Shown piece after piece: positions 1 through 44,907 of a DNA stretch of 44,907 nucleotides. How positions within the stretch are numbered: position 1 is the stretch's first letter; each line of letters opens with the position of its first letter. A program made the translations under genes and the position numbers. The DNA is from Candidatus Saccharimonadota bacterium (GTDB taxonomy: Bacteria > Patescibacteriota > Saccharimonadia > Saccharimonadales > UBA4665). The stretch is taken from contig JACMNI010000026.1 in assembly GCA_014378615.1 (NCBI GenBank), positions 1-44,907 of the forward strand, read 5' to 3'. Below the pieces are notes generated by a model that saw only the letters and a program-made list of their open reading frames with translations, made no database searches and was not told the origin of the DNA.

Positions 1-536
1 ACCACCGCATCAACAGCCGCTATGCACCTCACAATGTCTACACCGCCGTCGATACGCTATCGCAATTATCAGTCAGCAAAGGCTTTGCCACTAGTTTATT
101 CACCCCTTGGACTCGCAAACCAGAAGCCGCCGCTAAAGCAGTCACTGCAAAAACGATTGACTTAACTTTATCGGGACCACTCTTCAACGTACACTACGAT
201 TACGATGGCACCACCAATAGCTACAAGCGCAGCCAAGCCGGGGCGCCGCACACCGATGCCAACGGTAATGTCCAGATCAGCCCCAAAGTGGTTATAGGCT
301 TAGTAATGCCGTACGCTATCCAGGCCGATGGAAAACACTCAGACTACGGCACCATCGGTAGCGGCCAAGCCTATATATTCCAAGATGGCACCGTCACCAT
401 CGGCCAGTGGAATAAGCCGGATAGCCGCACTAATATGACCTTCACCGATGCTGCTGGCAGCCCATTACCATTGAACCCTGGGCAAACGTGGCTAACGGCT
501 GTCACCGCTCCTAATAAAATAACGTCAGCCCCGTAA
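1..536 (+). CDS. DUF3048 (YerB-like) protein, C-terminal part
   Basis: The gene is cut by the window start; reading frame 3 is open from base 3, well before the track's first ATG. The visible ~177 residues match the C-terminal half of DUF3048/YerB-type lipoproteins: an early HRINSRYAPHNVYT stretch, then GSGQAYIFQDGTVTIGQW and LNPGQTWL, which are the family's most conserved blocks. Members are exported or lipid-anchored envelope proteins of unknown biochemical role. The N-terminus, and so any signal peptide or lipobox, lies outside the window. A histidine kinase starts 4 nt after the stop, so the two are probably co-transcribed. The family call comes from motif recall, not from a search. Confidence 0.7.
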   Translation, partial: HRINSRYAPHNVYTAVDTLSQLSVSKGFATSLFTPWTRKPEAAAKAVTAKTIDLTLSGPLFNVHYDYDGTTNSYKRSQAGAPHTDANGNVQISPKVVIGLVMPYAIQADGKHSDYGTIGSGQAYIFQDGTVTIGQWNKPDSRTNMTFTDAAGSPLPLNPGQTWLTAVTAPNKITSAP

Positions 537-540
537 TTAT

Positions 541-2079
541 ATGGACCACTATAACCAGGTCAACTCAAAAGCTCGTACCTACTTACTAGCCCTAATAGTT
601 ATGGAGAATCTAGCGCTCATAGCTGCTTGGGTAATGCTCGAGCACTACACCATGCTACCGTTAGCCGCCATTGGTGGAATTGTTTTGGCTCTGGGTGTTG
701 TATCTAGCGTGTTACTATCTGGAATAGCTGTAAATTATATGATGGCCCCGCTAAAAGCGCTGCGACAGTTAATTCTGCATGTTAGCCCGGGCCAAGCCAT
801 CAGCGCCTCGACCGATATATCTAAGCTCAAATTGGGTCGCGAATTAGTTGCTAATCTAGCAGGGCAGGTCTACCAACTGACCGATATAGCCGACCGTTTA
901 GCGGTAACGGCTCGCCAGGAAAGCATCGATCTAAAACGCAATTTTATTGCCAACAACATACCGCTGCCTTTTCTGGTCCTCGATAGCAACGAAACCATAC
1001 AGTTCGCTAATCAAGCGATGGCGGAGTACATCGGTATGCCGATGGCTGAGCTTGTCGGTAAAAACGTCTATATGGTTATGGACATGTCATTCCCAAGCGC
1101 CGACACCTTAGATAAATGGCTGAAAGAAGTTAAACAGAATAGTGCTACTGCGGCTGGGAGTTGGGAACGAGTTCGGCTCGGCGTCCGCGACAACCACCCA
1201 ATGCGCCTATTTGATTTAGCGACATATTACAATAAAGGCAATGCCCAGCAGATAGAAACAATGATGGTCTTGTTTGACCATACTAAACAGTACAGTCAGG
1301 ACGAACAGGCCGTCAGCTTTATAGCACTGTCGGTTCACGAGCTGCGTACGCCATTAACGTTACTCCGGGGTTACATAGAAGTCTTCGAGGAAGAGTTGTC
1401 GACCAATGGCGACCCTGAACTCATCGATTTCATGGACAAGATGAGTGCTACTGCTCAGCAGCTAACGGCGTTTGTAAACAATATTCTCAACGTCGCTCGC
1501 GTCGACGATGACCAAATGCAGCTCAAGCTTCAAGAAGAAGATTGGGGTGTAGTACTGGAAGCTGCTCTCAGTAATCTGGATCTTCGAGCCAAAGTACGGG
1601 GCATTACACTCGAGCGCACCATCGCCCCTAATCTACCTAAAATCGGCGCCGATCGGCTCAGTATTACAGAAGTAGTGAATAACCTCATTGATAACGCCAT
1701 TAAATACAGCAACGACACGCCAACCATAAAAATTGAAACCCACCTAACACAAGAAGGACTAGTGGAAACTACGGTACAGGACTTTGGACTTGGAATCAGC
1801 AGCAGTATCATGCCTAATCTGTTTACCAAGTTCTACCGCGACCACCGGAATCGCGCCCAGATTGGTGGCACCGGCCTAGGCCTCTACTTATCTAAAGCTA
1901 TCGTCACGGCCCACGGCGGCAACATGTGGGTGCGCTCGCGCGAAGGTGCCGGTAGTACATTCGGTTTTACCCTACAGCCCTACGATACACTCGCCAAGGC
2001 CGCCAAGGCTCAGGGCGACGACGAGATGATCCGCGGTGCCCACGGCTGGATCAAAAACCACTCGCTCTACCGGCGTTAA
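541..2079 (+). CDS. Membrane PAS-domain sensor histidine kinase
   Basis: The 512-aa protein has two N-terminal hydrophobic segments (about residues 12-35 and 41-66) separated by only a few residues, so there is almost no extracellular sensor loop. A HAMP-like linker follows, then a PAS domain (about 135-245, IPLPFLVLDSNETIQFANQAM), a HisKA dimerisation helix with phospho-acceptor His near residue 266 (SVHELRTP), and a complete HATPase_c domain (N box NNLIDNAIKYS, G1 DFGLGI, G2 GGTGLGLYL). It should autophosphorylate and pass phosphate to the receiver protein 33 nt downstream. With no loop outside the membrane, the signal is probably sensed by the PAS domain or within the membrane (inference). 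Confidence 0.9.
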   Translation: MDHYNQVNSKARTYLLALIVMENLALIAAWVMLEHYTMLPLAAIGGIVLALGVVSSVLLSGIAVNYMMAPLKALRQLILHVSPGQAISASTDISKLKLGRELVANLAGQVYQLTDIADRLAVTARQESIDLKRNFIANNIPLPFLVLDSNETIQFANQAMAEYIGMPMAELVGKNVYMVMDMSFPSADTLDKWLKEVKQNSATAAGSWERVRLGVRDNHPMRLFDLATYYNKGNAQQIETMMVLFDHTKQYSQDEQAVSFIALSVHELRTPLTLLRGYIEVFEEELSTNGDPELIDFMDKMSATAQQLTAFVNNILNVARVDDDQMQLKLQEEDWGVVLEAALSNLDLRAKVRGITLERTIAPNLPKIGADRLSITEVVNNLIDNAIKYSNDTPTIKIETHLTQEGLVETTVQDFGLGISSSIMPNLFTKFYRDHRNRAQIGGTGLGLYLSKAIVTAHGGNMWVRSREGAGSTFGFTLQPYDTLAKAAKAQGDDEMIRGAHGWIKNHSLYRR

Positions 2080-2112
2080 ATAATGTAATAAGGAATCTGC
2101 TAGAGTATACAT

Positions 2113-2595
2113 ATGGAACCAGAAAACACTTCTCCAACCCCACCGATCGCTCAAACTCCCGACACAACACCGCTCGCTAACACCCAGATTCCCACGCCTC
2201 AGCCCCAAACACCAGCCCGGCCAACAGGCCGCAAAGTGCTGTGTATAGAAGATGAGCACTTTATTGGCGAACTGTACGCCCGCGCTCTCGGTAAATCGGG
2301 TTACGAAGTACTGGTCGTTACCGATGGCCAAAAAGGCCTAGAGGCAGCCCAAACCGACAAATACGATATTATTTTGCTCGACCTCATGCTGCCAAATATT
2401 ACTGGTATAGAAATTCTTCAGGCGTTACGCGATCCTACCAAAACGCCCGAACTACGGGCCAAAATAATCATTACGACTAACCTCGAGCAGCGTGAAGACG
2501 TCCGCGCAGCTATTGAGAAGCAGGCCGACGGCTACCTAGTAAAGGCCGAGTTGACACCCCGCGAACTGGCCGCCTTTGTAGACACCGTAAAATAA
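2113..2595 (+). CDS. Receiver-only response regulator with Pro/Thr-rich N-terminal tail
   Basis: The first ~37 residues are low-complexity P/T/Q-rich. A single receiver (CheY-like) domain follows: acidic pocket CIEDEH, phospho-acceptor Asp at about residue 90 (ILLDLMLP), conserved Thr/Ser region IIITTN and Lys in YLVKAE. No DNA-binding or enzymatic output domain is present, so output is presumably by protein interaction. It is the likely partner of the upstream kinase. The start is supported by a -10-like TAGAGT exactly 6 nt before the ATG and no Shine-Dalgarno, i.e. a predicted leaderless transcript. Confidence 0.88.
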   Translation: MEPENTSPTPPIAQTPDTTPLANTQIPTPQPQTPARPTGRKVLCIEDEHFIGELYARALGKSGYEVLVVTDGQKGLEAAQTDKYDIILLDLMLPNITGIEILQALRDPTKTPELRAKIIITTNLEQREDVRAAIEKQADGYLVKAELTPRELAAFVDTVK

Positions 2596-2927
2596 TTACT
2601 AACTAAACGTAAACACAATTAAGCTCAAAAACAAGGCTTGCGGGGCTCCGGTTGGCAGGACTATACTGTTGATCTAGCCATGTGTGGGCTGGTGTTCGCA
2701 CCTTCCTCCGCGCAGACTTTTTAACAGGTTGTACACTCACCGGCCGGACCTAGTCCAAGTGCCAAGCGTCCCTACTAACCTTATTTTTCATCTTCAGGTC
2801 ATGATTACGTCCTATGAACGGGGCACGTCGTCTATCCTGCAGGTTCTCCAAATAACCCGTTCGCTGCCAGTTAACGCTGTTGCAGTCTCTCTTTATTATT
2901 ACTTTTTACCCTTAGGAGAACACTTAT
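2596..2927 (+). other. 332-nt non-coding leader region of the translesion operon, with promoter
   Basis: No convincing gene lies here; the 85-aa ORF in the track has no recognisable features. A promoter can be read: TTGCGG at 2638-2643, an 18-nt spacer and TATACT at 2662-2667, which would start an RNA near 2674 and leave a leader of about 250 nt. The leader contains a GGTG-TTCG-CACC hairpin (a UUCG tetraloop) around 2690-2702 and further short pairings. It ends with a good ribosome site (AGGAG) 8-9 nt before the 2928 ATG. No known riboswitch consensus was recognised. Confidence 0.5.
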
Positions 2928-3206
2928 ATGACACGAATTGACGCCACCGTTGAAGTAACAGCCCTCGGATTCCGCAATAAAAAAGATCAACACCAGCTAG
3001 AAAGCTTTCCCAAGCGCATGGTGTGGGGCGACCGCGAATATACCTTTGCTGAGATGACCATGCAATACATGGTCCAGAAAGGGCAACAACTGATAAAGCT
3101 ATTCGACGTCACCGATGGCCAGACACTGTATCGCCTTCGTTTGGAGGATGACCGTTGGACATTAGTTGGCACGTCGGGCAATAACTTAGTCATTACGCGA
3201 GCTTAA
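2928..3206 (+). CDS. Conserved-looking 92-aa protein of the umuDC-like operon
   Basis: I do not recognise this family. The protein is small, soluble and predicted beta-rich: alternating hydrophobic stretches such as IKLFDVTDGQTLYRLRLEDDRWTLV suggest a compact barrel or sandwich. There is no signal peptide, membrane segment or metal motif. It has a clear ribosome site (AGGAGAACACTTATATG) and sits 31 nt before the UmuD-like gene on the same strand. By position it is the first gene of a three-gene translesion-synthesis operon and could be an accessory factor of the polymerase (inference from context only). Confidence 0.65.
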   Translation: MTRIDATVEVTALGFRNKKDQHQLESFPKRMVWGDREYTFAEMTMQYMVQKGQQLIKLFDVTDGQTLYRLRLEDDRWTLVGTSGNNLVITRA

Positions 3207-3237
3207 ATAAACATATGAATCGAAAGGAAACCAATCA

Positions 3238-3606
3238 ATGTATCAGGAAGATCTTAGTACTCTGGCCAGCAGTGGAAATGTTGCCGTCCACGGTGGATTT
3301 CCAAACCCTGCCGTCGACAGAATGGGGCAGGGCAACAAATTAGCGCTTGATCTCAATGCGTCGCTTATAAAGCACCCTAGTAGCACCTATCTATTTCGTA
3401 TAACCGGACACGGCAACGACGCCGAGGGCATTTTTGACGGCGACCTGGCCCTCATCGATCGAAGCTTGCAACCACGGCCTAGCGACTTAGTGCTCGTGTG
3501 GCAGGCCGGCGGCTTTGTTTTGTGCCGCTACAGCCAAATGGATAGGCGCGATACATTTTGGGGAGTAGTCAGTAGCACCGTTCACGAACGTCGGCGACCG
3601 GCATGA
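3238..3606 (+). CDS. UmuD-like protein lacking the Ser/Lys catalytic dyad
   Basis: The 122 aa align with UmuD/LexA C-terminal (S24) domains: GGFPNPA corresponds to the CGFPSPA cleavage region, then LDLNASLIKHPSSTYLFRI and EGIFDGDLALIDRSL. The catalytic serine position (E. coli UmuD Ser60, GDSM) is Gly59 here (GHGN). The general-base lysine position (Lys97, EFTVKK) is Cys96 (GFVLCR). The cleavage dipeptide Cys-Gly is Gly-Gly, and the arm before it is only ~19 residues. The fold looks intact, so this probably acts as a constitutive, non-cleavable UmuD'-like partner of UmuC. Its stop overlaps the umuC start (ATGA), indicating translational coupling. Confidence 0.82.
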   Translation: MYQEDLSTLASSGNVAVHGGFPNPAVDRMGQGNKLALDLNASLIKHPSSTYLFRITGHGNDAEGIFDGDLALIDRSLQPRPSDLVLVWQAGGFVLCRYSQMDRRDTFWGVVSSTVHERRRPA

Positions 3607-4892
3607 AACAGCCGCTATTTGCGCTGATAGATTGTAATAATTTCTTCGTCAGTTGCGAGCGGGTATTCAGGCCAGACCTCGCTCACCGGCCCGTCGTAGT
3701 GCTATCTAGTAACGACGGCTGCGCCGTGGCTCGTTCTAAAGAGGCCAAAGCGCTAGGCATCCCCATGGGCGCACCCGCTTTTAAATACAAAGATCTTTTC
3801 AGACAACACGGCGTAGTGCAATTTTCTGCGAATTTCGAATTATATGGCGACATCAGCGATCGGATCAGCCGACTTTTGACGGAAATTACGCCCCATATAG
3901 AGCTGTACTCGGTCGACGAGTCATTCCTCGACTTACAAGAATTAGATATACCCAACTACACCGCCTGGGGGCAGACCGTGCGCCAGCGAATTATGCGCGA
4001 AATTGGTGTGCCCACTTCTATCGGTATAGCCACCTCAAAAACGCTCGCCAAACTAGCCACCGAACAAGTTAAAAGCCTGCCGCACCTTCGTGGCGCCCTA
4101 GACCTTATTACCGGCAGTGTCGAAGACCGAGCAAACTACCTGCGGGCTACGCCTGTCCGCGATATTTGGGGAGTCGGCGGTCGGCTGGCACCAAAGTTGA
4201 AAGCCGAAAGCGTCTTTACCGCCTTCGATCTAGCCGGCATGAGCCCACAAAGAGCCCAACAACTTATGGGTATCCACGGTCGGCAAATGGTGGAAGAACT
4301 GAAGGGTACTTGCTGCCTGCCACTAGAAAAAATGACCAAGGTGCGCCAAACGGTGATGCACGGGCGGCAATTCGGAGAAGACACTAATGATATGCGGGTA
4401 TTAGAGGCTGCCGTCGCCAGCCTTACGGCCAAGGCCGCACTGCGACTGCGCTCGAGTGCACTACTAGCTCGCGGCGCTTGTATTACTATCAGCACTAATC
4501 GACTTAAGCCTGGTTACCAGCGAGTTAATCGCTACCTTACGTTTATGACGCCTACTGCAGACACCGGCGTTATTACGCAGCAACTAATGACGGCGCTTGG
4601 GACAATGTACAACCCGCGAGCGCAGTACCACCGTGCCAATGTACTGCTATACAATCTACAGCCTGAGGATTCATTGCAGGCCGATCTATTTGGCGATGTT
4701 GACCTGGTAGCCAGCAGTCAGAGCCGTCACCGCATGCAGGCGCTAGATGCCATTAACAAGCGCTACGGCAATAACACAATTCGTTTCGCCGCCGAAGATC
4801 TGAGTCGCGCCTGGCAGCCCAAGCGTCTGCTCAGTAGCCCGCATTACACCACCCGGTGGGCAGATCTACCCAGCGCTCGGGTTTCACTGTAG
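3603..4892 (+). CDS. umuC: UmuC-type Y-family DNA polymerase
   Basis: At 429 aa it is close to E. coli UmuC (422). The N-terminal palm/fingers read FALIDCNNFFVSCERVFRPDL, with the metal-binding Asp and the cysteine typical of UmuC rather than DinB. The second metal motif is YSVDESFLDL (catalytic Asp-Glu). An HhH thumb (IWGVGGRLAPKL) and little-finger domain follow, with the UmuC C-terminal extension. It should perform error-prone bypass of DNA lesions. It is coupled by a 4-nt overlap to the UmuD-like gene, which is unusual in lacking protease residues. No LexA-type operator was recognised in the leader. Confidence 0.93.
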   Translation: MKQPLFALIDCNNFFVSCERVFRPDLAHRPVVVLSSNDGCAVARSKEAKALGIPMGAPAFKYKDLFRQHGVVQFSANFELYGDISDRISRLLTEITPHIELYSVDESFLDLQELDIPNYTAWGQTVRQRIMREIGVPTSIGIATSKTLAKLATEQVKSLPHLRGALDLITGSVEDRANYLRATPVRDIWGVGGRLAPKLKAESVFTAFDLAGMSPQRAQQLMGIHGRQMVEELKGTCCLPLEKMTKVRQTVMHGRQFGEDTNDMRVLEAAVASLTAKAALRLRSSALLARGACITISTNRLKPGYQRVNRYLTFMTPTADTGVITQQLMTALGTMYNPRAQYHRANVLLYNLQPEDSLQADLFGDVDLVASSQSRHRMQALDAINKRYGNNTIRFAAEDLSRAWQPKRLLSSPHYTTRWADLPSARVSL

Positions 4893-4901
4893 ACTGGCAG
4901 C

Positions 4902-5537
4902 ATGAAACAATCTGCCGTAATAGCCCAACTGCTTAGTAGATATCCACTCATCTCTGACCAGATAAGTCGGCCGGCGCTGGCTACCGTATTAACGCAGCTG
5001 GACCTAACGCTGCAGCGCGCCATCGAAGGCGACGTTGTTGAATTAGGCTGCTATATCGGCACTACCACACTATTTCTGCGCCGCTTACTCGACACGACTA
5101 ATCAATCTGACACCAGTCGTATATTTGCCTATGACTCATTTACCGGACTCCCGCCCAAGACAAATGCCGACGCCAGCGGCACGGGCGAACAGTTCCAGGG
5201 CGGGGAGCTGAGTGTCACTAAAAAGCAGTTTTTACACGAGTTTTACAAGGCCAATCTAAAGCCCCCAATTACCATCAAGGGCTGGTTTAATGACCTGACC
5301 CCCGAGCAGCTACCCGAAACCATCGCTTTCGCCTTTTTGGACGGCGACTTTTATGCATCGATACTAGATTCATTACGGTTGGTGTGGCCACGCTTAGCAG
5401 TGGGCGGCGTCATAACAATAGACGACTACCAGCGCGAAGCTCTACCGGGCGTCGAGCGGGCCGTCCGCGACTTCTTCCAAGGCAAGGCTATAGAATTACA
5501 CCACGAGCACCACATCGCTGTTATCCGACGGCGGTAG
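4902..5537 (+). CDS. TylF/MycF-like class I methyltransferase
   Basis: The 211-aa protein has a Rossmann SAM-binding motif (VVELGCYIGTTTLFLRRLL), then YDSFTGLPPK and FLDGDFYASILDSL, and an acidic pair in GVITIDDYQ that serves as metal ligand in TylF/MycF-type sugar O-methyltransferases. The substrate is unknown; a cell-surface sugar is possible. The start is supported by a -10-like TAGACT at 4890-4895, overlapping the umuC stop, exactly 6 nt before the ATG and with no Shine-Dalgarno, so a leaderless transcript is predicted. Confidence 0.72.
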   Translation: MKQSAVIAQLLSRYPLISDQISRPALATVLTQLDLTLQRAIEGDVVELGCYIGTTTLFLRRLLDTTNQSDTSRIFAYDSFTGLPPKTNADASGTGEQFQGGELSVTKKQFLHEFYKANLKPPITIKGWFNDLTPEQLPETIAFAFLDGDFYASILDSLRLVWPRLAVGGVITIDDYQREALPGVERAVRDFFQGKAIELHHEHHIAVIRRR

Positions 5538-5552
5538 TGGTATGCTAAAACC

Positions 5553-5981
5553 ATGAAAATTCACATTGTTACCGTAGGCGCGCCTAAATTGGCCTACGCC
5601 AAGGCGGGCTGGGAAGAATATATTGGACGGCTCTTGCATTACCACCAAGTCCGCATTACCCATATTGCCGATAAACACAACGACACTGAGCATTTGCTGG
5701 CAGTTACTAAAGGATGTTACCTAGTAGTTTTAACGATTGATGGGCCGCAGTATAGTAGTCATGAGTTAGCAAAATTTTTAGATCGACGAGCCCAAGCCGG
5801 GCAAGAACTCTGCCTCATGATCGGTGGGCCAGATGGGCTACCGCCCGAAGTTATTAACGCTGCTAATCAACAATTAGGACTTAGCTCTTTAACGTTTCCG
5901 CACGACCTGGCAATGGTAGTCTTGGCAGAATCGCTCTATAGAGCCAGTACCATCAACGACAATCAGCCGTATCACCGTTAA
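5553..5981 (+). CDS. rlmH: 23S rRNA (pseudouridine-1915-N3) methyltransferase
   Basis: At 142 aa it is slightly shorter than the usual ~155-159. The SPOUT-family signature is clear: a MKIHIVTVGAPK N-terminus, LMIGGPDGLPPEV (SAM-binding knot), and a C-terminal LTFPHDLAMVVLAESLYRASTINDNQPYHR that is near-canonical for RlmH. It methylates pseudouridine 1915 in helix 69 of 23S rRNA. An extended -10 (TGG TATGCT, 5538-5546) lies 6 nt before the ATG, predicting a leaderless mRNA independent of the upstream gene. Confidence 0.95.
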   Translation: MKIHIVTVGAPKLAYAKAGWEEYIGRLLHYHQVRITHIADKHNDTEHLLAVTKGCYLVVLTIDGPQYSSHELAKFLDRRAQAGQELCLMIGGPDGLPPEVINAANQQLGLSSLTFPHDLAMVVLAESLYRASTINDNQPYHR

Positions 5982-5995
5982 ATCACCTGGGTTTG

Positions 5996-6016
5996 TATAA
6001 TACCCCCGTAGGGTAT
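5996..6016 (+). promoter_or_regulatory. csoR promoter -10 with overlapping CsoR-type operator
   Basis: A perfect -10 TATAAT (5996-6001) overlaps an exact inverted repeat ATACCC-ccgta-GGGTAT (6000-6016). C/G-tract dyads flanked by A/T are characteristic CsoR-family operators. Occupancy would directly mask the -10 element. The TSS is expected near 6008, about 20 nt before the repressor's start codon, so the gene is presumably autoregulated. Confidence 0.75.
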
Positions 6017-6027
6017 ATACTTGAGGT

Positions 6028-6312
6028 ATGATTGCAGACTTAAAAAAACGCTCCATCCATCGCACGAAAATTATCAATGGTCAATTTCAGGCTCTCTTAA
6101 AGCAAATTGAAGACGAGGCCTACTGCGTTGATATACTGACCCAAAGTCTAGCCATTCAAAAAGCTCTGGCCTCGCTCAATAAACTTATCCTTGAAAACCA
6201 CCTCAGAACCCACGTTACGACTATGTTACGAGATACTAAAGCATCGGAGCACGATAAGGCCATCAGCGAATTATTGCACCTCTACGAATTAAGCAACGTC
6301 AGGAGCAAATAA
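6028..6312 (+). CDS. csoR: CsoR/RcnR-family metal-responsive repressor (Cys-His-His)
   Basis: The 94-aa all-helical DUF156 protein carries the typical GQFQALLKQIEDEAYCVDILTQ core. The metal-ligand positions are Cys33, His58 and His62. Canonical Cu(I)-sensing CsoR has Cys-His-Cys, so the third ligand is His, as in Ni/Co-sensing RcnR. Operon context (cupredoxin, CopA) nevertheless points to copper. An operator dyad overlaps its promoter. The only ribosome-like sequence (GAGG) is 1 nt from the ATG, too close to be ideal. The next gene starts 1 nt after the stop, consistent with an operon. Confidence 0.88.
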   Translation: MIADLKKRSIHRTKIINGQFQALLKQIEDEAYCVDILTQSLAIQKALASLNKLILENHLRTHVTTMLRDTKASEHDKAISELLHLYELSNVRSK

Positions 6313-6313
6313 G

Positions 6314-6685
6314 ATGGATAAATTACTGGTAGTAGTGGCTGCGGCTGGACTCATAATTGCTATTGGCTGGTGGTTTTTTGGTCCCAAAAACAATCAAGCC
6401 ACCGCTGCTGAGCAGGGCAGTGACGACCAAGCCGCAACAATTATAGTAGACGGCGGTTATAAACCGGCTATTGTGGCTTTACAGGTAGGAAAACCAGCCC
6501 ATATTACTTTTGTGCGCAAGGATCCGTCCAGTTGTTTAGAAGCGATTATAATGCCCGACTTTGGCATTTCCGAGACACTCCAAATCAACAAACCACTGAC
6601 AGTCACATTCACTCCGAAAAAAATTGGCGAATTTACGTACACCTGCGGGATGCGCATGTTTAGCGCTAAGATCCAAGTGTCATAA
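6314..6685 (+). CDS. Membrane-anchored cupredoxin-domain protein
   Basis: The 123 aa consist of one N-terminal transmembrane anchor (residues ~3-22), a short linker and a cupredoxin-like beta domain. It matches the CopA-associated cupredoxin type: GGYKPAIVALQVGKPAHITFVRKDPSSCLEAIIMPDFGI and GEFTYTCGMRMF, with candidate copper ligands in SSC, TCGM and the Met after it. The domain should lie outside the cytoplasmic membrane, receiving or buffering Cu. Its stop overlaps the copA start by one base (taATG), indicating translational coupling. Confidence 0.85.
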   Translation: MDKLLVVVAAAGLIIAIGWWFFGPKNNQATAAEQGSDDQAATIIVDGGYKPAIVALQVGKPAHITFVRKDPSSCLEAIIMPDFGISETLQINKPLTVTFTPKKIGEFTYTCGMRMFSAKIQVS

Positions 6686-8601
6686 TGCTAAATCTCTCTA
6701 CGTACAGGAGATTTATCTTCAGCTTGATTTTTAGTCTGCCGCTATTATATATGATGATCTTGGCAAGATTTTTTGGCGACTTGCCTGGCGGTGATTTCAC
6801 ACTATTTGTCTTATCCACACCGGTCCTGATTATTGGCGGCTACCCGTTCTACCGCGGGGCCTGGGCGGCCTTTAAGAACCGTTTCGCATCCATGGATACA
6901 CTAATAGCTGTCGGTACTTTAACCGCTTACTTGTACAGCTTGTACGCCCTGGTAAGAGGCTTAGATGTGTACTTCGAGATTGCAGCGCTATTAATTGTAT
7001 TTATCTTACTTGGTCAGGTTTTTGAAGAACTTAGCAAGCAACGAGCATCAAAGGCCATTGAAAAGTTAGCGCAATTGCAGGCCAAAGAAGCTACGGTACT
7101 CCGACAGGGTAAAGAGATCAAAGTCGCTATTGAAGACCTCCAAAAGGACGACCTAATTATTGTAAAACCGGGTCAAAAGATTCCGACCGACGGTATCATT
7201 ATTGAAGGCAGCTCGACCATCGACGAAAGTATGATAACCGGCGAAAGTTTACCGGTCAGCAAGCAAGTTGGCGCAGCCGTAATTGGCTCCACAATCAATA
7301 AGACCGGCAGCTTTACCTTTAGAGCCACCAAAATTGGTACCGAAACCATGCTGGCCCAGATTATAGAATTAGTTAAACGGGCCCAGAACAGCCGAGCACC
7401 TATACAGCGAGTAGCCGATCAGATATCCAGCTACTTCGTTCCGTCCGTTCTGATATTCGCAGTCATTGTCTTCGCTATTTGGTACGCCTTAATAGGCGTG
7501 GGTTTCGTAGCTGCCATGTTGTATGCCGTATCGGTAATTGTCATCGCTTGTCCGTGTGCCCTCGGCTTGGCAGTTCCGACGGCGTTGATGGTCGGTACAG
7601 GCCGAGGAGCCAAGTTAGGCGTCCTCATCAAAAGCGGCGAAGTCCTGGAAGCGGCCCGTAAAGTCAACTTAGTCATATTCGACAAGACGGGCACTATAAC
7701 ACTGGGGACACCGGTAGTGACCGACGTCCTGGGCGACACGCAAAAAACTTTGCAGGTGGCCGCTGCTCTAGAGGACCGCTCCGAACATCCGCTGGCTGGT
7801 GCCATCATACAAGCCGCCCAAAAAGCAAAATTGCCAATCGTTAGTGTCACGGCTTTTGCGGCTGTTGAAGGCCGCGGTGTAACCGGAGTTTTAGATAAGA
7901 AAAACGTCTTGCTCGGCAGCCGCCGCTTTTTTGATGAGGAAAATATTGATAGTGACAAATTCGAGAACGACATTAAGCGATTGCAATCCGAAGGCAAAAC
8001 GATCGTACTTGTCGGCCAAACCCAAAAATTAATTGGTGTTCTGGCCATCCAGGATAAACCCAAAGCCACCTCAAAATCGGCCATCACTCGATTGAAGTCA
8101 CTGGGCTACCGAACGATTATGATAACCGGCGATAATCAGGCGACGGCCGAAGCCATCGGGCGACAGGTCGGTATCGATGAAATTAAAGCCGAAGTATTGC
8201 CAGCAGGCAAGGCGGCCGAGGTGATAGCCTACCAACAACACTATACTGTCGCTTTTGTCGGCGACGGCATCAACGATGCTCCCGCCCTAGCTCAGGCCGA
8301 TCTAGGCATCGCTATGGGTGCTGGAACCGATGTCGCCATCGAAACCGGAGACATCGTGTTAGTGCGTAATAATCTGGACGATGTAGCCACAGCGCTCCGG
8401 CTTAGCAAAAAAACCTTTGGCCGCATTAAGCTAAATTTATTTTGGGCATTCGCCTACAATGTGGCCGGCATACCAATTGCCGCTGGTGTATTCAGTGGAG
8501 CAGGGCTGGTGCTCAATCCGGCACTTGCGGGACTCGCTATGGCCTTTAGCTCCGTCTCGGTCGTGCTGAGCTCGCTATTGCTGGCTAGGACGAAAGTCTA
8601 G
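6685..8601 (+). CDS. copA: Cu(+)-exporting P1B-type ATPase lacking N-terminal HMA domain
   Basis: The 638-aa protein has all P-type ATPase motifs: TGES in the actuator domain, CPC in the ion path (IACPCALGLAVP), DKTGT with phosphorylated Asp near residue 333, SEHPLAGAI (the HP dipeptide of P1B pumps), TGDN and VGDGINDAPAL. Cu(I)-specific P1B-1 residues are visible in the last two helices: AYN in TM7 and MAFSS in TM8. The protein begins directly with the first membrane helix; the CxxC heavy-metal-binding domain usual at the N-terminus is absent, and no CopZ gene was seen. Metal delivery may therefore use another protein, such as the small Cys-rich protein at 10370 (inference). Confidence 0.95.
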   Translation: MLNLSTYRRFIFSLIFSLPLLYMMILARFFGDLPGGDFTLFVLSTPVLIIGGYPFYRGAWAAFKNRFASMDTLIAVGTLTAYLYSLYALVRGLDVYFEIAALLIVFILLGQVFEELSKQRASKAIEKLAQLQAKEATVLRQGKEIKVAIEDLQKDDLIIVKPGQKIPTDGIIIEGSSTIDESMITGESLPVSKQVGAAVIGSTINKTGSFTFRATKIGTETMLAQIIELVKRAQNSRAPIQRVADQISSYFVPSVLIFAVIVFAIWYALIGVGFVAAMLYAVSVIVIACPCALGLAVPTALMVGTGRGAKLGVLIKSGEVLEAARKVNLVIFDKTGTITLGTPVVTDVLGDTQKTLQVAAALEDRSEHPLAGAIIQAAQKAKLPIVSVTAFAAVEGRGVTGVLDKKNVLLGSRRFFDEENIDSDKFENDIKRLQSEGKTIVLVGQTQKLIGVLAIQDKPKATSKSAITRLKSLGYRTIMITGDNQATAEAIGRQVGIDEIKAEVLPAGKAAEVIAYQQHYTVAFVGDGINDAPALAQADLGIAMGAGTDVAIETGDIVLVRNNLDDVATALRLSKKTFGRIKLNLFWAFAYNVAGIPIAAGVFSGAGLVLNPALAGLAMAFSSVSVVLSSLLLARTKV

Positions 8602-8603
8602 CC

Positions 8604-9176
8604 ATGCAAAGTTTACATACCATTGGACGAGTGATGCGTCATTGGCAATATATTTTGTTCTTTATGTTATTTTGGTTCGTTACTATTACGCTTTTTATTT
8701 GGATTGTTAACCTCAATTTGCTCAGCTATATTTTGGTGACACCTGCTTTAACAGGGAACGGTAAGCTCCGCTTTGTCGCTGATGCGTACGCTAATTATTT
8801 TCGATACATCATTAATCCAATCGCTTTTACTAGCATTGTGTTCTCGATTTTGGTAGCCCTCAATTTCACCTTATTGGTATTTTTATGGAAAGAAGCTGGT
8901 CGTCGGGCCAATTTGGCGAAACAAAACTCCGGCGCTTTTGTAGCTATGTTGGGCGCCCATTGTCTGTCCTGTGGCACCTCATTCGTGGCACCTTTACTAT
9001 CGGCTTTCGTCGGTTCAAGCGCTTATTTAAGCACCGGACGCGCCAATGCCAGCCTGGTATTTGCGACCGCCGCTAACGTCGTGGGTATAATTCTGATTAT
9101 CTGGTCTTTATTTAAGGTGATCGAACAGATCAATGGAAAGCCGGTAATAACGCTAAATAACGCTGTAAGCGTGTGA
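8604..9176 (+). CDS. Four-helix membrane protein with CLSCG motif, copper operon
   Basis: The 190-aa protein has about four hydrophobic helices: residues ~14-40, ~70-95, ~112-135 and ~147-168. A Cys-x-x-Cys motif (AHCLSCGTS) opens the third helix. I do not recognise a named family. It starts 2 nt after the copA stop, so it is in the same operon. The paired cysteines at a membrane boundary suggest thiol-metal binding or redox activity, in keeping with copper handling (inference). The stop codon is TGA, confirming standard code use. Confidence 0.75.
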   Translation: MQSLHTIGRVMRHWQYILFFMLFWFVTITLFIWIVNLNLLSYILVTPALTGNGKLRFVADAYANYFRYIINPIAFTSIVFSILVALNFTLLVFLWKEAGRRANLAKQNSGAFVAMLGAHCLSCGTSFVAPLLSAFVGSSAYLSTGRANASLVFATAANVVGIILIIWSLFKVIEQINGKPVITLNNAVSV

Positions 9177-9201
9177 ATATAACTACCATAAGGAGAATTA
9201 T

Positions 9202-9852
9202 ATGAATAAAACACCTCTAGTAATCGTCACTACAGTGGCCATTCTAGCCATCGCAGGCGGTGGTTTTGCGTACAACCAGCGCCAAGATACTCCGCCCAAA
9301 ACGGCGGCCAGTATGCCGTCAACGGCTAGCCACGACGCCGCATCGCTCAAATTATTAACCGCCCAAACCGGCGAGGCTTTTGACGCAATGTTTATAACCA
9401 TGATGAGCGAACACCACGCGGGGGCGATTGCCATGGCACAAGTCGTCGACGCTGAAGCCGTACATTCTGAAGTTCGTGATTTGGCAGGTCAAATTATAAG
9501 CGCTCAAAATAAAGAATTAGCCGACATGAAAGCCTGGGCTGCCGAATGGAATTATACCTACTATGAGCCTAGTGGTCGTGCCGTCAGTTCTATGTCGGCC
9601 GGTATGAATGGTAAAAGTGGCGAAGCCTTAGACAAGCAATTCTTAACTGACATGGTTAGCCATCACAATAGCGCTCTCGATATGGCCATGTTGTCTGCCG
9701 GCCGGGCCAAACACACGGAGATCAAGACGCTTTCAGCAAATATCTTATCGAGCCAGACGAACGAAATTACGCACATGAAACAGCTAGCCTCACAGTTCAA
9801 TTATGCCATGCCGAGCAACGCCTCTGATGGTCACTCTACAATGATGCACTAG
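9202..9852 (+). CDS. DUF305-family protein with two His-rich halves
   Basis: The 216-aa protein has an N-terminal signal-anchor (residues ~4-22) followed by two tandem DUF305 (ferritin-like helical) units. Each carries a His-His signature: FITMMSEHHAGAIAMA and FLTDMVSHHNSALDMA, plus Met-rich helices (NEITHMKQL, STMMH at the end). DUF305 proteins such as CopM bind copper in the envelope. A good Shine-Dalgarno (AAGGAGAAT) precedes the ATG. It lies 25 nt after the CLSCG membrane protein and is probably the periplasmic or surface Cu-binding component of the module. Confidence 0.88.
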   Translation: MNKTPLVIVTTVAILAIAGGGFAYNQRQDTPPKTAASMPSTASHDAASLKLLTAQTGEAFDAMFITMMSEHHAGAIAMAQVVDAEAVHSEVRDLAGQIISAQNKELADMKAWAAEWNYTYYEPSGRAVSSMSAGMNGKSGEALDKQFLTDMVSHHNSALDMAMLSAGRAKHTEIKTLSANILSSQTNEITHMKQLASQFNYAMPSNASDGHSTMMH

Positions 9853-9883
9853 AGCGACCAAAAAGTACGCTACACTAACTGTG

Positions 9884-10252
9884 ATGGACAAATTTCGATT
9901 TTTCAGTTTTGCGGTGCTTCCAACTTGGTTGGTGCATGTTGGTTTGGTTACAGCCTACAAACGATTTTTTACCGACACCCATGGGGCTGCCTTCCGGCTG
10001 GCATATGCTCTCGAACTTAGTGCAACTTTTACACTTGGCGTTATTATTTATCTGGCCCGAACAAACCACCCCGTGCGAAAAAAGGCTATGATACTAGTGG
10101 TGGTAGGCTTCTTAGCGGTAGTCGATAGCCTCTTGTCTAGGCTAATACCAAGTATCAGAGCCGCCTTCGACCCATGGCACTTTGTAGTCGGATATTCATT
10201 GCTTTCCGTTTGTTTGCTGGCGCTCGTCCAGCGCCACACGGCTAAAAGCTGA
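9884..10252 (+). CDS. Small four-helix membrane protein
   Basis: The ~122-aa protein is hydrophobic, with about four predicted helices and short polar loops (TNHPVRKK between helices). I recognise no family. The ORF track starts at a GTG (9881). The ATG at 9884 is preferred because TACACT (9871-9876) places the expected TSS at or next to it and there is no Shine-Dalgarno, i.e. a predicted leaderless mRNA. It sits between the DUF305 gene and the Cys-rich mini-gene, so a role in metal homeostasis is possible but unproven. Confidence 0.6.
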   Translation: MDKFRFFSFAVLPTWLVHVGLVTAYKRFFTDTHGAAFRLAYALELSATFTLGVIIYLARTNHPVRKKAMILVVVGFLAVVDSLLSRLIPSIRAAFDPWHFVVGYSLLSVCLLALVQRHTAKS

Positions 10253-10369
10253 TGTATATAGTTTAATAATATAATCGAATTGCTGTTCACGGGGCGAAAT
10301 GAAGTAGTAGCTAGAATTACCTTGGTTGGGAATCCGTCGCTGACCGTTATATTAACGTATAATGGGAAA

Positions 10370-10522
10370 ATGACTGATAGTATAGCTCACCGCTGTCCCG
10401 TCTGTGGTTTACACTATGCAGACGAACAAACTGCCAAAGACTGCGAGGAATTTTGTACAACTTACTTTGCCTGTAGCTTAGATATTACTAAACATTCATT
10501 AGAGGCTCTAAAAAGCCAATAA
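10370..10522 (+). CDS. 50-aa cysteine-rich protein at the end of the copper module
   Basis: The track ORF begins at 10280, but the supported start is the internal ATG at 10370: a perfect TATAAT at 10358-10363 lies 6 nt upstream, so an mRNA would begin at this ATG. The protein reads HRCPVCGLHYADEQTAKDCEEFC...FACSLDITKHS, with five cysteines including a CPxC and His residues. This is a zinc-ribbon-like or metallothionein-like metal site, and proteins of this type often accompany copper operons (from memory, not searched). It is a candidate cytosolic Cu carrier, which would matter because CopA here lacks its own metal-binding domain (inference). Confidence 0.72.
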   Translation: MTDSIAHRCPVCGLHYADEQTAKDCEEFCTTYFACSLDITKHSLEALKSQ

Positions 10523-10601
10523 TACGTGCCTATTTTGTAAAAAAGAAATTTAAAATGCCTTAGCAATAGCCCCATATATGCGTTATCCTCTTTGCATTAC
10601 G

Positions 10602-10620
10602 TGGTGACCTCATGGAGAAT
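10602..10620. repeat. 19-bp copy of the tRNA-Glu 3' end
   Basis: The 19 bases are identical to 10787-10805, which encode the CCA end, 3' acceptor strand and start of the T-stem of tRNA-Glu. The identity stops exactly at the CCA terminus. The copy lies 185 bp downstream of the tRNA in its transcription direction, the geometry of an integrase attachment-site duplication, though no integrase is visible. Confidence 0.7.
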
Positions 10621-10693
10621 ATGGCAAACAAGTTGCCATAGAGCTTCTTCCAGTACTCAGTTCTAGCACCTGCGCGCTTCAGTCGCTAGCGCA

Positions 10694-10728
10694 CACCAAT
10701 TGCCACCGCTGCGCGGTTCACCAATTGC
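10694..10728. repeat. Pair of 10-bp direct repeats (CACCAATTGC)
   Basis: CACCAATTGC occurs at 10694-10703 and 10719-10728 (25-bp period). The core CCAATTGCCA of the first copy also occurs in the tRNA-Glu gene. These lie in the otherwise gene-free stretch 10523-10748. Confidence 0.45.
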
Positions 10729-10748
10729 ACTTAAACCCTCCATAAAGG

Positions 10749-10789
10749 CCAAGTAAAACGCCCAGTCGATGACTGGGCGTTTTACTTGG
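10749..10789 (-). terminator. Terminator hairpin of tRNA-Glu
   Basis: A perfect 19-bp inverted repeat with a 3-nt loop (CCAAGTAAAACGCCCAGTC-gat-GACTGGGCGTTTTACTTGG) begins in the encoded CCA of the tRNA and ends with an A/T-rich outer stem. The core AAAACGCCCAGTC/GACTGGGCGTTTT is a classical intrinsic terminator, usable in both directions. Confidence 0.8.
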
Positions 10790-10861
10790 TGACCTCATGG
10801 AGAATCGAACTCCAATTGCCAGGATGAGAACCTGGCGTCCTAACCGTTAGACGATGAGGCC
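10787..10861 (-). tRNA. tRNA-Glu (anticodon CUC)
   Basis: On the minus strand the sequence GGCCTCA...TGAGGTC-A-CCA forms a 7-bp acceptor stem with one G-U pair. The anticodon arm is CCAGG-TTCTCAT-CCTGG with anticodon CTC, and the T-arm contains GGAGTTCGATTCTCC. The CCA end is encoded. The length is 75 nt including CCA. A terminator follows immediately. Confidence 0.95.
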
Positions 10862-11032
10862 AAAGCGCAGGAATGTAAAAATTGTGTTTACATAATTTTA
10901 TGTTCCGAGCATTTGGGCATATATGCGAAGCATATTAGGCCCTAAGCGATAGGCAAATACCCAAAGCCAAAACATAGTAACACATCTGTTAGCGACAGTC
11001 CAGCCGGACGCTGGAAGGGTGATATAATGCTT

Positions 11033-11827
11033 ATGGCAATGATAGCAAAACAAATACAAACTACGTCGCGAAGTTTTATCAAAACCAGCACTAAAGTTAT
11101 AACGCTCGGTGACGGAAAACGCACGACCATACACATTGCTCGCTATCCGCGTGCAACAACCGCCATCAAGTTGATTGCTTTTGACCAGCCCCAAAAACTA
11201 AGCACCTGGTGCTCAGAGCAGGGTATTCAAGAAGCCCTAAGCGGCGGCTTCTTTCTACGCGTTACCGAGCAGCCCCTCGGAGACTTTTGGGTTGATGGCC
11301 ACCGTCTCCCATCTACACCGATTGCCGCTGAATGGGCCAAGCAACGCGGTAGCGCGCACATAAGTAAATCCGGGTATTTACGGCTCGGGCCCCGGCGTGC
11401 GTTCCCAGGTCGCCCAGACCCAAGCGCCAGCCTTCTGCAGGCCGGACCGCTACTTGTGGAGGACGGTAGTTCACTAATAAATGATGCTGATAGCGAGGGC
11501 TTCCGTACCGCCAGCCGCCAGTTCGACAGCGACATTAGCGATGGTCGTTACCCGCGGGCGGCAATCGGCTATAACCAAAACACCATTTTTAGTCTTGCAG
11601 TAGACGGCCGCAGCGACGATGACGCTGGCATGACCCTCAATGAACTTGCCGATGCATTCATTGAGCTGGGTGCCACGTGCGCGTTAAATTTAGACGGTGG
11701 CTGTTCGACCTCACAGATAAGTATTGGGGTTTTCCAAAATAAATCGCGTGGCGGCGGTAAAGAATATAAAGGCGGCTATCCAATTTGTAATGCACTAGTC
11801 TTTCAAGACATAAGTCAAAGTCGTTAA
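11033..11827 (+). CDS. NAGPA-type phosphodiester glycosidase-like protein
   Basis: The ~264-aa protein matches the NAGPA/DUF2233 family: GGFFLRV near residue 65, AIGYNQNTIFSLAVDGR, LADAFIELGATCALNLDGGCSTSQ (the most conserved family block) and a C-terminal NALVF. The family removes GlcNAc from phosphodiesters or is linked to polysaccharide and peptidoglycan metabolism in bacteria; the substrate here is unknown and no clear signal peptide is seen. The track's first ATG (11027) lies inside a TATAAT -10 box (11023-11028), so transcription cannot include it. The start is probably the ATG at 11033 or 11039. Confidence 0.75.
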   Translation: MAMIAKQIQTTSRSFIKTSTKVITLGDGKRTTIHIARYPRATTAIKLIAFDQPQKLSTWCSEQGIQEALSGGFFLRVTEQPLGDFWVDGHRLPSTPIAAEWAKQRGSAHISKSGYLRLGPRRAFPGRPDPSASLLQAGPLLVEDGSSLINDADSEGFRTASRQFDSDISDGRYPRAAIGYNQNTIFSLAVDGRSDDDAGMTLNELADAFIELGATCALNLDGGCSTSQISIGVFQNKSRGGGKEYKGGYPICNALVFQDISQSR

Positions 11828-11933
11828 CCATAAGCCCATTGCTTTAAAGTGTTAAAAAACAGATAATAAGACATAAGAATGTACGTACAAACGACAGACA
11901 GTAATGGGGTAGGATTATTAGCCGGAGCTATCT

Positions 11934-13202
11934 ATGTTTAGTTTCGGCAAAAAAAATAAGTCCAATCAAACCAAAATCCTGACCGCCAACTTACAAGATC
12001 AGAAACAAAAATTTGAGTTGATCGTCAATGCCATCGAAGATGGAGTGGTCTTAATAGATGCCGATAAAGTCATCCTACTTTTCAATCCTGGCGCCGGAAA
12101 TATTAGCGGCTGGGACCCCGATGAAGCCAATGGCCTAAACGCTACCGCCGTGTTGAAGCTAGTTGACGCCAAAAACCAGTTGTACGAGGATAGCGTGAAT
12201 CCGCTATTAGCGGTTTTTGAGCGGGGCCAAAATATTCGTGACAACGCGGCGCTGTTGCTCACAAAGTCGGGGAAGCAGATACCGATCAGTCTTAATGTGT
12301 CGCCGCTTTGGGATGCCAATAAGCAGGTGACTGGCGCCGTCGCTGTCTTTCGTGATGTTGCCGAAGAGCGCGCCGAAGAGCAGCGCCGGGCCGACTTTAT
12401 CAGTACTGCCAGTCATGAAATGCGCACGCCGGTTGCCGCCATCGAAGGCTACTTGGCATTAGCGCTCAATACAAAAGTTACTACCATCGATAACCGCGCC
12501 CGCGATTACTTGGAAAAAGCCCACAGCAGTACCCAGCACTTAGGCCAATTATTTCAGGATCTGCTTACGAGTGCCAAAGCCGAGGACGGTCGCCTAACGA
12601 GCCACCCAGTGGTCGTAGAAATGGGTGCTTTTTTGGAACAGCTCAGCAATGATCTTAAGTTCGCCGCCGAGAAAAAGGGCCTATTTACGGAATTTGTACT
12701 CGGCTCGAGCAAAAGCATCGATGCTAGTGGCGGTACGGGCGGCGAACGGGTCGTACGGCCGCTATATTATGTATTCGTTGACCCCGATCGTCTAAGGGAG
12801 GTTATTACCAATCTGTTCGACAATGCCGTTAAGTACACACCGGAAGGCAAGGTATCTCTTGGCTTAACCGGTGACCCACAAGTAGTGCAAATGTACGTCC
12901 GCGATACCGGCCCTGGTATTCCGGGCGAAGATTTGTCGCACCTCTTTCAGAAATTTTACCGCGTCGACAATTCGGCCACCCGCACCATTGGCGGAACTGG
13001 CTTGGGGCTGTTCATTTGCCGCAAGATAGTCGAGTTATATGGCGGTCGAATCTGGGTAGAGAGCGAGCTCGAAAAGGGCAGCAGCTTCTTTATCAATTTC
13101 CCCCGTCTCACAAGTGAGCAAGCCGCCGCCAAGCAGACACTAGACGCGCAGTCGACCGTCCTCAAACCGATCGATTCTTTAGCCGCCGCCGGGACGCCAT
13201 AA
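11934..13202 (+). CDS. Soluble PAS-domain histidine kinase
   Basis: The 422-aa protein has no membrane segment. It has a PAS domain (about residues 20-140, IVNAIEDGVVLIDADKVILLFNPGAG), a HisKA helix with phospho-His near residue 161 (SHEMRTPVAAIEGYL), and a HATPase_c domain (LFDNAVKYT, DTGPGIPGEDL, GGTGLGLFICRKIVE). A ribosome site (GGAG) precedes the ATG by 7 nt. Its neighbour 87 nt downstream is a receiver protein, the likely partner. The signal must be cytosolic and sensed by PAS. The small Gly-rich insertion (SGGTGGERV) between the HisKA and ATPase parts is a minor oddity. Confidence 0.9.
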   Translation: MFSFGKKNKSNQTKILTANLQDQKQKFELIVNAIEDGVVLIDADKVILLFNPGAGNISGWDPDEANGLNATAVLKLVDAKNQLYEDSVNPLLAVFERGQNIRDNAALLLTKSGKQIPISLNVSPLWDANKQVTGAVAVFRDVAEERAEEQRRADFISTASHEMRTPVAAIEGYLALALNTKVTTIDNRARDYLEKAHSSTQHLGQLFQDLLTSAKAEDGRLTSHPVVVEMGAFLEQLSNDLKFAAEKKGLFTEFVLGSSKSIDASGGTGGERVVRPLYYVFVDPDRLREVITNLFDNAVKYTPEGKVSLGLTGDPQVVQMYVRDTGPGIPGEDLSHLFQKFYRVDNSATRTIGGTGLGLFICRKIVELYGGRIWVESELEKGSSFFINFPRLTSEQAAAKQTLDAQSTVLKPIDSLAAAGTP

Positions 13203-13289
13203 CGGAGGCGGTGCAAGCTAGCGAGCCGGCCACGATTGCTGTACAATGAAATCAAACATAAGCGAAATATAACTACAGGGGTGTAATAC

Positions 13290-14612
13290 ATGTCAAAAGT
13301 AATGCTGGTCGAAGACGACAATAACCTACGAGAGATCTACGAAGCGCGCTTACAGGCAGAAGGCTACACCATTGTTACTGCTCACGACGGTGAAGAAGCC
13401 TTGGTAGTCGCTAAAGCCGAGCAACCCGACCTGATTATTTCCGATGTTATGATGCCCAAAATTAGCGGCTTCGAAATGCTCGACATTTTACGTAACACCG
13501 AGGGCTTAAAAGACGTAAAAGTTATTATGTTAACCGCCCTAGGCCAAAGCGACGATCAGCAGCGCGCCGACCGCTTGGGCGCCGATAGCTATCTTGTAAA
13601 ATCACAAGTTACTCTAGAAGATATTGTCAAAGTGGCGAGCCGCTTGCTGGGCGAAGAAGAGGCCGAATCACTGCCTGAAACCGATACACCACTAGTTGCA
13701 CCGATTGTGGAAACGCCGGTCGCAGATGTAGCACCCGTAGCAGCTCCTGTCAGCCCAGCGCCAAGTGAGCCGGCGGTCGTAGTACCCGATCCACCGGTAG
13801 TTGTAACGGAACCAGCTGCTGTGCCGGCCGAGCCGCCGGTTGCAATACCTACACCTGCCCCTGTAGTCGAACCGCCTCAGAGTGCAGCTGTTCCTGCTCC
13901 TGCGCCGACACCAGATACTGATGAAGCCGCGACTACAGAAGCCGATTTTATTAAAAATCTCGGCGCGTCTACCGAAGCTACCGCTGCCCAGCCAATGGCC
14001 GACGAAGCCGCTACTGTTGAGGCTCAGATAGCCGAGTTCGCCAACGCCAACACGCCTGCACCAGTCGAGGTCATAGTGCCTAGCGAAGCACCGGCTGAAT
14101 CTCAAACCACACCCGACGCATCAGCCGCACCTGCCACACCTCCGGTGCCTGTGCCAGTTGAGCAATTTGCTGCTACGCCAGCTCCCGACCTAGCCACATC
14201 CGTACCGGCCGCAGCGCCAAGCCCGCAATCCGCCGGCAACGACGATGTGCTGGCTACAGCCCTAGAAAGCCTTACCGGTGAAGCACCCGCTCCAGCACCA
14301 GCCCAGGCAACAACCAGCACAGATTCAGCTGCAGCGACCGAAACCACCGCCAAAGGTGGTAATCGGATTATTGCGCCGCTAGACGCGCCGGTTAAGCCCG
14401 ACATCAATACACTCCTCGCCCTAGAGGAAGCCAAAGAAATTGCTGCCAGTGCGCCAATTAGCTCACCGACGGCCACTACTCCGACTGTTACGCAATCAAC
14501 TGTCGCTCCCACAACCACAAGCGCACAACCAGTTAACACCCCAGCTGTACCGCCGGCCGCTCCACCAGCCCCAGCCAGCCAGCCCTTCGACCCCAACAGC
14601 ATTGCGCTCTAG
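13290..14612 (+). CDS. Receiver protein with ~310-residue Pro/Ala/Val-rich tail
   Basis: Residues 1-120 form a canonical receiver domain: VEDDNN acidic pocket, phospho-acceptor Asp52 (IISDVMMP), MLTA, and Lys in SYLVKSQ. The remaining ~310 residues are dominated by P, A, V, T and acidic residues with no predicted fold, e.g. repeated PAPAP and VVVP runs, and short less-biased islands (ADFIKNLGAS, NDDVLATALESLTGEAP, NTLLALEEAKEIAAS) that could be binding helices. No DNA-binding domain is present. A ribosome site (AGGGGTG) precedes the ATG. It probably acts as a phosphorylation-dependent scaffold for the upstream kinase pathway (inference). Confidence 0.85.
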   Translation: MSKVMLVEDDNNLREIYEARLQAEGYTIVTAHDGEEALVVAKAEQPDLIISDVMMPKISGFEMLDILRNTEGLKDVKVIMLTALGQSDDQQRADRLGADSYLVKSQVTLEDIVKVASRLLGEEEAESLPETDTPLVAPIVETPVADVAPVAAPVSPAPSEPAVVVPDPPVVVTEPAAVPAEPPVAIPTPAPVVEPPQSAAVPAPAPTPDTDEAATTEADFIKNLGASTEATAAQPMADEAATVEAQIAEFANANTPAPVEVIVPSEAPAESQTTPDASAAPATPPVPVPVEQFAATPAPDLATSVPAAAPSPQSAGNDDVLATALESLTGEAPAPAPAQATTSTDSAAATETTAKGGNRIIAPLDAPVKPDINTLLALEEAKEIAASAPISSPTATTPTVTQSTVAPTTTSAQPVNTPAVPPAAPPAPASQPFDPNSIAL

Positions 14613-14638
14613 ACAGGCAACCCCTACACTTAAGCCCA

Positions 14639-15307
14639 ATGCGTATCAATAAGTACATTGCCCAAAGCACCGGTATCAGCCGCCGGATGGCCGATAGGGC
14701 CGTCGCCGCTGGTCGGGTTACTATAAATGGAGTGACTGCCGAGGCAGGATCGGCCGTTAGTACCGACGAAACCGTCCAGCTTGACGGCCGTACTATTACA
14801 CCCGTTGTCAATACCGTAACCGTGATGTTCCATAAACCCGTCGGTTGCGTCGTCAGCCGTGAGGGGCAGGGCAGCTTAACCATTTACGACTTATTGCCCG
14901 ATGAATACCGCCTGCTCAAGCCGATTGGTCGCTTAGACAAGAATACGTCTGGTTTGTTACTGCTTACAAACGATGGTAATTTGGCTAATGAGCTCACCCA
15001 CCCGCGCTACGCCAAAACTAAAATTTACGAAGTTACGCTCGGCAAACCATTAGAACCGCTCCACCGCCAGATGATTAACGACCACGGCATCAACCTAGAA
15101 GATGGCAATAGTCAATTGCAGCTAGAACGTATTGCCGACGGTGACGACACGCGCTGGCGCATCACCATGACAGAGGGCCGCAACCGCCAGATCCGCCGCA
15201 CCTTTGAATCACTCAATTACTACGTTGCGGCCCTCCATCGTACCCATTTCGGCAGCTACGCCCTCGGCGACCTGCAGCCGCGCCGCGTACAAGTTATAAC
15301 GCCGTAG
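14639..15307 (+). CDS. RsuA/RluB-family rRNA pseudouridine synthase
   Basis: The 222-aa protein has an N-terminal S4 RNA-binding domain (MRINKYIAQSTGISRRMADRAVAAGRVTING) followed by the catalytic fold with the family motif PIGRLDKNTSGLLLLTNDG, in which the Asp is the catalytic residue. It also has LTHPRYAKTKIYEV and the C-terminal EGRNRQIRR. It isomerises a uridine in rRNA; RluB, RluE and RsuA specificities cannot be separated by eye, although the S4 domain favours RluB/RsuA. TACACT lies 8 nt before the ATG with no Shine-Dalgarno, so the mRNA is predicted to be leaderless. Confidence 0.9.
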   Translation: MRINKYIAQSTGISRRMADRAVAAGRVTINGVTAEAGSAVSTDETVQLDGRTITPVVNTVTVMFHKPVGCVVSREGQGSLTIYDLLPDEYRLLKPIGRLDKNTSGLLLLTNDGNLANELTHPRYAKTKIYEVTLGKPLEPLHRQMINDHGINLEDGNSQLQLERIADGDDTRWRITMTEGRNRQIRRTFESLNYYVAALHRTHFGSYALGDLQPRRVQVITP

Positions 15308-15376
15308 CTCAAGAACTACTACATAATACTGTCGCCTATTTTCAAGTCCGCTGTAATCTGTTATAATACAATCCTT

Positions 15377-16987
15377 ATGGCAGCAAAACTTCCTATTATC
15401 GCAATCGTCGGCCGGGCTAACGTTGGCAAGTCCAGCTTATTTAATGCTATCCTCGATCGCCGTGAGGCCATAGTTGCCCGCGAAGCCGGTACTACGCGGG
15501 ACAGTATTATGGCGAAAGCATCTGTCTGGCTGCCCACACCCGTAGATGCGGCAGAAGACGCGCCCGAGCACGCCCAAACCGCCAGCAAGCAGCGTAAGGC
15601 TACTGCCGAAACCACCGCCGCTAGCAAAACACGCGCCGCTCGTGAAGCTGCTAAAGCTGCCCAGGAAATGGTTCGCCAAGACTTCTGGCTCGTCGATACC
15701 GCCGGTATAAAAGATGCCGAAGACGACTTTGAATTTACGATTCAGGAACAAATTGTCCAGGCCGCCGACAGCGCCGATGTTATCTGGGTTATGGTCGAGG
15801 CCGACATCCCCATAACCGAAGAGGATCGCCGTGTTGCCAAGATGGCCCTCAAGAGCAAAAAGCCCGTATTTTTAATTATCAATAAGGTAGATAAAGCCAA
15901 AAAAGCCGACCTCAGCCACTTTGACCGCCTTGGTATCAAACCGATCTTCCGCACCAGTACCACTCACGGCACGGGCATCGAACAGGTGCTTGACGAACTC
16001 GTCCGCATTATCCCAAAAGCAGCGATTAAGGAAGATGATGACCGCTTACACATTGCTATACTTGGACGACCTAACGTAGGTAAGTCGCAGCTGTTTAACA
16101 CGCTGTCCAAGAAGCAGCAGGCTATCGTAGCCGATCGCGCCGGTACCACCCGTGACATCAACCGCTCAATCGTGAAATACCAGGGCAGGGAAGTCGAAAT
16201 TATGGACACCGCTGGTATTCGTCGCTCGGGCAAGATTGAAGTTGGCATCGAACGCTTCAGCGTTCTGCGGGCTATTAGCGCCATCGAACAAGCTGACATA
16301 TGTTTCCTATTAATGGACGTCAACGAACTCAATGTGCAATTAGACCAGAAAATTGCCGGTATGATCAAAGATGCTGGTAAGGGCCTAGTCCTCGTAGTGT
16401 CCAAGTGGGACAGCGCTGAAGGTAAAGACGCATATACGCGCGACGCTCTGGCGCCACGTATTGCCCGCGAGTACGACTTTGTGGCTTGGGCACCGCTCAT
16501 CTTTACCAGCGCCATTACCGGACAAAATGTCACAAAATTGTTCGACCTCGCTTTCGAAATAGATCGCGAACGTGCCAAGCGCCTCACCACCACTGAGCTT
16601 AACAAATGGCTCCGCCAGGCTACAGACGCCCACCCACCAGCCGGGCTCAAAAACCGGACTCCAAAACTCAACTATATCGTTCAAGAAGACGACAACCCAA
16701 TTCCAGCCTTTAAAATCTTTGGTTCACAGACTAAGTACGTCCACTGGAGCTACCGCCGCTACCTCGACCGTAAGTTACGAACAGCGTACGGCTATAACGG
16801 TACGCCAATACAGCTATGGTTTATAGAAAAGCACATCGCTCACAAACACGGTAATTCACCGACAAAACCCGAGCGCTCACCTACAGCACCAGACATTGCC
16901 CGCACCAAAGGTCGCCCCAGCCGCTTTACGAATCGCGCCGTTGCCACCGCGCCAAAGCCCAAGCCAAAACCAGCCAACGAGTACTAG
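15377..16987 (+). CDS. der: Ribosome-assembly GTPase Der (EngA) with an insertion
   Basis: The 536-aa protein has two tandem GTPase domains (GRANVGKS...DTAG...NKVD and GRPNVGKS...DTAG...SKWD) and the C-terminal KH-like domain (NRTPKLNYIVQ...PIQLWF). Usual length is about 440-460. The surplus is a ~50-residue Ala/Lys/Glu-rich helical insertion in the first G domain (about 50-100), between the switch I Thr region and DTAG, plus a basic Pro/Lys-rich C-terminal tail. Der promotes 50S subunit maturation. An extended -10 (TGT TATAAT, 15359-15367) lies 9 nt before the ATG. Confidence 0.94.
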   Translation: MAAKLPIIAIVGRANVGKSSLFNAILDRREAIVAREAGTTRDSIMAKASVWLPTPVDAAEDAPEHAQTASKQRKATAETTAASKTRAAREAAKAAQEMVRQDFWLVDTAGIKDAEDDFEFTIQEQIVQAADSADVIWVMVEADIPITEEDRRVAKMALKSKKPVFLIINKVDKAKKADLSHFDRLGIKPIFRTSTTHGTGIEQVLDELVRIIPKAAIKEDDDRLHIAILGRPNVGKSQLFNTLSKKQQAIVADRAGTTRDINRSIVKYQGREVEIMDTAGIRRSGKIEVGIERFSVLRAISAIEQADICFLLMDVNELNVQLDQKIAGMIKDAGKGLVLVVSKWDSAEGKDAYTRDALAPRIAREYDFVAWAPLIFTSAITGQNVTKLFDLAFEIDRERAKRLTTTELNKWLRQATDAHPPAGLKNRTPKLNYIVQEDDNPIPAFKIFGSQTKYVHWSYRRYLDRKLRTAYGYNGTPIQLWFIEKHIAHKHGNSPTKPERSPTAPDIARTKGRPSRFTNRAVATAPKPKPKPANEY

Positions 16988-16988
16988 T

Positions 16989-18602
16989 CTAGCTGCGCTT
17001 GCCTAAACTGCCACCGCCGGCAGAAAAAGTATGTCTCAGGGCAGCTATTTCTAGAGCGACTCCATTTAGTACGGCCTCTAAATGCAGAAACTCGATAGGA
17101 TCTTCGTTCTTAGATCTGCCCCTCACTGATAATACTATTGACGGTCCCCGTTCTTTGGATATTCGCTTGTACAATACTACATCAATCAAGTTTGTAATCG
17201 GTTTTTTACCACTAGATTTTAGGTCTATAGCTACTGCAAAACGAACCGCCTCATCAGTAGCTATAATCGAAACGTCGTCATTAACAAGTTGGTCAAAATA
17301 TGCCTTATCAACAGGTAAGGCCGTGAATCGTAAGTCCATAACATTACCATTGAATTTCCCGACAAGCTTATCGGCAATACCGGTTATCTTAACTTTGTTC
17401 CAGTAGGCCCATAAGTAAGGCATTTTACCTGTTGTGAGCGTCTCGTCAGCTATTCTAAGCCTATGTGCCGCAAGTTTAAGATGTGATTCGATTAAAGACC
17501 CTACATCGGCTTTTTTTAACATGCGATTATCGCCATCACCCTTTACTACGGCTGTCTCACCAAAACGTAAAGTAGCAACAGTAGGGTTCAGCCGGGCATC
17601 ATTAATGAGCGCTTCCAGCTCCTCGGAATTTTTATCCAGCAGTAACTGAGAATCTACTACACTTTCATCTGGGCGCATGATAGTGCTTTCCACCTGATAT
17701 TTCAACGATTCGAGCTGTAAAGCGACTCCTCGTAATTTTTTATAATCATGACAAGGATTATTAACCGCATAATGATAGATCTGAGAAGCCACCCTAGGAT
17801 GATTACCTAAAATTTGAGCATATTCGTGGGGCGGGCGAAATAGGAGTTCGGGTTTAAATCCCCGTATTCCAAAACTGTCTATCATTTTGTAATAATTGAC
17901 TGCCTTATTGAGGGCTAAAGATATGGCTTCCTGGCGCTGCTTTCCCGCGAGTGTAGATAGAGGTGCGTGATATCTTTGATAAGTCCGTAGAGATTGAGAC
18001 TCGCTAACTTCTTCAGTTATTGTGTCTGCGGGGAGTCGCTTAAATGCCGAGTCATTTACTTCATCCGGATTAGTTATACCCACGTACTTGAATAAACGAA
18101 GTTCACGTAGATTCACATGAAGGTTATTTATGTGTCGCCGGTGATTCACTCGGTTTACGGCTAGTTCTATTGCGTTCAATGGCGTTATTAATAGCTCTGC
18201 TATTGTTATATCGTTGAGGGCCGCGTAATTACCCAACCACATGCTAATTTCTGGATTATGCTTAAGATATTCATCGATATTAGGAGTGAACTGGTCAAAT
18301 AGACCAAGTTGGTGGTCATCTTCCACTTTTGCTACATGAGGTTGGGTCTGAAATTCATTCCAAGCAAGTCTCTCGGATACAGCTACAAAGTAATTAGCGT
18401 TGCCCACAACTTCAAATTTACCGCATGGTATGGCGATTGTTTCAATATCATTGATAGCCTTTAACCAAAGAGTTTTTTCGTATGTAGTAGGCGGTGGACC
18501 GGTCGGCGTAGGTGCCTGCTGGACTTGCTGCTCACCTTTGTCAGCCCAATATTGATGAGTTGCTGTTGGCAATAAAACTAACTGAACGGGCTTACTTTCC
18601 AT
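16989..18602 (-). CDS. 537-aa orphan protein
   Basis: I do not recognise this protein. It is soluble, with no signal peptide or membrane helix. After a short Gln/Pro-rich linker (QQAPTPTGPPPTT) it looks mixed alpha/beta, with an Arg/His-rich stretch (NRVNHRRHINNLHVNLRELRLF) and a C-terminal Gly/Ser tail. The underlying DNA looks more AT-rich than its neighbours, suggesting later acquisition or relaxed selection. It is convergent with der, with stops one base apart. TATAAT (18611-18616 on the complement) lies 8 nt before the start codon, which supports this start and expression from its own promoter. Confidence 0.75.
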   Translation of the reverse strand: MESKPVQLVLLPTATHQYWADKGEQQVQQAPTPTGPPPTTYEKTLWLKAINDIETIAIPCGKFEVVGNANYFVAVSERLAWNEFQTQPHVAKVEDDHQLGLFDQFTPNIDEYLKHNPEISMWLGNYAALNDITIAELLITPLNAIELAVNRVNHRRHINNLHVNLRELRLFKYVGITNPDEVNDSAFKRLPADTITEEVSESQSLRTYQRYHAPLSTLAGKQRQEAISLALNKAVNYYKMIDSFGIRGFKPELLFRPPHEYAQILGNHPRVASQIYHYAVNNPCHDYKKLRGVALQLESLKYQVESTIMRPDESVVDSQLLLDKNSEELEALINDARLNPTVATLRFGETAVVKGDGDNRMLKKADVGSLIESHLKLAAHRLRIADETLTTGKMPYLWAYWNKVKITGIADKLVGKFNGNVMDLRFTALPVDKAYFDQLVNDDVSIIATDEAVRFAVAIDLKSSGKKPITNLIDVVLYKRISKERGPSIVLSVRGRSKNEDPIEFLHLEAVLNGVALEIAALRHTFSAGGGSLGKRS

Positions 18603-18656
18603 AAGGTATGATTATAACATTTTCCCAACTTTTTACAATTAAGCTATACTAGGCAA

Positions 18657-19301
18657 ATGGCTCTATTTCAAAACCGCCCGCAAGCTAGCGACACCCACAA
18701 TTACTACACCGTCGGCCTTAATAAAACCGTCTTACTGGTTGGCCTTGGTAACCCTGGCAAAGAATACGATTTAACTCGGCATAATGTTGGATTTGAAGTG
18801 TTAGATCGCTTTGTATCCAAGCAGTCCGAAATGCAAGACTGGATTAATAAAAAAGACATGAAATGCCACCTCAGTCAGGGGCAGTTCGGTGATACTCGCG
18901 TTTATGTTATCAAGCCCACCACATTTATGAATCTCAGTGGTGAAGCCGTCCAGGCAGTCATGAACTTTTATAAAATTGCCCCGGACTTTATTAGCGTTAT
19001 ACACGATGAGCTAGATATTGCGTTTGGACAGATTCGTTTACGCGTTGGCGGCGGCAGTGCGGGGCACAACGGCATCAAGTCTGTCACCCAGCATATTGGC
19101 GAACAATACGGCCGTGTGCGTATCGGTATCGGCCCAAAAACTCCCGAGCAAATGGATAGCGCCGACTTTGTCCTTCAGAAGTTATCAATAAAAGAACAAG
19201 ATCAGCTAGGCAACTTAGCCAAAGAAACTGCGGCGATACTCACAGAGTTTATCTACAGCGGCCAAGCCCTACCGACCGAAACTCGCACATTCTTAATCTA
19301 G
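18657..19301 (+). CDS. pth: Peptidyl-tRNA hydrolase
   Basis: The 214-aa protein has the Pth family motifs LVGLGNPGKEYDLTRHNVGFEVLD (substrate Asn and catalytic His), TFMNLSGEAV, HDELDIAFGQIRLR (catalytic Asp region) and GGGSAGHNGIKSV. It hydrolyses peptidyl-tRNA released from stalled ribosomes. A ~25-residue polar N-terminal extension precedes the usual start. The extended start is supported because TATACT (18645-18650) lies exactly 6 nt before this ATG, predicting a leaderless mRNA. The promoter is divergent from the orphan gene's, with about 30 bp between the two -10 elements. Confidence 0.95.
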   Translation: MALFQNRPQASDTHNYYTVGLNKTVLLVGLGNPGKEYDLTRHNVGFEVLDRFVSKQSEMQDWINKKDMKCHLSQGQFGDTRVYVIKPTTFMNLSGEAVQAVMNFYKIAPDFISVIHDELDIAFGQIRLRVGGGSAGHNGIKSVTQHIGEQYGRVRIGIGPKTPEQMDSADFVLQKLSIKEQDQLGNLAKETAAILTEFIYSGQALPTETRTFLI

Positions 19302-19302
19302 A

Positions 19303-19896
19303 TTAGGAACTTTTTCTAGCAATAATGAGCGCGGTAGAGCTTACCAATTCCTGTCCTTGGTGTGTCTGAACGGGTCTCGCCACCTCTCTATAGTCGATAA
19401 TTTGCCACCCCGTATTTAAGTAAGAGCTTGCTAATTCGCCTGGAACAAAACATTGTTCTCGATTTTTTGCAGCTAACACATCCTCAGTAACTAAATATCC
19501 ACTTACCGCATTCAAGCCACCAATTTTTGTGAGTCCTCTCATTATGCGAAGTACATTTCTAGAATCTCTTTTAGACATAAGGTGAAGTACTTGATTTGAT
19601 AAAACAGCGTCGAATTGAGACGAAAACATAGGTTGACGGGCGTCTCCTACTACATACGAAACTCGGCCATCACAAGGTTTCATTGCAGCACTTCTAGTTT
19701 CAGCAAAATCATTACTGACTGCCACTACATGATGGCCTTTTTCGCTTAAATAGCGTGAGTTTCTGCCAGAGCCACAACCGTAATCAAGTATTACTTGTCG
19801 AGTCAGGGCATGTGCAGCCATGTAACTTGCAAGTTCAGAAATAGTCTCGCCTGGAGCGGGCTGGATATGGCATTCGTTGTTTAAGTTTTCGCTCAT
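19303..19896 (-). CDS. Class I SAM-dependent methyltransferase
   Basis: The 197-aa protein has the SAM-binding motif VILDYGCGSGRNSRYLSEKGHHVVAVS, the post-motif acidic block YVVGDARQP and FDAVLSNQVLHL, as in small-molecule methyltransferases of the UbiE/TehB type. The substrate is unknown. Its stop lies 1 nt from the convergent pth stop. A terminator hairpin of the upstream structured RNA ends 28 nt before its start codon on the same strand. The gene may therefore be expressed by read-through of that RNA, or be controlled by it. Confidence 0.82.
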   Translation of the reverse strand: MSENLNNECHIQPAPGETISELASYMAAHALTRQVILDYGCGSGRNSRYLSEKGHHVVAVSNDFAETRSAAMKPCDGRVSYVVGDARQPMFSSQFDAVLSNQVLHLMSKRDSRNVLRIMRGLTKIGGLNAVSGYLVTEDVLAAKNREQCFVPGELASSYLNTGWQIIDYREVARPVQTHQGQELVSSTALIIARKSS

Positions 19897-19923
19897 AATA
19901 ATTTAAGTTTCACATGTGTTACA

Positions 19924-19966
19924 TAAAAAGGCCAACAAGAGGGGGTGGGCACCGCTTGTTGGCCTT
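19924..19966 (-). terminator. Terminator of the structured RNA, just upstream of the methyltransferase
   Basis: A perfect 12-bp stem AAGGCCAACAAG/CTTGTTGGCCTT with a 15-nt loop is followed on the minus strand by TTTTT. It ends the RNA gene at about 19924 and stands 28 nt before the methyltransferase ATG. Confidence 0.85.
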
Positions 19967-20298
19967 ATTTTGTGGAGAACCGAAATTCTCCACACCACCC
20001 TTCAACCCACCCCAGCGAAGCATCGTCGTCTAAATAAATGACGCGTGCCGGGATAAATCCCACCATTTAGGCTCGCTTTGAATTGGGGGCCCGTAGCAAC
20101 ACGAATGCTGCCTTGGACAGTTAAAGGGGTTAGTATGCTTTAGAGCCTGTCTATTTACATAGACGTGCAAGAGTAAGTGGAGGGTAACAACTAACTGGCG
20201 CGACTCTAAAACAACCTAACAGTTGGTCTAAACCTTTACAGGTCTAGCTGTTAATTTTGGGGGTTAAAGGTGCTTGGTTCTACTAAAAGAACTCACGA
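19924..20298 (-). ncRNA. Highly structured ~375-nt RNA, identity unknown
   Basis: A consensus promoter and a strong terminator frame about 375 nt with no ORF. Hand folding of the minus-strand RNA gives several independent helices. CUAGACCU-GUAA-AGGUUUAG (GNRA loop) is closed by AACAG/CUGUU. GUUUUAGAGUC pairs with GGCUCUAAAGC over 11 bp and encloses GUCUAU-GUAA-AUAGAC. GCAGCA-UUCG-UGUUGC and GUGGAGAAU-UUCG-GUUCUCCAC both carry UUCG loops. A long-range CACCUUUAACCC/GGGUUGAAGGGUG pairing joins the two ends. The size resembles tmRNA or RNase P RNA, but neither the tmRNA T-arm/tag nor the RNase P GAGGAAA core is present. It may be an independent ncRNA or a very long leader of the methyltransferase. 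Confidence 0.75.
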
Positions 20299-20304
20299 TT
20301 AGCT

Positions 20305-20333
20305 ATTTTAGCAAAGATATTACGTAATGTCAA
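20305..20333 (-). promoter_or_regulatory. Consensus sigma-70 promoter of the structured RNA
   Basis: On the minus strand TTGACA (20333-20328), a 17-nt spacer and TAAAAT (20310-20305) form one of the strongest promoters in the window. Transcription should begin near 20298. Confidence 0.85.
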
Positions 20334-20439
20334 TACTCTGTAACATTTTTATACTTTGTGCAACTAGCTTATGGTTAGCAATTATTAACTATTCCTTAAT
20401 GTTCTCGGCATTGATGTCCAGTAGTGGCAAACTAATGAA

Positions 20440-21297
20440 ATGGAATACACCGAACTAATATCGGGAGACACTGATTATCCGGCATTGCTACAACAAATAC
20501 CCCAACCGCCTGCGCAGCTCTTCAAAGTAGGCGGGGCATTGCGACCCTTCATGCAGCGACCGCGCGTGGCCATAGTCGGGAGCCGGCGGGTGACGGCATA
20601 CGGACGACATGTCACGTCTCAGCTGGCGCGAGAGCTCGCTAGCCGCGGTGTTGTCATCATCAGCGGCCTCGCGCTCGGTGTCGACGCAATCGCCCATCAA
20701 GGGGCCTTAGAGGCGGGTGGGGACACCATTGCTGTATTGCCCACTAGTCTCGACAAGCTGTATCCCGCTAATAACGAGCGCCTAGGTCGCCTAATAGTGG
20801 CCGAGGGCGGGGTATTGCTGAGTGAATACCCGAAAGGAGCACCCTTCATGTTTAAATACAATTTTGTGGCGCGTAACCGCCTCATATCAGGCTTGGCAGA
20901 CGCCGTGCTGATAACCGAAGCCGCCGAAGACAGCGGCAGCCTCCACACGGCCGATTTTGCTCTCCAGCAGGGGCGGGAAGTATTGGTAGTGCCGGGTAAT
21001 ATAACTAGCCCGACATCGGCTGGTACTAACAATTTACTCAAAGTAGGGGCGACGCCGGTTACAACTGTAAATGATATATTGCACGTGCTCAAACTTGAAC
21101 CGTCGGCCGCCAAAGTTAAATGCAAAGGTGGCACGCCAGCAGAGCAGATGGTCTTAGATTTAATTGCGGACGATATCCATGATGGCGATCAGCTGCTGGC
21201 CGTCAGCCAACTGCCGGCAGCTGAATTCAATCAAGCCTTAACTATGCTAGAGATCACCGGTAAGGTGCCCGCCGCAGGCGCCAATACGTGGTATTAG
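20440..21297 (+). CDS. dprA: DNA processing protein DprA
   Basis: The 285-aa protein has the DprA Rossmann core: VAIVGSRRVTAYGRHVTSQLARELASRGVVIISGLALGVDAIAHQGAL, YPANNERL, LLSEYPKGAPFMFKYNFVARNRLISGLADAVLITEA, GSLHTADFALQQGREVLVVPG, and a short C-terminal winged-helix region. DprA loads RecA on incoming single-stranded DNA during natural transformation. It implies the cell takes up DNA, in keeping with known competence genes in this lineage. No Shine-Dalgarno is seen; a weak -10-like CAAACT is 6 nt before the ATG. Confidence 0.95.
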   Translation: MEYTELISGDTDYPALLQQIPQPPAQLFKVGGALRPFMQRPRVAIVGSRRVTAYGRHVTSQLARELASRGVVIISGLALGVDAIAHQGALEAGGDTIAVLPTSLDKLYPANNERLGRLIVAEGGVLLSEYPKGAPFMFKYNFVARNRLISGLADAVLITEAAEDSGSLHTADFALQQGREVLVVPGNITSPTSAGTNNLLKVGATPVTTVNDILHVLKLEPSAAKVKCKGGTPAEQMVLDLIADDIHDGDQLLAVSQLPAAEFNQALTMLEITGKVPAAGANTWY

Positions 21298-21317
21298 CAG
21301 CGTGCTACACTGGTCGC

Positions 21318-21494
21318 ATGAAGCTTATGATTAGCCTGGGAATATTTATAATTGGCTCACTCGGAGGCTACCTCGGCTCGCTCCTCGATGGTGGCAGCAC
21401 GCTGCTCGGCACCTGGAGCCTTGTGCTCGGTACGCTCGGATCGTTTGCCGGCATTTGGGTTGGTTATAAAATCGCCCAAAATTACGACTTGTAG
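21318..21494 (+). CDS. 58-aa glycine-rich two-helix membrane protein
   Basis: The track ORF starts at 21288 inside the dprA 3' end. The better start is the ATG at 21318, because TACACT (21306-21311) lies exactly 6 nt upstream and no Shine-Dalgarno is present. The protein has two hydrophobic helices with Gly zipper spacing (LGIFIIGSLGGYLGSLLDGG and GTLGSFAGIWVGYKIAQ). It resembles small CPR membrane proteins of unknown role. Confidence 0.65.
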   Translation: MKLMISLGIFIIGSLGGYLGSLLDGGSTLLGTWSLVLGTLGSFAGIWVGYKIAQNYDL

Positions 21495-21577
21495 TCTCAC
21501 GCATTTAATTAAAATTATCTGTGGTCGTCTTATATATAGTTTGCAATCTGCCCGGCTTTGGCCATACTATGTAGGAC

Positions 21578-23884
21578 GTGACAAACAGCATAGTAAAGAA
21601 TCTAGTTATAGTTGAGAGCCCAGCCAAGGCCAAGACAATCGAGAAATTCCTGGGTAAGGATTATGTCGTTAAGAGTAGCTTTGGCCATATCCGCGACCTC
21701 CCTAAAAAGGGCCTCAATATAGACCTTGAGAATAACTTTACCCCGCACTACGAAGTTAGCTTAGATAAGAAGAAGACTGTAGCCGAGCTCCGCAAGGCCG
21801 CCGTTGGCGCTGAAGTCTGGCTAGCCAGCGATGAAGACCGTGAAGGGGAGGCAATTGCCTGGCACCTGGCCCACGCCCTCAAACTAGACCCAGCTAAGAC
21901 GAAGCGCATTGTCTTCCATGAAATTACCAAGACTGCTATTGATGCCGCTATTAAGAATCCTCGTACCGTAAACTTACAGCTGGTCGATGCCCAGCAAGCC
22001 CGACGCATCCTCGACCGTTTAGTCGGTTACGAACTTAGTCCTGTCCTCTGGAAAAAAGTCCGGACTGGCCTCAGCGCTGGCCGCGTTCAATCAGTTGCCG
22101 TCCGAATTATTGTTGAGCGAGAGCGTGAAATAAAAGCCTTCGAAGCTGTTAGTAGTTTTAAAGTTACCGCCAGCTTTATCGTCGACGGTGCCACGCTGCC
22201 CGCCGAATTATCAGTTAAGTTCAAGACCGAAGCCGAAGCAACCGCCTGGCTCGAAAGCCTAACCGGCGCAACCTACACCATTGGCTCTATTGCCCAGAAG
22301 CCCGGCACACGCAGCCCCGGCGCTCCCTTTACTACCAGTACGTTACAGCAGGAAGCCAGTCGGCGACTTGGCTACAGCGTTCGACAAACCATGACCCTCG
22401 CCCAACGCCTCTATGAGTCCGGTCACATTACCTACATGCGTACCGACAGTACGACGCTTTCTGGCCTCGCCATCGGCGCCGCCAAAGATTTTATTACCAG
22501 CGAGTACGGCGATCAGTACCATAAGTTACGTCAGTTCAAGACCAAAAACGCCAGCGCCCAGGAAGCCCACGAAGCCATCCGCCCAACCAACTTCAGCGCC
22601 CTGACGCTGGGCGGCGACGATCAGCAGATCAAGCTCTATAAATTAATCTGGCAGCGTGCCATCGCCTCACAAATGGCCGAAGCCAAACTCGAACGAACCG
22701 AGGTAACCATTGACGTTAGCGGCCATAAAGAGGTCTTTATGGCCAAAGGGGAGGTCCTCAAGTTTGATGGCTTTATGAAAGTGTATGGTGGCGGCAAAGA
22801 CGATACGCTACTACCGCCTATTGCAGAAGGGCAGCCGCTAGCCTTAGATGATATTACCGCCACTGAAACCTTTAGCCGCAGCAGCGCCCGCTACAGCGAA
22901 GCGGCGCTGGTCAAAAAACTCGAAGAACTCGGCATCGGCCGACCAAGTACCTACGCGCCGACCATTTCTACCATCCAGACGCGCGGTTACGTCGAGAAGC
23001 TAGACCTCGAAGGCACAGAGCGCGAAGTAATTGAACTCAAGCTGGCCGGTGCCAAGGTTGAGCGCACGGTTACCAAAGTTATAACTGGAGCCGACCGCGG
23101 CAAACTGGTGCCGACTGGCATTGCCGATGTGACGACCGATTTCCTCGTAAAATACTTCCCGCATATTGTCGACTTTGATTTTACCGCCAAGGTAGAGGCC
23201 GAGTTCGACCAAGTGGCCGATGGCAATCTGGCGTGGCCAGATATGATTAAAAGCTTCTATGAAAAGTTCCACCCCTTGGTGGAGTCTTCGGCCGACATTA
23301 CTCGCCAAGAAGTCTCACAGGCTCGACTGATTGGGCCAGACCCCAAGAGCGGGGAACCCATTTATGCTCGTTTTGGCCGCTATGGCCCCATGCTGCAGAT
23401 GGGTGACGTCGACGACGAAGACAAAGAAAAGAAGCCAACCTTTGCGCCGATGCCCAAAGATAGCACTATCGACACTGTTACTTTGGAGCAAGCGCTGGTC
23501 ATGTTCCAACTACCTCGTACAGTGGGCACGACCGAGGACGGGGAAGCTATCAAAGCCAACATCGGCCGCTTTGGACCGTATGTGCAGGTTGGCAAAACCT
23601 TTGTATCCATTAAGCCACTAGATCCACATACTATTACCCTAGAAGAAGCCCTCGATCTGTATGCCGCCAAGCTCCAGAAGGACGCTGATAAGAACATCAC
23701 CGAATTCAAGAGCGGCCTCATGATTTTGAACGGCCCTTATGGCCCCTACATAACCGACGGCAAGAAAAATGCGCGCATAGCCAAAGATGTCGATCCAAAG
23801 TCGATAACCGAAGCCGAAGCTAAGAAATTATTAGCCGCTGCACCCGCCAAAAAGCGCTCCTTCAAACGCAAAAAAGCCAAGTAA
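21578..23884 (+). CDS. topA: DNA topoisomerase I
   Basis: The 768-aa type IA topoisomerase has a Toprim domain (LVIVESPAKAKTIEKFLG...ASDEDREGEAIAWH), the gate/cleavage domain with active-site Tyr near residue 286 (GHITYMRTDST), and C-terminal repeats of the non-zinc type (ARFGRYGPMLQMG, ANIGRFGPYVQVG, ILNGPYGPYITDG). It ends in a Lys-rich tail (KKRSFKRKKAK). It relaxes negative supercoils. The start codon is GTG; TACTAT lies 7 nt upstream and there is no Shine-Dalgarno, so a leaderless GTG start is predicted. Confidence 0.96.
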   Translation: MTNSIVKNLVIVESPAKAKTIEKFLGKDYVVKSSFGHIRDLPKKGLNIDLENNFTPHYEVSLDKKKTVAELRKAAVGAEVWLASDEDREGEAIAWHLAHALKLDPAKTKRIVFHEITKTAIDAAIKNPRTVNLQLVDAQQARRILDRLVGYELSPVLWKKVRTGLSAGRVQSVAVRIIVEREREIKAFEAVSSFKVTASFIVDGATLPAELSVKFKTEAEATAWLESLTGATYTIGSIAQKPGTRSPGAPFTTSTLQQEASRRLGYSVRQTMTLAQRLYESGHITYMRTDSTTLSGLAIGAAKDFITSEYGDQYHKLRQFKTKNASAQEAHEAIRPTNFSALTLGGDDQQIKLYKLIWQRAIASQMAEAKLERTEVTIDVSGHKEVFMAKGEVLKFDGFMKVYGGGKDDTLLPPIAEGQPLALDDITATETFSRSSARYSEAALVKKLEELGIGRPSTYAPTISTIQTRGYVEKLDLEGTEREVIELKLAGAKVERTVTKVITGADRGKLVPTGIADVTTDFLVKYFPHIVDFDFTAKVEAEFDQVADGNLAWPDMIKSFYEKFHPLVESSADITRQEVSQARLIGPDPKSGEPIYARFGRYGPMLQMGDVDDEDKEKKPTFAPMPKDSTIDTVTLEQALVMFQLPRTVGTTEDGEAIKANIGRFGPYVQVGKTFVSIKPLDPHTITLEEALDLYAAKLQKDADKNITEFKSGLMILNGPYGPYITDGKKNARIAKDVDPKSITEAEAKKLLAAAPAKKRSFKRKKAK

Positions 23885-24143
23885 ACACTAGCTCTATCAG
23901 CGGTAAGGTTCGACAGCCTTTTGCCAAATCACAAAACTGCTTGTTCGATAACATTTTTACAACATCAAATGGGCATAGTCGTCACGAATGTGCTAGAATA
24001 TTTTTAGTACATAAGCTCCTGGGGGTACGGGAAAAGTGGGACGCCGATGCAGGTGCCAAGTACCGCAATCAGGTAATGTTTGACTTTTAAAAATTAAAGT
24101 TTTATAATACTAGTAATATACTTACTAAAGGACAAATCACCAT
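23885..24143 (+). promoter_or_regulatory. Regulatory region of the sigma4-HARE gene, with structured element
   Basis: Two promoters can be read. An extended -10 TGc-TAGAAT (23991-23999) would start RNA near 24006. A near-consensus TTGACT-17-TATAAT (24080-24108) would start near 24115. Between them, nested pairs CCTG/CAGG and GGTAC/GTACC (24018-24073) enclose a G-rich segment (GTGGGACGCCGATGC), which looks like a folded RNA element. A Shine-Dalgarno (AAAGGA, 24127-24132) serves the gene. No named riboswitch was recognised. Confidence 0.55.
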
Positions 24144-25187
24144 ATGCCCGACCAGACCCCAGCACCTAATACACCTACTACTGAACAGTTGGTGACCGAT
24201 GTTTTAGCAACTATCGACCGTGAACGTGAACGCGAAATCGTGGCTCGCCGCTTTGGTCTGTTTGATCGTAAAGAAACGCTTGAGCAAATTGGTGAAATGC
24301 TCGGGATTACCCGTGAGCGCGTTCGTCAGCTTGAAAAATCTGTAATAACCAAATTACGCGCCGCCGGAGAGCAGGGGACACTACCTCATATCAGCGACTT
24401 CCAGACATCAGTAACTGAGAAGCTACAATCCATGGGCGAAATCGCTCGTGTAACTGTCTTAACCGCCAGCCTCGTAGAAGATGCCAATAAGGTAGAGCAG
24501 GCGAGAACCGCCTTTTTAGCCAGCTTGTGCCCAGAACTAGTTGTCATTAGCGAAGACGATCACTTCTACAACAGTGTGGCCATCAAAAAGACCCGCGACG
24601 AAAAGACATTAAAAGCTGCCGTCGCCAAAATTATCGATGCCATCAAAAAGCTCGGCGAACCAAAGCCAATTGAAGAAGTAGCTACCGCCGTCGCTATCGA
24701 CGATCCTAAGCAGGCCGAAGCCCTCGCTAGCACCAGTAAAGCTCTAGCTACTCTCAATGGCCGTTGGGGCCTCGTAAAGTGGCCTATGGTCAACCCTAAG
24801 AACATCCGCGACAAGATTTACGTCATTCTAAAAGAGCACGGCACCCACCTCCACTTTAACGAAATCGCCGAAGCTATCAAAGACAGCGAATTTAAGCGCA
24901 AAGACGTGACCACCCAAGCTATTCACAACGAACTCATCAAAGACAAGCGCTTCGTCCTTATTGGTCGCGGCATCTACGCTCTAAAAGAGTGGGGCTACGA
25001 GAAGGGTACCGTTGCCGATATCATCACCGAAGTCCTCAAAAAGGCCGGCGAACCCCTCCACCGCGACGAAATTGTCAAGCGCGTCCTCGAGAGCCGCTAC
25101 GTTAAAGAGACGACCATCCTCCTGAACCTACAGGGCAAATCCCAGTTCAAGCGCGTCGCCAAAGCCACTTACGACTTAGCTGGTTAA
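24144..25187 (+). CDS. Sigma-region-4 / HARE-HTH fusion transcription regulator
   Basis: Residues ~15-75 form a sigma-70 region 4 helix-turn-helix (REREREIVARRFGLFDRKETLEQIGEMLGITRERVRQLEKSVITKLR). No region 2 (-10 recognition or core-binding) is present, so it is not a complete sigma factor. After a helical middle come two HARE-HTH/RpoE-delta-like winged-helix units (IYVILKEHGTHLHFNEIAEAI...GIYALKEWG and ADIITEVLKKAGEPLHRDEIVKRV...). The delta subunit of Firmicutes RNA polymerase uses the same domain. The fusion suggests an RNA-polymerase-associated factor touching -35 regions or promoter DNA (inference). Confidence 0.85.
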   Translation: MPDQTPAPNTPTTEQLVTDVLATIDREREREIVARRFGLFDRKETLEQIGEMLGITRERVRQLEKSVITKLRAAGEQGTLPHISDFQTSVTEKLQSMGEIARVTVLTASLVEDANKVEQARTAFLASLCPELVVISEDDHFYNSVAIKKTRDEKTLKAAVAKIIDAIKKLGEPKPIEEVATAVAIDDPKQAEALASTSKALATLNGRWGLVKWPMVNPKNIRDKIYVILKEHGTHLHFNEIAEAIKDSEFKRKDVTTQAIHNELIKDKRFVLIGRGIYALKEWGYEKGTVADIITEVLKKAGEPLHRDEIVKRVLESRYVKETTILLNLQGKSQFKRVAKATYDLAG

Positions 25188-25205
25188 ATCCCCCAAGGAT
25201 ATCTT

Positions 25206-25781
25206 ATGATCCGTGAATCGTTTCGTGACTTCCTAGCTTTTACCGAAGTACAGCCCGAAGCCGTAGCTGACTATTTGGGAAATATGCTGCTGGGAAAAAC
25301 GGCTGTCTTACAATTGCGACCAATCAGCCTTGGGGTTTTCAGGGGCCGTTCTAGCGCGCCAAGCAAGTTAACTGGCCGTACAACGACAATTTATAGTGGA
25401 AGTAGTCCGTCATTTACTTCATCGTGGCTCAACCGACATCAGGCCGATCCTGCAAACTTTTCTTTAACGTTGGCTTCGAATGTGCATCTTGATAGACCCG
25501 ACGCACCAGTTTTATACACGGGCGGCGGTGGCGATCTTCAGATTAAGTTAGATCAGCTTCAACAGATAGATGTTGGTCATGGAGTGATTACTTCAAAAAG
25601 TCATAAATCTGTGTTTTCGAACGCTAGATACAATATTTTCGAACAAGCGTTAGCTGATGGCATAGATACGGCTCAATCCGTAAGGTTGAGCCAGCCTGCG
25701 ACCTGTCGCGGGTTTGCTGAGCCATTCGCAGCCAGGCTACTTTTATACCGAGAGCTCCTTAGTTGTCCGCTAGACGCTTAA
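25206..25781 (+). CDS. 191-aa orphan protein
   Basis: I recognise no family. The gene starts 18 nt after the sigma4-HARE stop with a Shine-Dalgarno (AAGGA) 6 nt before the ATG, so it is probably co-transcribed. The protein is soluble, without signal peptide or membrane helix, with a Ser/Thr-rich middle (TTTIYSGSSPSFTSSW) and a glycine run (LYTGGGGDLQI). It is the last plus-strand gene before the convergent gap. Confidence 0.6.
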   Translation: MIRESFRDFLAFTEVQPEAVADYLGNMLLGKTAVLQLRPISLGVFRGRSSAPSKLTGRTTTIYSGSSPSFTSSWLNRHQADPANFSLTLASNVHLDRPDAPVLYTGGGGDLQIKLDQLQQIDVGHGVITSKSHKSVFSNARYNIFEQALADGIDTAQSVRLSQPATCRGFAEPFAARLLLYRELLSCPLDA

Positions 25782-26241
25782 TCACGACCATCGGTCCCAA
25801 TAATAAAAATAATAACTGTTTGTGCATCGCTAAACGTTTTACGAACATGACCGATGCGAGACCGGAGGGTGATTATGTTAGGTATTGCCAAATAAGAGCA
25901 ATATACGATTGTGAAAGGTTAGTAGGGGCCAATTAATAAATAAAGATGATTATGATTGGCGAACGGGAAAGATTTTTGACTGAATATGACGCAGCAGTGC
26001 ACTCGCCCCACATAATAACTAGATGTCGTACAATGTATATTTTGCGTCGCTCATATAGGTAAAACAGTTGATAATGTATACCCCTCAGCCGGGGGACTTA
26101 TATGCGGTATATGGTAATTACGTATGTTAACTACACACCCCAATGCTTTCTATCTGTTATATGTTACCGCCTTATGCCTATACACCTGCTAAAGTCCGCA
26201 TATAGCCCTAGCGTCGGCCTGTGATTTACAACACTAGACGG

Positions 26242-26250
26242 TTATCCACA
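26242..26250 (+). promoter_or_regulatory. DnaA-box sequence TTATCCACA
   Basis: This is the exact consensus nonamer for DnaA. It is single in this region and is followed by about 100 bp of very AT-rich DNA. It could belong to an origin-like or DnaA-titration site, or be chance. Confidence 0.4.
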
Positions 26251-26317
26251 GTTTTGGCGTGAAAACTTTCTTTTTGGCCCTAAATTTTATTTATTTGACT
26301 TCCCTGACTTTTCATAG

Positions 26318-26376
26318 TGTTTATATAGTTTTTTGATATACTGCCCTATTTGTATGTTTATATACTTTTTTCAGAA
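26318..26376. repeat. AT-rich direct repeat pair (TGTTTATATAsTTTTTT)
   Basis: TGTTTATATAGTTTTTT and TGTTTATATACTTTTTT occur 37 bp apart. They resemble unwinding-element repeats or duplicated promoter fragments. Confidence 0.5.
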
Positions 26377-26460
26377 TTGCTCCACAAACTAAAACATGAA
26401 CAAAACACGAACTAGCAGGGTGCAGAACGGGGCAACCCCCAACCAGAACCAAACTTACGC

Positions 26461-26527
26461 GCTACCATTTGCATTCGTAAACAGTAGGACTTTGTTAGTC
26501 CAGATGGATATGGATGCAAATGGTAGC
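26461..26527. repeat. Long hairpin with inner hairpin downstream of ftsQ
   Basis: GCTACCATTTGCAT (26461-26474) is the perfect complement of ATGCAAATGGTAGC (26514-26527). Five more pairs (two of them G-T) extend the stem to about 19 bp. The loop holds a second hairpin GGACT-ttgtt-AGTCC. There is no T-tract on either side, so it is not a standard intrinsic terminator, although it is in the right place to protect the 3' end of the division-cluster mRNA. Confidence 0.75.
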
Positions 26528-26549
26528 CCTAACCGTACCAACCCCTCCC

Positions 26550-27479
26550 CTATTTGTAGTAGGCCCGACCGTCAACCCGTACATCAATATACTGCCCTGG
26601 CGTAACATGCTGCGCTAAAAGGCGATCATAGACCGCTAACAGCGTACCGGCTTGTTGGCGACTACTGTTACTGGCTAAGTTTAATTTCACAAAATACGGT
26701 TGTCCGGCTAGGCGAATATCGAGCTCACTGGCGCCCGCTGGCAGGGTCATACTGCTAACAGATACTCCGTGGGCCTTAAGCTGGCTTAAAACGGTCAAAA
26801 TAAAGCCGACATTATCAGTGGTCAATCCTTGTTTACGGATTTTAACCGTAACACCGCTTTCGTCCGTAACCAGGGGTAGTTGAAGACTGCTCAGACCAGC
26901 TAATTGTGATCCGGTTAATAATGCCGTGCCACCGGCGTCAAGCGCAAAACTACCGTTATTAGTGGCCAGTATCAGAACTGGCTCGGCATTGGCTATGGTA
27001 ATCGTCGTGCGGTGCGTTAAAAGCGGCAAACTAACCTGAACGGTAGCGAGTTCGGGATATTGCTTAGCTAATTTGTCGGCAAGCGCTGAGGTGCTGACCG
27101 TAATTTTATTCTTGTTGAATATAGAACTGTCCATAATATGGCCGGCGGCGGCCTCATAGACGGCCGTATCTTGCAGTACGGTTTTAGAAGTCGCACTAGG
27201 TAGAATGACAATTCTCGGTCGAGACGACAAAGTACTGACATAGATCAAGCAAATGATAGCTGATATTAGGAGTACCCCAAGCCCGAAACGTTGACGCCAA
27301 TACCGACTTGTGGCGCGAGCCTGTTCAGCGGTTTCGGAGCGCGCAATTTGTCGACCGGTGTTAAGCAGGGCGTCAGAGCGGCGGGCGTAATACGAAAAGG
27401 CAGCCGGCTTTTCATCGGTGCGGCTGGTTGGCCGATGACGGCCAGTTGGTGGTTTGGTGTTTTTTTTAATTTTAAACAT
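26550..27479 (-). CDS. ftsQ: Cell division protein FtsQ/DivIB-like
   Basis: The 309-aa bitopic protein has a basic, Lys/Arg/Pro-rich cytoplasmic tail of ~95 residues, a single transmembrane helix (FGLGVLLISAIICLIYVSTLSS) and an extracytoplasmic part. That part fits a POTRA-like domain (FNKNKITVSTSALADKLAKQYPELATVQVSLPLLTHRTTITI) followed by a beta domain. It links early and late divisome proteins. It is last in the mraZ...murG-ftsQ cluster and starts 9 nt after murG, the classic murG-ftsQ order without the intervening murC/ddl. Sequence conservation in this family is low, so position adds much of the confidence. Confidence 0.85.
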   Translation of the reverse strand: MFKIKKNTKPPTGRHRPTSRTDEKPAAFSYYARRSDALLNTGRQIARSETAEQARATSRYWRQRFGLGVLLISAIICLIYVSTLSSRPRIVILPSATSKTVLQDTAVYEAAAGHIMDSSIFNKNKITVSTSALADKLAKQYPELATVQVSLPLLTHRTTITIANAEPVLILATNNGSFALDAGGTALLTGSQLAGLSSLQLPLVTDESGVTVKIRKQGLTTDNVGFILTVLSQLKAHGVSVSSMTLPAGASELDIRLAGQPYFVKLNLASNSSRQQAGTLLAVYDRLLAQHVTPGQYIDVRVDGRAYYK

Positions 27480-27487
27480 TGTAACAG

Positions 27488-28657
27488 CTATTTCACCGCC
27501 GCTTCGTCGAGTAGTAATTGGGCCATTTTTCGAGCGGCATCTCGGTGGGCGGTGGTCTGTAGCTTTTGTCCCAATTCGGCGGCCCTGACCGGGTTCTTCA
27601 ATAAATCACTGATAGCTCGGGCCAAGTAATTGGCGTCGGCTTGCACGGCAGCTTCGTCTACTACTACGGCGGCTCCGGCGTCGGCCAGGAATTGAGCATT
27701 CTTTAACTGATGACCCCCTGTTAGGAAGGGACTTGGCACGACAATACAAGCTTTTCCCTGAACGCTGAATTCGGCTAGATTAGTTGCCCCTGCCCTCGTT
27801 ATAACGACGTCGGCCGCCCCGCTGTAGCGGTACAAATCGCTGATATATCCCCTGACCTGCACCCGTTGCCTGGCTGTGCCCGATAAGTGGTCATCGTAAA
27901 CGGTATTTACAGCAGCTTCGTTAGCCCGCCCAACCCCGTGTATCAGGTACAAACCGGGGAATTCGGCTAATAGATGACTGGCGATTTCACTAATAGCCTG
28001 GTTGATCCGCTGCGCGCCCAGGCCACCGCCAATGACAAACAGTACTTTAGCAGCACTCGGAATCTGTATCTCACTCCTGTATGACTTCTGTAATGCATTT
28101 GTAACCGGTACAAAATCGCCTACTAGCGGTATGCCAACCGTGGATGTTTTAGCGCCCGGGTACGGATAGAGCTCGGCTGGCAAGGCGACGGCGTGGCGTC
28201 GGGCCCAACGGCCAATGATTCGGTTAGCCAGTCCGGGAATAGCGTCGGAGTCGTGCGTTACATATGGAATCTTTAAACTGGCCGCAGCCAATCCGACTGG
28301 CACGCCGACAAAGCCCCCCTTAACAAATATGATATCAGGGCGCAGCCGGCGCAAAAGCCGATAGCTCTGCACGCAGCCAATCAGCACATACAAGCCGTCT
28401 CGGAGGTTTAAAAACATGGTGGGAATATCTAAAAATTGACGCCAACCTTCCCCGTGGTAGCGGCGAAATTTTCCAGCCCGTACGCTGTAAACGGCATCTA
28501 TATTAGTATCCTGGGCCGGAATATCGGCGAGACCATCGCCAGTCTGCCCGATATATAAAACCTCAGTGGTAGAATCTAGGCGCTTAACTGCTTGCGCGAC
28601 CGCTAGGATCGGGGTGATATGCCCCCCGGAGCCGCCGCCCGTCATGATGATTCTCAT
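27488..28657 (-). CDS. murG: UDP-GlcNAc:undecaprenyl-PP-MurNAc-pentapeptide GlcNAc transferase
   Basis: The 389-aa GT-B glycosyltransferase opens with MRIIMTGGGSGGHITPILAVAQAV (the lipid I-binding glycine loop). It also has GGFVGVPVGLAA, HDSDAIPGLANR, GGGLGAQRINQAI, VITRAGATNLAE and the UDP-GlcNAc site with PSPFLTGGHQLKNA. It makes lipid II on the inner membrane face. Its start codon, with a ribosome site AAAGGCGGG, lies 74 nt inside the ftsW reading frame, so expression is probably coupled to ftsW. Confidence 0.96.
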   Translation of the reverse strand: MRIIMTGGGSGGHITPILAVAQAVKRLDSTTEVLYIGQTGDGLADIPAQDTNIDAVYSVRAGKFRRYHGEGWRQFLDIPTMFLNLRDGLYVLIGCVQSYRLLRRLRPDIIFVKGGFVGVPVGLAAASLKIPYVTHDSDAIPGLANRIIGRWARRHAVALPAELYPYPGAKTSTVGIPLVGDFVPVTNALQKSYRSEIQIPSAAKVLFVIGGGLGAQRINQAISEIASHLLAEFPGLYLIHGVGRANEAAVNTVYDDHLSGTARQRVQVRGYISDLYRYSGAADVVITRAGATNLAEFSVQGKACIVVPSPFLTGGHQLKNAQFLADAGAAVVVDEAAVQADANYLARAISDLLKNPVRAAELGQKLQTTAHRDAARKMAQLLLDEAAVK

Positions 28658-29900
28658 GGCTATGCCCGCCTTTCTTTTCTGTCATTACATGTATCGGAGC
28701 CGCAAAGGTGGTGTACTTGGAAACCTGGAATACTAGACCGACCGCCGCCGCTACAAACACCACACTGGTGCCGCCATAGCTAATAAGTGGCAACGTTATA
28801 CCCTTAAGTGGCAGCAGACCAATCATGGCGCCGATATTGATGATGGTTTGGACGCTCAGCCACGCCAGCACGCCGCACACGACCAGACGGCTGAAATTAT
28901 CGGGCGCCCGCTCGGCAATCGTCTTAAGTCGGCTGAAAAAGGCCGTAAACAGCCCGAGTAACACTAGACAACCTATAAAGCCGAACTTTTCAGCATAAAT
29001 TGCAAATATCGAGTCGTTAGCGGCCTCTGGCAGATAGCCATAGGCTTGGACGCTGCGCCCGAGACCTAGACCTGCCATACCGCCCGAACCAACGGCAATT
29101 AGCGCCTGGCACGCTTGATACCCGGCGTCCTGGCAGTTTGACTCGGGGTGCACAAACGAAGCCAGCCGTTCACGGCGGTACTGCGACGGAAGAATAACGA
29201 GCGTGGCCCCAATTATCAATACTGCGCCGACTAAGGCTAGGCGCTTCAGCGGTAAACCGGCCACAAAACACATGGCGCCGACGATGGCTATAAGCACCGC
29301 CATCGAACCAAGATCACTTTGAGCGTGTAGTTTCTGTGGACCAGCAATAACGACACCAGCTACTAGCACGGCAATTAGCAACGGCTTGAGTGTTTTTTCG
29401 TAGCTGTCGAGCCAACCGTGCGCAATTCGATCGGTAAAGAACCCGGCTAAGGCCAGAAGCGCCGCAAACTTTACAATTTCAACCGATTGAAACGAAAAAC
29501 TTCCGAGCCGCACCCAACGATGGGCCGGATATGCAGGATTGACCGGTAAAAGTAGCGCTAATACGGTTGCAATGGCGGCAATAATAAGTAGTGGCTTGGC
29601 GAGTCGGCGCCAGATACTAAGCGGAATTTGTGAGGTCGCGATAAAGGCAACAATACTGAGGCTAATAGCTAGCAACTGCTTATTTACAAAGTGCGACGTG
29701 CTAACGTGACTGGCTTGAGCCAAAGCCGGACTGATGGCATAGACCACAATGAGACCAATGGACAAAAGCGCGGCGCAGAGTATTACCAGCCAATAGTCAG
29801 GACGGTGCTTGCGACCAAGCGCCAGCACACCGGCCGTATCCTGACGACCGCTGCCCCGCTGCCCAATGACCGGTCGGCGGCGAGGGGTGCTGGGACGCAT
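28584..29900 (-). CDS. ftsW: Peptidoglycan polymerase FtsW (SEDS family)
   Basis: The 438-aa protein has about ten transmembrane helices and an N-terminal basic tail (RPSTPRRRPVIGQRGSGRQ). SEDS features include HRWVRLGSFSFQSVEIVKFAAL, DLGSMAVLIAI, RRERLASFVHPE, and the C-terminal block LPLKGITLPLISYGGTSVVFVAAAVG. It polymerises septal glycan together with the PBP encoded nearby. Its last ~24 codons overlap the start of murG in another frame (28584-28657), giving a His/Arg-rich hydrophilic tail that murG sequence forces. Confidence 0.95.
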   Translation of the reverse strand: MRPSTPRRRPVIGQRGSGRQDTAGVLALGRKHRPDYWLVILCAALLSIGLIVVYAISPALAQASHVSTSHFVNKQLLAISLSIVAFIATSQIPLSIWRRLAKPLLIIAAIATVLALLLPVNPAYPAHRWVRLGSFSFQSVEIVKFAALLALAGFFTDRIAHGWLDSYEKTLKPLLIAVLVAGVVIAGPQKLHAQSDLGSMAVLIAIVGAMCFVAGLPLKRLALVGAVLIIGATLVILPSQYRRERLASFVHPESNCQDAGYQACQALIAVGSGGMAGLGLGRSVQAYGYLPEAANDSIFAIYAEKFGFIGCLVLLGLFTAFFSRLKTIAERAPDNFSRLVVCGVLAWLSVQTIINIGAMIGLLPLKGITLPLISYGGTSVVFVAAAVGLVFQVSKYTTFAAPIHVMTEKKGGHSHENHHDGRRLRGAYHPDPSGRASS

Positions 29901-29901
29901 G

Positions 29902-30939
29902 TTACGTACTCCTGCCGAGTAGGAACACCAAAAGCCCTAAGACACTACTCACCTGTCCTAGAATCCAGAAGCGCATGGTAACTTTAGTCTCGGGCCAGCC
30001 GAGCGCTTCAAAGTGATGATGGATCGGTGATGACAAAAATACTTTCTTACCGTTGCGCAGTTTACGAGAAATCCGATTAATTATTACCGAGCCAGTTTCC
30101 ATAATGTATACCAACCCAATAATAGGCAGTATGTAGACGGTATCGGTTTGCATAGCAATAACGCCGAGCGCCGTACCGAGCGCAAATGACCCGACATCGC
30201 CCATAAAAAAGCGCGCTGGGAAGATATTAAACCAGGTGTAACTCAGGAGTGCACCAACAACTGTTAGACAGAAGGTAGCAAGGGCGTATTTGCCTTCGAT
30301 AGCGGCTATAACGGCGTAAGCCGTAAACGACGATGTTAGCAGGCCACCGGCCAGGCCGTCTAGCCCGTCGGTAATATTGACCGAGTTAGCTGTGGCGACC
30401 ACCACCAGCCAAAATATAGCTACAATCAGTATCCCGACTTCAAAGTGCTGTATCCCCGGCAAGCTAACGGTGTGAACGTTCAGTTTGTAGTAAAACCACA
30501 AGCCACCAATCACGGCCACAACGCTGTACAAGCCAAATTTTATCTTAGCCGTCATGCCGGCAATTTTGCTGCTGCCTCGAATATTCATGACGTCATCGGC
30601 CAAGCCAATCACCCCTGCTCCGAGCATGCCAGCCAGCGGCAGCCAAGTTTGGCTCCGGTCGAGGTTGAATAACAGCGTCACGATAGCGATGGCACTTATG
30701 AAGATAAGACCCGCCATGTTGGGGATATTGCGCACGTGTTTAGCGGCGTGTAACTTCTGGTACACGGTGGCTGCCCCACCCGACCACGAGTCGGTCCGGG
30801 CCTTTTTCCACCACTGTTTTTCATAGGCAATAGTTGTAAAAATTGGCGTGAGCGCCATGCTTAATGCAAAACCAGCAAAGGCCAGCAACAGCATGTGTAT
30901 CAGTTCCCCGGTAGAAATAGCAAAAGTGAATGTGTTCAT
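29902..30939 (-). CDS. mraY: Phospho-MurNAc-pentapeptide translocase
   Basis: The 345-aa polytopic membrane protein has MraY motifs: KARTDSWSGGAATVYQKLHAAKHVRNIPNMAGL, ADDVMNI (Asp pair), NITDGLDGLAGG, FMGDVGSFALG, and SPIHHHFEALGWPETKVTMRFW (the His cluster). It transfers phospho-MurNAc-pentapeptide to undecaprenyl phosphate, making lipid I. It ends 1 nt before ftsW. The leader upstream (30940-30975) is AT-rich with CAATAAAAATAAAC-type sequence. Confidence 0.96.
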   Translation of the reverse strand: MNTFTFAISTGELIHMLLLAFAGFALSMALTPIFTTIAYEKQWWKKARTDSWSGGAATVYQKLHAAKHVRNIPNMAGLIFISAIAIVTLLFNLDRSQTWLPLAGMLGAGVIGLADDVMNIRGSSKIAGMTAKIKFGLYSVVAVIGGLWFYYKLNVHTVSLPGIQHFEVGILIVAIFWLVVVATANSVNITDGLDGLAGGLLTSSFTAYAVIAAIEGKYALATFCLTVVGALLSYTWFNIFPARFFMGDVGSFALGTALGVIAMQTDTVYILPIIGLVYIMETGSVIINRISRKLRNGKKVFLSSPIHHHFEALGWPETKVTMRFWILGQVSSVLGLLVFLLGRST

Positions 30940-31012
30940 AGAAAAGTAATATTGTTTATTTTTATTGTTTGGTTCTAGGCCAATTATACGCGTTGGGACC
31001 TTGCATTACCAG

Positions 31013-32794
31013 CTACTTAGTCTTAGGGGTTACCAATGATTCGTCTATGAGGGTGTGGGCTATCTTCCCAAAGATCGGCTGGGCGGCGGCTGTACCGGCA
31101 TAGCCACCATTGGTAGGCTTATCGACAAAGACGGCTATGACGTATTGCACGTCATCACCACCAACAAATCCAAGGTAGGTGCCATTAAATTTATCGTCAT
31201 AATAGCCGCCGCCGGGCTTGGCAATTTGCGCCGTACCGGTTTTACCACCAACAACGTAGTTTGACTGGTCAAAGCCCGGGTTAAAATTGTGCTTTTGGAC
31301 CACGTTTTGCATAAGAGGAATAAGAGCTTGGCTGATCTTAGGCGCCACAACATTGGCGGCCAATACTTTAGGAGTTTTCTTGGTTGTACCGCCATCAGCG
31401 GCAATAGCGGCGTCAATTAAGTGGGGCTGATAGTAAGTACCGCCGTTAACCGCAGCCGCCATGGCCGCCGCCATTTGAATCGGTGTGGCCGTCATGGCTT
31501 GGCCGAACGTGGTGTTGGCATATGTTAGATTAATTCCGGCACCATTATCACTGGCGCTAGGAATATAGCCGGTTGCCTCGTACCCTTGTTCTACACCCGT
31601 CGCTTTGCCAAATAAAAAGTGATTGACCATGTAGTCGTGCCAAATAGTCCGCGCCTTGTCGTTTATGCTACCGCCGCCCATCTGCATGAGCTCCCAGGTA
31701 ACACCAGTGTTGAGCGATAGGTTTAAGATATCGGCCACACTGCGGGTGCCGGCGCCGCCGTCTTCTTCGATGTTGGTAATGCGGAAGCCGTTGACGAGCC
31801 ACGACGCGGGGTCGTAATACGTCGTGCCTGGCGCTATTACGCCTTTATCAAGGGCTGCGGCCGTCGTCAACGGCTTCATGATAGAACCAACTTCAATTGG
31901 TTCCGAGACCGACGCATTGGCAAACAGTTTGGCGTTCTCGACTTCATTATATTTGGCTGGGTCATAGCTTGGGAAGTTGGCCATAGCTTTTATGGCGCCG
32001 GTACGCGGATCCATGATTACGGCGCTGGCCCCACTGGCTTTTGTATCTTTTACCCCCTTCTGCAATATAGTTTGCAGTTGCTGTTGAATGGCCAAGTCAA
32101 TTGTTACTATAAGATTGTCACCACTCTTAGCAGCAACTTCGGTATTGTCGCGGCTGGCCGCCAGCGGCACGCCGCTGATATCGGTAATGGCTCGCAACTG
32201 ACCGGGAGTTCCTTTTAATTGACTATTGAGCGCCTGCTCTAAACCATATTGCCCATTGCCGCTATCATCTACGAAACCTAAAACTTGAGCCGCTAGGTCA
32301 CCTTGCGGATAGGTCCGAAAGTCTTGCCCCTGCGTGCCGATGCCGGGATATTTTAACGCCAACAAGCGTTTGTTCTGCTCAGGGGTGAGCCTCTTGCCCA
32401 ACACTACGTAACGTGTATCTTTAGTGCGCAAAAGATTGGCCAGTTTACTGGCATTAGCTCCGGTTATAGCGCTGACCTTGTTGGCCACGGTATCAGGATT
32501 CTTAATGTAAACTGGATCGCCGTAGAGCGTGTATAGTTTTTGGTTGAGCACCACTGGAATTAGTTGATTGCCGTCACGCGCCGAAATAGTACCCCGGTTA
32601 GCGGGGATTTCATATTGTTTCAACTGGTCGCTCAGCGCAGCGTTTTTATAGTGGTTGTGGCGGATAATCTGGACGTAAAATAGTCGGACGCCGAATATCA
32701 TTACTATCAGCAGCAAAAAGCCATACCAAATCCGAACCCGTTGGGCTCCAAGGGCGGCAGTATTTGGATCGCTGTTTGTGTTTGGCAAAGCCAT
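31013..32794 (-). CDS. Division transpeptidase (class B PBP, FtsI-like)
   Basis: The protein is ~593 aa: a short cytoplasmic tail, one membrane helix (WYGFLLLIVMIFGVRLFYVQII), a pedestal/dimerisation domain (KYPGIGTQGQDFRTYPQGDLAAQVLGFV) and a transpeptidase domain. The three active-site motifs are SIMK, SLN and KTGTAQ. There is no PASTA repeat. It cross-links septal peptidoglycan. The track start (GTG, 32800) is less likely than the ATG at 32794: a TATAAT (32807-32802 on the minus strand) lies 7 nt before that ATG, giving a leaderless start within the ftsL-pbp junction. Confidence 0.94.
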   Translation of the reverse strand: MALPNTNSDPNTAALGAQRVRIWYGFLLLIVMIFGVRLFYVQIIRHNHYKNAALSDQLKQYEIPANRGTISARDGNQLIPVVLNQKLYTLYGDPVYIKNPDTVANKVSAITGANASKLANLLRTKDTRYVVLGKRLTPEQNKRLLALKYPGIGTQGQDFRTYPQGDLAAQVLGFVDDSGNGQYGLEQALNSQLKGTPGQLRAITDISGVPLAASRDNTEVAAKSGDNLIVTIDLAIQQQLQTILQKGVKDTKASGASAVIMDPRTGAIKAMANFPSYDPAKYNEVENAKLFANASVSEPIEVGSIMKPLTTAAALDKGVIAPGTTYYDPASWLVNGFRITNIEEDGGAGTRSVADILNLSLNTGVTWELMQMGGGSINDKARTIWHDYMVNHFLFGKATGVEQGYEATGYIPSASDNGAGINLTYANTTFGQAMTATPIQMAAAMAAAVNGGTYYQPHLIDAAIAADGGTTKKTPKVLAANVVAPKISQALIPLMQNVVQKHNFNPGFDQSNYVVGGKTGTAQIAKPGGGYYDDKFNGTYLGFVGGDDVQYVIAVFVDKPTNGGYAGTAAAQPIFGKIAHTLIDESLVTPKTK

Positions 32795-32809
32795 TAGCAC
32801 TATTATACT

Positions 32810-33157
32810 CTAGTTTTGTAAGGTGTCGGACGGTGCCAGTGAGACCATGTTCTTGGCCACAGAACTGTTCTGTGCCCGCGACAGTGACTGCAAACGAGCC
32901 GAAGCCACTTCTAGATTGTCGTGATCGCTCTTCAGCTGGCTCTGGCGTTCCTGTAAATTATTAATCTGATAGCCGTAGGCATTAGTTTTAGTGACCTGTG
33001 TCAGATACACCAGTCCTAGCACGCACGCTAGTACAATCAGAATGATGGTGTTGCTCACCGGCCCGAGTCGAGCATCGCTAGCGCGCACTGCAACCGTGTT
33101 ACGCCCTTGGCTGGCATAACGAGTCCGATTCATAGCCAGGCTACTTGAATATGTCAT
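32810..33157 (-). CDS. ftsL: FtsL/DivIC-like division protein
   Basis: The 115-aa bitopic protein has a basic N-terminal tail, one transmembrane helix (ISNTIILIVLACVLGLVYLTQ-like, about residues 35-55) and then a coiled-coil (INNLQERQSQLKSDHDNLEVASARLQSL). This is the FtsL/DivIC architecture, and the position between rsmH and the class B PBP is the classical ftsL site. FtsL activates the FtsW-PBP complex. A 191-nt leader separates it from rsmH. Confidence 0.85.
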   Translation of the reverse strand: MTYSSSLAMNRTRYASQGRNTVAVRASDARLGPVSNTIILIVLACVLGLVYLTQVTKTNAYGYQINNLQERQSQLKSDHDNLEVASARLQSLSRAQNSSVAKNMVSLAPSDTLQN

Positions 33158-33348
33158 AAATAATCATTCTTTTTGTATTTTTATTTTTATTTTTTCGATG
33201 CTGGTGCCAGCCTTCACTCGCATGAAGGCCGGCCACGGAAACTAAGTTCGAATTGTTGTTATCGTAGACTAAACTACTTTAACGACGACTTTGTAGGCGC
33301 GGGAATTGCTTTTAACCTGGATTGGCATGCTATACCCTTTCTTTTTGT
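33158..33348 (-). other. ftsL leader with hairpin and A-rich stretch
   Basis: Between rsmH and ftsL lie a hairpin (GCCTTCA-ctcgca-TGAAGGC, 33210-33229, extendable) and, next to the ftsL start on the minus strand, an unstructured run AAAAAATAAAAATAAAAATACAAAAAG. No typical Shine-Dalgarno was seen. It may be a post-transcriptional control region within the division operon. Confidence 0.45.
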
Positions 33349-34239
33349 TTATTTTTTAACTGCGGCTCGCAGCTTTGCACTTCGAGCACGCGGATTGGTA
33401 ACTAATTCGTTCGTACCGGCTACAACTGGACGTTTAGTAAGAAGTAGTAGTTCAGCGTCGTATCGGTCCCCGGCGGCATTAGCCAGGAATTGTTTGACGA
33501 TGCGGTCTTCGAGACTATGAAAACTGATGACAGCTAATCTACCACCCGGTGCCAACATATCGAGCCATAATGGTAAGCTGCGCTCGAGTTGTCCAAGCTC
33601 ATCATTGACGGCTATGCGCAATGCCTGGAACGTTCTGGTGGCGGGATGGCTGCGACTATACCCTGGCCACGCCTGTTTTACAATGTCAGCCAATTGCGCC
33701 GTAGTGGTTATTGGTCGGGCGGCAACAATAAGGTTGGCAATGCGTTTAGCTTTGGGTTCTTCGCTGTAACGCTTCAGGATACCGGCAATCTTGTCTTCGT
33801 CCCAGTGGTTTACGATGTCACTGGCACTCAGAGTTTGTCGCTGGTCCATTCGCATGTCGAGCGGTCCATCTTCAGAGAACATAAAGCCCCGGTGGGCATC
33901 ATTAAGGTGCGGTGATGATACGCCAAGGTCGGCCAAAATAAGGTCATATGTCGTTCCGTCAGCGCTTAGATCTATGCTAGCTGTCTGGAAGTCGGCGTGT
34001 ATAAGCTGCTCACCGTGATTAAACTGCCCTTTCAAAATTGAAATAGCGTTTTCGTCGCGGTCAACTAGTGTGGTCCGTTGTGGTGCGTTGGTCCGAGCCA
34101 ATACTTCTGAAGCATGACCACCATAGCCCGCGGTCAAATCCAGGTAGCTGTTGCCTGGGGCCGGGTCTAAATACTGCAGTACTTCTTGGAGTAGGACGGG
34201 AACGTGTAACGGAGCGTTTTGGTTTTTGTTTTGGTGCAT
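33349..34239 (-). CDS. rsmH: 16S rRNA (cytosine-1402-N4) methyltransferase
   Basis: The 296-aa protein has MraW/RsmH motifs: HVPVLLQEVLQYLDPAPGNSYLDLTAGYGGHASEVL, DRDENAIS, ILADLGVSSPHLNDAHRGFMFSEDGPLDMRMD, RTFQALRIAVNDEL, GGRLAVISFHSLEDRIVKQF and a basic C-terminus. It methylates C1402 of 16S rRNA. It is second in the mraZ-rsmH-ftsL division cluster, but a 311-nt gap separates it from mraZ. Confidence 0.96.
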   Translation of the reverse strand: MHQNKNQNAPLHVPVLLQEVLQYLDPAPGNSYLDLTAGYGGHASEVLARTNAPQRTTLVDRDENAISILKGQFNHGEQLIHADFQTASIDLSADGTTYDLILADLGVSSPHLNDAHRGFMFSEDGPLDMRMDQRQTLSASDIVNHWDEDKIAGILKRYSEEPKAKRIANLIVAARPITTTAQLADIVKQAWPGYSRSHPATRTFQALRIAVNDELGQLERSLPLWLDMLAPGGRLAVISFHSLEDRIVKQFLANAAGDRYDAELLLLTKRPVVAGTNELVTNPRARSAKLRAAVKK

Positions 34240-34550
34240 CTATTCTTTTGATCTTTTTGTTTTTGAATACGAGATCACCTAATCAGCAGTCAACTGTTTG
34301 TTTTTTTGTAAGTTTTTGTTTTTGTGTAGGATCTTTAATCATATTTGTAAAAGTTTTTACTGATTAAAGATCCAAAAGTTTTTTGAGAGACTTATGTGTG
34401 AGGTGGAGTTTTGGGAGGTGTTTTAAAAGGTACGAGGGTTTTTTATGTGGTTGGCCCCAAGGTGCCACTGTTGACTGCCGAATAGCTAAACTCGAAAGTT
34501 TGATATTCGGTTGTTGGTTTCCAAATTGTTAAGGAGCAGTAACTAGTGGG
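34240..34550 (-). promoter_or_regulatory. mraZ-rsmH intergenic leader with promoter
   Basis: This 311-nt gap holds no gene. On the minus strand TTGACT (34293-34288) followed 18 nt later by TATTCA is a possible rsmH promoter. A perfect 13-bp inverted repeat lies at 34329-34373. The stretch next to rsmH is A/C-rich (CAAAAACAAAAAC...CAAAAAAACAAAC) and should be unstructured. The part nearest mraZ shows no pattern I can name. Confidence 0.5.
34329..34373. repeat. 13-bp perfect inverted repeat in the mraZ-rsmH gap
   Basis: GGATCTTTAATCA (34329-34341) pairs with TGATTAAAGATCC (34361-34373), and the loop adds GTAAAA/TTTTAC. A T-run follows on the plus strand only (AAAAGTTTTTTG), the wrong side for terminating mraZ. 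It could be an operator or an RNA hairpin within the mraZ-rsmH transcript. Confidence 0.65.
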
Positions 34551-34925
34551 TTATTTTTTGGCTTGGTCCGGGCTGATTAAACGCCAGTATTGGCCGACAC
34601 CGATAGCCACAACATCACGGTTGAGTCCCGCGTAGTCCAGCAAATGCTGTTCTAGCGTGATTCGTCCCTGTTTGCCGTCTGGCTGCATCTCTACTTTGCC
34701 CATTCGGAATTGCACGTTTAAATCGGCAATTCGCTCGTCTAAAATGTCGCCGGCTAGCCGAGGCTCAACCAGATTATTCCAGACGTCTAATGGGTAGAGG
34801 TGCAAATACTTACCAAAGCCTCTAGTGACGACTGCTCCGCTGGCGAAGCGATCACGAAGTTCCGGCGGTATGGTTAACCGACGCTTATCGTCAAGCTTGC
34901 GTTCGAAGTAGTCTACCGTAGCCAT
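34551..34925 (-). CDS. mraZ: Transcriptional regulator / division protein MraZ
   Basis: At 124 aa, slightly short of the typical ~140-150, it has two SpoVT-AbrB-like halves: DYFERKLDDKRRLTIPPELRDRF...VVTRGFGKYLHLYPLDVWNNL and the second unit ...GRITLEQHLLDYAGLNRDVVAIGVGQYWRLIS. MraZ binds repeated TGGGN-type boxes upstream of its own gene. Boxes of this kind with 10-bp phasing are present upstream. It is the first gene of the division cluster. Confidence 0.94.
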   Translation of the reverse strand: MATVDYFERKLDDKRRLTIPPELRDRFASGAVVTRGFGKYLHLYPLDVWNNLVEPRLAGDILDERIADLNVQFRMGKVEMQPDGKQGRITLEQHLLDYAGLNRDVVAIGVGQYWRLISPDQAKK

Positions 34926-34998
34926 TGGTTGGTACCTTGCGGTGTTCCCTTTAAGTTACTAGTGGTTTTTGTTTTTTAATTCGGGAGCTGTTTGTGCT

Positions 34999-35043
34999 AC
35001 CTAATGTTACCCACTGACAATACAATACTACCCACGTTCACCC
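34999..35043 (-). promoter_or_regulatory. Candidate MraZ operator boxes
   Basis: On the minus strand GGGT at 35043-35040, GGGT at 35033-35030, GGGT at 35012-35009 and AGGT at 35002-34999 are spaced 10, 21 and 10 bp, i.e. on one DNA face. The known MraZ operator is a series of TGGGN repeats 10 bp apart upstream of mraZ, so autoregulation is likely. Confidence 0.6.
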
Positions 35044-35060
35044 CCCGCAATACACAATAT

Positions 35061-35097
35061 AGAGAAAAGGTGGTGTTTTTGACACCACCTTTTCTCT
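35061..35097 (-). terminator. Terminator between the secreted pair and mraZ
   Basis: A perfect 16-bp stem AGAGAAAAGGTGGTGT/ACACCACCTTTTCTCT with a 5-nt loop lies 15 nt past the stop of the 35112-35744 gene. T-rich outer stems suit termination in either direction. It separates that gene from the mraZ promoter. Confidence 0.85.
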
Positions 35098-35111
35098 ACC
35101 GAGGTCACGGA

Positions 35112-35744
35112 CTATCCTACTAGACCTAGGTGCTCTCTGTTGATCTGTTGTTCGAATACGGCATCCGCGATAATCTGACCGCTCGCCAGCGGGATTTGTT
35201 CTTTACCACTCGATTCTAATTTCTGATTAGCACTAACGTTAACCGAGATATCAGTCGGATTTGCTATCGGTCCTATGCCCGGGTAAGAAAAGCCTGTTAC
35301 AAATGGTTCTCCACCTGTTACATTAGCGTCGAGCTGCGTAGCATTAATCCAGTTTATATCGTCAGTTTTAGCTGTATTAGGTGCTGCTTTATCGTTTACA
35401 ATTGAAAATCCGTACCAGGTGTCTCCTATGTCATCGACATGTTTCAAAGGACGATCCACGCGCAATACCATACCCTTTGGTACTGTTCCCGCAGTTGTAG
35501 TTGGTCCTTCTTCCCTATTACTTTGCATAATTGGAGCCGTATGATAAGTGGCACCCGCGCGAACCGCTAAGACGAGGTTAGGTACTGTTTCGGTCTCAGC
35601 AATAGCTGCTTTTTCAACGACATCATAATGTTTGCGAGTACCATCGTTACTATATTGATTGAGTCCGATTAAAGCTACAGTGCCAAGTGCCAAAAAAGCA
35701 CCAGTTCTAACTAGCTTACTTTGATTTGGAGACGAGTGTTTCAT
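35112..35744 (-). CDS. 210-aa secreted or anchored protein, SH3-like region
   Basis: A basic start and hydrophobic segment (LVRTGAFLALGTVALIGL) mark a signal peptide or anchor. The extracytoplasmic part has an SH3b-like stretch (LVLAVRAGATYHTAPIMQ...GTVPKGMVLRVDRPLKH...DTWYGFSIVND), the pattern of bacterial SH3 cell-wall-binding domains, but the family is not certain. The C-terminal part is Ser/Asn-rich. It is encoded 14 nt after the 88-aa gene and ends at a strong terminator. The role is unknown, with surface attachment possible. Confidence 0.65.
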   Translation of the reverse strand: MKHSSPNQSKLVRTGAFLALGTVALIGLNQYSNDGTRKHYDVVEKAAIAETETVPNLVLAVRAGATYHTAPIMQSNREEGPTTTAGTVPKGMVLRVDRPLKHVDDIGDTWYGFSIVNDKAAPNTAKTDDINWINATQLDANVTGGEPFVTGFSYPGIGPIANPTDISVNVSANQKLESSGKEQIPLASGQIIADAVFEQQINREHLGLVG

Positions 35745-35758
35745 AGATTTTCCTTTGT

Positions 35759-36025
35759 TTAAATGCGGCCAGTGCGGCCGGGGGTGCGCTGTGAAGCGCT
35801 GTAACTAATATAATGTGGCCCAGCTTCTTCCCGTTCACGGCGCTCCGGGTTGGCTTCTTTACTGTCACCCGCTAATGCGTAAGCCGGTGACAGTAAAGCC
35901 GCTTTTATTGGTCGTTCTGGCATTTCTACCAGGCCGGCCAAGGTTGCAATCGTCATCAGGGCGAAGCCTAACTGACGAGTCATGCCCGTAATGTTTGTAT
36001 TGTTTTTTATATTTATTTGTGACAT
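35759..36025 (-). CDS. 88-aa small membrane or secreted protein
   Basis: I do not recognise the family. The protein has an N-terminal polar segment, one hydrophobic helix (LGFALMTIATLAGLVEM), and a charged tail (KEANPERREREEAGPHYISYSASQRTPGRTGRI). The start is ambiguous, since upstream sequence is AT-rich with no obvious Shine-Dalgarno. It precedes the SH3-like secreted protein by 14 nt, so they may function together. Confidence 0.5.
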   Translation of the reverse strand: MSQINIKNNTNITGMTRQLGFALMTIATLAGLVEMPERPIKAALLSPAYALAGDSKEANPERREREEAGPHYISYSASQRTPGRTGRI

Positions 36026-36074
36026 TACTACATAACAGTAGCAAGTTCTAGGTGTTTTGTCAAGCTTATGCTTA

Positions 36075-37058
36075 TCATTGCAAAAGATTGCTTATAGCGT
36101 CAACGACTGCCCTGGCGTCGTGTCGTATGAGTGACCGTTCTATAAACTGATCATTTGGATTACGAGCTATCGGCTTGTGCGATAAGAAGTTGCCGCCAAT
36201 AGCCTGAAAATGCGCCTTCTCGAGTTGGTATTGATCAACAATAACGGGGTGTTCTTGCTCCAGCGCATAGCGTTTCAGTAGTTGGGGTGACGGCTTATCC
36301 TGGTTGTATAAAACGTAATCTAGCTGTCGTGGCGCAATAAAGCGTTCTAACTCGCTAGCATAGTCATGCACCGCAAAATCGACGGTGTGGTTTGGCTTGT
36401 TAACCAGATTACAAACGAAAACGACTTTGGCCGAGGATTTAGCTAGGGCTTGGGCCACACCGTCGACAATTAACGCCGGTGCCAAAGACGCATAGAGATT
36501 GCCGGGAGCAATTATTATAATCTCGGCCTCGCTGATGGCGGCCGCGGCGCGCGGCGCGATGTGGGCTGTAGCGGCAATACTTAGATCCGGCTTGGTATGG
36601 GGCGGCAAATTGGTGAGCTCAATCGCTCGCTGCCCCTGCACCGTCTGAGCATTGGCCGTCATGATTAATTGGCAGTCATCAAGCGTTATCGGCAGCACTT
36701 TGCCGGTTATCCTTAATATACCGCCAGCCATACGAACACCGTCTTCAAAACTGCCAGTCATTATTTCGACGGCGCTAAGGAATATATTGCCAAACGAGTG
36801 CCCTTCTAAGGTGCCGTTGGGAAACCTAAAAGTAAATAAATCGCGCAGTTCTTGAGGGGCATCGCTGAGGGCTACGAGGCACTGTCTAATGTCGCCGGGT
36901 GGCAAGACGCCGAGTTCATCGCGCAGGACCCCCGTAGAACCGCCGTCATCGGCCATATTTACTAGGGCGGTAATGTTAAGTGTGAGTTTTTTCAGCTCCT
37001 GTAGGAGCGTGTAACTACCGGTACCGCCACCGATAAGTGCAATCTTTGGATTAGACAT
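36075..37058 (-). CDS. yvcK: YvcK/CofD-like protein (gluconeogenesis factor family)
   Basis: The 327-aa protein has the family signature IALIGGGTGSYTLLQELKKL, VNMADDGGSTGVLRDELGVLPPGDIRQCLVALS, EGHSFGNIFLSAV and IIIAPGNLYASLAPALIV. In Firmicutes and Actinobacteria YvcK/CuvA binds UDP-sugars and helps coordinate cell-wall synthesis and morphology. It lacks its usual partners (rapZ, whiA) here. A -10-like CATAAT lies 7 nt before the ATG with no Shine-Dalgarno. Confidence 0.93.
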   Translation of the reverse strand: MSNPKIALIGGGTGSYTLLQELKKLTLNITALVNMADDGGSTGVLRDELGVLPPGDIRQCLVALSDAPQELRDLFTFRFPNGTLEGHSFGNIFLSAVEIMTGSFEDGVRMAGGILRITGKVLPITLDDCQLIMTANAQTVQGQRAIELTNLPPHTKPDLSIAATAHIAPRAAAAISEAEIIIIAPGNLYASLAPALIVDGVAQALAKSSAKVVFVCNLVNKPNHTVDFAVHDYASELERFIAPRQLDYVLYNQDKPSPQLLKRYALEQEHPVIVDQYQLEKAHFQAIGGNFLSHKPIARNPNDQFIERSLIRHDARAVVDAISNLLQ

Positions 37059-37079
37059 ACTATCGATTATGGTACCAGA

Positions 37080-37727
37080 TTAATGCGCTTGGACATCAAG
37101 CACAACTGGCTCACCCGTTCTGAGCGGCACGAACGTTATATCGTTATGGGCAAACAATGGCTCGAGCTGGTCGTACATTTGCAGGCGAGCTTCATCGCGC
37201 AAATGCCAGTCGTGAATCGGCAAAATGTACGCCGGTTTTAATTCCAATGCCAAATTGACAGCCTTGATGGTACTGCCCCATGGGCCGGTAACCGGTAGCG
37301 CCAACACGGCTTTAGTCTCCGTGAAACTATGACTGTCACCTGGGTGCGTGAGCAAATCTATATAATGGACACCGATTTCTTCGGGCTGCGGGTACAAGGG
37401 TGCTACACTTTCGTGCGGTGAGTCAAAGAATATAATGCCGTCGCTTGGCTCACTGACCGCCGTGATATCCTCTTTCTCTAATTGGTCCACTACTTCTGGC
37501 GGGGCGGTAATACGTACCGTCGGAAATTTGGCTACTAGTTGTTGCATAAGCTTGATACTTAGATGGTCGCCGTGGCCATGGGTAATAATAATGTCGTCTA
37601 GGAACTCTAAATCGTCGACGTTTAGGGCGGCTTCGCTCATCATGCCCGGATCAAACAGCGCTGTCCGATTGAGTGGCCCGGGCATTTCCACTAACAAGCA
37701 AGAGTGCTCAAACTTAGTTATTTTCAT
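37080..37727 (-). CDS. Metallo-beta-lactamase-fold hydrolase (UlaG-like)
   Basis: The supported protein is ~215 aa, starting at MKITKFEHSCLLVEM (37727). This ATG has a GGAG ribosome site 9 nt upstream, whereas the track start (37799) adds a non-conserved stretch. The fold shows the metal motif THGHGDHLS, later HPGDSHSF and a final PIHDWHLRDEA. The family contains UlaG and YtkL-type hydrolases of small, often phosphorylated, substrates. It ends 21 nt upstream of yvcK on the same strand. Confidence 0.82.
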   Translation of the reverse strand: MKITKFEHSCLLVEMPGPLNRTALFDPGMMSEAALNVDDLEFLDDIIITHGHGDHLSIKLMQQLVAKFPTVRITAPPEVVDQLEKEDITAVSEPSDGIIFFDSPHESVAPLYPQPEEIGVHYIDLLTHPGDSHSFTETKAVLALPVTGPWGSTIKAVNLALELKPAYILPIHDWHLRDEARLQMYDQLEPLFAHNDITFVPLRTGEPVVLDVQAH

Positions 37728-37804
37728 GTTTGTAATCTCCGTTCGTTGTCTTAGGATCATAGCAGTGACACCAAGGTCGAGCTGTAATATAACCGACAAC
37801 GCGG

Positions 37805-38392
37805 CTATTTTTTCTTATGATCGCGGTACGCTAGCAAGCGGCGCTTTTGATCTAGGCGCACAATTTTATCTTCAAATGGCTTTAACAGACTTGAATACTG
37901 CCAATTCGGCGTCAGAATATTAGCCAGTTTTTTCTGTTCTAGTAAATATTCGGCCAGGCTAAAGAAATCACCGTCACCCGAAACTATGATGGCTTGATCG
38001 TAATTCGGCATTTCTTTCATGGCATATAGTACCAGCTCGGCGTCAACGTTGCCTTTAATGGTCGGTTTTTCTTTTTCCTTTGGCTCTTTGGAGTCCTTAT
38101 CAGCAGTTTTGTTTGCCGCCTCCCCTTCCACTGGGTCTTGGTGCATGGCGCTGACATCTACCGTTGGCTTTAGAACAATAAGGTAACCTAATTCGTGCAT
38201 ATGTTCGTAGAGTGACTCGTTATCGCTCATATAGCCGATAAACAAATAGGCGTGCGTGACATTGTAGGTATCGCGGAGGTATTCGCGGAATTTTCGCCAA
38301 TCCAACTTCCAACCCATCCGCTGGGTACCGAGGTTCAAATTCTGACTGTCAACAAAGGCATAGGTTATCGGTTTGGTAGCGCGTCGTCTCAT
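37805..38392 (-). CDS. NYN (LabA/DUF88)-domain putative RNase
   Basis: The ~195-aa protein has a PIN-like NYN fold: YAFVDSQNLNLG (first acidic residue), HAYLFIGYM, VDAELVLYAMKEM and AIIVSGDGDFFSLAEYL, the acidic cluster of Mg-dependent nucleases. A Lys/Glu-rich insertion (NKTADKDSKEPKEKEKPTIKG) breaks the middle. The track start (TTG, 38410) is replaced by the ATG at 38392, because TACACT (38406-38401) lies 8 nt before it with no Shine-Dalgarno. It probably processes or degrades RNA; the target is unknown. Confidence 0.83.
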   Translation of the reverse strand: MRRRATKPITYAFVDSQNLNLGTQRMGWKLDWRKFREYLRDTYNVTHAYLFIGYMSDNESLYEHMHELGYLIVLKPTVDVSAMHQDPVEGEAANKTADKDSKEPKEKEKPTIKGNVDAELVLYAMKEMPNYDQAIIVSGDGDFFSLAEYLLEQKKLANILTPNWQYSSLLKPFEDKIVRLDQKRRLLAYRDHKKK

Positions 38393-38422
38393 TTGCTTCA
38401 AGTGTAGCAAGAACTCGCGCAG

Positions 38423-38980
38423 TTACACCATAGGCTTGTAGATTTTGAGTCGGTTCGTATATCCGGTTACGCGGTATGGCTTTAAGCGGTATGCCTGCAA
38501 TCGGCGAATCTCCCGAGTTAAGCAATACGTTAGTGGTAGGTAGACGCATATTACTAAACCAGTTGGCGAGCGCACTATACGGTTAGCGGTGCCAAGATGG
38601 GGTAAAACAGCAAACGTACGCCCGACAACTTGACTATCAGAAATGGCTGTATCGGCGGTGGGGTTGTGGTCGCCCTTAACGATTATTCGCTGAGGGCCAG
38701 TGTTGATGGCAATAATCCTATGGCTGATCAACGTCGTCTGCCCCACGGGTCGATAACTCACTATATCGCCGAGGGCTAAGCTCTTGGCGCTCACTGGCTG
38801 GACAACTACGGCATCGCCTACCTTCAATGAAGGCGACATACTGCCGGTTTGCACGCCCATTATCCTAATGTGGTGATGATGGATGGTCCAACTTATTAGC
38901 ACAAGTAAGGTGCTCAGGCCTAGCAATACCGAGATCGCTAGGCCCTGAAGAAACCAGAGGACTGATTTCTGAAGCCGCAT
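38423..38980 (-). CDS. SipW-type signal peptidase I
   Basis: The 185-aa protein has an N-terminal membrane helix (FLQGLAISVLLGLSTLLVLISW), the catalytic Ser in TGSMSPS, then LGDIVSYRP, and a His (LISHRIIAI) in place of the usual Lys general base. This marks the Ser/His (ER-type, SipW) signal peptidases. A second hydrophobic helix near residue 140 follows. It overlaps the stop of the TasA-like gene by one base, which is the classical SipW-substrate arrangement. Confidence 0.9.
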   Translation of the reverse strand: MRLQKSVLWFLQGLAISVLLGLSTLLVLISWTIHHHHIRIMGVQTGSMSPSLKVGDAVVVQPVSAKSLALGDIVSYRPVGQTTLISHRIIAINTGPQRIIVKGDHNPTADTAISDSQVVGRTFAVLPHLGTANRIVRSPTGLVICVYLPLTYCLTREIRRLQAYRLKPYRVTGYTNRLKIYKPMV

Positions 38981-39558
38981 TAGTTAACCGCATTACCCGT
39001 TACGGTGAAATCGATAGCGCCAATTGAAGCCGCTGGCCCGCTAAAAGCGTCGGTTGTCATAGAGACTTGCAATGTAAAGGGGTGTACTTGCTGCTGAAAC
39101 AAAACGGGTAGGATTGAAACTATGGCGCCGCCAGTAGCATTACTGTCGATGAGCGACTGCAATGAAAAGGTTTGGGCCTGGCCGCTAGCAGTCGACGTTA
39201 GCACGACACTAACCTTAGCCAGATCAACCCCGTCGGGATTAGTTGGCGTACTGCTGACTCCGAGTTTGATTGATAGTGGCGTACCGCCGGCATTCTTTAG
39301 ATATACAGGGTATCCTGGGCTGGGGGATAATGTACCACCAGGGATAACGTTCATGAAGGCTAGCCCAGACTGGGTATTTGAAAAGGTAGTGCCATCGCGG
39401 CTTACTACCAAATTTGCGGTAGCCGTCTGAATGGTGCTGCCGGTGAATTTTGATTGCCCTTGCAGCGCCGCGTAGGTTACGCCACTAAGTATTCCGAGAA
39501 GTAGCGCGATAAAGAGCGTTCCCCGAGCAATTGGATTAATAAATATTCGACGTTGCAT
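38980..39558 (-). CDS. TasA/camelysin-like secreted protein
   Basis: The 192-aa protein has a signal peptide (RGTLFIALLLGILSGVTYAALQGQS). A beta-rich domain follows with features of SipW-dependent TasA/camelysin proteins: TANLVVSRDGTTFSNTQSGLAF, VIPGGTLSPSPGYPVYLKNAGGTPLSIKLGV. TasA proteins form extracellular fibres. The immediately downstream SipW-type peptidase (1-nt overlap) supports the assignment. A Shine-Dalgarno (AAGGAG) precedes the ATG. In a Saccharibacterium this could be a surface fibre for attachment to a host bacterium (inference). Confidence 0.75.
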   Translation of the reverse strand: MQRRIFINPIARGTLFIALLLGILSGVTYAALQGQSKFTGSTIQTATANLVVSRDGTTFSNTQSGLAFMNVIPGGTLSPSPGYPVYLKNAGGTPLSIKLGVSSTPTNPDGVDLAKVSVVLTSTASGQAQTFSLQSLIDSNATGGAIVSILPVLFQQQVHPFTLQVSMTTDAFSGPAASIGAIDFTVTGNAVN

Positions 39559-39716
39559 ACTGACTCCTTAGTTAAGTAGTCGTAGCATGGCAGCGGCCAG
39601 AATCTAGGTCAAAAGTTTACTGCAGGAAGTTAATAATTGGGCTATGTCGGCATTTCCCCAGTGATTTAACTAATCTGTTAAGTAAGCGTTAGCGACGATT
39701 AGCAGCAGTTAAGATT

Positions 39717-41243
39717 CTAAGCAGCGTATTCGGCGGTGATAGCTAATATATCGGCGCCGTAGGTTTCGGCTTTTTTAGGACCAAAACCAGGCGTACCCAG
39801 TAATTGTCCTGGTGTTTGGGGCGGCGTCGCCGCTAGAGCCACCAGCGTAGTGTTATGGGCTATCATAAACGGCGCCACGCCGTCGGCTTTGGCCCGCCGC
39901 AGGCGCCAATCTTTGAGTTTTTCGAACAGTTCGTCATTTATTTCGACGACTACTTCCCCGCTGGCAGTTAGCTGTTCGTCGTCGATATCGTTGACGGTTT
40001 TAGCAATGTCGGCCGATGCCTGGCGTAGGGCTGCATCGAAGCTGAATATTTCGGGGTGCATGGTAAAAGCGACGCGGTTAACGCCTTGCAAGTACAGGCC
40101 GTCTAGTGAGCGTACCCGCGATAAGGCCACATAGCCCATGCCCGGTGTGAAGGCTTTGCTGAGGTCGACTTCGGCGGCGTCAAGGCTCATACCCTGACTT
40201 TTGTGGATAGTAATGGCCCAGGCGAGTCTCAAGGGTAACTGCGATACTTCGGCTTTCACTTTCCCGTCTTCGTTGACACTCCAGCTATGTGGTTCAACAT
40301 AAATAGTTCGCCCGGTTAACAATTCTACAATGGGCTTTTCGCCGCTGAAGCCAACTACGGTACCGCGGCTGCCGTTTACGAAACCCTCGGCAAAATTATT
40401 GGCCACAAACATTACCTCGGCGCCGACTTTAAGCTCCAATTTTTCCGGCGCGAGGACACTCTTCGTCAAGGCTTCAATGCGGGCTTTACTGCCCTTAGTG
40501 TCCATCTTAAATGTCTTACCCTTCGTAGTCAGTGCACTGAGGTGTTGCAGATTAATGCCTTCCACGTCGACGTTGTGGGCGTACAAACGAGTCAGCACCA
40601 TGTCGGCTGGCGGTTTTTTGCCCATGCGTTCACCGACTATCATGCGGTGTTCGTCTTCTAAAGAATTGGAACGCATGGCTTCGAGTAAGTTAAGCAATCC
40701 GTCATGGCCTTCCTGACGGTGCTGCTCGGTGATGTAACATATTTTCGGATTGAGCTCGGCCCAGGCTTCGGAGGCATAGACAAAGTCAATTAGGCCGGGA
40801 CCGCGAGTTACTGGCGGCAACTGGAATAGATCGCCGACTAAAATTACCTGTAGGCCGCCAAATGGTGCCGGACTTTTACGCAGAATTTTGGCTGTCTGAT
40901 TGAGCATATTGAGTCGGGCACCGTGCAGCATCGACACTTCGTCAATTACCAATACATCAGTCGCGTTGTAGCGTTTAATTAATTTATCATTACCTTCTAG
41001 CCATTTTTCGTCATCGCTCGTTAAAAAGTCACGAATGCCGAGCCCGGACCAGGCGTGAATTGTTGTACCCCCAAGGTGGGTGGCGGCGATGCCGGTACTA
41101 GCCGTAACAGCCACTTTCTTACCGGCCCGCATCGCCCGTCCAACGAACTCATTTAAGACATACGTCTTACCCGCACCGGGTGCGCCCGTTAAGAAGACAT
41201 TACTGCCCCCCATCATTACCGCTAACGCCTGCTTTTGCCTCAT
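39717..41243 (-). CDS. PIF1-family helicase with C-terminal HRDC domain
   Basis: The 508-aa SF1B helicase has Walker A (FLTGAPGAGKTYVLNEFV), TASTGIAATHLGGTTIHAWSGLG (typical of PIF1), Walker B (DVLVIDEVSML), GDLFQLPPV and the UvrD_C_2-like end (AWAITIHKSQGMSLDAAEVDL, YVALSRVRSLDGL). Residues ~430-505 fit an HRDC nucleic-acid-binding domain (LKDWRLRRAKADGVAPFMIAHNTTLVALA...LLGTPGFGPKKAE). It unwinds 5'-3' DNA, G-quadruplexes or R-loops. TATAAT (41258-41253) 9 nt before the ATG overlaps the end of the DUF4868 gene. Confidence 0.93.
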   Translation of the reverse strand: MRQKQALAVMMGGSNVFLTGAPGAGKTYVLNEFVGRAMRAGKKVAVTASTGIAATHLGGTTIHAWSGLGIRDFLTSDDEKWLEGNDKLIKRYNATDVLVIDEVSMLHGARLNMLNQTAKILRKSPAPFGGLQVILVGDLFQLPPVTRGPGLIDFVYASEAWAELNPKICYITEQHRQEGHDGLLNLLEAMRSNSLEDEHRMIVGERMGKKPPADMVLTRLYAHNVDVEGINLQHLSALTTKGKTFKMDTKGSKARIEALTKSVLAPEKLELKVGAEVMFVANNFAEGFVNGSRGTVVGFSGEKPIVELLTGRTIYVEPHSWSVNEDGKVKAEVSQLPLRLAWAITIHKSQGMSLDAAEVDLSKAFTPGMGYVALSRVRSLDGLYLQGVNRVAFTMHPEIFSFDAALRQASADIAKTVNDIDDEQLTASGEVVVEINDELFEKLKDWRLRRAKADGVAPFMIAHNTTLVALAATPPQTPGQLLGTPGFGPKKAETYGADILAITAEYAA

Positions 41244-41253
41244 AGAATTCGAA

Positions 41254-42333
41254 TTATAGCACTTCTTTAAGTAGCTTGGTTTCTTCGTCTTCTTCGGGCT
41301 TTAGTAGTTTCTTTTTAATGATTTCGTAGCGCTGCCCTGTTAAGGCCGATTCGTGATAGTCGTCGTTCATCAAATTAATGAACTTAGCCAGATCTTTATC
41401 GTCCATAATTATGATGGCGCCAGCTTCATCCTGCATTAGTTCAATTTCTAGGTCTTCGGCGTGCTGCAGCAATTCTTCCTGACGTACGGCGCCGGGAACA
41501 ATTTTCTGCAACTTTTTAATTAAGCTCTTTTTATCTTTAATGAGCGTTTGCAGCGTATTGTCGCCGTCAAAACTGAGGCGGAAATTGGCTTCAATTTCGG
41601 CAATCTTAGACCTCGCAATGCTGGCTTCCTTGGCATCATAGCTAAACAACTGCTTAAGTTTAGTTTGGTTAAAGACATATAAATCCTGATCTAGGAGCAG
41701 CAACTGCGGATCGGTTGGGATGCGCACGGCGGCGTCAGCATCAAAGCCCATAAATTTGCCGCTGCGCAGCATCCAGCCGGTTTTGCCGCGCATAATGCTG
41801 CTCTGGGGCAATACTTTAAAGGTGTAGAACGACTTTTTCATCTGGGGGTGGCTGACTTTAGCCATTATTCCCTTTATGCGCTTGAAGTCGTGCTCTTCCT
41901 CAACGAACATTTCAATTTCGCTCGATTGGTGATTGATCCAGTTGAGCGTTTCTTTAAGCTTTTCGACATTATCTAATAAGGTGCGCTGCAACACCTTACT
42001 CTCGGCCTCGGCCTCTTCAAAGCCGCGAACAATGAGGCCTTCGGCGGCGCCATTGAGCACGTACTCCAGCATTTCATCTATAAAGATTGGCTCTAACTGT
42101 TTATTGAGTTCGGCGCCTAGATTTGTTTTGTAGACGACGTAATTTTTATTAATTAAAAATAACTCAATCTTTAGTTCATCTTTGAACTGTACTAAGTTAT
42201 TAGCCCACGCGAAGACGTCACTCTCCTGATAATTTTTGGCGGCCGCACTGGGGGCTAAAATGTCAGCTGGCAATTCGTTAGCCTCGATACGTTCGGATTC
42301 GGGCACTTCTAAAACTGCGCTATCGGTATCCAT
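41254..42333 (-). CDS. DUF4868 (KwaB-like) protein
   Basis: The 359-aa soluble protein is rich in charged helices. The C-terminal half resembles DUF4868: LLLLDQDLYVFNQTKLKQLFSYDAKEASIARSKI, then AIIIMDDKDLAKFINLMNDDYHESALTGQRYEIIKKKLL, whose NDD...S.LTG..YE pattern is typical. DUF4868 is the domain of KwaB, the DNA-binding effector of the Kiwa anti-phage system. No KwaA membrane partner is in the window. The next gene, 10 nt away, is a PIF1-HRDC helicase. It could be a defence or replication-associated protein. A GGAG ribosome site is 6 nt before the ATG. Confidence 0.7.
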   Translation of the reverse strand: MDTDSAVLEVPESERIEANELPADILAPSAAAKNYQESDVFAWANNLVQFKDELKIELFLINKNYVVYKTNLGAELNKQLEPIFIDEMLEYVLNGAAEGLIVRGFEEAEAESKVLQRTLLDNVEKLKETLNWINHQSSEIEMFVEEEHDFKRIKGIMAKVSHPQMKKSFYTFKVLPQSSIMRGKTGWMLRSGKFMGFDADAAVRIPTDPQLLLLDQDLYVFNQTKLKQLFSYDAKEASIARSKIAEIEANFRLSFDGDNTLQTLIKDKKSLIKKLQKIVPGAVRQEELLQHAEDLEIELMQDEAGAIIIMDDKDLAKFINLMNDDYHESALTGQRYEIIKKKLLKPEEDEETKLLKEVL

Positions 42334-42426
42334 GTAGTCTCCATTAAATTAGGTTTTTGGTTTTTGTTTAGTACTGCCTATTGTACTCGAGCTTTCGTCA
42401 AAAATCTGCTGTAAAATCTGCCGCTC

Positions 42427-43209
42427 CTAAGTAAACCGTAATGGTACCATCATACTCCGACTAAAAACGGGGAAATTAGGGCGCGAGCGAACGTCATCAT
42501 AGGTGTACCCATGGCCCCTGAATTTTTTCATTTGTTCCGGCTGGGCTATACGATTATCGATCAGCCATCGGGCAAAGACACCGCGCATTATTTTGCTGTA
42601 AATGGGCACGACGCCAACTGTACCGTTTGGCTTAGTGTCCATAAACACCGGCGTCACTACCGGCAGTTTTAGTCCTGTCAGCACCGGCCTGGCGTACTCA
42701 TCGGAGCAGCAATTGCACAGCCAATCGGCACAACGCGATTGCACGTACTCCATCAGACTGTCGCGCCAGAAATCATATAGATTGCGACGGTGGCCCACAG
42801 GCAGTGCTGCTTTCATTTCTAAGCGATAATTTTGTACGCCGTCGTACGGTCGTAGTAAGCCATAGAGTCCGCTCGCTATAATCAGGTGCTGTTCAGCCCA
42901 ATCGGCGTCCTCCCGCGACATAGTGCTCGCTTGTAAACCTTTGTACACGTCACCGGTGTATGCCCGCAGCGCCGGTTTACCTGGAGCATCGACATTCCAA
43001 AGGCGGTAGTACTCTTGCACCGTCTTAGCCAAGGGCTTACTGACGCCCATCAGCTTCATAGTTTTGGTCGTGCTAAGTGTTCGCACCTTAGTAGCAATTT
43101 TGACGGCCTGATCTATAAATAATGGCTCTGTTGGGATAATTGGCCATGGGCAGGGTGAGTGGGTGTCCATGGTTTTAGACGGCGCTAATAATATAACAAC
43201 TGAGCTCAT
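42427..43209 (-). CDS. yaaA: YaaA-family peroxide-stress protein
   Basis: The 260-aa DUF328 protein opens with VVILLAPSKTMD and has LMGVSKPLAKTVQEYY, PALRAYTGDVYKGLQA, HLIIASGLYGLLRPYDGVQNYRLEM and NLYDFWRDSL, all typical of YaaA. In E. coli YaaA limits intracellular iron and DNA damage during peroxide stress. Its start overlaps the rnhA stop by 4 nt (ATGA), so the two are translationally coupled. Confidence 0.94.
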   Translation of the reverse strand: MSSVVILLAPSKTMDTHSPCPWPIIPTEPLFIDQAVKIATKVRTLSTTKTMKLMGVSKPLAKTVQEYYRLWNVDAPGKPALRAYTGDVYKGLQASTMSREDADWAEQHLIIASGLYGLLRPYDGVQNYRLEMKAALPVGHRRNLYDFWRDSLMEYVQSRCADWLCNCCSDEYARPVLTGLKLPVVTPVFMDTKPNGTVGVVPIYSKIMRGVFARWLIDNRIAQPEQMKKFRGHGYTYDDVRSRPNFPVFSRSMMVPLRFT

Positions 43210-43631
43210 TTTTTGGCGAGTTGCTGTTTACGGGCTTCATTGGCCCATAGATCGGCCAGTTCATTGCCAGGGTCGTTATTATGCCCTCGAACCCACGTAA
43301 GTTTAGCCTTAGAGGCTTTATACAGCGGACAGATTTCTTTAACGATATCTAAGTTCTTGATCTCGCCACCCTTTTTCTTCCAGCCGTTTTTTTCCCATGG
43401 TAACGACCAAATGGTTATAACTTTAATCCAGAATTCGCTATCGCTAAAAATCTCACACGGGGCGCCATTAGCGTCTTTGAGGGCAGCAATGATAGCCAGT
43501 CCTTCCATACGAATATTGGTCGTCGGAAATGGCTCGCCGCCGAGTACAGCCGGCTCCATGTTTTTAATGACTGAAAAGCCACCAGTTCCCGGATTTGGAT
43601 CGCAGCTGCCGTCCGTGTAGTAGGTTATCAT
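43206..43631 (-). CDS. rnhA: Ribonuclease HI
   Basis: The 141-aa protein has the RNase HI catalytic carboxylates in YTDGSCDPNPGTGGFSVI, the Glu in RMEGLAIIAALKD, SDSEFWIKVI and the last acidic residue in GHNNDPGNELADLWANEA. It removes RNA from RNA:DNA hybrids. A ribosome site (GAGGGC) precedes the ATG. It is coupled to yaaA. Confidence 0.95.
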   Translation of the reverse strand: MITYYTDGSCDPNPGTGGFSVIKNMEPAVLGGEPFPTTNIRMEGLAIIAALKDANGAPCEIFSDSEFWIKVITIWSLPWEKNGWKKKGGEIKNLDIVKEICPLYKASKAKLTWVRGHNNDPGNELADLWANEARKQQLAKK

Positions 43632-43909
43632 CTGCCCTCTTTTAGTTCTTTAATCACTTAATCATACCATCAGTTTGGATTGCATTTCGGTAATGGTTAA
43701 ACTTGCAATAAAATGTTCTGAAATAACAGGGGCTATATATAGCGTCACGCCTCCAAGTATTGACACTAGATTTTAATCTAAGTATGCTTAAGATTGTGTG
43801 TTTTTTCTATGAGAGTGGATAAACACCGTGCCTACCCCTGTTATCTCAATACAAACAATAGAAAATATTAATGCATTTTGGATAACGATCTGGGGAATAA
43901 GGAGGGTAA
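43632..43909 (+). promoter_or_regulatory. Promoter and leader of the LysM-Rpf gene
   Basis: A consensus promoter is present: TTGACA (43760-43765), 17 nt, TATGCT (43783-43788), TSS near 43795. The spacer contains the palindrome TAGAT-ttta-ATCTA (43767-43780), a candidate operator. A 10-bp inverted repeat, ATAACAGGGG upstream and CCCCTGTTAT in the ~115-nt leader, flanks the promoter. A strong ribosome site AAGGAGGG lies 4 nt before the ATG. The left part (43632-43700) shows nothing. Confidence 0.75.
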
Positions 43910-44584
43910 ATGAAAAGATTATTATTAACCGCGGCCGCTGTTGTGTCGACGCTAATTTCTACTGGTGGTTTAGCCAGTGCGAGCGCACCTAATAAGCACC
44001 CGATTAAGAAAGCGGCAGCAATTACGGCGCCAGCTGAGCCGGCACCTAAAATGGTCAATGTCCAAGACGGCGACTATCTTAGCAAGATTGCCGACGAACA
44101 GAATACTACGTACTTACGTTTGTATTATGCTAATACAGCCATTGCCAACCCAGACCTGATATTCCCTGGTGATGCTGTCCGTGTTCCAGAACCAACCGAA
44201 ACTTTGGCTGCTCGTGAGTTGCCAGTTACGGCGCCAGTTGCTGTGCAAGAAAAAGTTGCAGCTGACCCGACGGTTGACACCCAGCCGGCAGCAGCAGTCG
44301 CGCCCCGCGCAACGCAGCGTCAAGCCGTTGCAGCCCCAGCAGTAGCTGGTGGTAGCGTTTGGGATAAGTTAGCAGCCTGCGAAAGCGGTGGCAACTGGGC
44401 TATAAACACCGGCAACGGTTTTTATGGTGGACTGCAGTTTACTACCTCTAGCTGGGCCGCCGTTGGTGGATCTGGATTACCAAGTAACGCCAGCCGCGAA
44501 GAGCAAATTGCTCGCGCAACCACATTGCAGTCTATGCAAGGATGGGGCGCCTGGCCCGCCTGTAGCGCAAAGCTCGGTTTATAG
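43910..44584 (+). CDS. Secreted LysM + Rpf-like transglycosylase
   Basis: The 224-aa protein has a signal peptide ([26 protein letters not shown]), one LysM peptidoglycan-binding domain ([46 protein letters not shown]) and a Pro/Ala/Val linker. The C-terminal domain is of the resuscitation-promoting-factor/lysozyme-like type ([39 protein letters not shown]...[16 protein letters not shown]) with the catalytic Glu in ACESGGNW and paired cysteines. Rpf domains are otherwise typical of Actinobacteria, the usual hosts of Saccharibacteria. It may remodel its own wall or act on the host wall (inference). Confidence 0.93.
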
Positions 44585-44601
44585 AGCCCAGCCTACACAA
44601 T

Positions 44602-44631
44602 AAAAAGAGCCGGTTGATCCCGGCTCTTTTT
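44602..44631. terminator. Bidirectional terminator between the Rpf gene and glyS
   Basis: AAAAAGAGCCGG-ttgatc-CCGGCTCTTTTT forms a perfect 12-bp stem with T-tracts on both strands. It serves the plus-strand Rpf-like gene and the convergent minus-strand glyS. Confidence 0.95.
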
Positions 44632-44658
44632 ATTTGAAAAACGTATATAGGTTAGTGG

Positions 44659-44907
44659 CTAAAAGATTAAATGCTCTCGTAGATCTTCTATACTAACACG
44701 TGTCTGCTCCGTGGTATCACGGTTGCGAATGGTAACGGTATTAGGATTGTCACCTTCAATAGTGTCAAAATCAATCACAACACAGTACGGCGTACCTATC
44801 TCGTCCTGACGACGATAGCGCTTACCAATGTTGCCGTTATCGTCCCACATGACGTTGCCATACTCTTTCTTCAGCGCGCCATAGACTTCCCTAGCTTTGG
44901 CAACCAG
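44659..44907 (-). CDS. glyS: Glycyl-tRNA synthetase, C-terminal end (partial)
   Basis: The frame is open to the window's right edge, so the gene continues outside. The visible ~82 residues, LVAKAREVYGALKKEYGNVMWDDNGNIGKRYRRQDEIGTPYCVVIDFDTI...NTVTIRNRDTTEQTRVSIEDL, match the end of the class II anticodon-binding domain of the alpha2-type glycyl-tRNA synthetase (GKRYRRQDEIGTP is diagnostic). It charges tRNA-Gly. It ends close to the shared bidirectional terminator. Confidence 0.92.
   Translation of the reverse strand: MVAKAREVYGALKKEYGNVMWDDNGNIGKRYRRQDEIGTPYCVVIDFDTIEGDNPNTVTIRNRDTTEQTRVSIEDLREHLIF

Follow-up and report, generated by a model that had tools for sequence, protein, structure and literature searches.

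A gene of about 375 nt on the minus strand of the window, the 44,907 nt stretch of saccharibacterial DNA analysed here, probably specifies a trans-acting antisense RNA that would block translation of hsp20 across an order of the Saccharibacteria. A probability of about 0.68 is given to this reading on the basis of sequence comparisons. The RNA is a new family, absent from Rfam, of a known kind of trans-acting RNA. It has its own promoter and terminator and is encoded apart from hsp20, and a segment predicted to be accessible both complements and co-varies with the hsp20 initiation region. The features referred to below are as follows.

20305 to 20333, minus strand: sigma-70 promoter, TTGACA-17-TAAAAT, with an extended -10 TG
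19925 to 20298, minus strand: the RNA, about 375 nt, with its start placed approximately 7 nt past the -10
20259 to 20273, minus strand: conserved 5' element, GCACCUU..ACCCCC, capable of weak pairing to the 3' strand
20203 to 20220, minus strand: 5' strand of helix P_A, GUUAG..UGUUUUAGAGC
20173 to 20204, minus strand: antisense module of 32 nt, GUCGCGCCAGUUAGUUGUUACCCUCCACUUAC, complementary to the hsp20 ribosome-binding site, start codon and codons 2-3
20179 to 20190, minus strand: exposed hairpin loop (anti-Shine-Dalgarno), UUGUUACCCUCC
20129 to 20146, minus strand: 3' strand of helix P_A, GCUCUAAAACA..CUAAC
20120 to 20128, minus strand: central strand of helix P_B, CCCUUUAAC
19998 to 20006, minus strand: 3' strand of helix P_B, GUUGAAGGG
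19925 to 19966, minus strand: intrinsic terminator, with a covarying stem and an invariant apical loop, GCGGUGCCCACCCCCUC (19955-19939)

The promoter matches the consensus at 11 of 12 positions (TTGACA from 20333, TAAAAT to 20305) and is kept in the 85 homologous loci extracted except for two, one of which (G038) is the hsp20 gene itself, caught through the segment that it shares with the RNA. The terminator is a perfect hairpin, GGCCAACAA...UUGUUGGCC, followed by a T-run, with the transcript end at about 19925. Homologous RNAs are 309 to 444 nt in length, with a median of 382 nt. The initial annotation had described this promoter and a perfect terminator delimiting an ORF-free RNA, and is upheld on each point, with the promoter on the minus strand and the extended -10 TG added; no ORF on the RNA strand is longer than 46 aa, the length of the longest one. 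The GNRA and UUCG tetraloops that it proposed also hold. GUAA and UUCG hairpin loops are present in the predicted fold, the minimum free energy (MFE) is -140.3 kcal/mol compared to a mean of -103 for shuffled sequences (z -6.3, with 0 of 100 shuffles equally stable), and helices P_A and P_B are conserved with compensatory changes.

No family in Rfam 15, which includes 6S, SRP, RNAIII and the large ncRNAs, reaches its gathering cut-off on this RNA, and a permissive Rfam search returned chance matches alone, far below the cut-off and mostly on the terminator hairpin. The earlier statement that no family can be named is therefore borne out, as is its rejection of tmRNA and RNase P RNA. Although its size would suit a divergent version of either, the RNA matches neither the tmRNA covariance model nor ARAGORN, nor the covariance models for RNase P RNA, and both genes are elsewhere in the genome: ssrA on contig C44 (4739-5131, L031, 50.4 bits) and rnpB on contig C50 (14875-15237, 254 bits). 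The probability that the RNA is one of these two is close to nil. The tmRNA of this genome is barely over the Rfam cut-off (50.4 against 47 bits), thus the tmRNA of the Saccharibacteria appears to be divergent.

BLAST identified homologues in 85 of the 93 genomes from the GTDB family to which this genome belongs, with identities outside the genus of approximately 65-75%. Covariance model R1 detects the RNA in 145 of 295 genomes in the class, and the matches listed are all in the same order. Outside the order it is in none of the genomes listed from a phylum-wide sample of 380, an absence that is provisional given the stricter filters applied there. In GTDB r220, 76 contigs match a pattern based on the 3' part. 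Most carry the label Saccharibacteria or Saccharimonadia, and a few are labelled otherwise or simply 'bacterium'.

The RNA is present as a single locus within a conserved pth-dprA-topA neighbourhood. Among the RNA loci compared, Pth is a neighbour in 133, DprA in 85 and TopA in 92. This bears upon the earlier suggestion that the RNA could be a very large regulated leader, taken here as a riboswitch-like 5' leader of the downstream methyltransferase, the ATG of which (19896) is on the same strand and 28 nt from the terminator end. However, among all of the RNA loci compared, a methyltransferase match adjoins the RNA at the locus of this genome only. Synteny shows no conserved association with the methyltransferase and so refutes the leader, which is now highly improbable. 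The adjoining class I methyltransferase gene (19303-19896, minus strand) appears to have been inserted recently, separating pth from the gene for the RNA.

Compensatory changes in the homologues are abundant in P_A, P_B and the terminator stem. Neither of the outcomes that the initial annotation would have taken as a refutation, a significant Rfam hit or a lack of such changes, has occurred. Helix P_A has 17 predicted pairs, 8 of which show two-sided compensatory changes. Helix P_B (CCCUUUAAC/GUUGAAGGG) forms 9 out of 9 pairs in all 79 of the 79 testable relatives and has independent double changes to CCCUUUAAG/CUUGAAGGG in genus g24 and in g12, to CCCUUUAAG/CUUAAAGGG in G071, and to CUCUUUAAC/GUUGAAGAG in G035. 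The terminator stem covaries at nearly all positions and its 17-nt loop, GCGGUGCCCACCCCCUC, is invariant in the family. One helix originally proposed fails, the 12-bp end-to-end pairing. This is present in the MFE fold of this sequence, but was rejected as the main closing helix, since its 3' strand covaries with the central CCCUUUAAC instead. The end-to-end helix and P_B are mutually exclusive because both use the same 3' strand, and covariation backs P_B only. A pseudoknot between GGGUGGG and the CCCACCC of the terminator loop was also considered and set aside, the f2 genomes G247 and G195 having lost GGGUGGG and kept the terminator loop. Within the family both sides are nearly invariant, making their covariation uninformative. 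The terminator-loop core, UGCCCACCC, is kept in other families, even those without the possible GGGUGGG partner (L318, L319).

Inside P_A, a hairpin exposes UUGUUACCCUCCA, which in predicted folds has a mean unpaired probability of 0.80, compared to 0.34 for the whole RNA. The loop core, UACCCUCC, is invariant in nearly all relatives. Its target was sought with a genome-wide BLAST search and a background of gene starts from the window. In the search (E<=10, against an assembly that is 74% complete), the best non-self antisense match of the RNA is the translation start of hsp20 (E 3.9e-5), located on another contig (G000:C46) and encoding a product with an HSP20 domain; the remaining matches are to the RNA's own terminator hairpin or are at chance level (E 0.14 and 3.1). 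Complementarity between the antisense module and hsp20 is interrupted only by one mismatch and, at the start codon, a bulge of 2 nt; it gives 16 contiguous pairs and a duplex of -53 kcal/mol. For the 46 gene starts in the window, the mean is 5.7 pairs and the longest match is 9. The Shine-Dalgarno sequence of hsp20 is unusual and strong, with GGAGGGTA-N-ATG being found at three sites in the genome. The sequence GCCAU recurs just upstream of the loop in relatives; it resembles a further contact, to the start codon of hsp20, but is not counted as one, as in several of them it also pairs with a downstream UGGC within the hairpin.

Orthologues of hsp20 are present in approximately 65 of 92 genomes of the family and carry GGAGGGU-type sites in almost all genera except g39. 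Of the genes found with a GGAGGGTA-type Shine-Dalgarno sequence, hsp20 is the only one to recur across the family, the others sampled being lineage-specific.

The variation seen in these sequences indicates that the loop and the hsp20 translation start have co-evolved. Across the order, RNA-hsp20 pairs from the same genome were compared with permuted pairs, taking one genome from each of 20 families, which limits bias in permutations made without an explicit phylogeny model. The longest match is 11.35 for own pairs and 10.20 for permuted pairs (median p 0.0005, max 0.0065), and the duplex energies are -31.9 and -28.9, respectively (max p 0.001). Within the family, at the genus level, the scarcity of variation in both partners leaves the test little power and the signal weaker, with a mean p of 0.003 (max 0.041) for energy and of 0.07 for the longest match. 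There are also matched departures, where the RNA and hsp20 have changed together. In G237 (...GUAAGACGUAU) both change to GUGGAGGGUAAGACGUAU, over 18 nt, in G090 (...GUAACACAA) both change to AUUAGUGGAGGGUAACACAA, over 20 nt, and in G318 (...GUAAUAACA) both change to GAGGGUAAUAACA.

These matched changes weigh against the RNA being a housekeeping structural or protein-binding RNA, with invariant C-rich elements that contact one another or a protein, the match to hsp20 being secondary. Such a ribonucleoprotein role would fit the near-universal retention of the RNA in the family, the strict conservation of P_B and the terminator loop, and the presence of this loop in G247 and G195 despite the loss of its possible GGGUGGG partner. 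It is unlikely, however, as it explains neither the loop variants that track hsp20 variants across families nor why the loop should be a perfect anti-Shine-Dalgarno sequence.

It is also possible, with the odds somewhat against it, that the RNA acts as a general anti-Shine-Dalgarno hub, whose CCCUCC loop represses several mRNAs with strong GGAGGGUA sites, hsp20 merely being the most conserved of these. The loop is retained in three genomes in which hsp20 was not found (G086, G007, and G046, each 97% complete) and in genus g39, although the hsp20 Shine-Dalgarno sequence has diverged there. The same Shine-Dalgarno sequence is on an Rpf-like gene here (43901) and, in relatives, on genes for Ni-superoxide dismutase, RecA, aquaporin, and GroEL. 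Yet among the genes sampled none besides hsp20 recurred across the family, and complementarity and co-variation reach past the Shine-Dalgarno sequence into the hsp20 spacer (G237, G090).

The Rpf-like gene (43901-44584, plus strand) encodes a secreted protein with Transglycosylas (PF06737) and LysM domains. Its Shine-Dalgarno sequence, AAGGAGGGTAA, is directly before the ATG; just three GGAGGGTA..ATG sites occur in this genome, and this is one of them. The gene may be a second target of the RNA. In relatives, the GGAGGGTA Shine-Dalgarno sequence precedes the genes for Ni-superoxide dismutase, RecA, and GroEL (L179, L183, L188, L193, L283), hinting at a stress-related set.

The trans-acting antisense RNA proposed here probably has a role beyond hsp20, since the loop persists where hsp20 was not found and where, in g39, its Shine-Dalgarno sequence has diverged. 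The conservation of P_B, of the 5' element, and of the terminator loop exceeds what a role confined to hsp20 would require. Lineage-specific second targets, or a protein partner, are plausible.

Under the proposed mechanism, transcription would start at the strong housekeeping promoter and end at the RNA's own terminator. Helices P_A and P_B would form a rigid scaffold presenting the hairpin loop UUGUUACCCUCCA. This loop, extended in this genome to the full module (20204-20173), is predicted to pair with the hsp20 mRNA from the Shine-Dalgarno sequence through the spacer to the start, which would stop ribosome binding and keep Hsp20 synthesis low. Repression is the predicted direction because the pairing covers both the Shine-Dalgarno sequence and the start codon. 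Release of Hsp20 would follow removal of the RNA, its displacement by a competitor, or its melting from the mRNA, possibly through heat or stress.

Exposed C-rich loops complementary to mRNA Shine-Dalgarno sequences are known from RNAIII of Staphylococcus aureus, itself a large RNA of approximately 500 nt, and from sRNAs of the RsaE/RoxS type. By their general description, these resemble the present RNA in being structured and in directing a C-rich loop against Shine-Dalgarno sequences. It differs from them in lineage, scaffold, and predicted target, in the order-wide conservation of a single locus, and in having no Rfam match. Small heat-shock protein genes are also controlled at translation by the ROSE and fourU RNA thermometers of hsp20 (ibpA) genes, which mask the Shine-Dalgarno sequence. 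The thermometers act in cis, within the leader, whereas here the masking strand would come from a separate RNA gene.

The nearest functional analogue found is DnrH of Deinococcus radiodurans, which has its pairing site within the hsp20 coding sequence (91-117 nt) and increases the level of hsp20 mRNA (PMC6798082). Both are trans-acting RNAs directed at hsp20 mRNA, by predicted pairing in the present case. Unlike DnrH, the pairing predicted here is over the ribosome-binding site and start codon, and repression is the expected outcome. No described regulatory RNA of the Saccharibacteria surfaced in a search of open-licence papers.

A more speculative extension, and a doubtful one, is that the RNA serves the whole order as a master regulator of the stress response, a switchable scaffold on which several invariant C-rich elements each address different mRNAs. 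Were this true, those elements would be the hairpin loop, the 5' element, and the terminator loop, and Hsp20 and other stress genes would be held off until freed upon heat or host-related stress.

How members of the candidate phyla radiation regulate their genes after transcription is little known. This RNA has a fold that is supported by covariation and a target that is predicted by co-evolution, making it directly testable. If the proposed antisense role is true, the RNA and hsp20 would form a deeply conserved regulator-target pair by which a chaperone is controlled.

Follow-up and report, generated by a model that had tools for sequence, protein, structure and literature searches.

Can an ultrasmall episymbiont make a surface fibre with little more than a signal peptidase and its substrate? 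TasA is the fibre protein of Bacillus biofilms, and an earlier note on the DNA studied here had claimed that two adjoining genes of a Saccharibacterial genome repeat the Bacillus SipW-TasA unit. We followed these genes through 93 genomes of the same family and favour, with a probability of about 0.6, the reading that they form a minimal SipW-TasA-type module for secretion and donor-strand assembly of a surface fibre. If true, donor-strand matrix fibres would extend to the Saccharibacteria, where surface structures beyond type IV pili are scarcely known, and the subunit would come from a protein family missed by current models. In the literature that was searched, neither TasA nor SipW was reported from Saccharibacteria, while TasA homologues are already known from various bacterial and archaeal branches (PMC10151520).

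The two-gene locus

The window, that is the whole stretch of 44,907 nucleotides that was analysed, belongs to genome G000, in which the locus lies on contig C5. Two open reading frames were found there on the minus strand, at 39558-38980 (192 aa) and 38980-38423 (185 aa). The first, TasA-like gene (38980-39558) encodes a secreted protein that was aligned with 27 relatives, and is preceded by a Shine-Dalgarno-like AAGGAG (39564-39569, minus strand) 5 bases before its first ATG. The second (38423-38980) encodes an ER-type (SipW/Sec11-like) signal peptidase I. At the junction GCGGTTAACTAATGCGG the TAA stop and the ATG start share one A, and this TAATG (38978-38982, minus strand) is the one-base overlap of peptidase start and TasA-like stop that had been read earlier. 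The exact overlap is shared with the nearest relative (L004) only; since spacing elsewhere ranges from -4 to about +40 bp, it is not a family trait. A PIF1-HRDC helicase gene lies upstream of the pair and an NYN-domain gene downstream, and a scan for promoters and terminators gave no more signals than shuffled sequence. Most of the relatives of the locus that bear a name are MAGs listed as Candidatus Saccharibacteria; a cultured carrier of the TasA-like gene was not identified.

Elsewhere in the window, a UmuD-like S24 protein and a Y-family DNA polymerase are encoded at 3238-4892 (plus strand), where the start of the second gene overlaps the stop of the first as a UmuDC-type pair. The translation of 43910-44584 (plus strand), read by eye, is a secreted protein that has a LysM-like segment and, at its C-terminus, a transglycosylase/Rpf-like stretch.

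The signal peptidase

The description of the second gene product as a SipW-type (ER-type) Ser/His peptidase holds. It passes the ER-type/archaeal signal peptidase I model TIGR02228 (75.7 bits against a cut-off of 51.85, E 3.6e-21), exceeds the cut-off of PF10502 and matches human SEC11A/C in a PDB search. Ser47 (codon at 38840-38842, minus strand), His87 (38720-38722, minus strand), Asp104 and Asp110 are invariant across 19 aligned relatives, giving Ser-His(-Asp) in place of Ser-Lys; the two Asp residues lie in KGDHNPTAD, and the stretch from one to the other (38651-38671, minus strand) is the region of the acidic catalytic residue. Against the Bacillus SipW equivalog NF046067 the protein scores 44.9 bits, far below the cut-off of 190, and judged by sequence it is SipW-like and not a SipW equivalog.

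The same genome has a separate LepB (contig C29, E 8.7e-35). Since LepB is also over cut-off in 85 of the 93 same-family genomes, and the ER-type enzyme is present in only 35, the latter is accessory and not housekeeping.

Two further peptidase-like proteins of G000 were observed. One on contig C31 (L035:1444-1998, plus strand) is LepB-like, with GPAMEPTI and LLHRIIALPGE, but Ala stands in place of the catalytic Ser and His in place of the Lys, which makes it a possible inactive signal peptidase. On contig C25 (L034:1411-2086, minus strand) a Ni-superoxide-dismutase-like gene with the HCDLPCG hook overlaps that of a 107-aa Ser/Lys peptidase resembling the NiSOD maturation protease.

Linkage of the two genes in relatives

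The TasA-like gene is patchy within the family: a single-sequence search found the protein in 28 of the 93 genomes, and a profile added four (32/93). It co-occurs with the ER-type peptidase (Fisher p 1.7e-5 with the single-sequence search and 1.0e-7 with the profile hits, 93 genomes), and in all 24 genomes holding both the genes are adjacent, with 18-370 bp between matches. The coupling of the peptidase to its neighbour that had been proposed thus extends to relatives, among which no unlinked pair occurred. Adjacency without exception, although nearly all genomes carry an ordinary LepB, argues for a dedicated peptidase-substrate pair, in which the peptidase most likely trims the signal peptide of the adjacent TasA-like protein. 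That the enzyme is instead the housekeeping signal peptidase and its neighbour incidental is hardly credible: membership of the type I signal peptidase superfamily would fit, but the LepB survey and the constant adjacency refute this reading unless LepB is non-functional.

Eight genomes (G008, G015, G025, G069, G070, G078, G086 and G091) hold the TasA-like protein and no ER-type peptidase. At the seven orphan loci inspected the gene usually keeps the same neighbourhood, beside the PIF1 helicase gene, the NYN gene or both. Because peptidase absence is clustered on the family tree, where about two changes are needed, the orphans seem to reflect secondary losses (or a late gain) rather than noise; their TasA-like proteins apparently manage without the ER-type peptidase. 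In G086 (L027, L031 and L032) the TasA-like gene is fragmented over two frames at contig ends, and the ER-type peptidase was not found in a genome that is 97% complete; either decay or an assembly break may account for the fragments.

Signal peptide and mature N-terminus

The TasA-like protein begins with a classical signal peptide (residues 1-30; 39469-39558, minus strand), whose most hydrophobic 19-mer is residues 14-32 and whose predicted cleavage point is VTYA|ALQ. Ala30 is invariant in the family alignment, P2 is aromatic (Tyr or Phe) in 27 of 27 relatives and P2' is usually Leu. In Bacillus, TasA resists LepB largely owing to Trp at P2 (PMC10269814). The aromatic P2 agrees with a dedicated peptidase, although the orphan members keep it as well. 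The SipW-dependent-type signal peptide model TIGR04088 matches only one of 27 members (E 0.033), and the hhalign alignment to camelysins described below spans the signal peptide region.

The mature N-terminal segment ALQGQSKFTGSTIQT (39424-39468, minus strand) is among the most conserved regions of the family and flexible in the structural model. By comparison with TasA it is a candidate donor strand; in TasA the donor strand comprises residues 28-38, and F29, I32 and F39 make hydrophobic contacts (PMC9674648).

The position of the cleavage site also bears on whether the secreted protein could be a type IV pilin or archaellin-like. PF01917 does match three of 27 members (best E 0.0086), but VTYA|AL comes after the hydrophobic stretch and not before it, a prepilin motif is lacking, and in place of PilD the partner is a type I peptidase of the ER type. 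We regard this reading as extremely improbable, and reject it on the cleavage site position.

Relationship to TasA and camelysin

The earlier note called the secreted protein TasA/camelysin-like, a description that stands by way of intermediates and fails in direct comparison. The camelysin model PF12389 found none of the 93 same-family genomes at E 0.001. Scans of all 27 members with Pfam and NCBIfam gave scattered weak matches only, PF12389 being reached by one member (E 0.013), and the family profile matched no sequence in the PDB; plastocyanin matches of the single protein (E 0.14) were dismissed as chance. Direct profile comparison of the family with TasA was not significant.

Across the phylum, PF12389 finds camelysins in 50 of 380 genomes of Patescibacteria, and 25 of 30 camelysin loci that were read also hold an ER-type peptidase. 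The profile of the Saccharibacterial family aligns with these camelysins at E 5.7e-12 (hhalign), and with signal peptides removed at E 3.7e-7 over 133 columns (reversed control probability 0.5%). B. subtilis TasA, in a sequence identical to PDB 8AUR/5OF1, aligns in turn with these camelysins at E 3.7e-14, or 1e-7 for the mature parts alone. As the chain runs through the Patescibacterial camelysins while curated models and the direct TasA comparison fail, we place the family in the wider TasA/camelysin superfamily, as a divergent relative outside PF12389; the profile alignments point to a relationship that is real but indirect.

Relatives of genera g24 and g20 (L084-L088, L090 and L092) carry a different secreted protein beside another group of ER-type peptidases. 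It starts like LRRIIYAGGILGILSLVFVQSGSFASFTATANVxSKIxSGNFSL and is apparently a further TasA-type substrate family.

Predicted fold

The AlphaFold model of the mature window protein is a beta-sandwich (mean pLDDT 83.5) in which the first 16 residues have low confidence. In Foldseek its first match is self-complemented FimA (E 3.6e-4, TM 0.53), followed by CS20 pilin, the Pyrobaculum bundling pilin and the Sulfolobus thread, the last two at E about 0.01 and TM-scores of 0.32-0.39. All four are donor-strand subunits; FimA-type pili, the Sulfolobus thread and the bundling pilin are known as donor-strand filaments (PMC9674648, PMC9715654, PMC11952670). A TasA-related archaeal pilin is present among the first 50 matches; TasA entries are absent from the first 50 for this model and for that of a second family member. 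The second member, 38% identical and also confidently modelled (mean pLDDT 86.6), gave no match at E 0.001 or better, with the bundling pilin at rank 37. Structure prediction thus gave a donor-strand resemblance for the window protein, and the second member did not reproduce it at significance, for which reason the fold can only suggest a donor-strand fibre subunit.

This discrepancy leaves room for another reading, in which the peptidase-substrate unit is real but its substrate, a secreted beta-sandwich such as a ligand-binding or other surface protein, does not polymerise. Carbohydrate-binding and other jelly-roll domains come first in the fold list of the second member, though without significance, and many camelysins have no known function. 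We nevertheless think this rather unlikely, given the four donor-strand subunits that head the list of the window protein and a mature N-terminus conserved as a donor strand would be. We take a fibre subunit to be the likely role of the TasA-like protein.

A proposed secretion and fibre module

In the favoured reading of a SipW-TasA-type module, the TasA-like precursor would be exported by Sec and the membrane-bound ER-type peptidase translated from the overlapping start. The peptidase would cut the 30-residue signal peptide and free the N-terminus ALQGQSKFTGSTIQTATANL, and mature beta-sandwich subunits would polymerise at the cell surface in the manner of TasA, each donating its N-terminal strand to the one that follows. 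Cleavage by the adjacent peptidase, strand donation, fibre formation and surface location are all steps that we infer. The module is favoured because the genes adjoin in 24 of 24 genomes beside a separate LepB, because the Ser, His and Asp residues are invariant, and because a profile chain leads through camelysins to TasA. Camelysins that lie beside ER-type peptidases elsewhere, the pilin-led fold list, the flexible N-terminus and the aromatic P2 in 27 of 27 relatives argue in the same direction. Counting against it are the failure of curated models, the non-significant direct comparison with TasA, the fold of the second member, the absence of TasA from the top 50, the eight peptidase-less genomes and the lack of an adjacent TapA-like nucleator.

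It had also been suggested that such a fibre might attach the episymbiont to its host cell. Studied Saccharibacteria are indeed episymbionts, and they bind their hosts with filaments of another kind, type IV pili (PMC12206443). However, type IV pili already fill this role in studied strains, the TasA-like gene is patchy within the family, and a cell-cell matrix or self-aggregation is equally possible; a fibre whose role is host attachment therefore seems quite unlikely to us.

Peptidase tails in relatives

Several relatives have an ER-type peptidase that possesses a third membrane helix and, beyond it, a second TasA-type cleavage/N-terminal-strand segment (L082:1216-1962, L083:1213-1962, L029:478-1167, L026:2116-3069, L134:582-1463, L137:1827-3518, L138:2417-4483 and L139:687-1490). 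Some of these proteins stop after the segment and others run into a lamin-tail domain; the window peptidase is without the third-helix tail. In G059 the partner reads SYFNKSVSLTGITFSSGSVDL and the tail SSLMSSSVSLTNVTISSGTYDVDNDN, where the protein ends; in G077 they read ALNTQATLTDNTISTATVGL and ALSSQATLTGNTISSA; in G185 the partner reads AYFSDTVTSNDNSFSTG and the tail AYFSDTETSTGNIFQAA, which is followed by the lamin-tail domain. Tails are closer to their own partner than to other partners; permutation gave p 5e-5 (9 deduplicated pairs) and p 0.005 (7 Saccharibacterial pairs), though the comparison is confounded by shared ancestry.

One may speculate that the Patescibacterial SipW-type peptidase doubles as membrane anchor and nucleator of the fibre, the tail being a built-in donor strand and the window pair the simplest form of the arrangement, which we consider unlikely. 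Such a tail would do the job of the short N-terminus of Bacillus TapA. Alternatively, the tail may simply be a substrate in cis. The dedicated peptidase, the N-terminal strand and the peptidase tails are features through which one may ask how ultrasmall episymbionts build fibres without chaperone, usher or TapA.

Comparison with known systems

The two archaeal pilins in third and fourth place of the fold list (Pyrobaculum bundling pilin, Sulfolobus thread) resemble the proposed module as donor-strand filaments of exported subunits, and differ from it in their low TM-scores and weak E-values and in the lack of a sequence match.

With B. subtilis tapA-sipW-tasA the pair shares an adjacent ER-type peptidase and secreted beta-sandwich substrate (the window substrate by predicted fold), a signal peptide with aromatic P2, an N-terminal segment followed by PG(G/D) and an N-x-G pattern, and homology through the Patescibacterial camelysins. 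The claim that the Bacillus unit is repeated is thus upheld for the linked peptidase and substrate genes (24/24) and not for their arrangement: the order is reversed, with the TasA-like gene before that of the peptidase, and a TapA-like nucleator was not found beside the pair, where the neighbours are the helicase and NYN-domain genes. Nor is TapA found throughout Bacillus itself (PMC10151520). Compared with B. subtilis TasA the window protein is also shorter, divergent and unrecognised by PF12389, and its family usually has Leu instead of Phe at P2'. B. cereus sipW-tasA/calY likewise combines substrate and peptidase without TapA (PMC13082335, PMC10151520), but with sipW first and with two camelysins and the accessory CapP, none of which was seen at the window locus.

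The canonical Patescibacterial camelysins (PF12389) carry AYFSDTETSxGNTFxAGTLDL, whereas the Saccharibacterial family, which falls below the Pfam model, carries AALQSQxxxLTGNTIQTATANL. They belong to the same phylum, show the same two-gene association and match the Saccharibacterial family by profile at E 5.7e-12.
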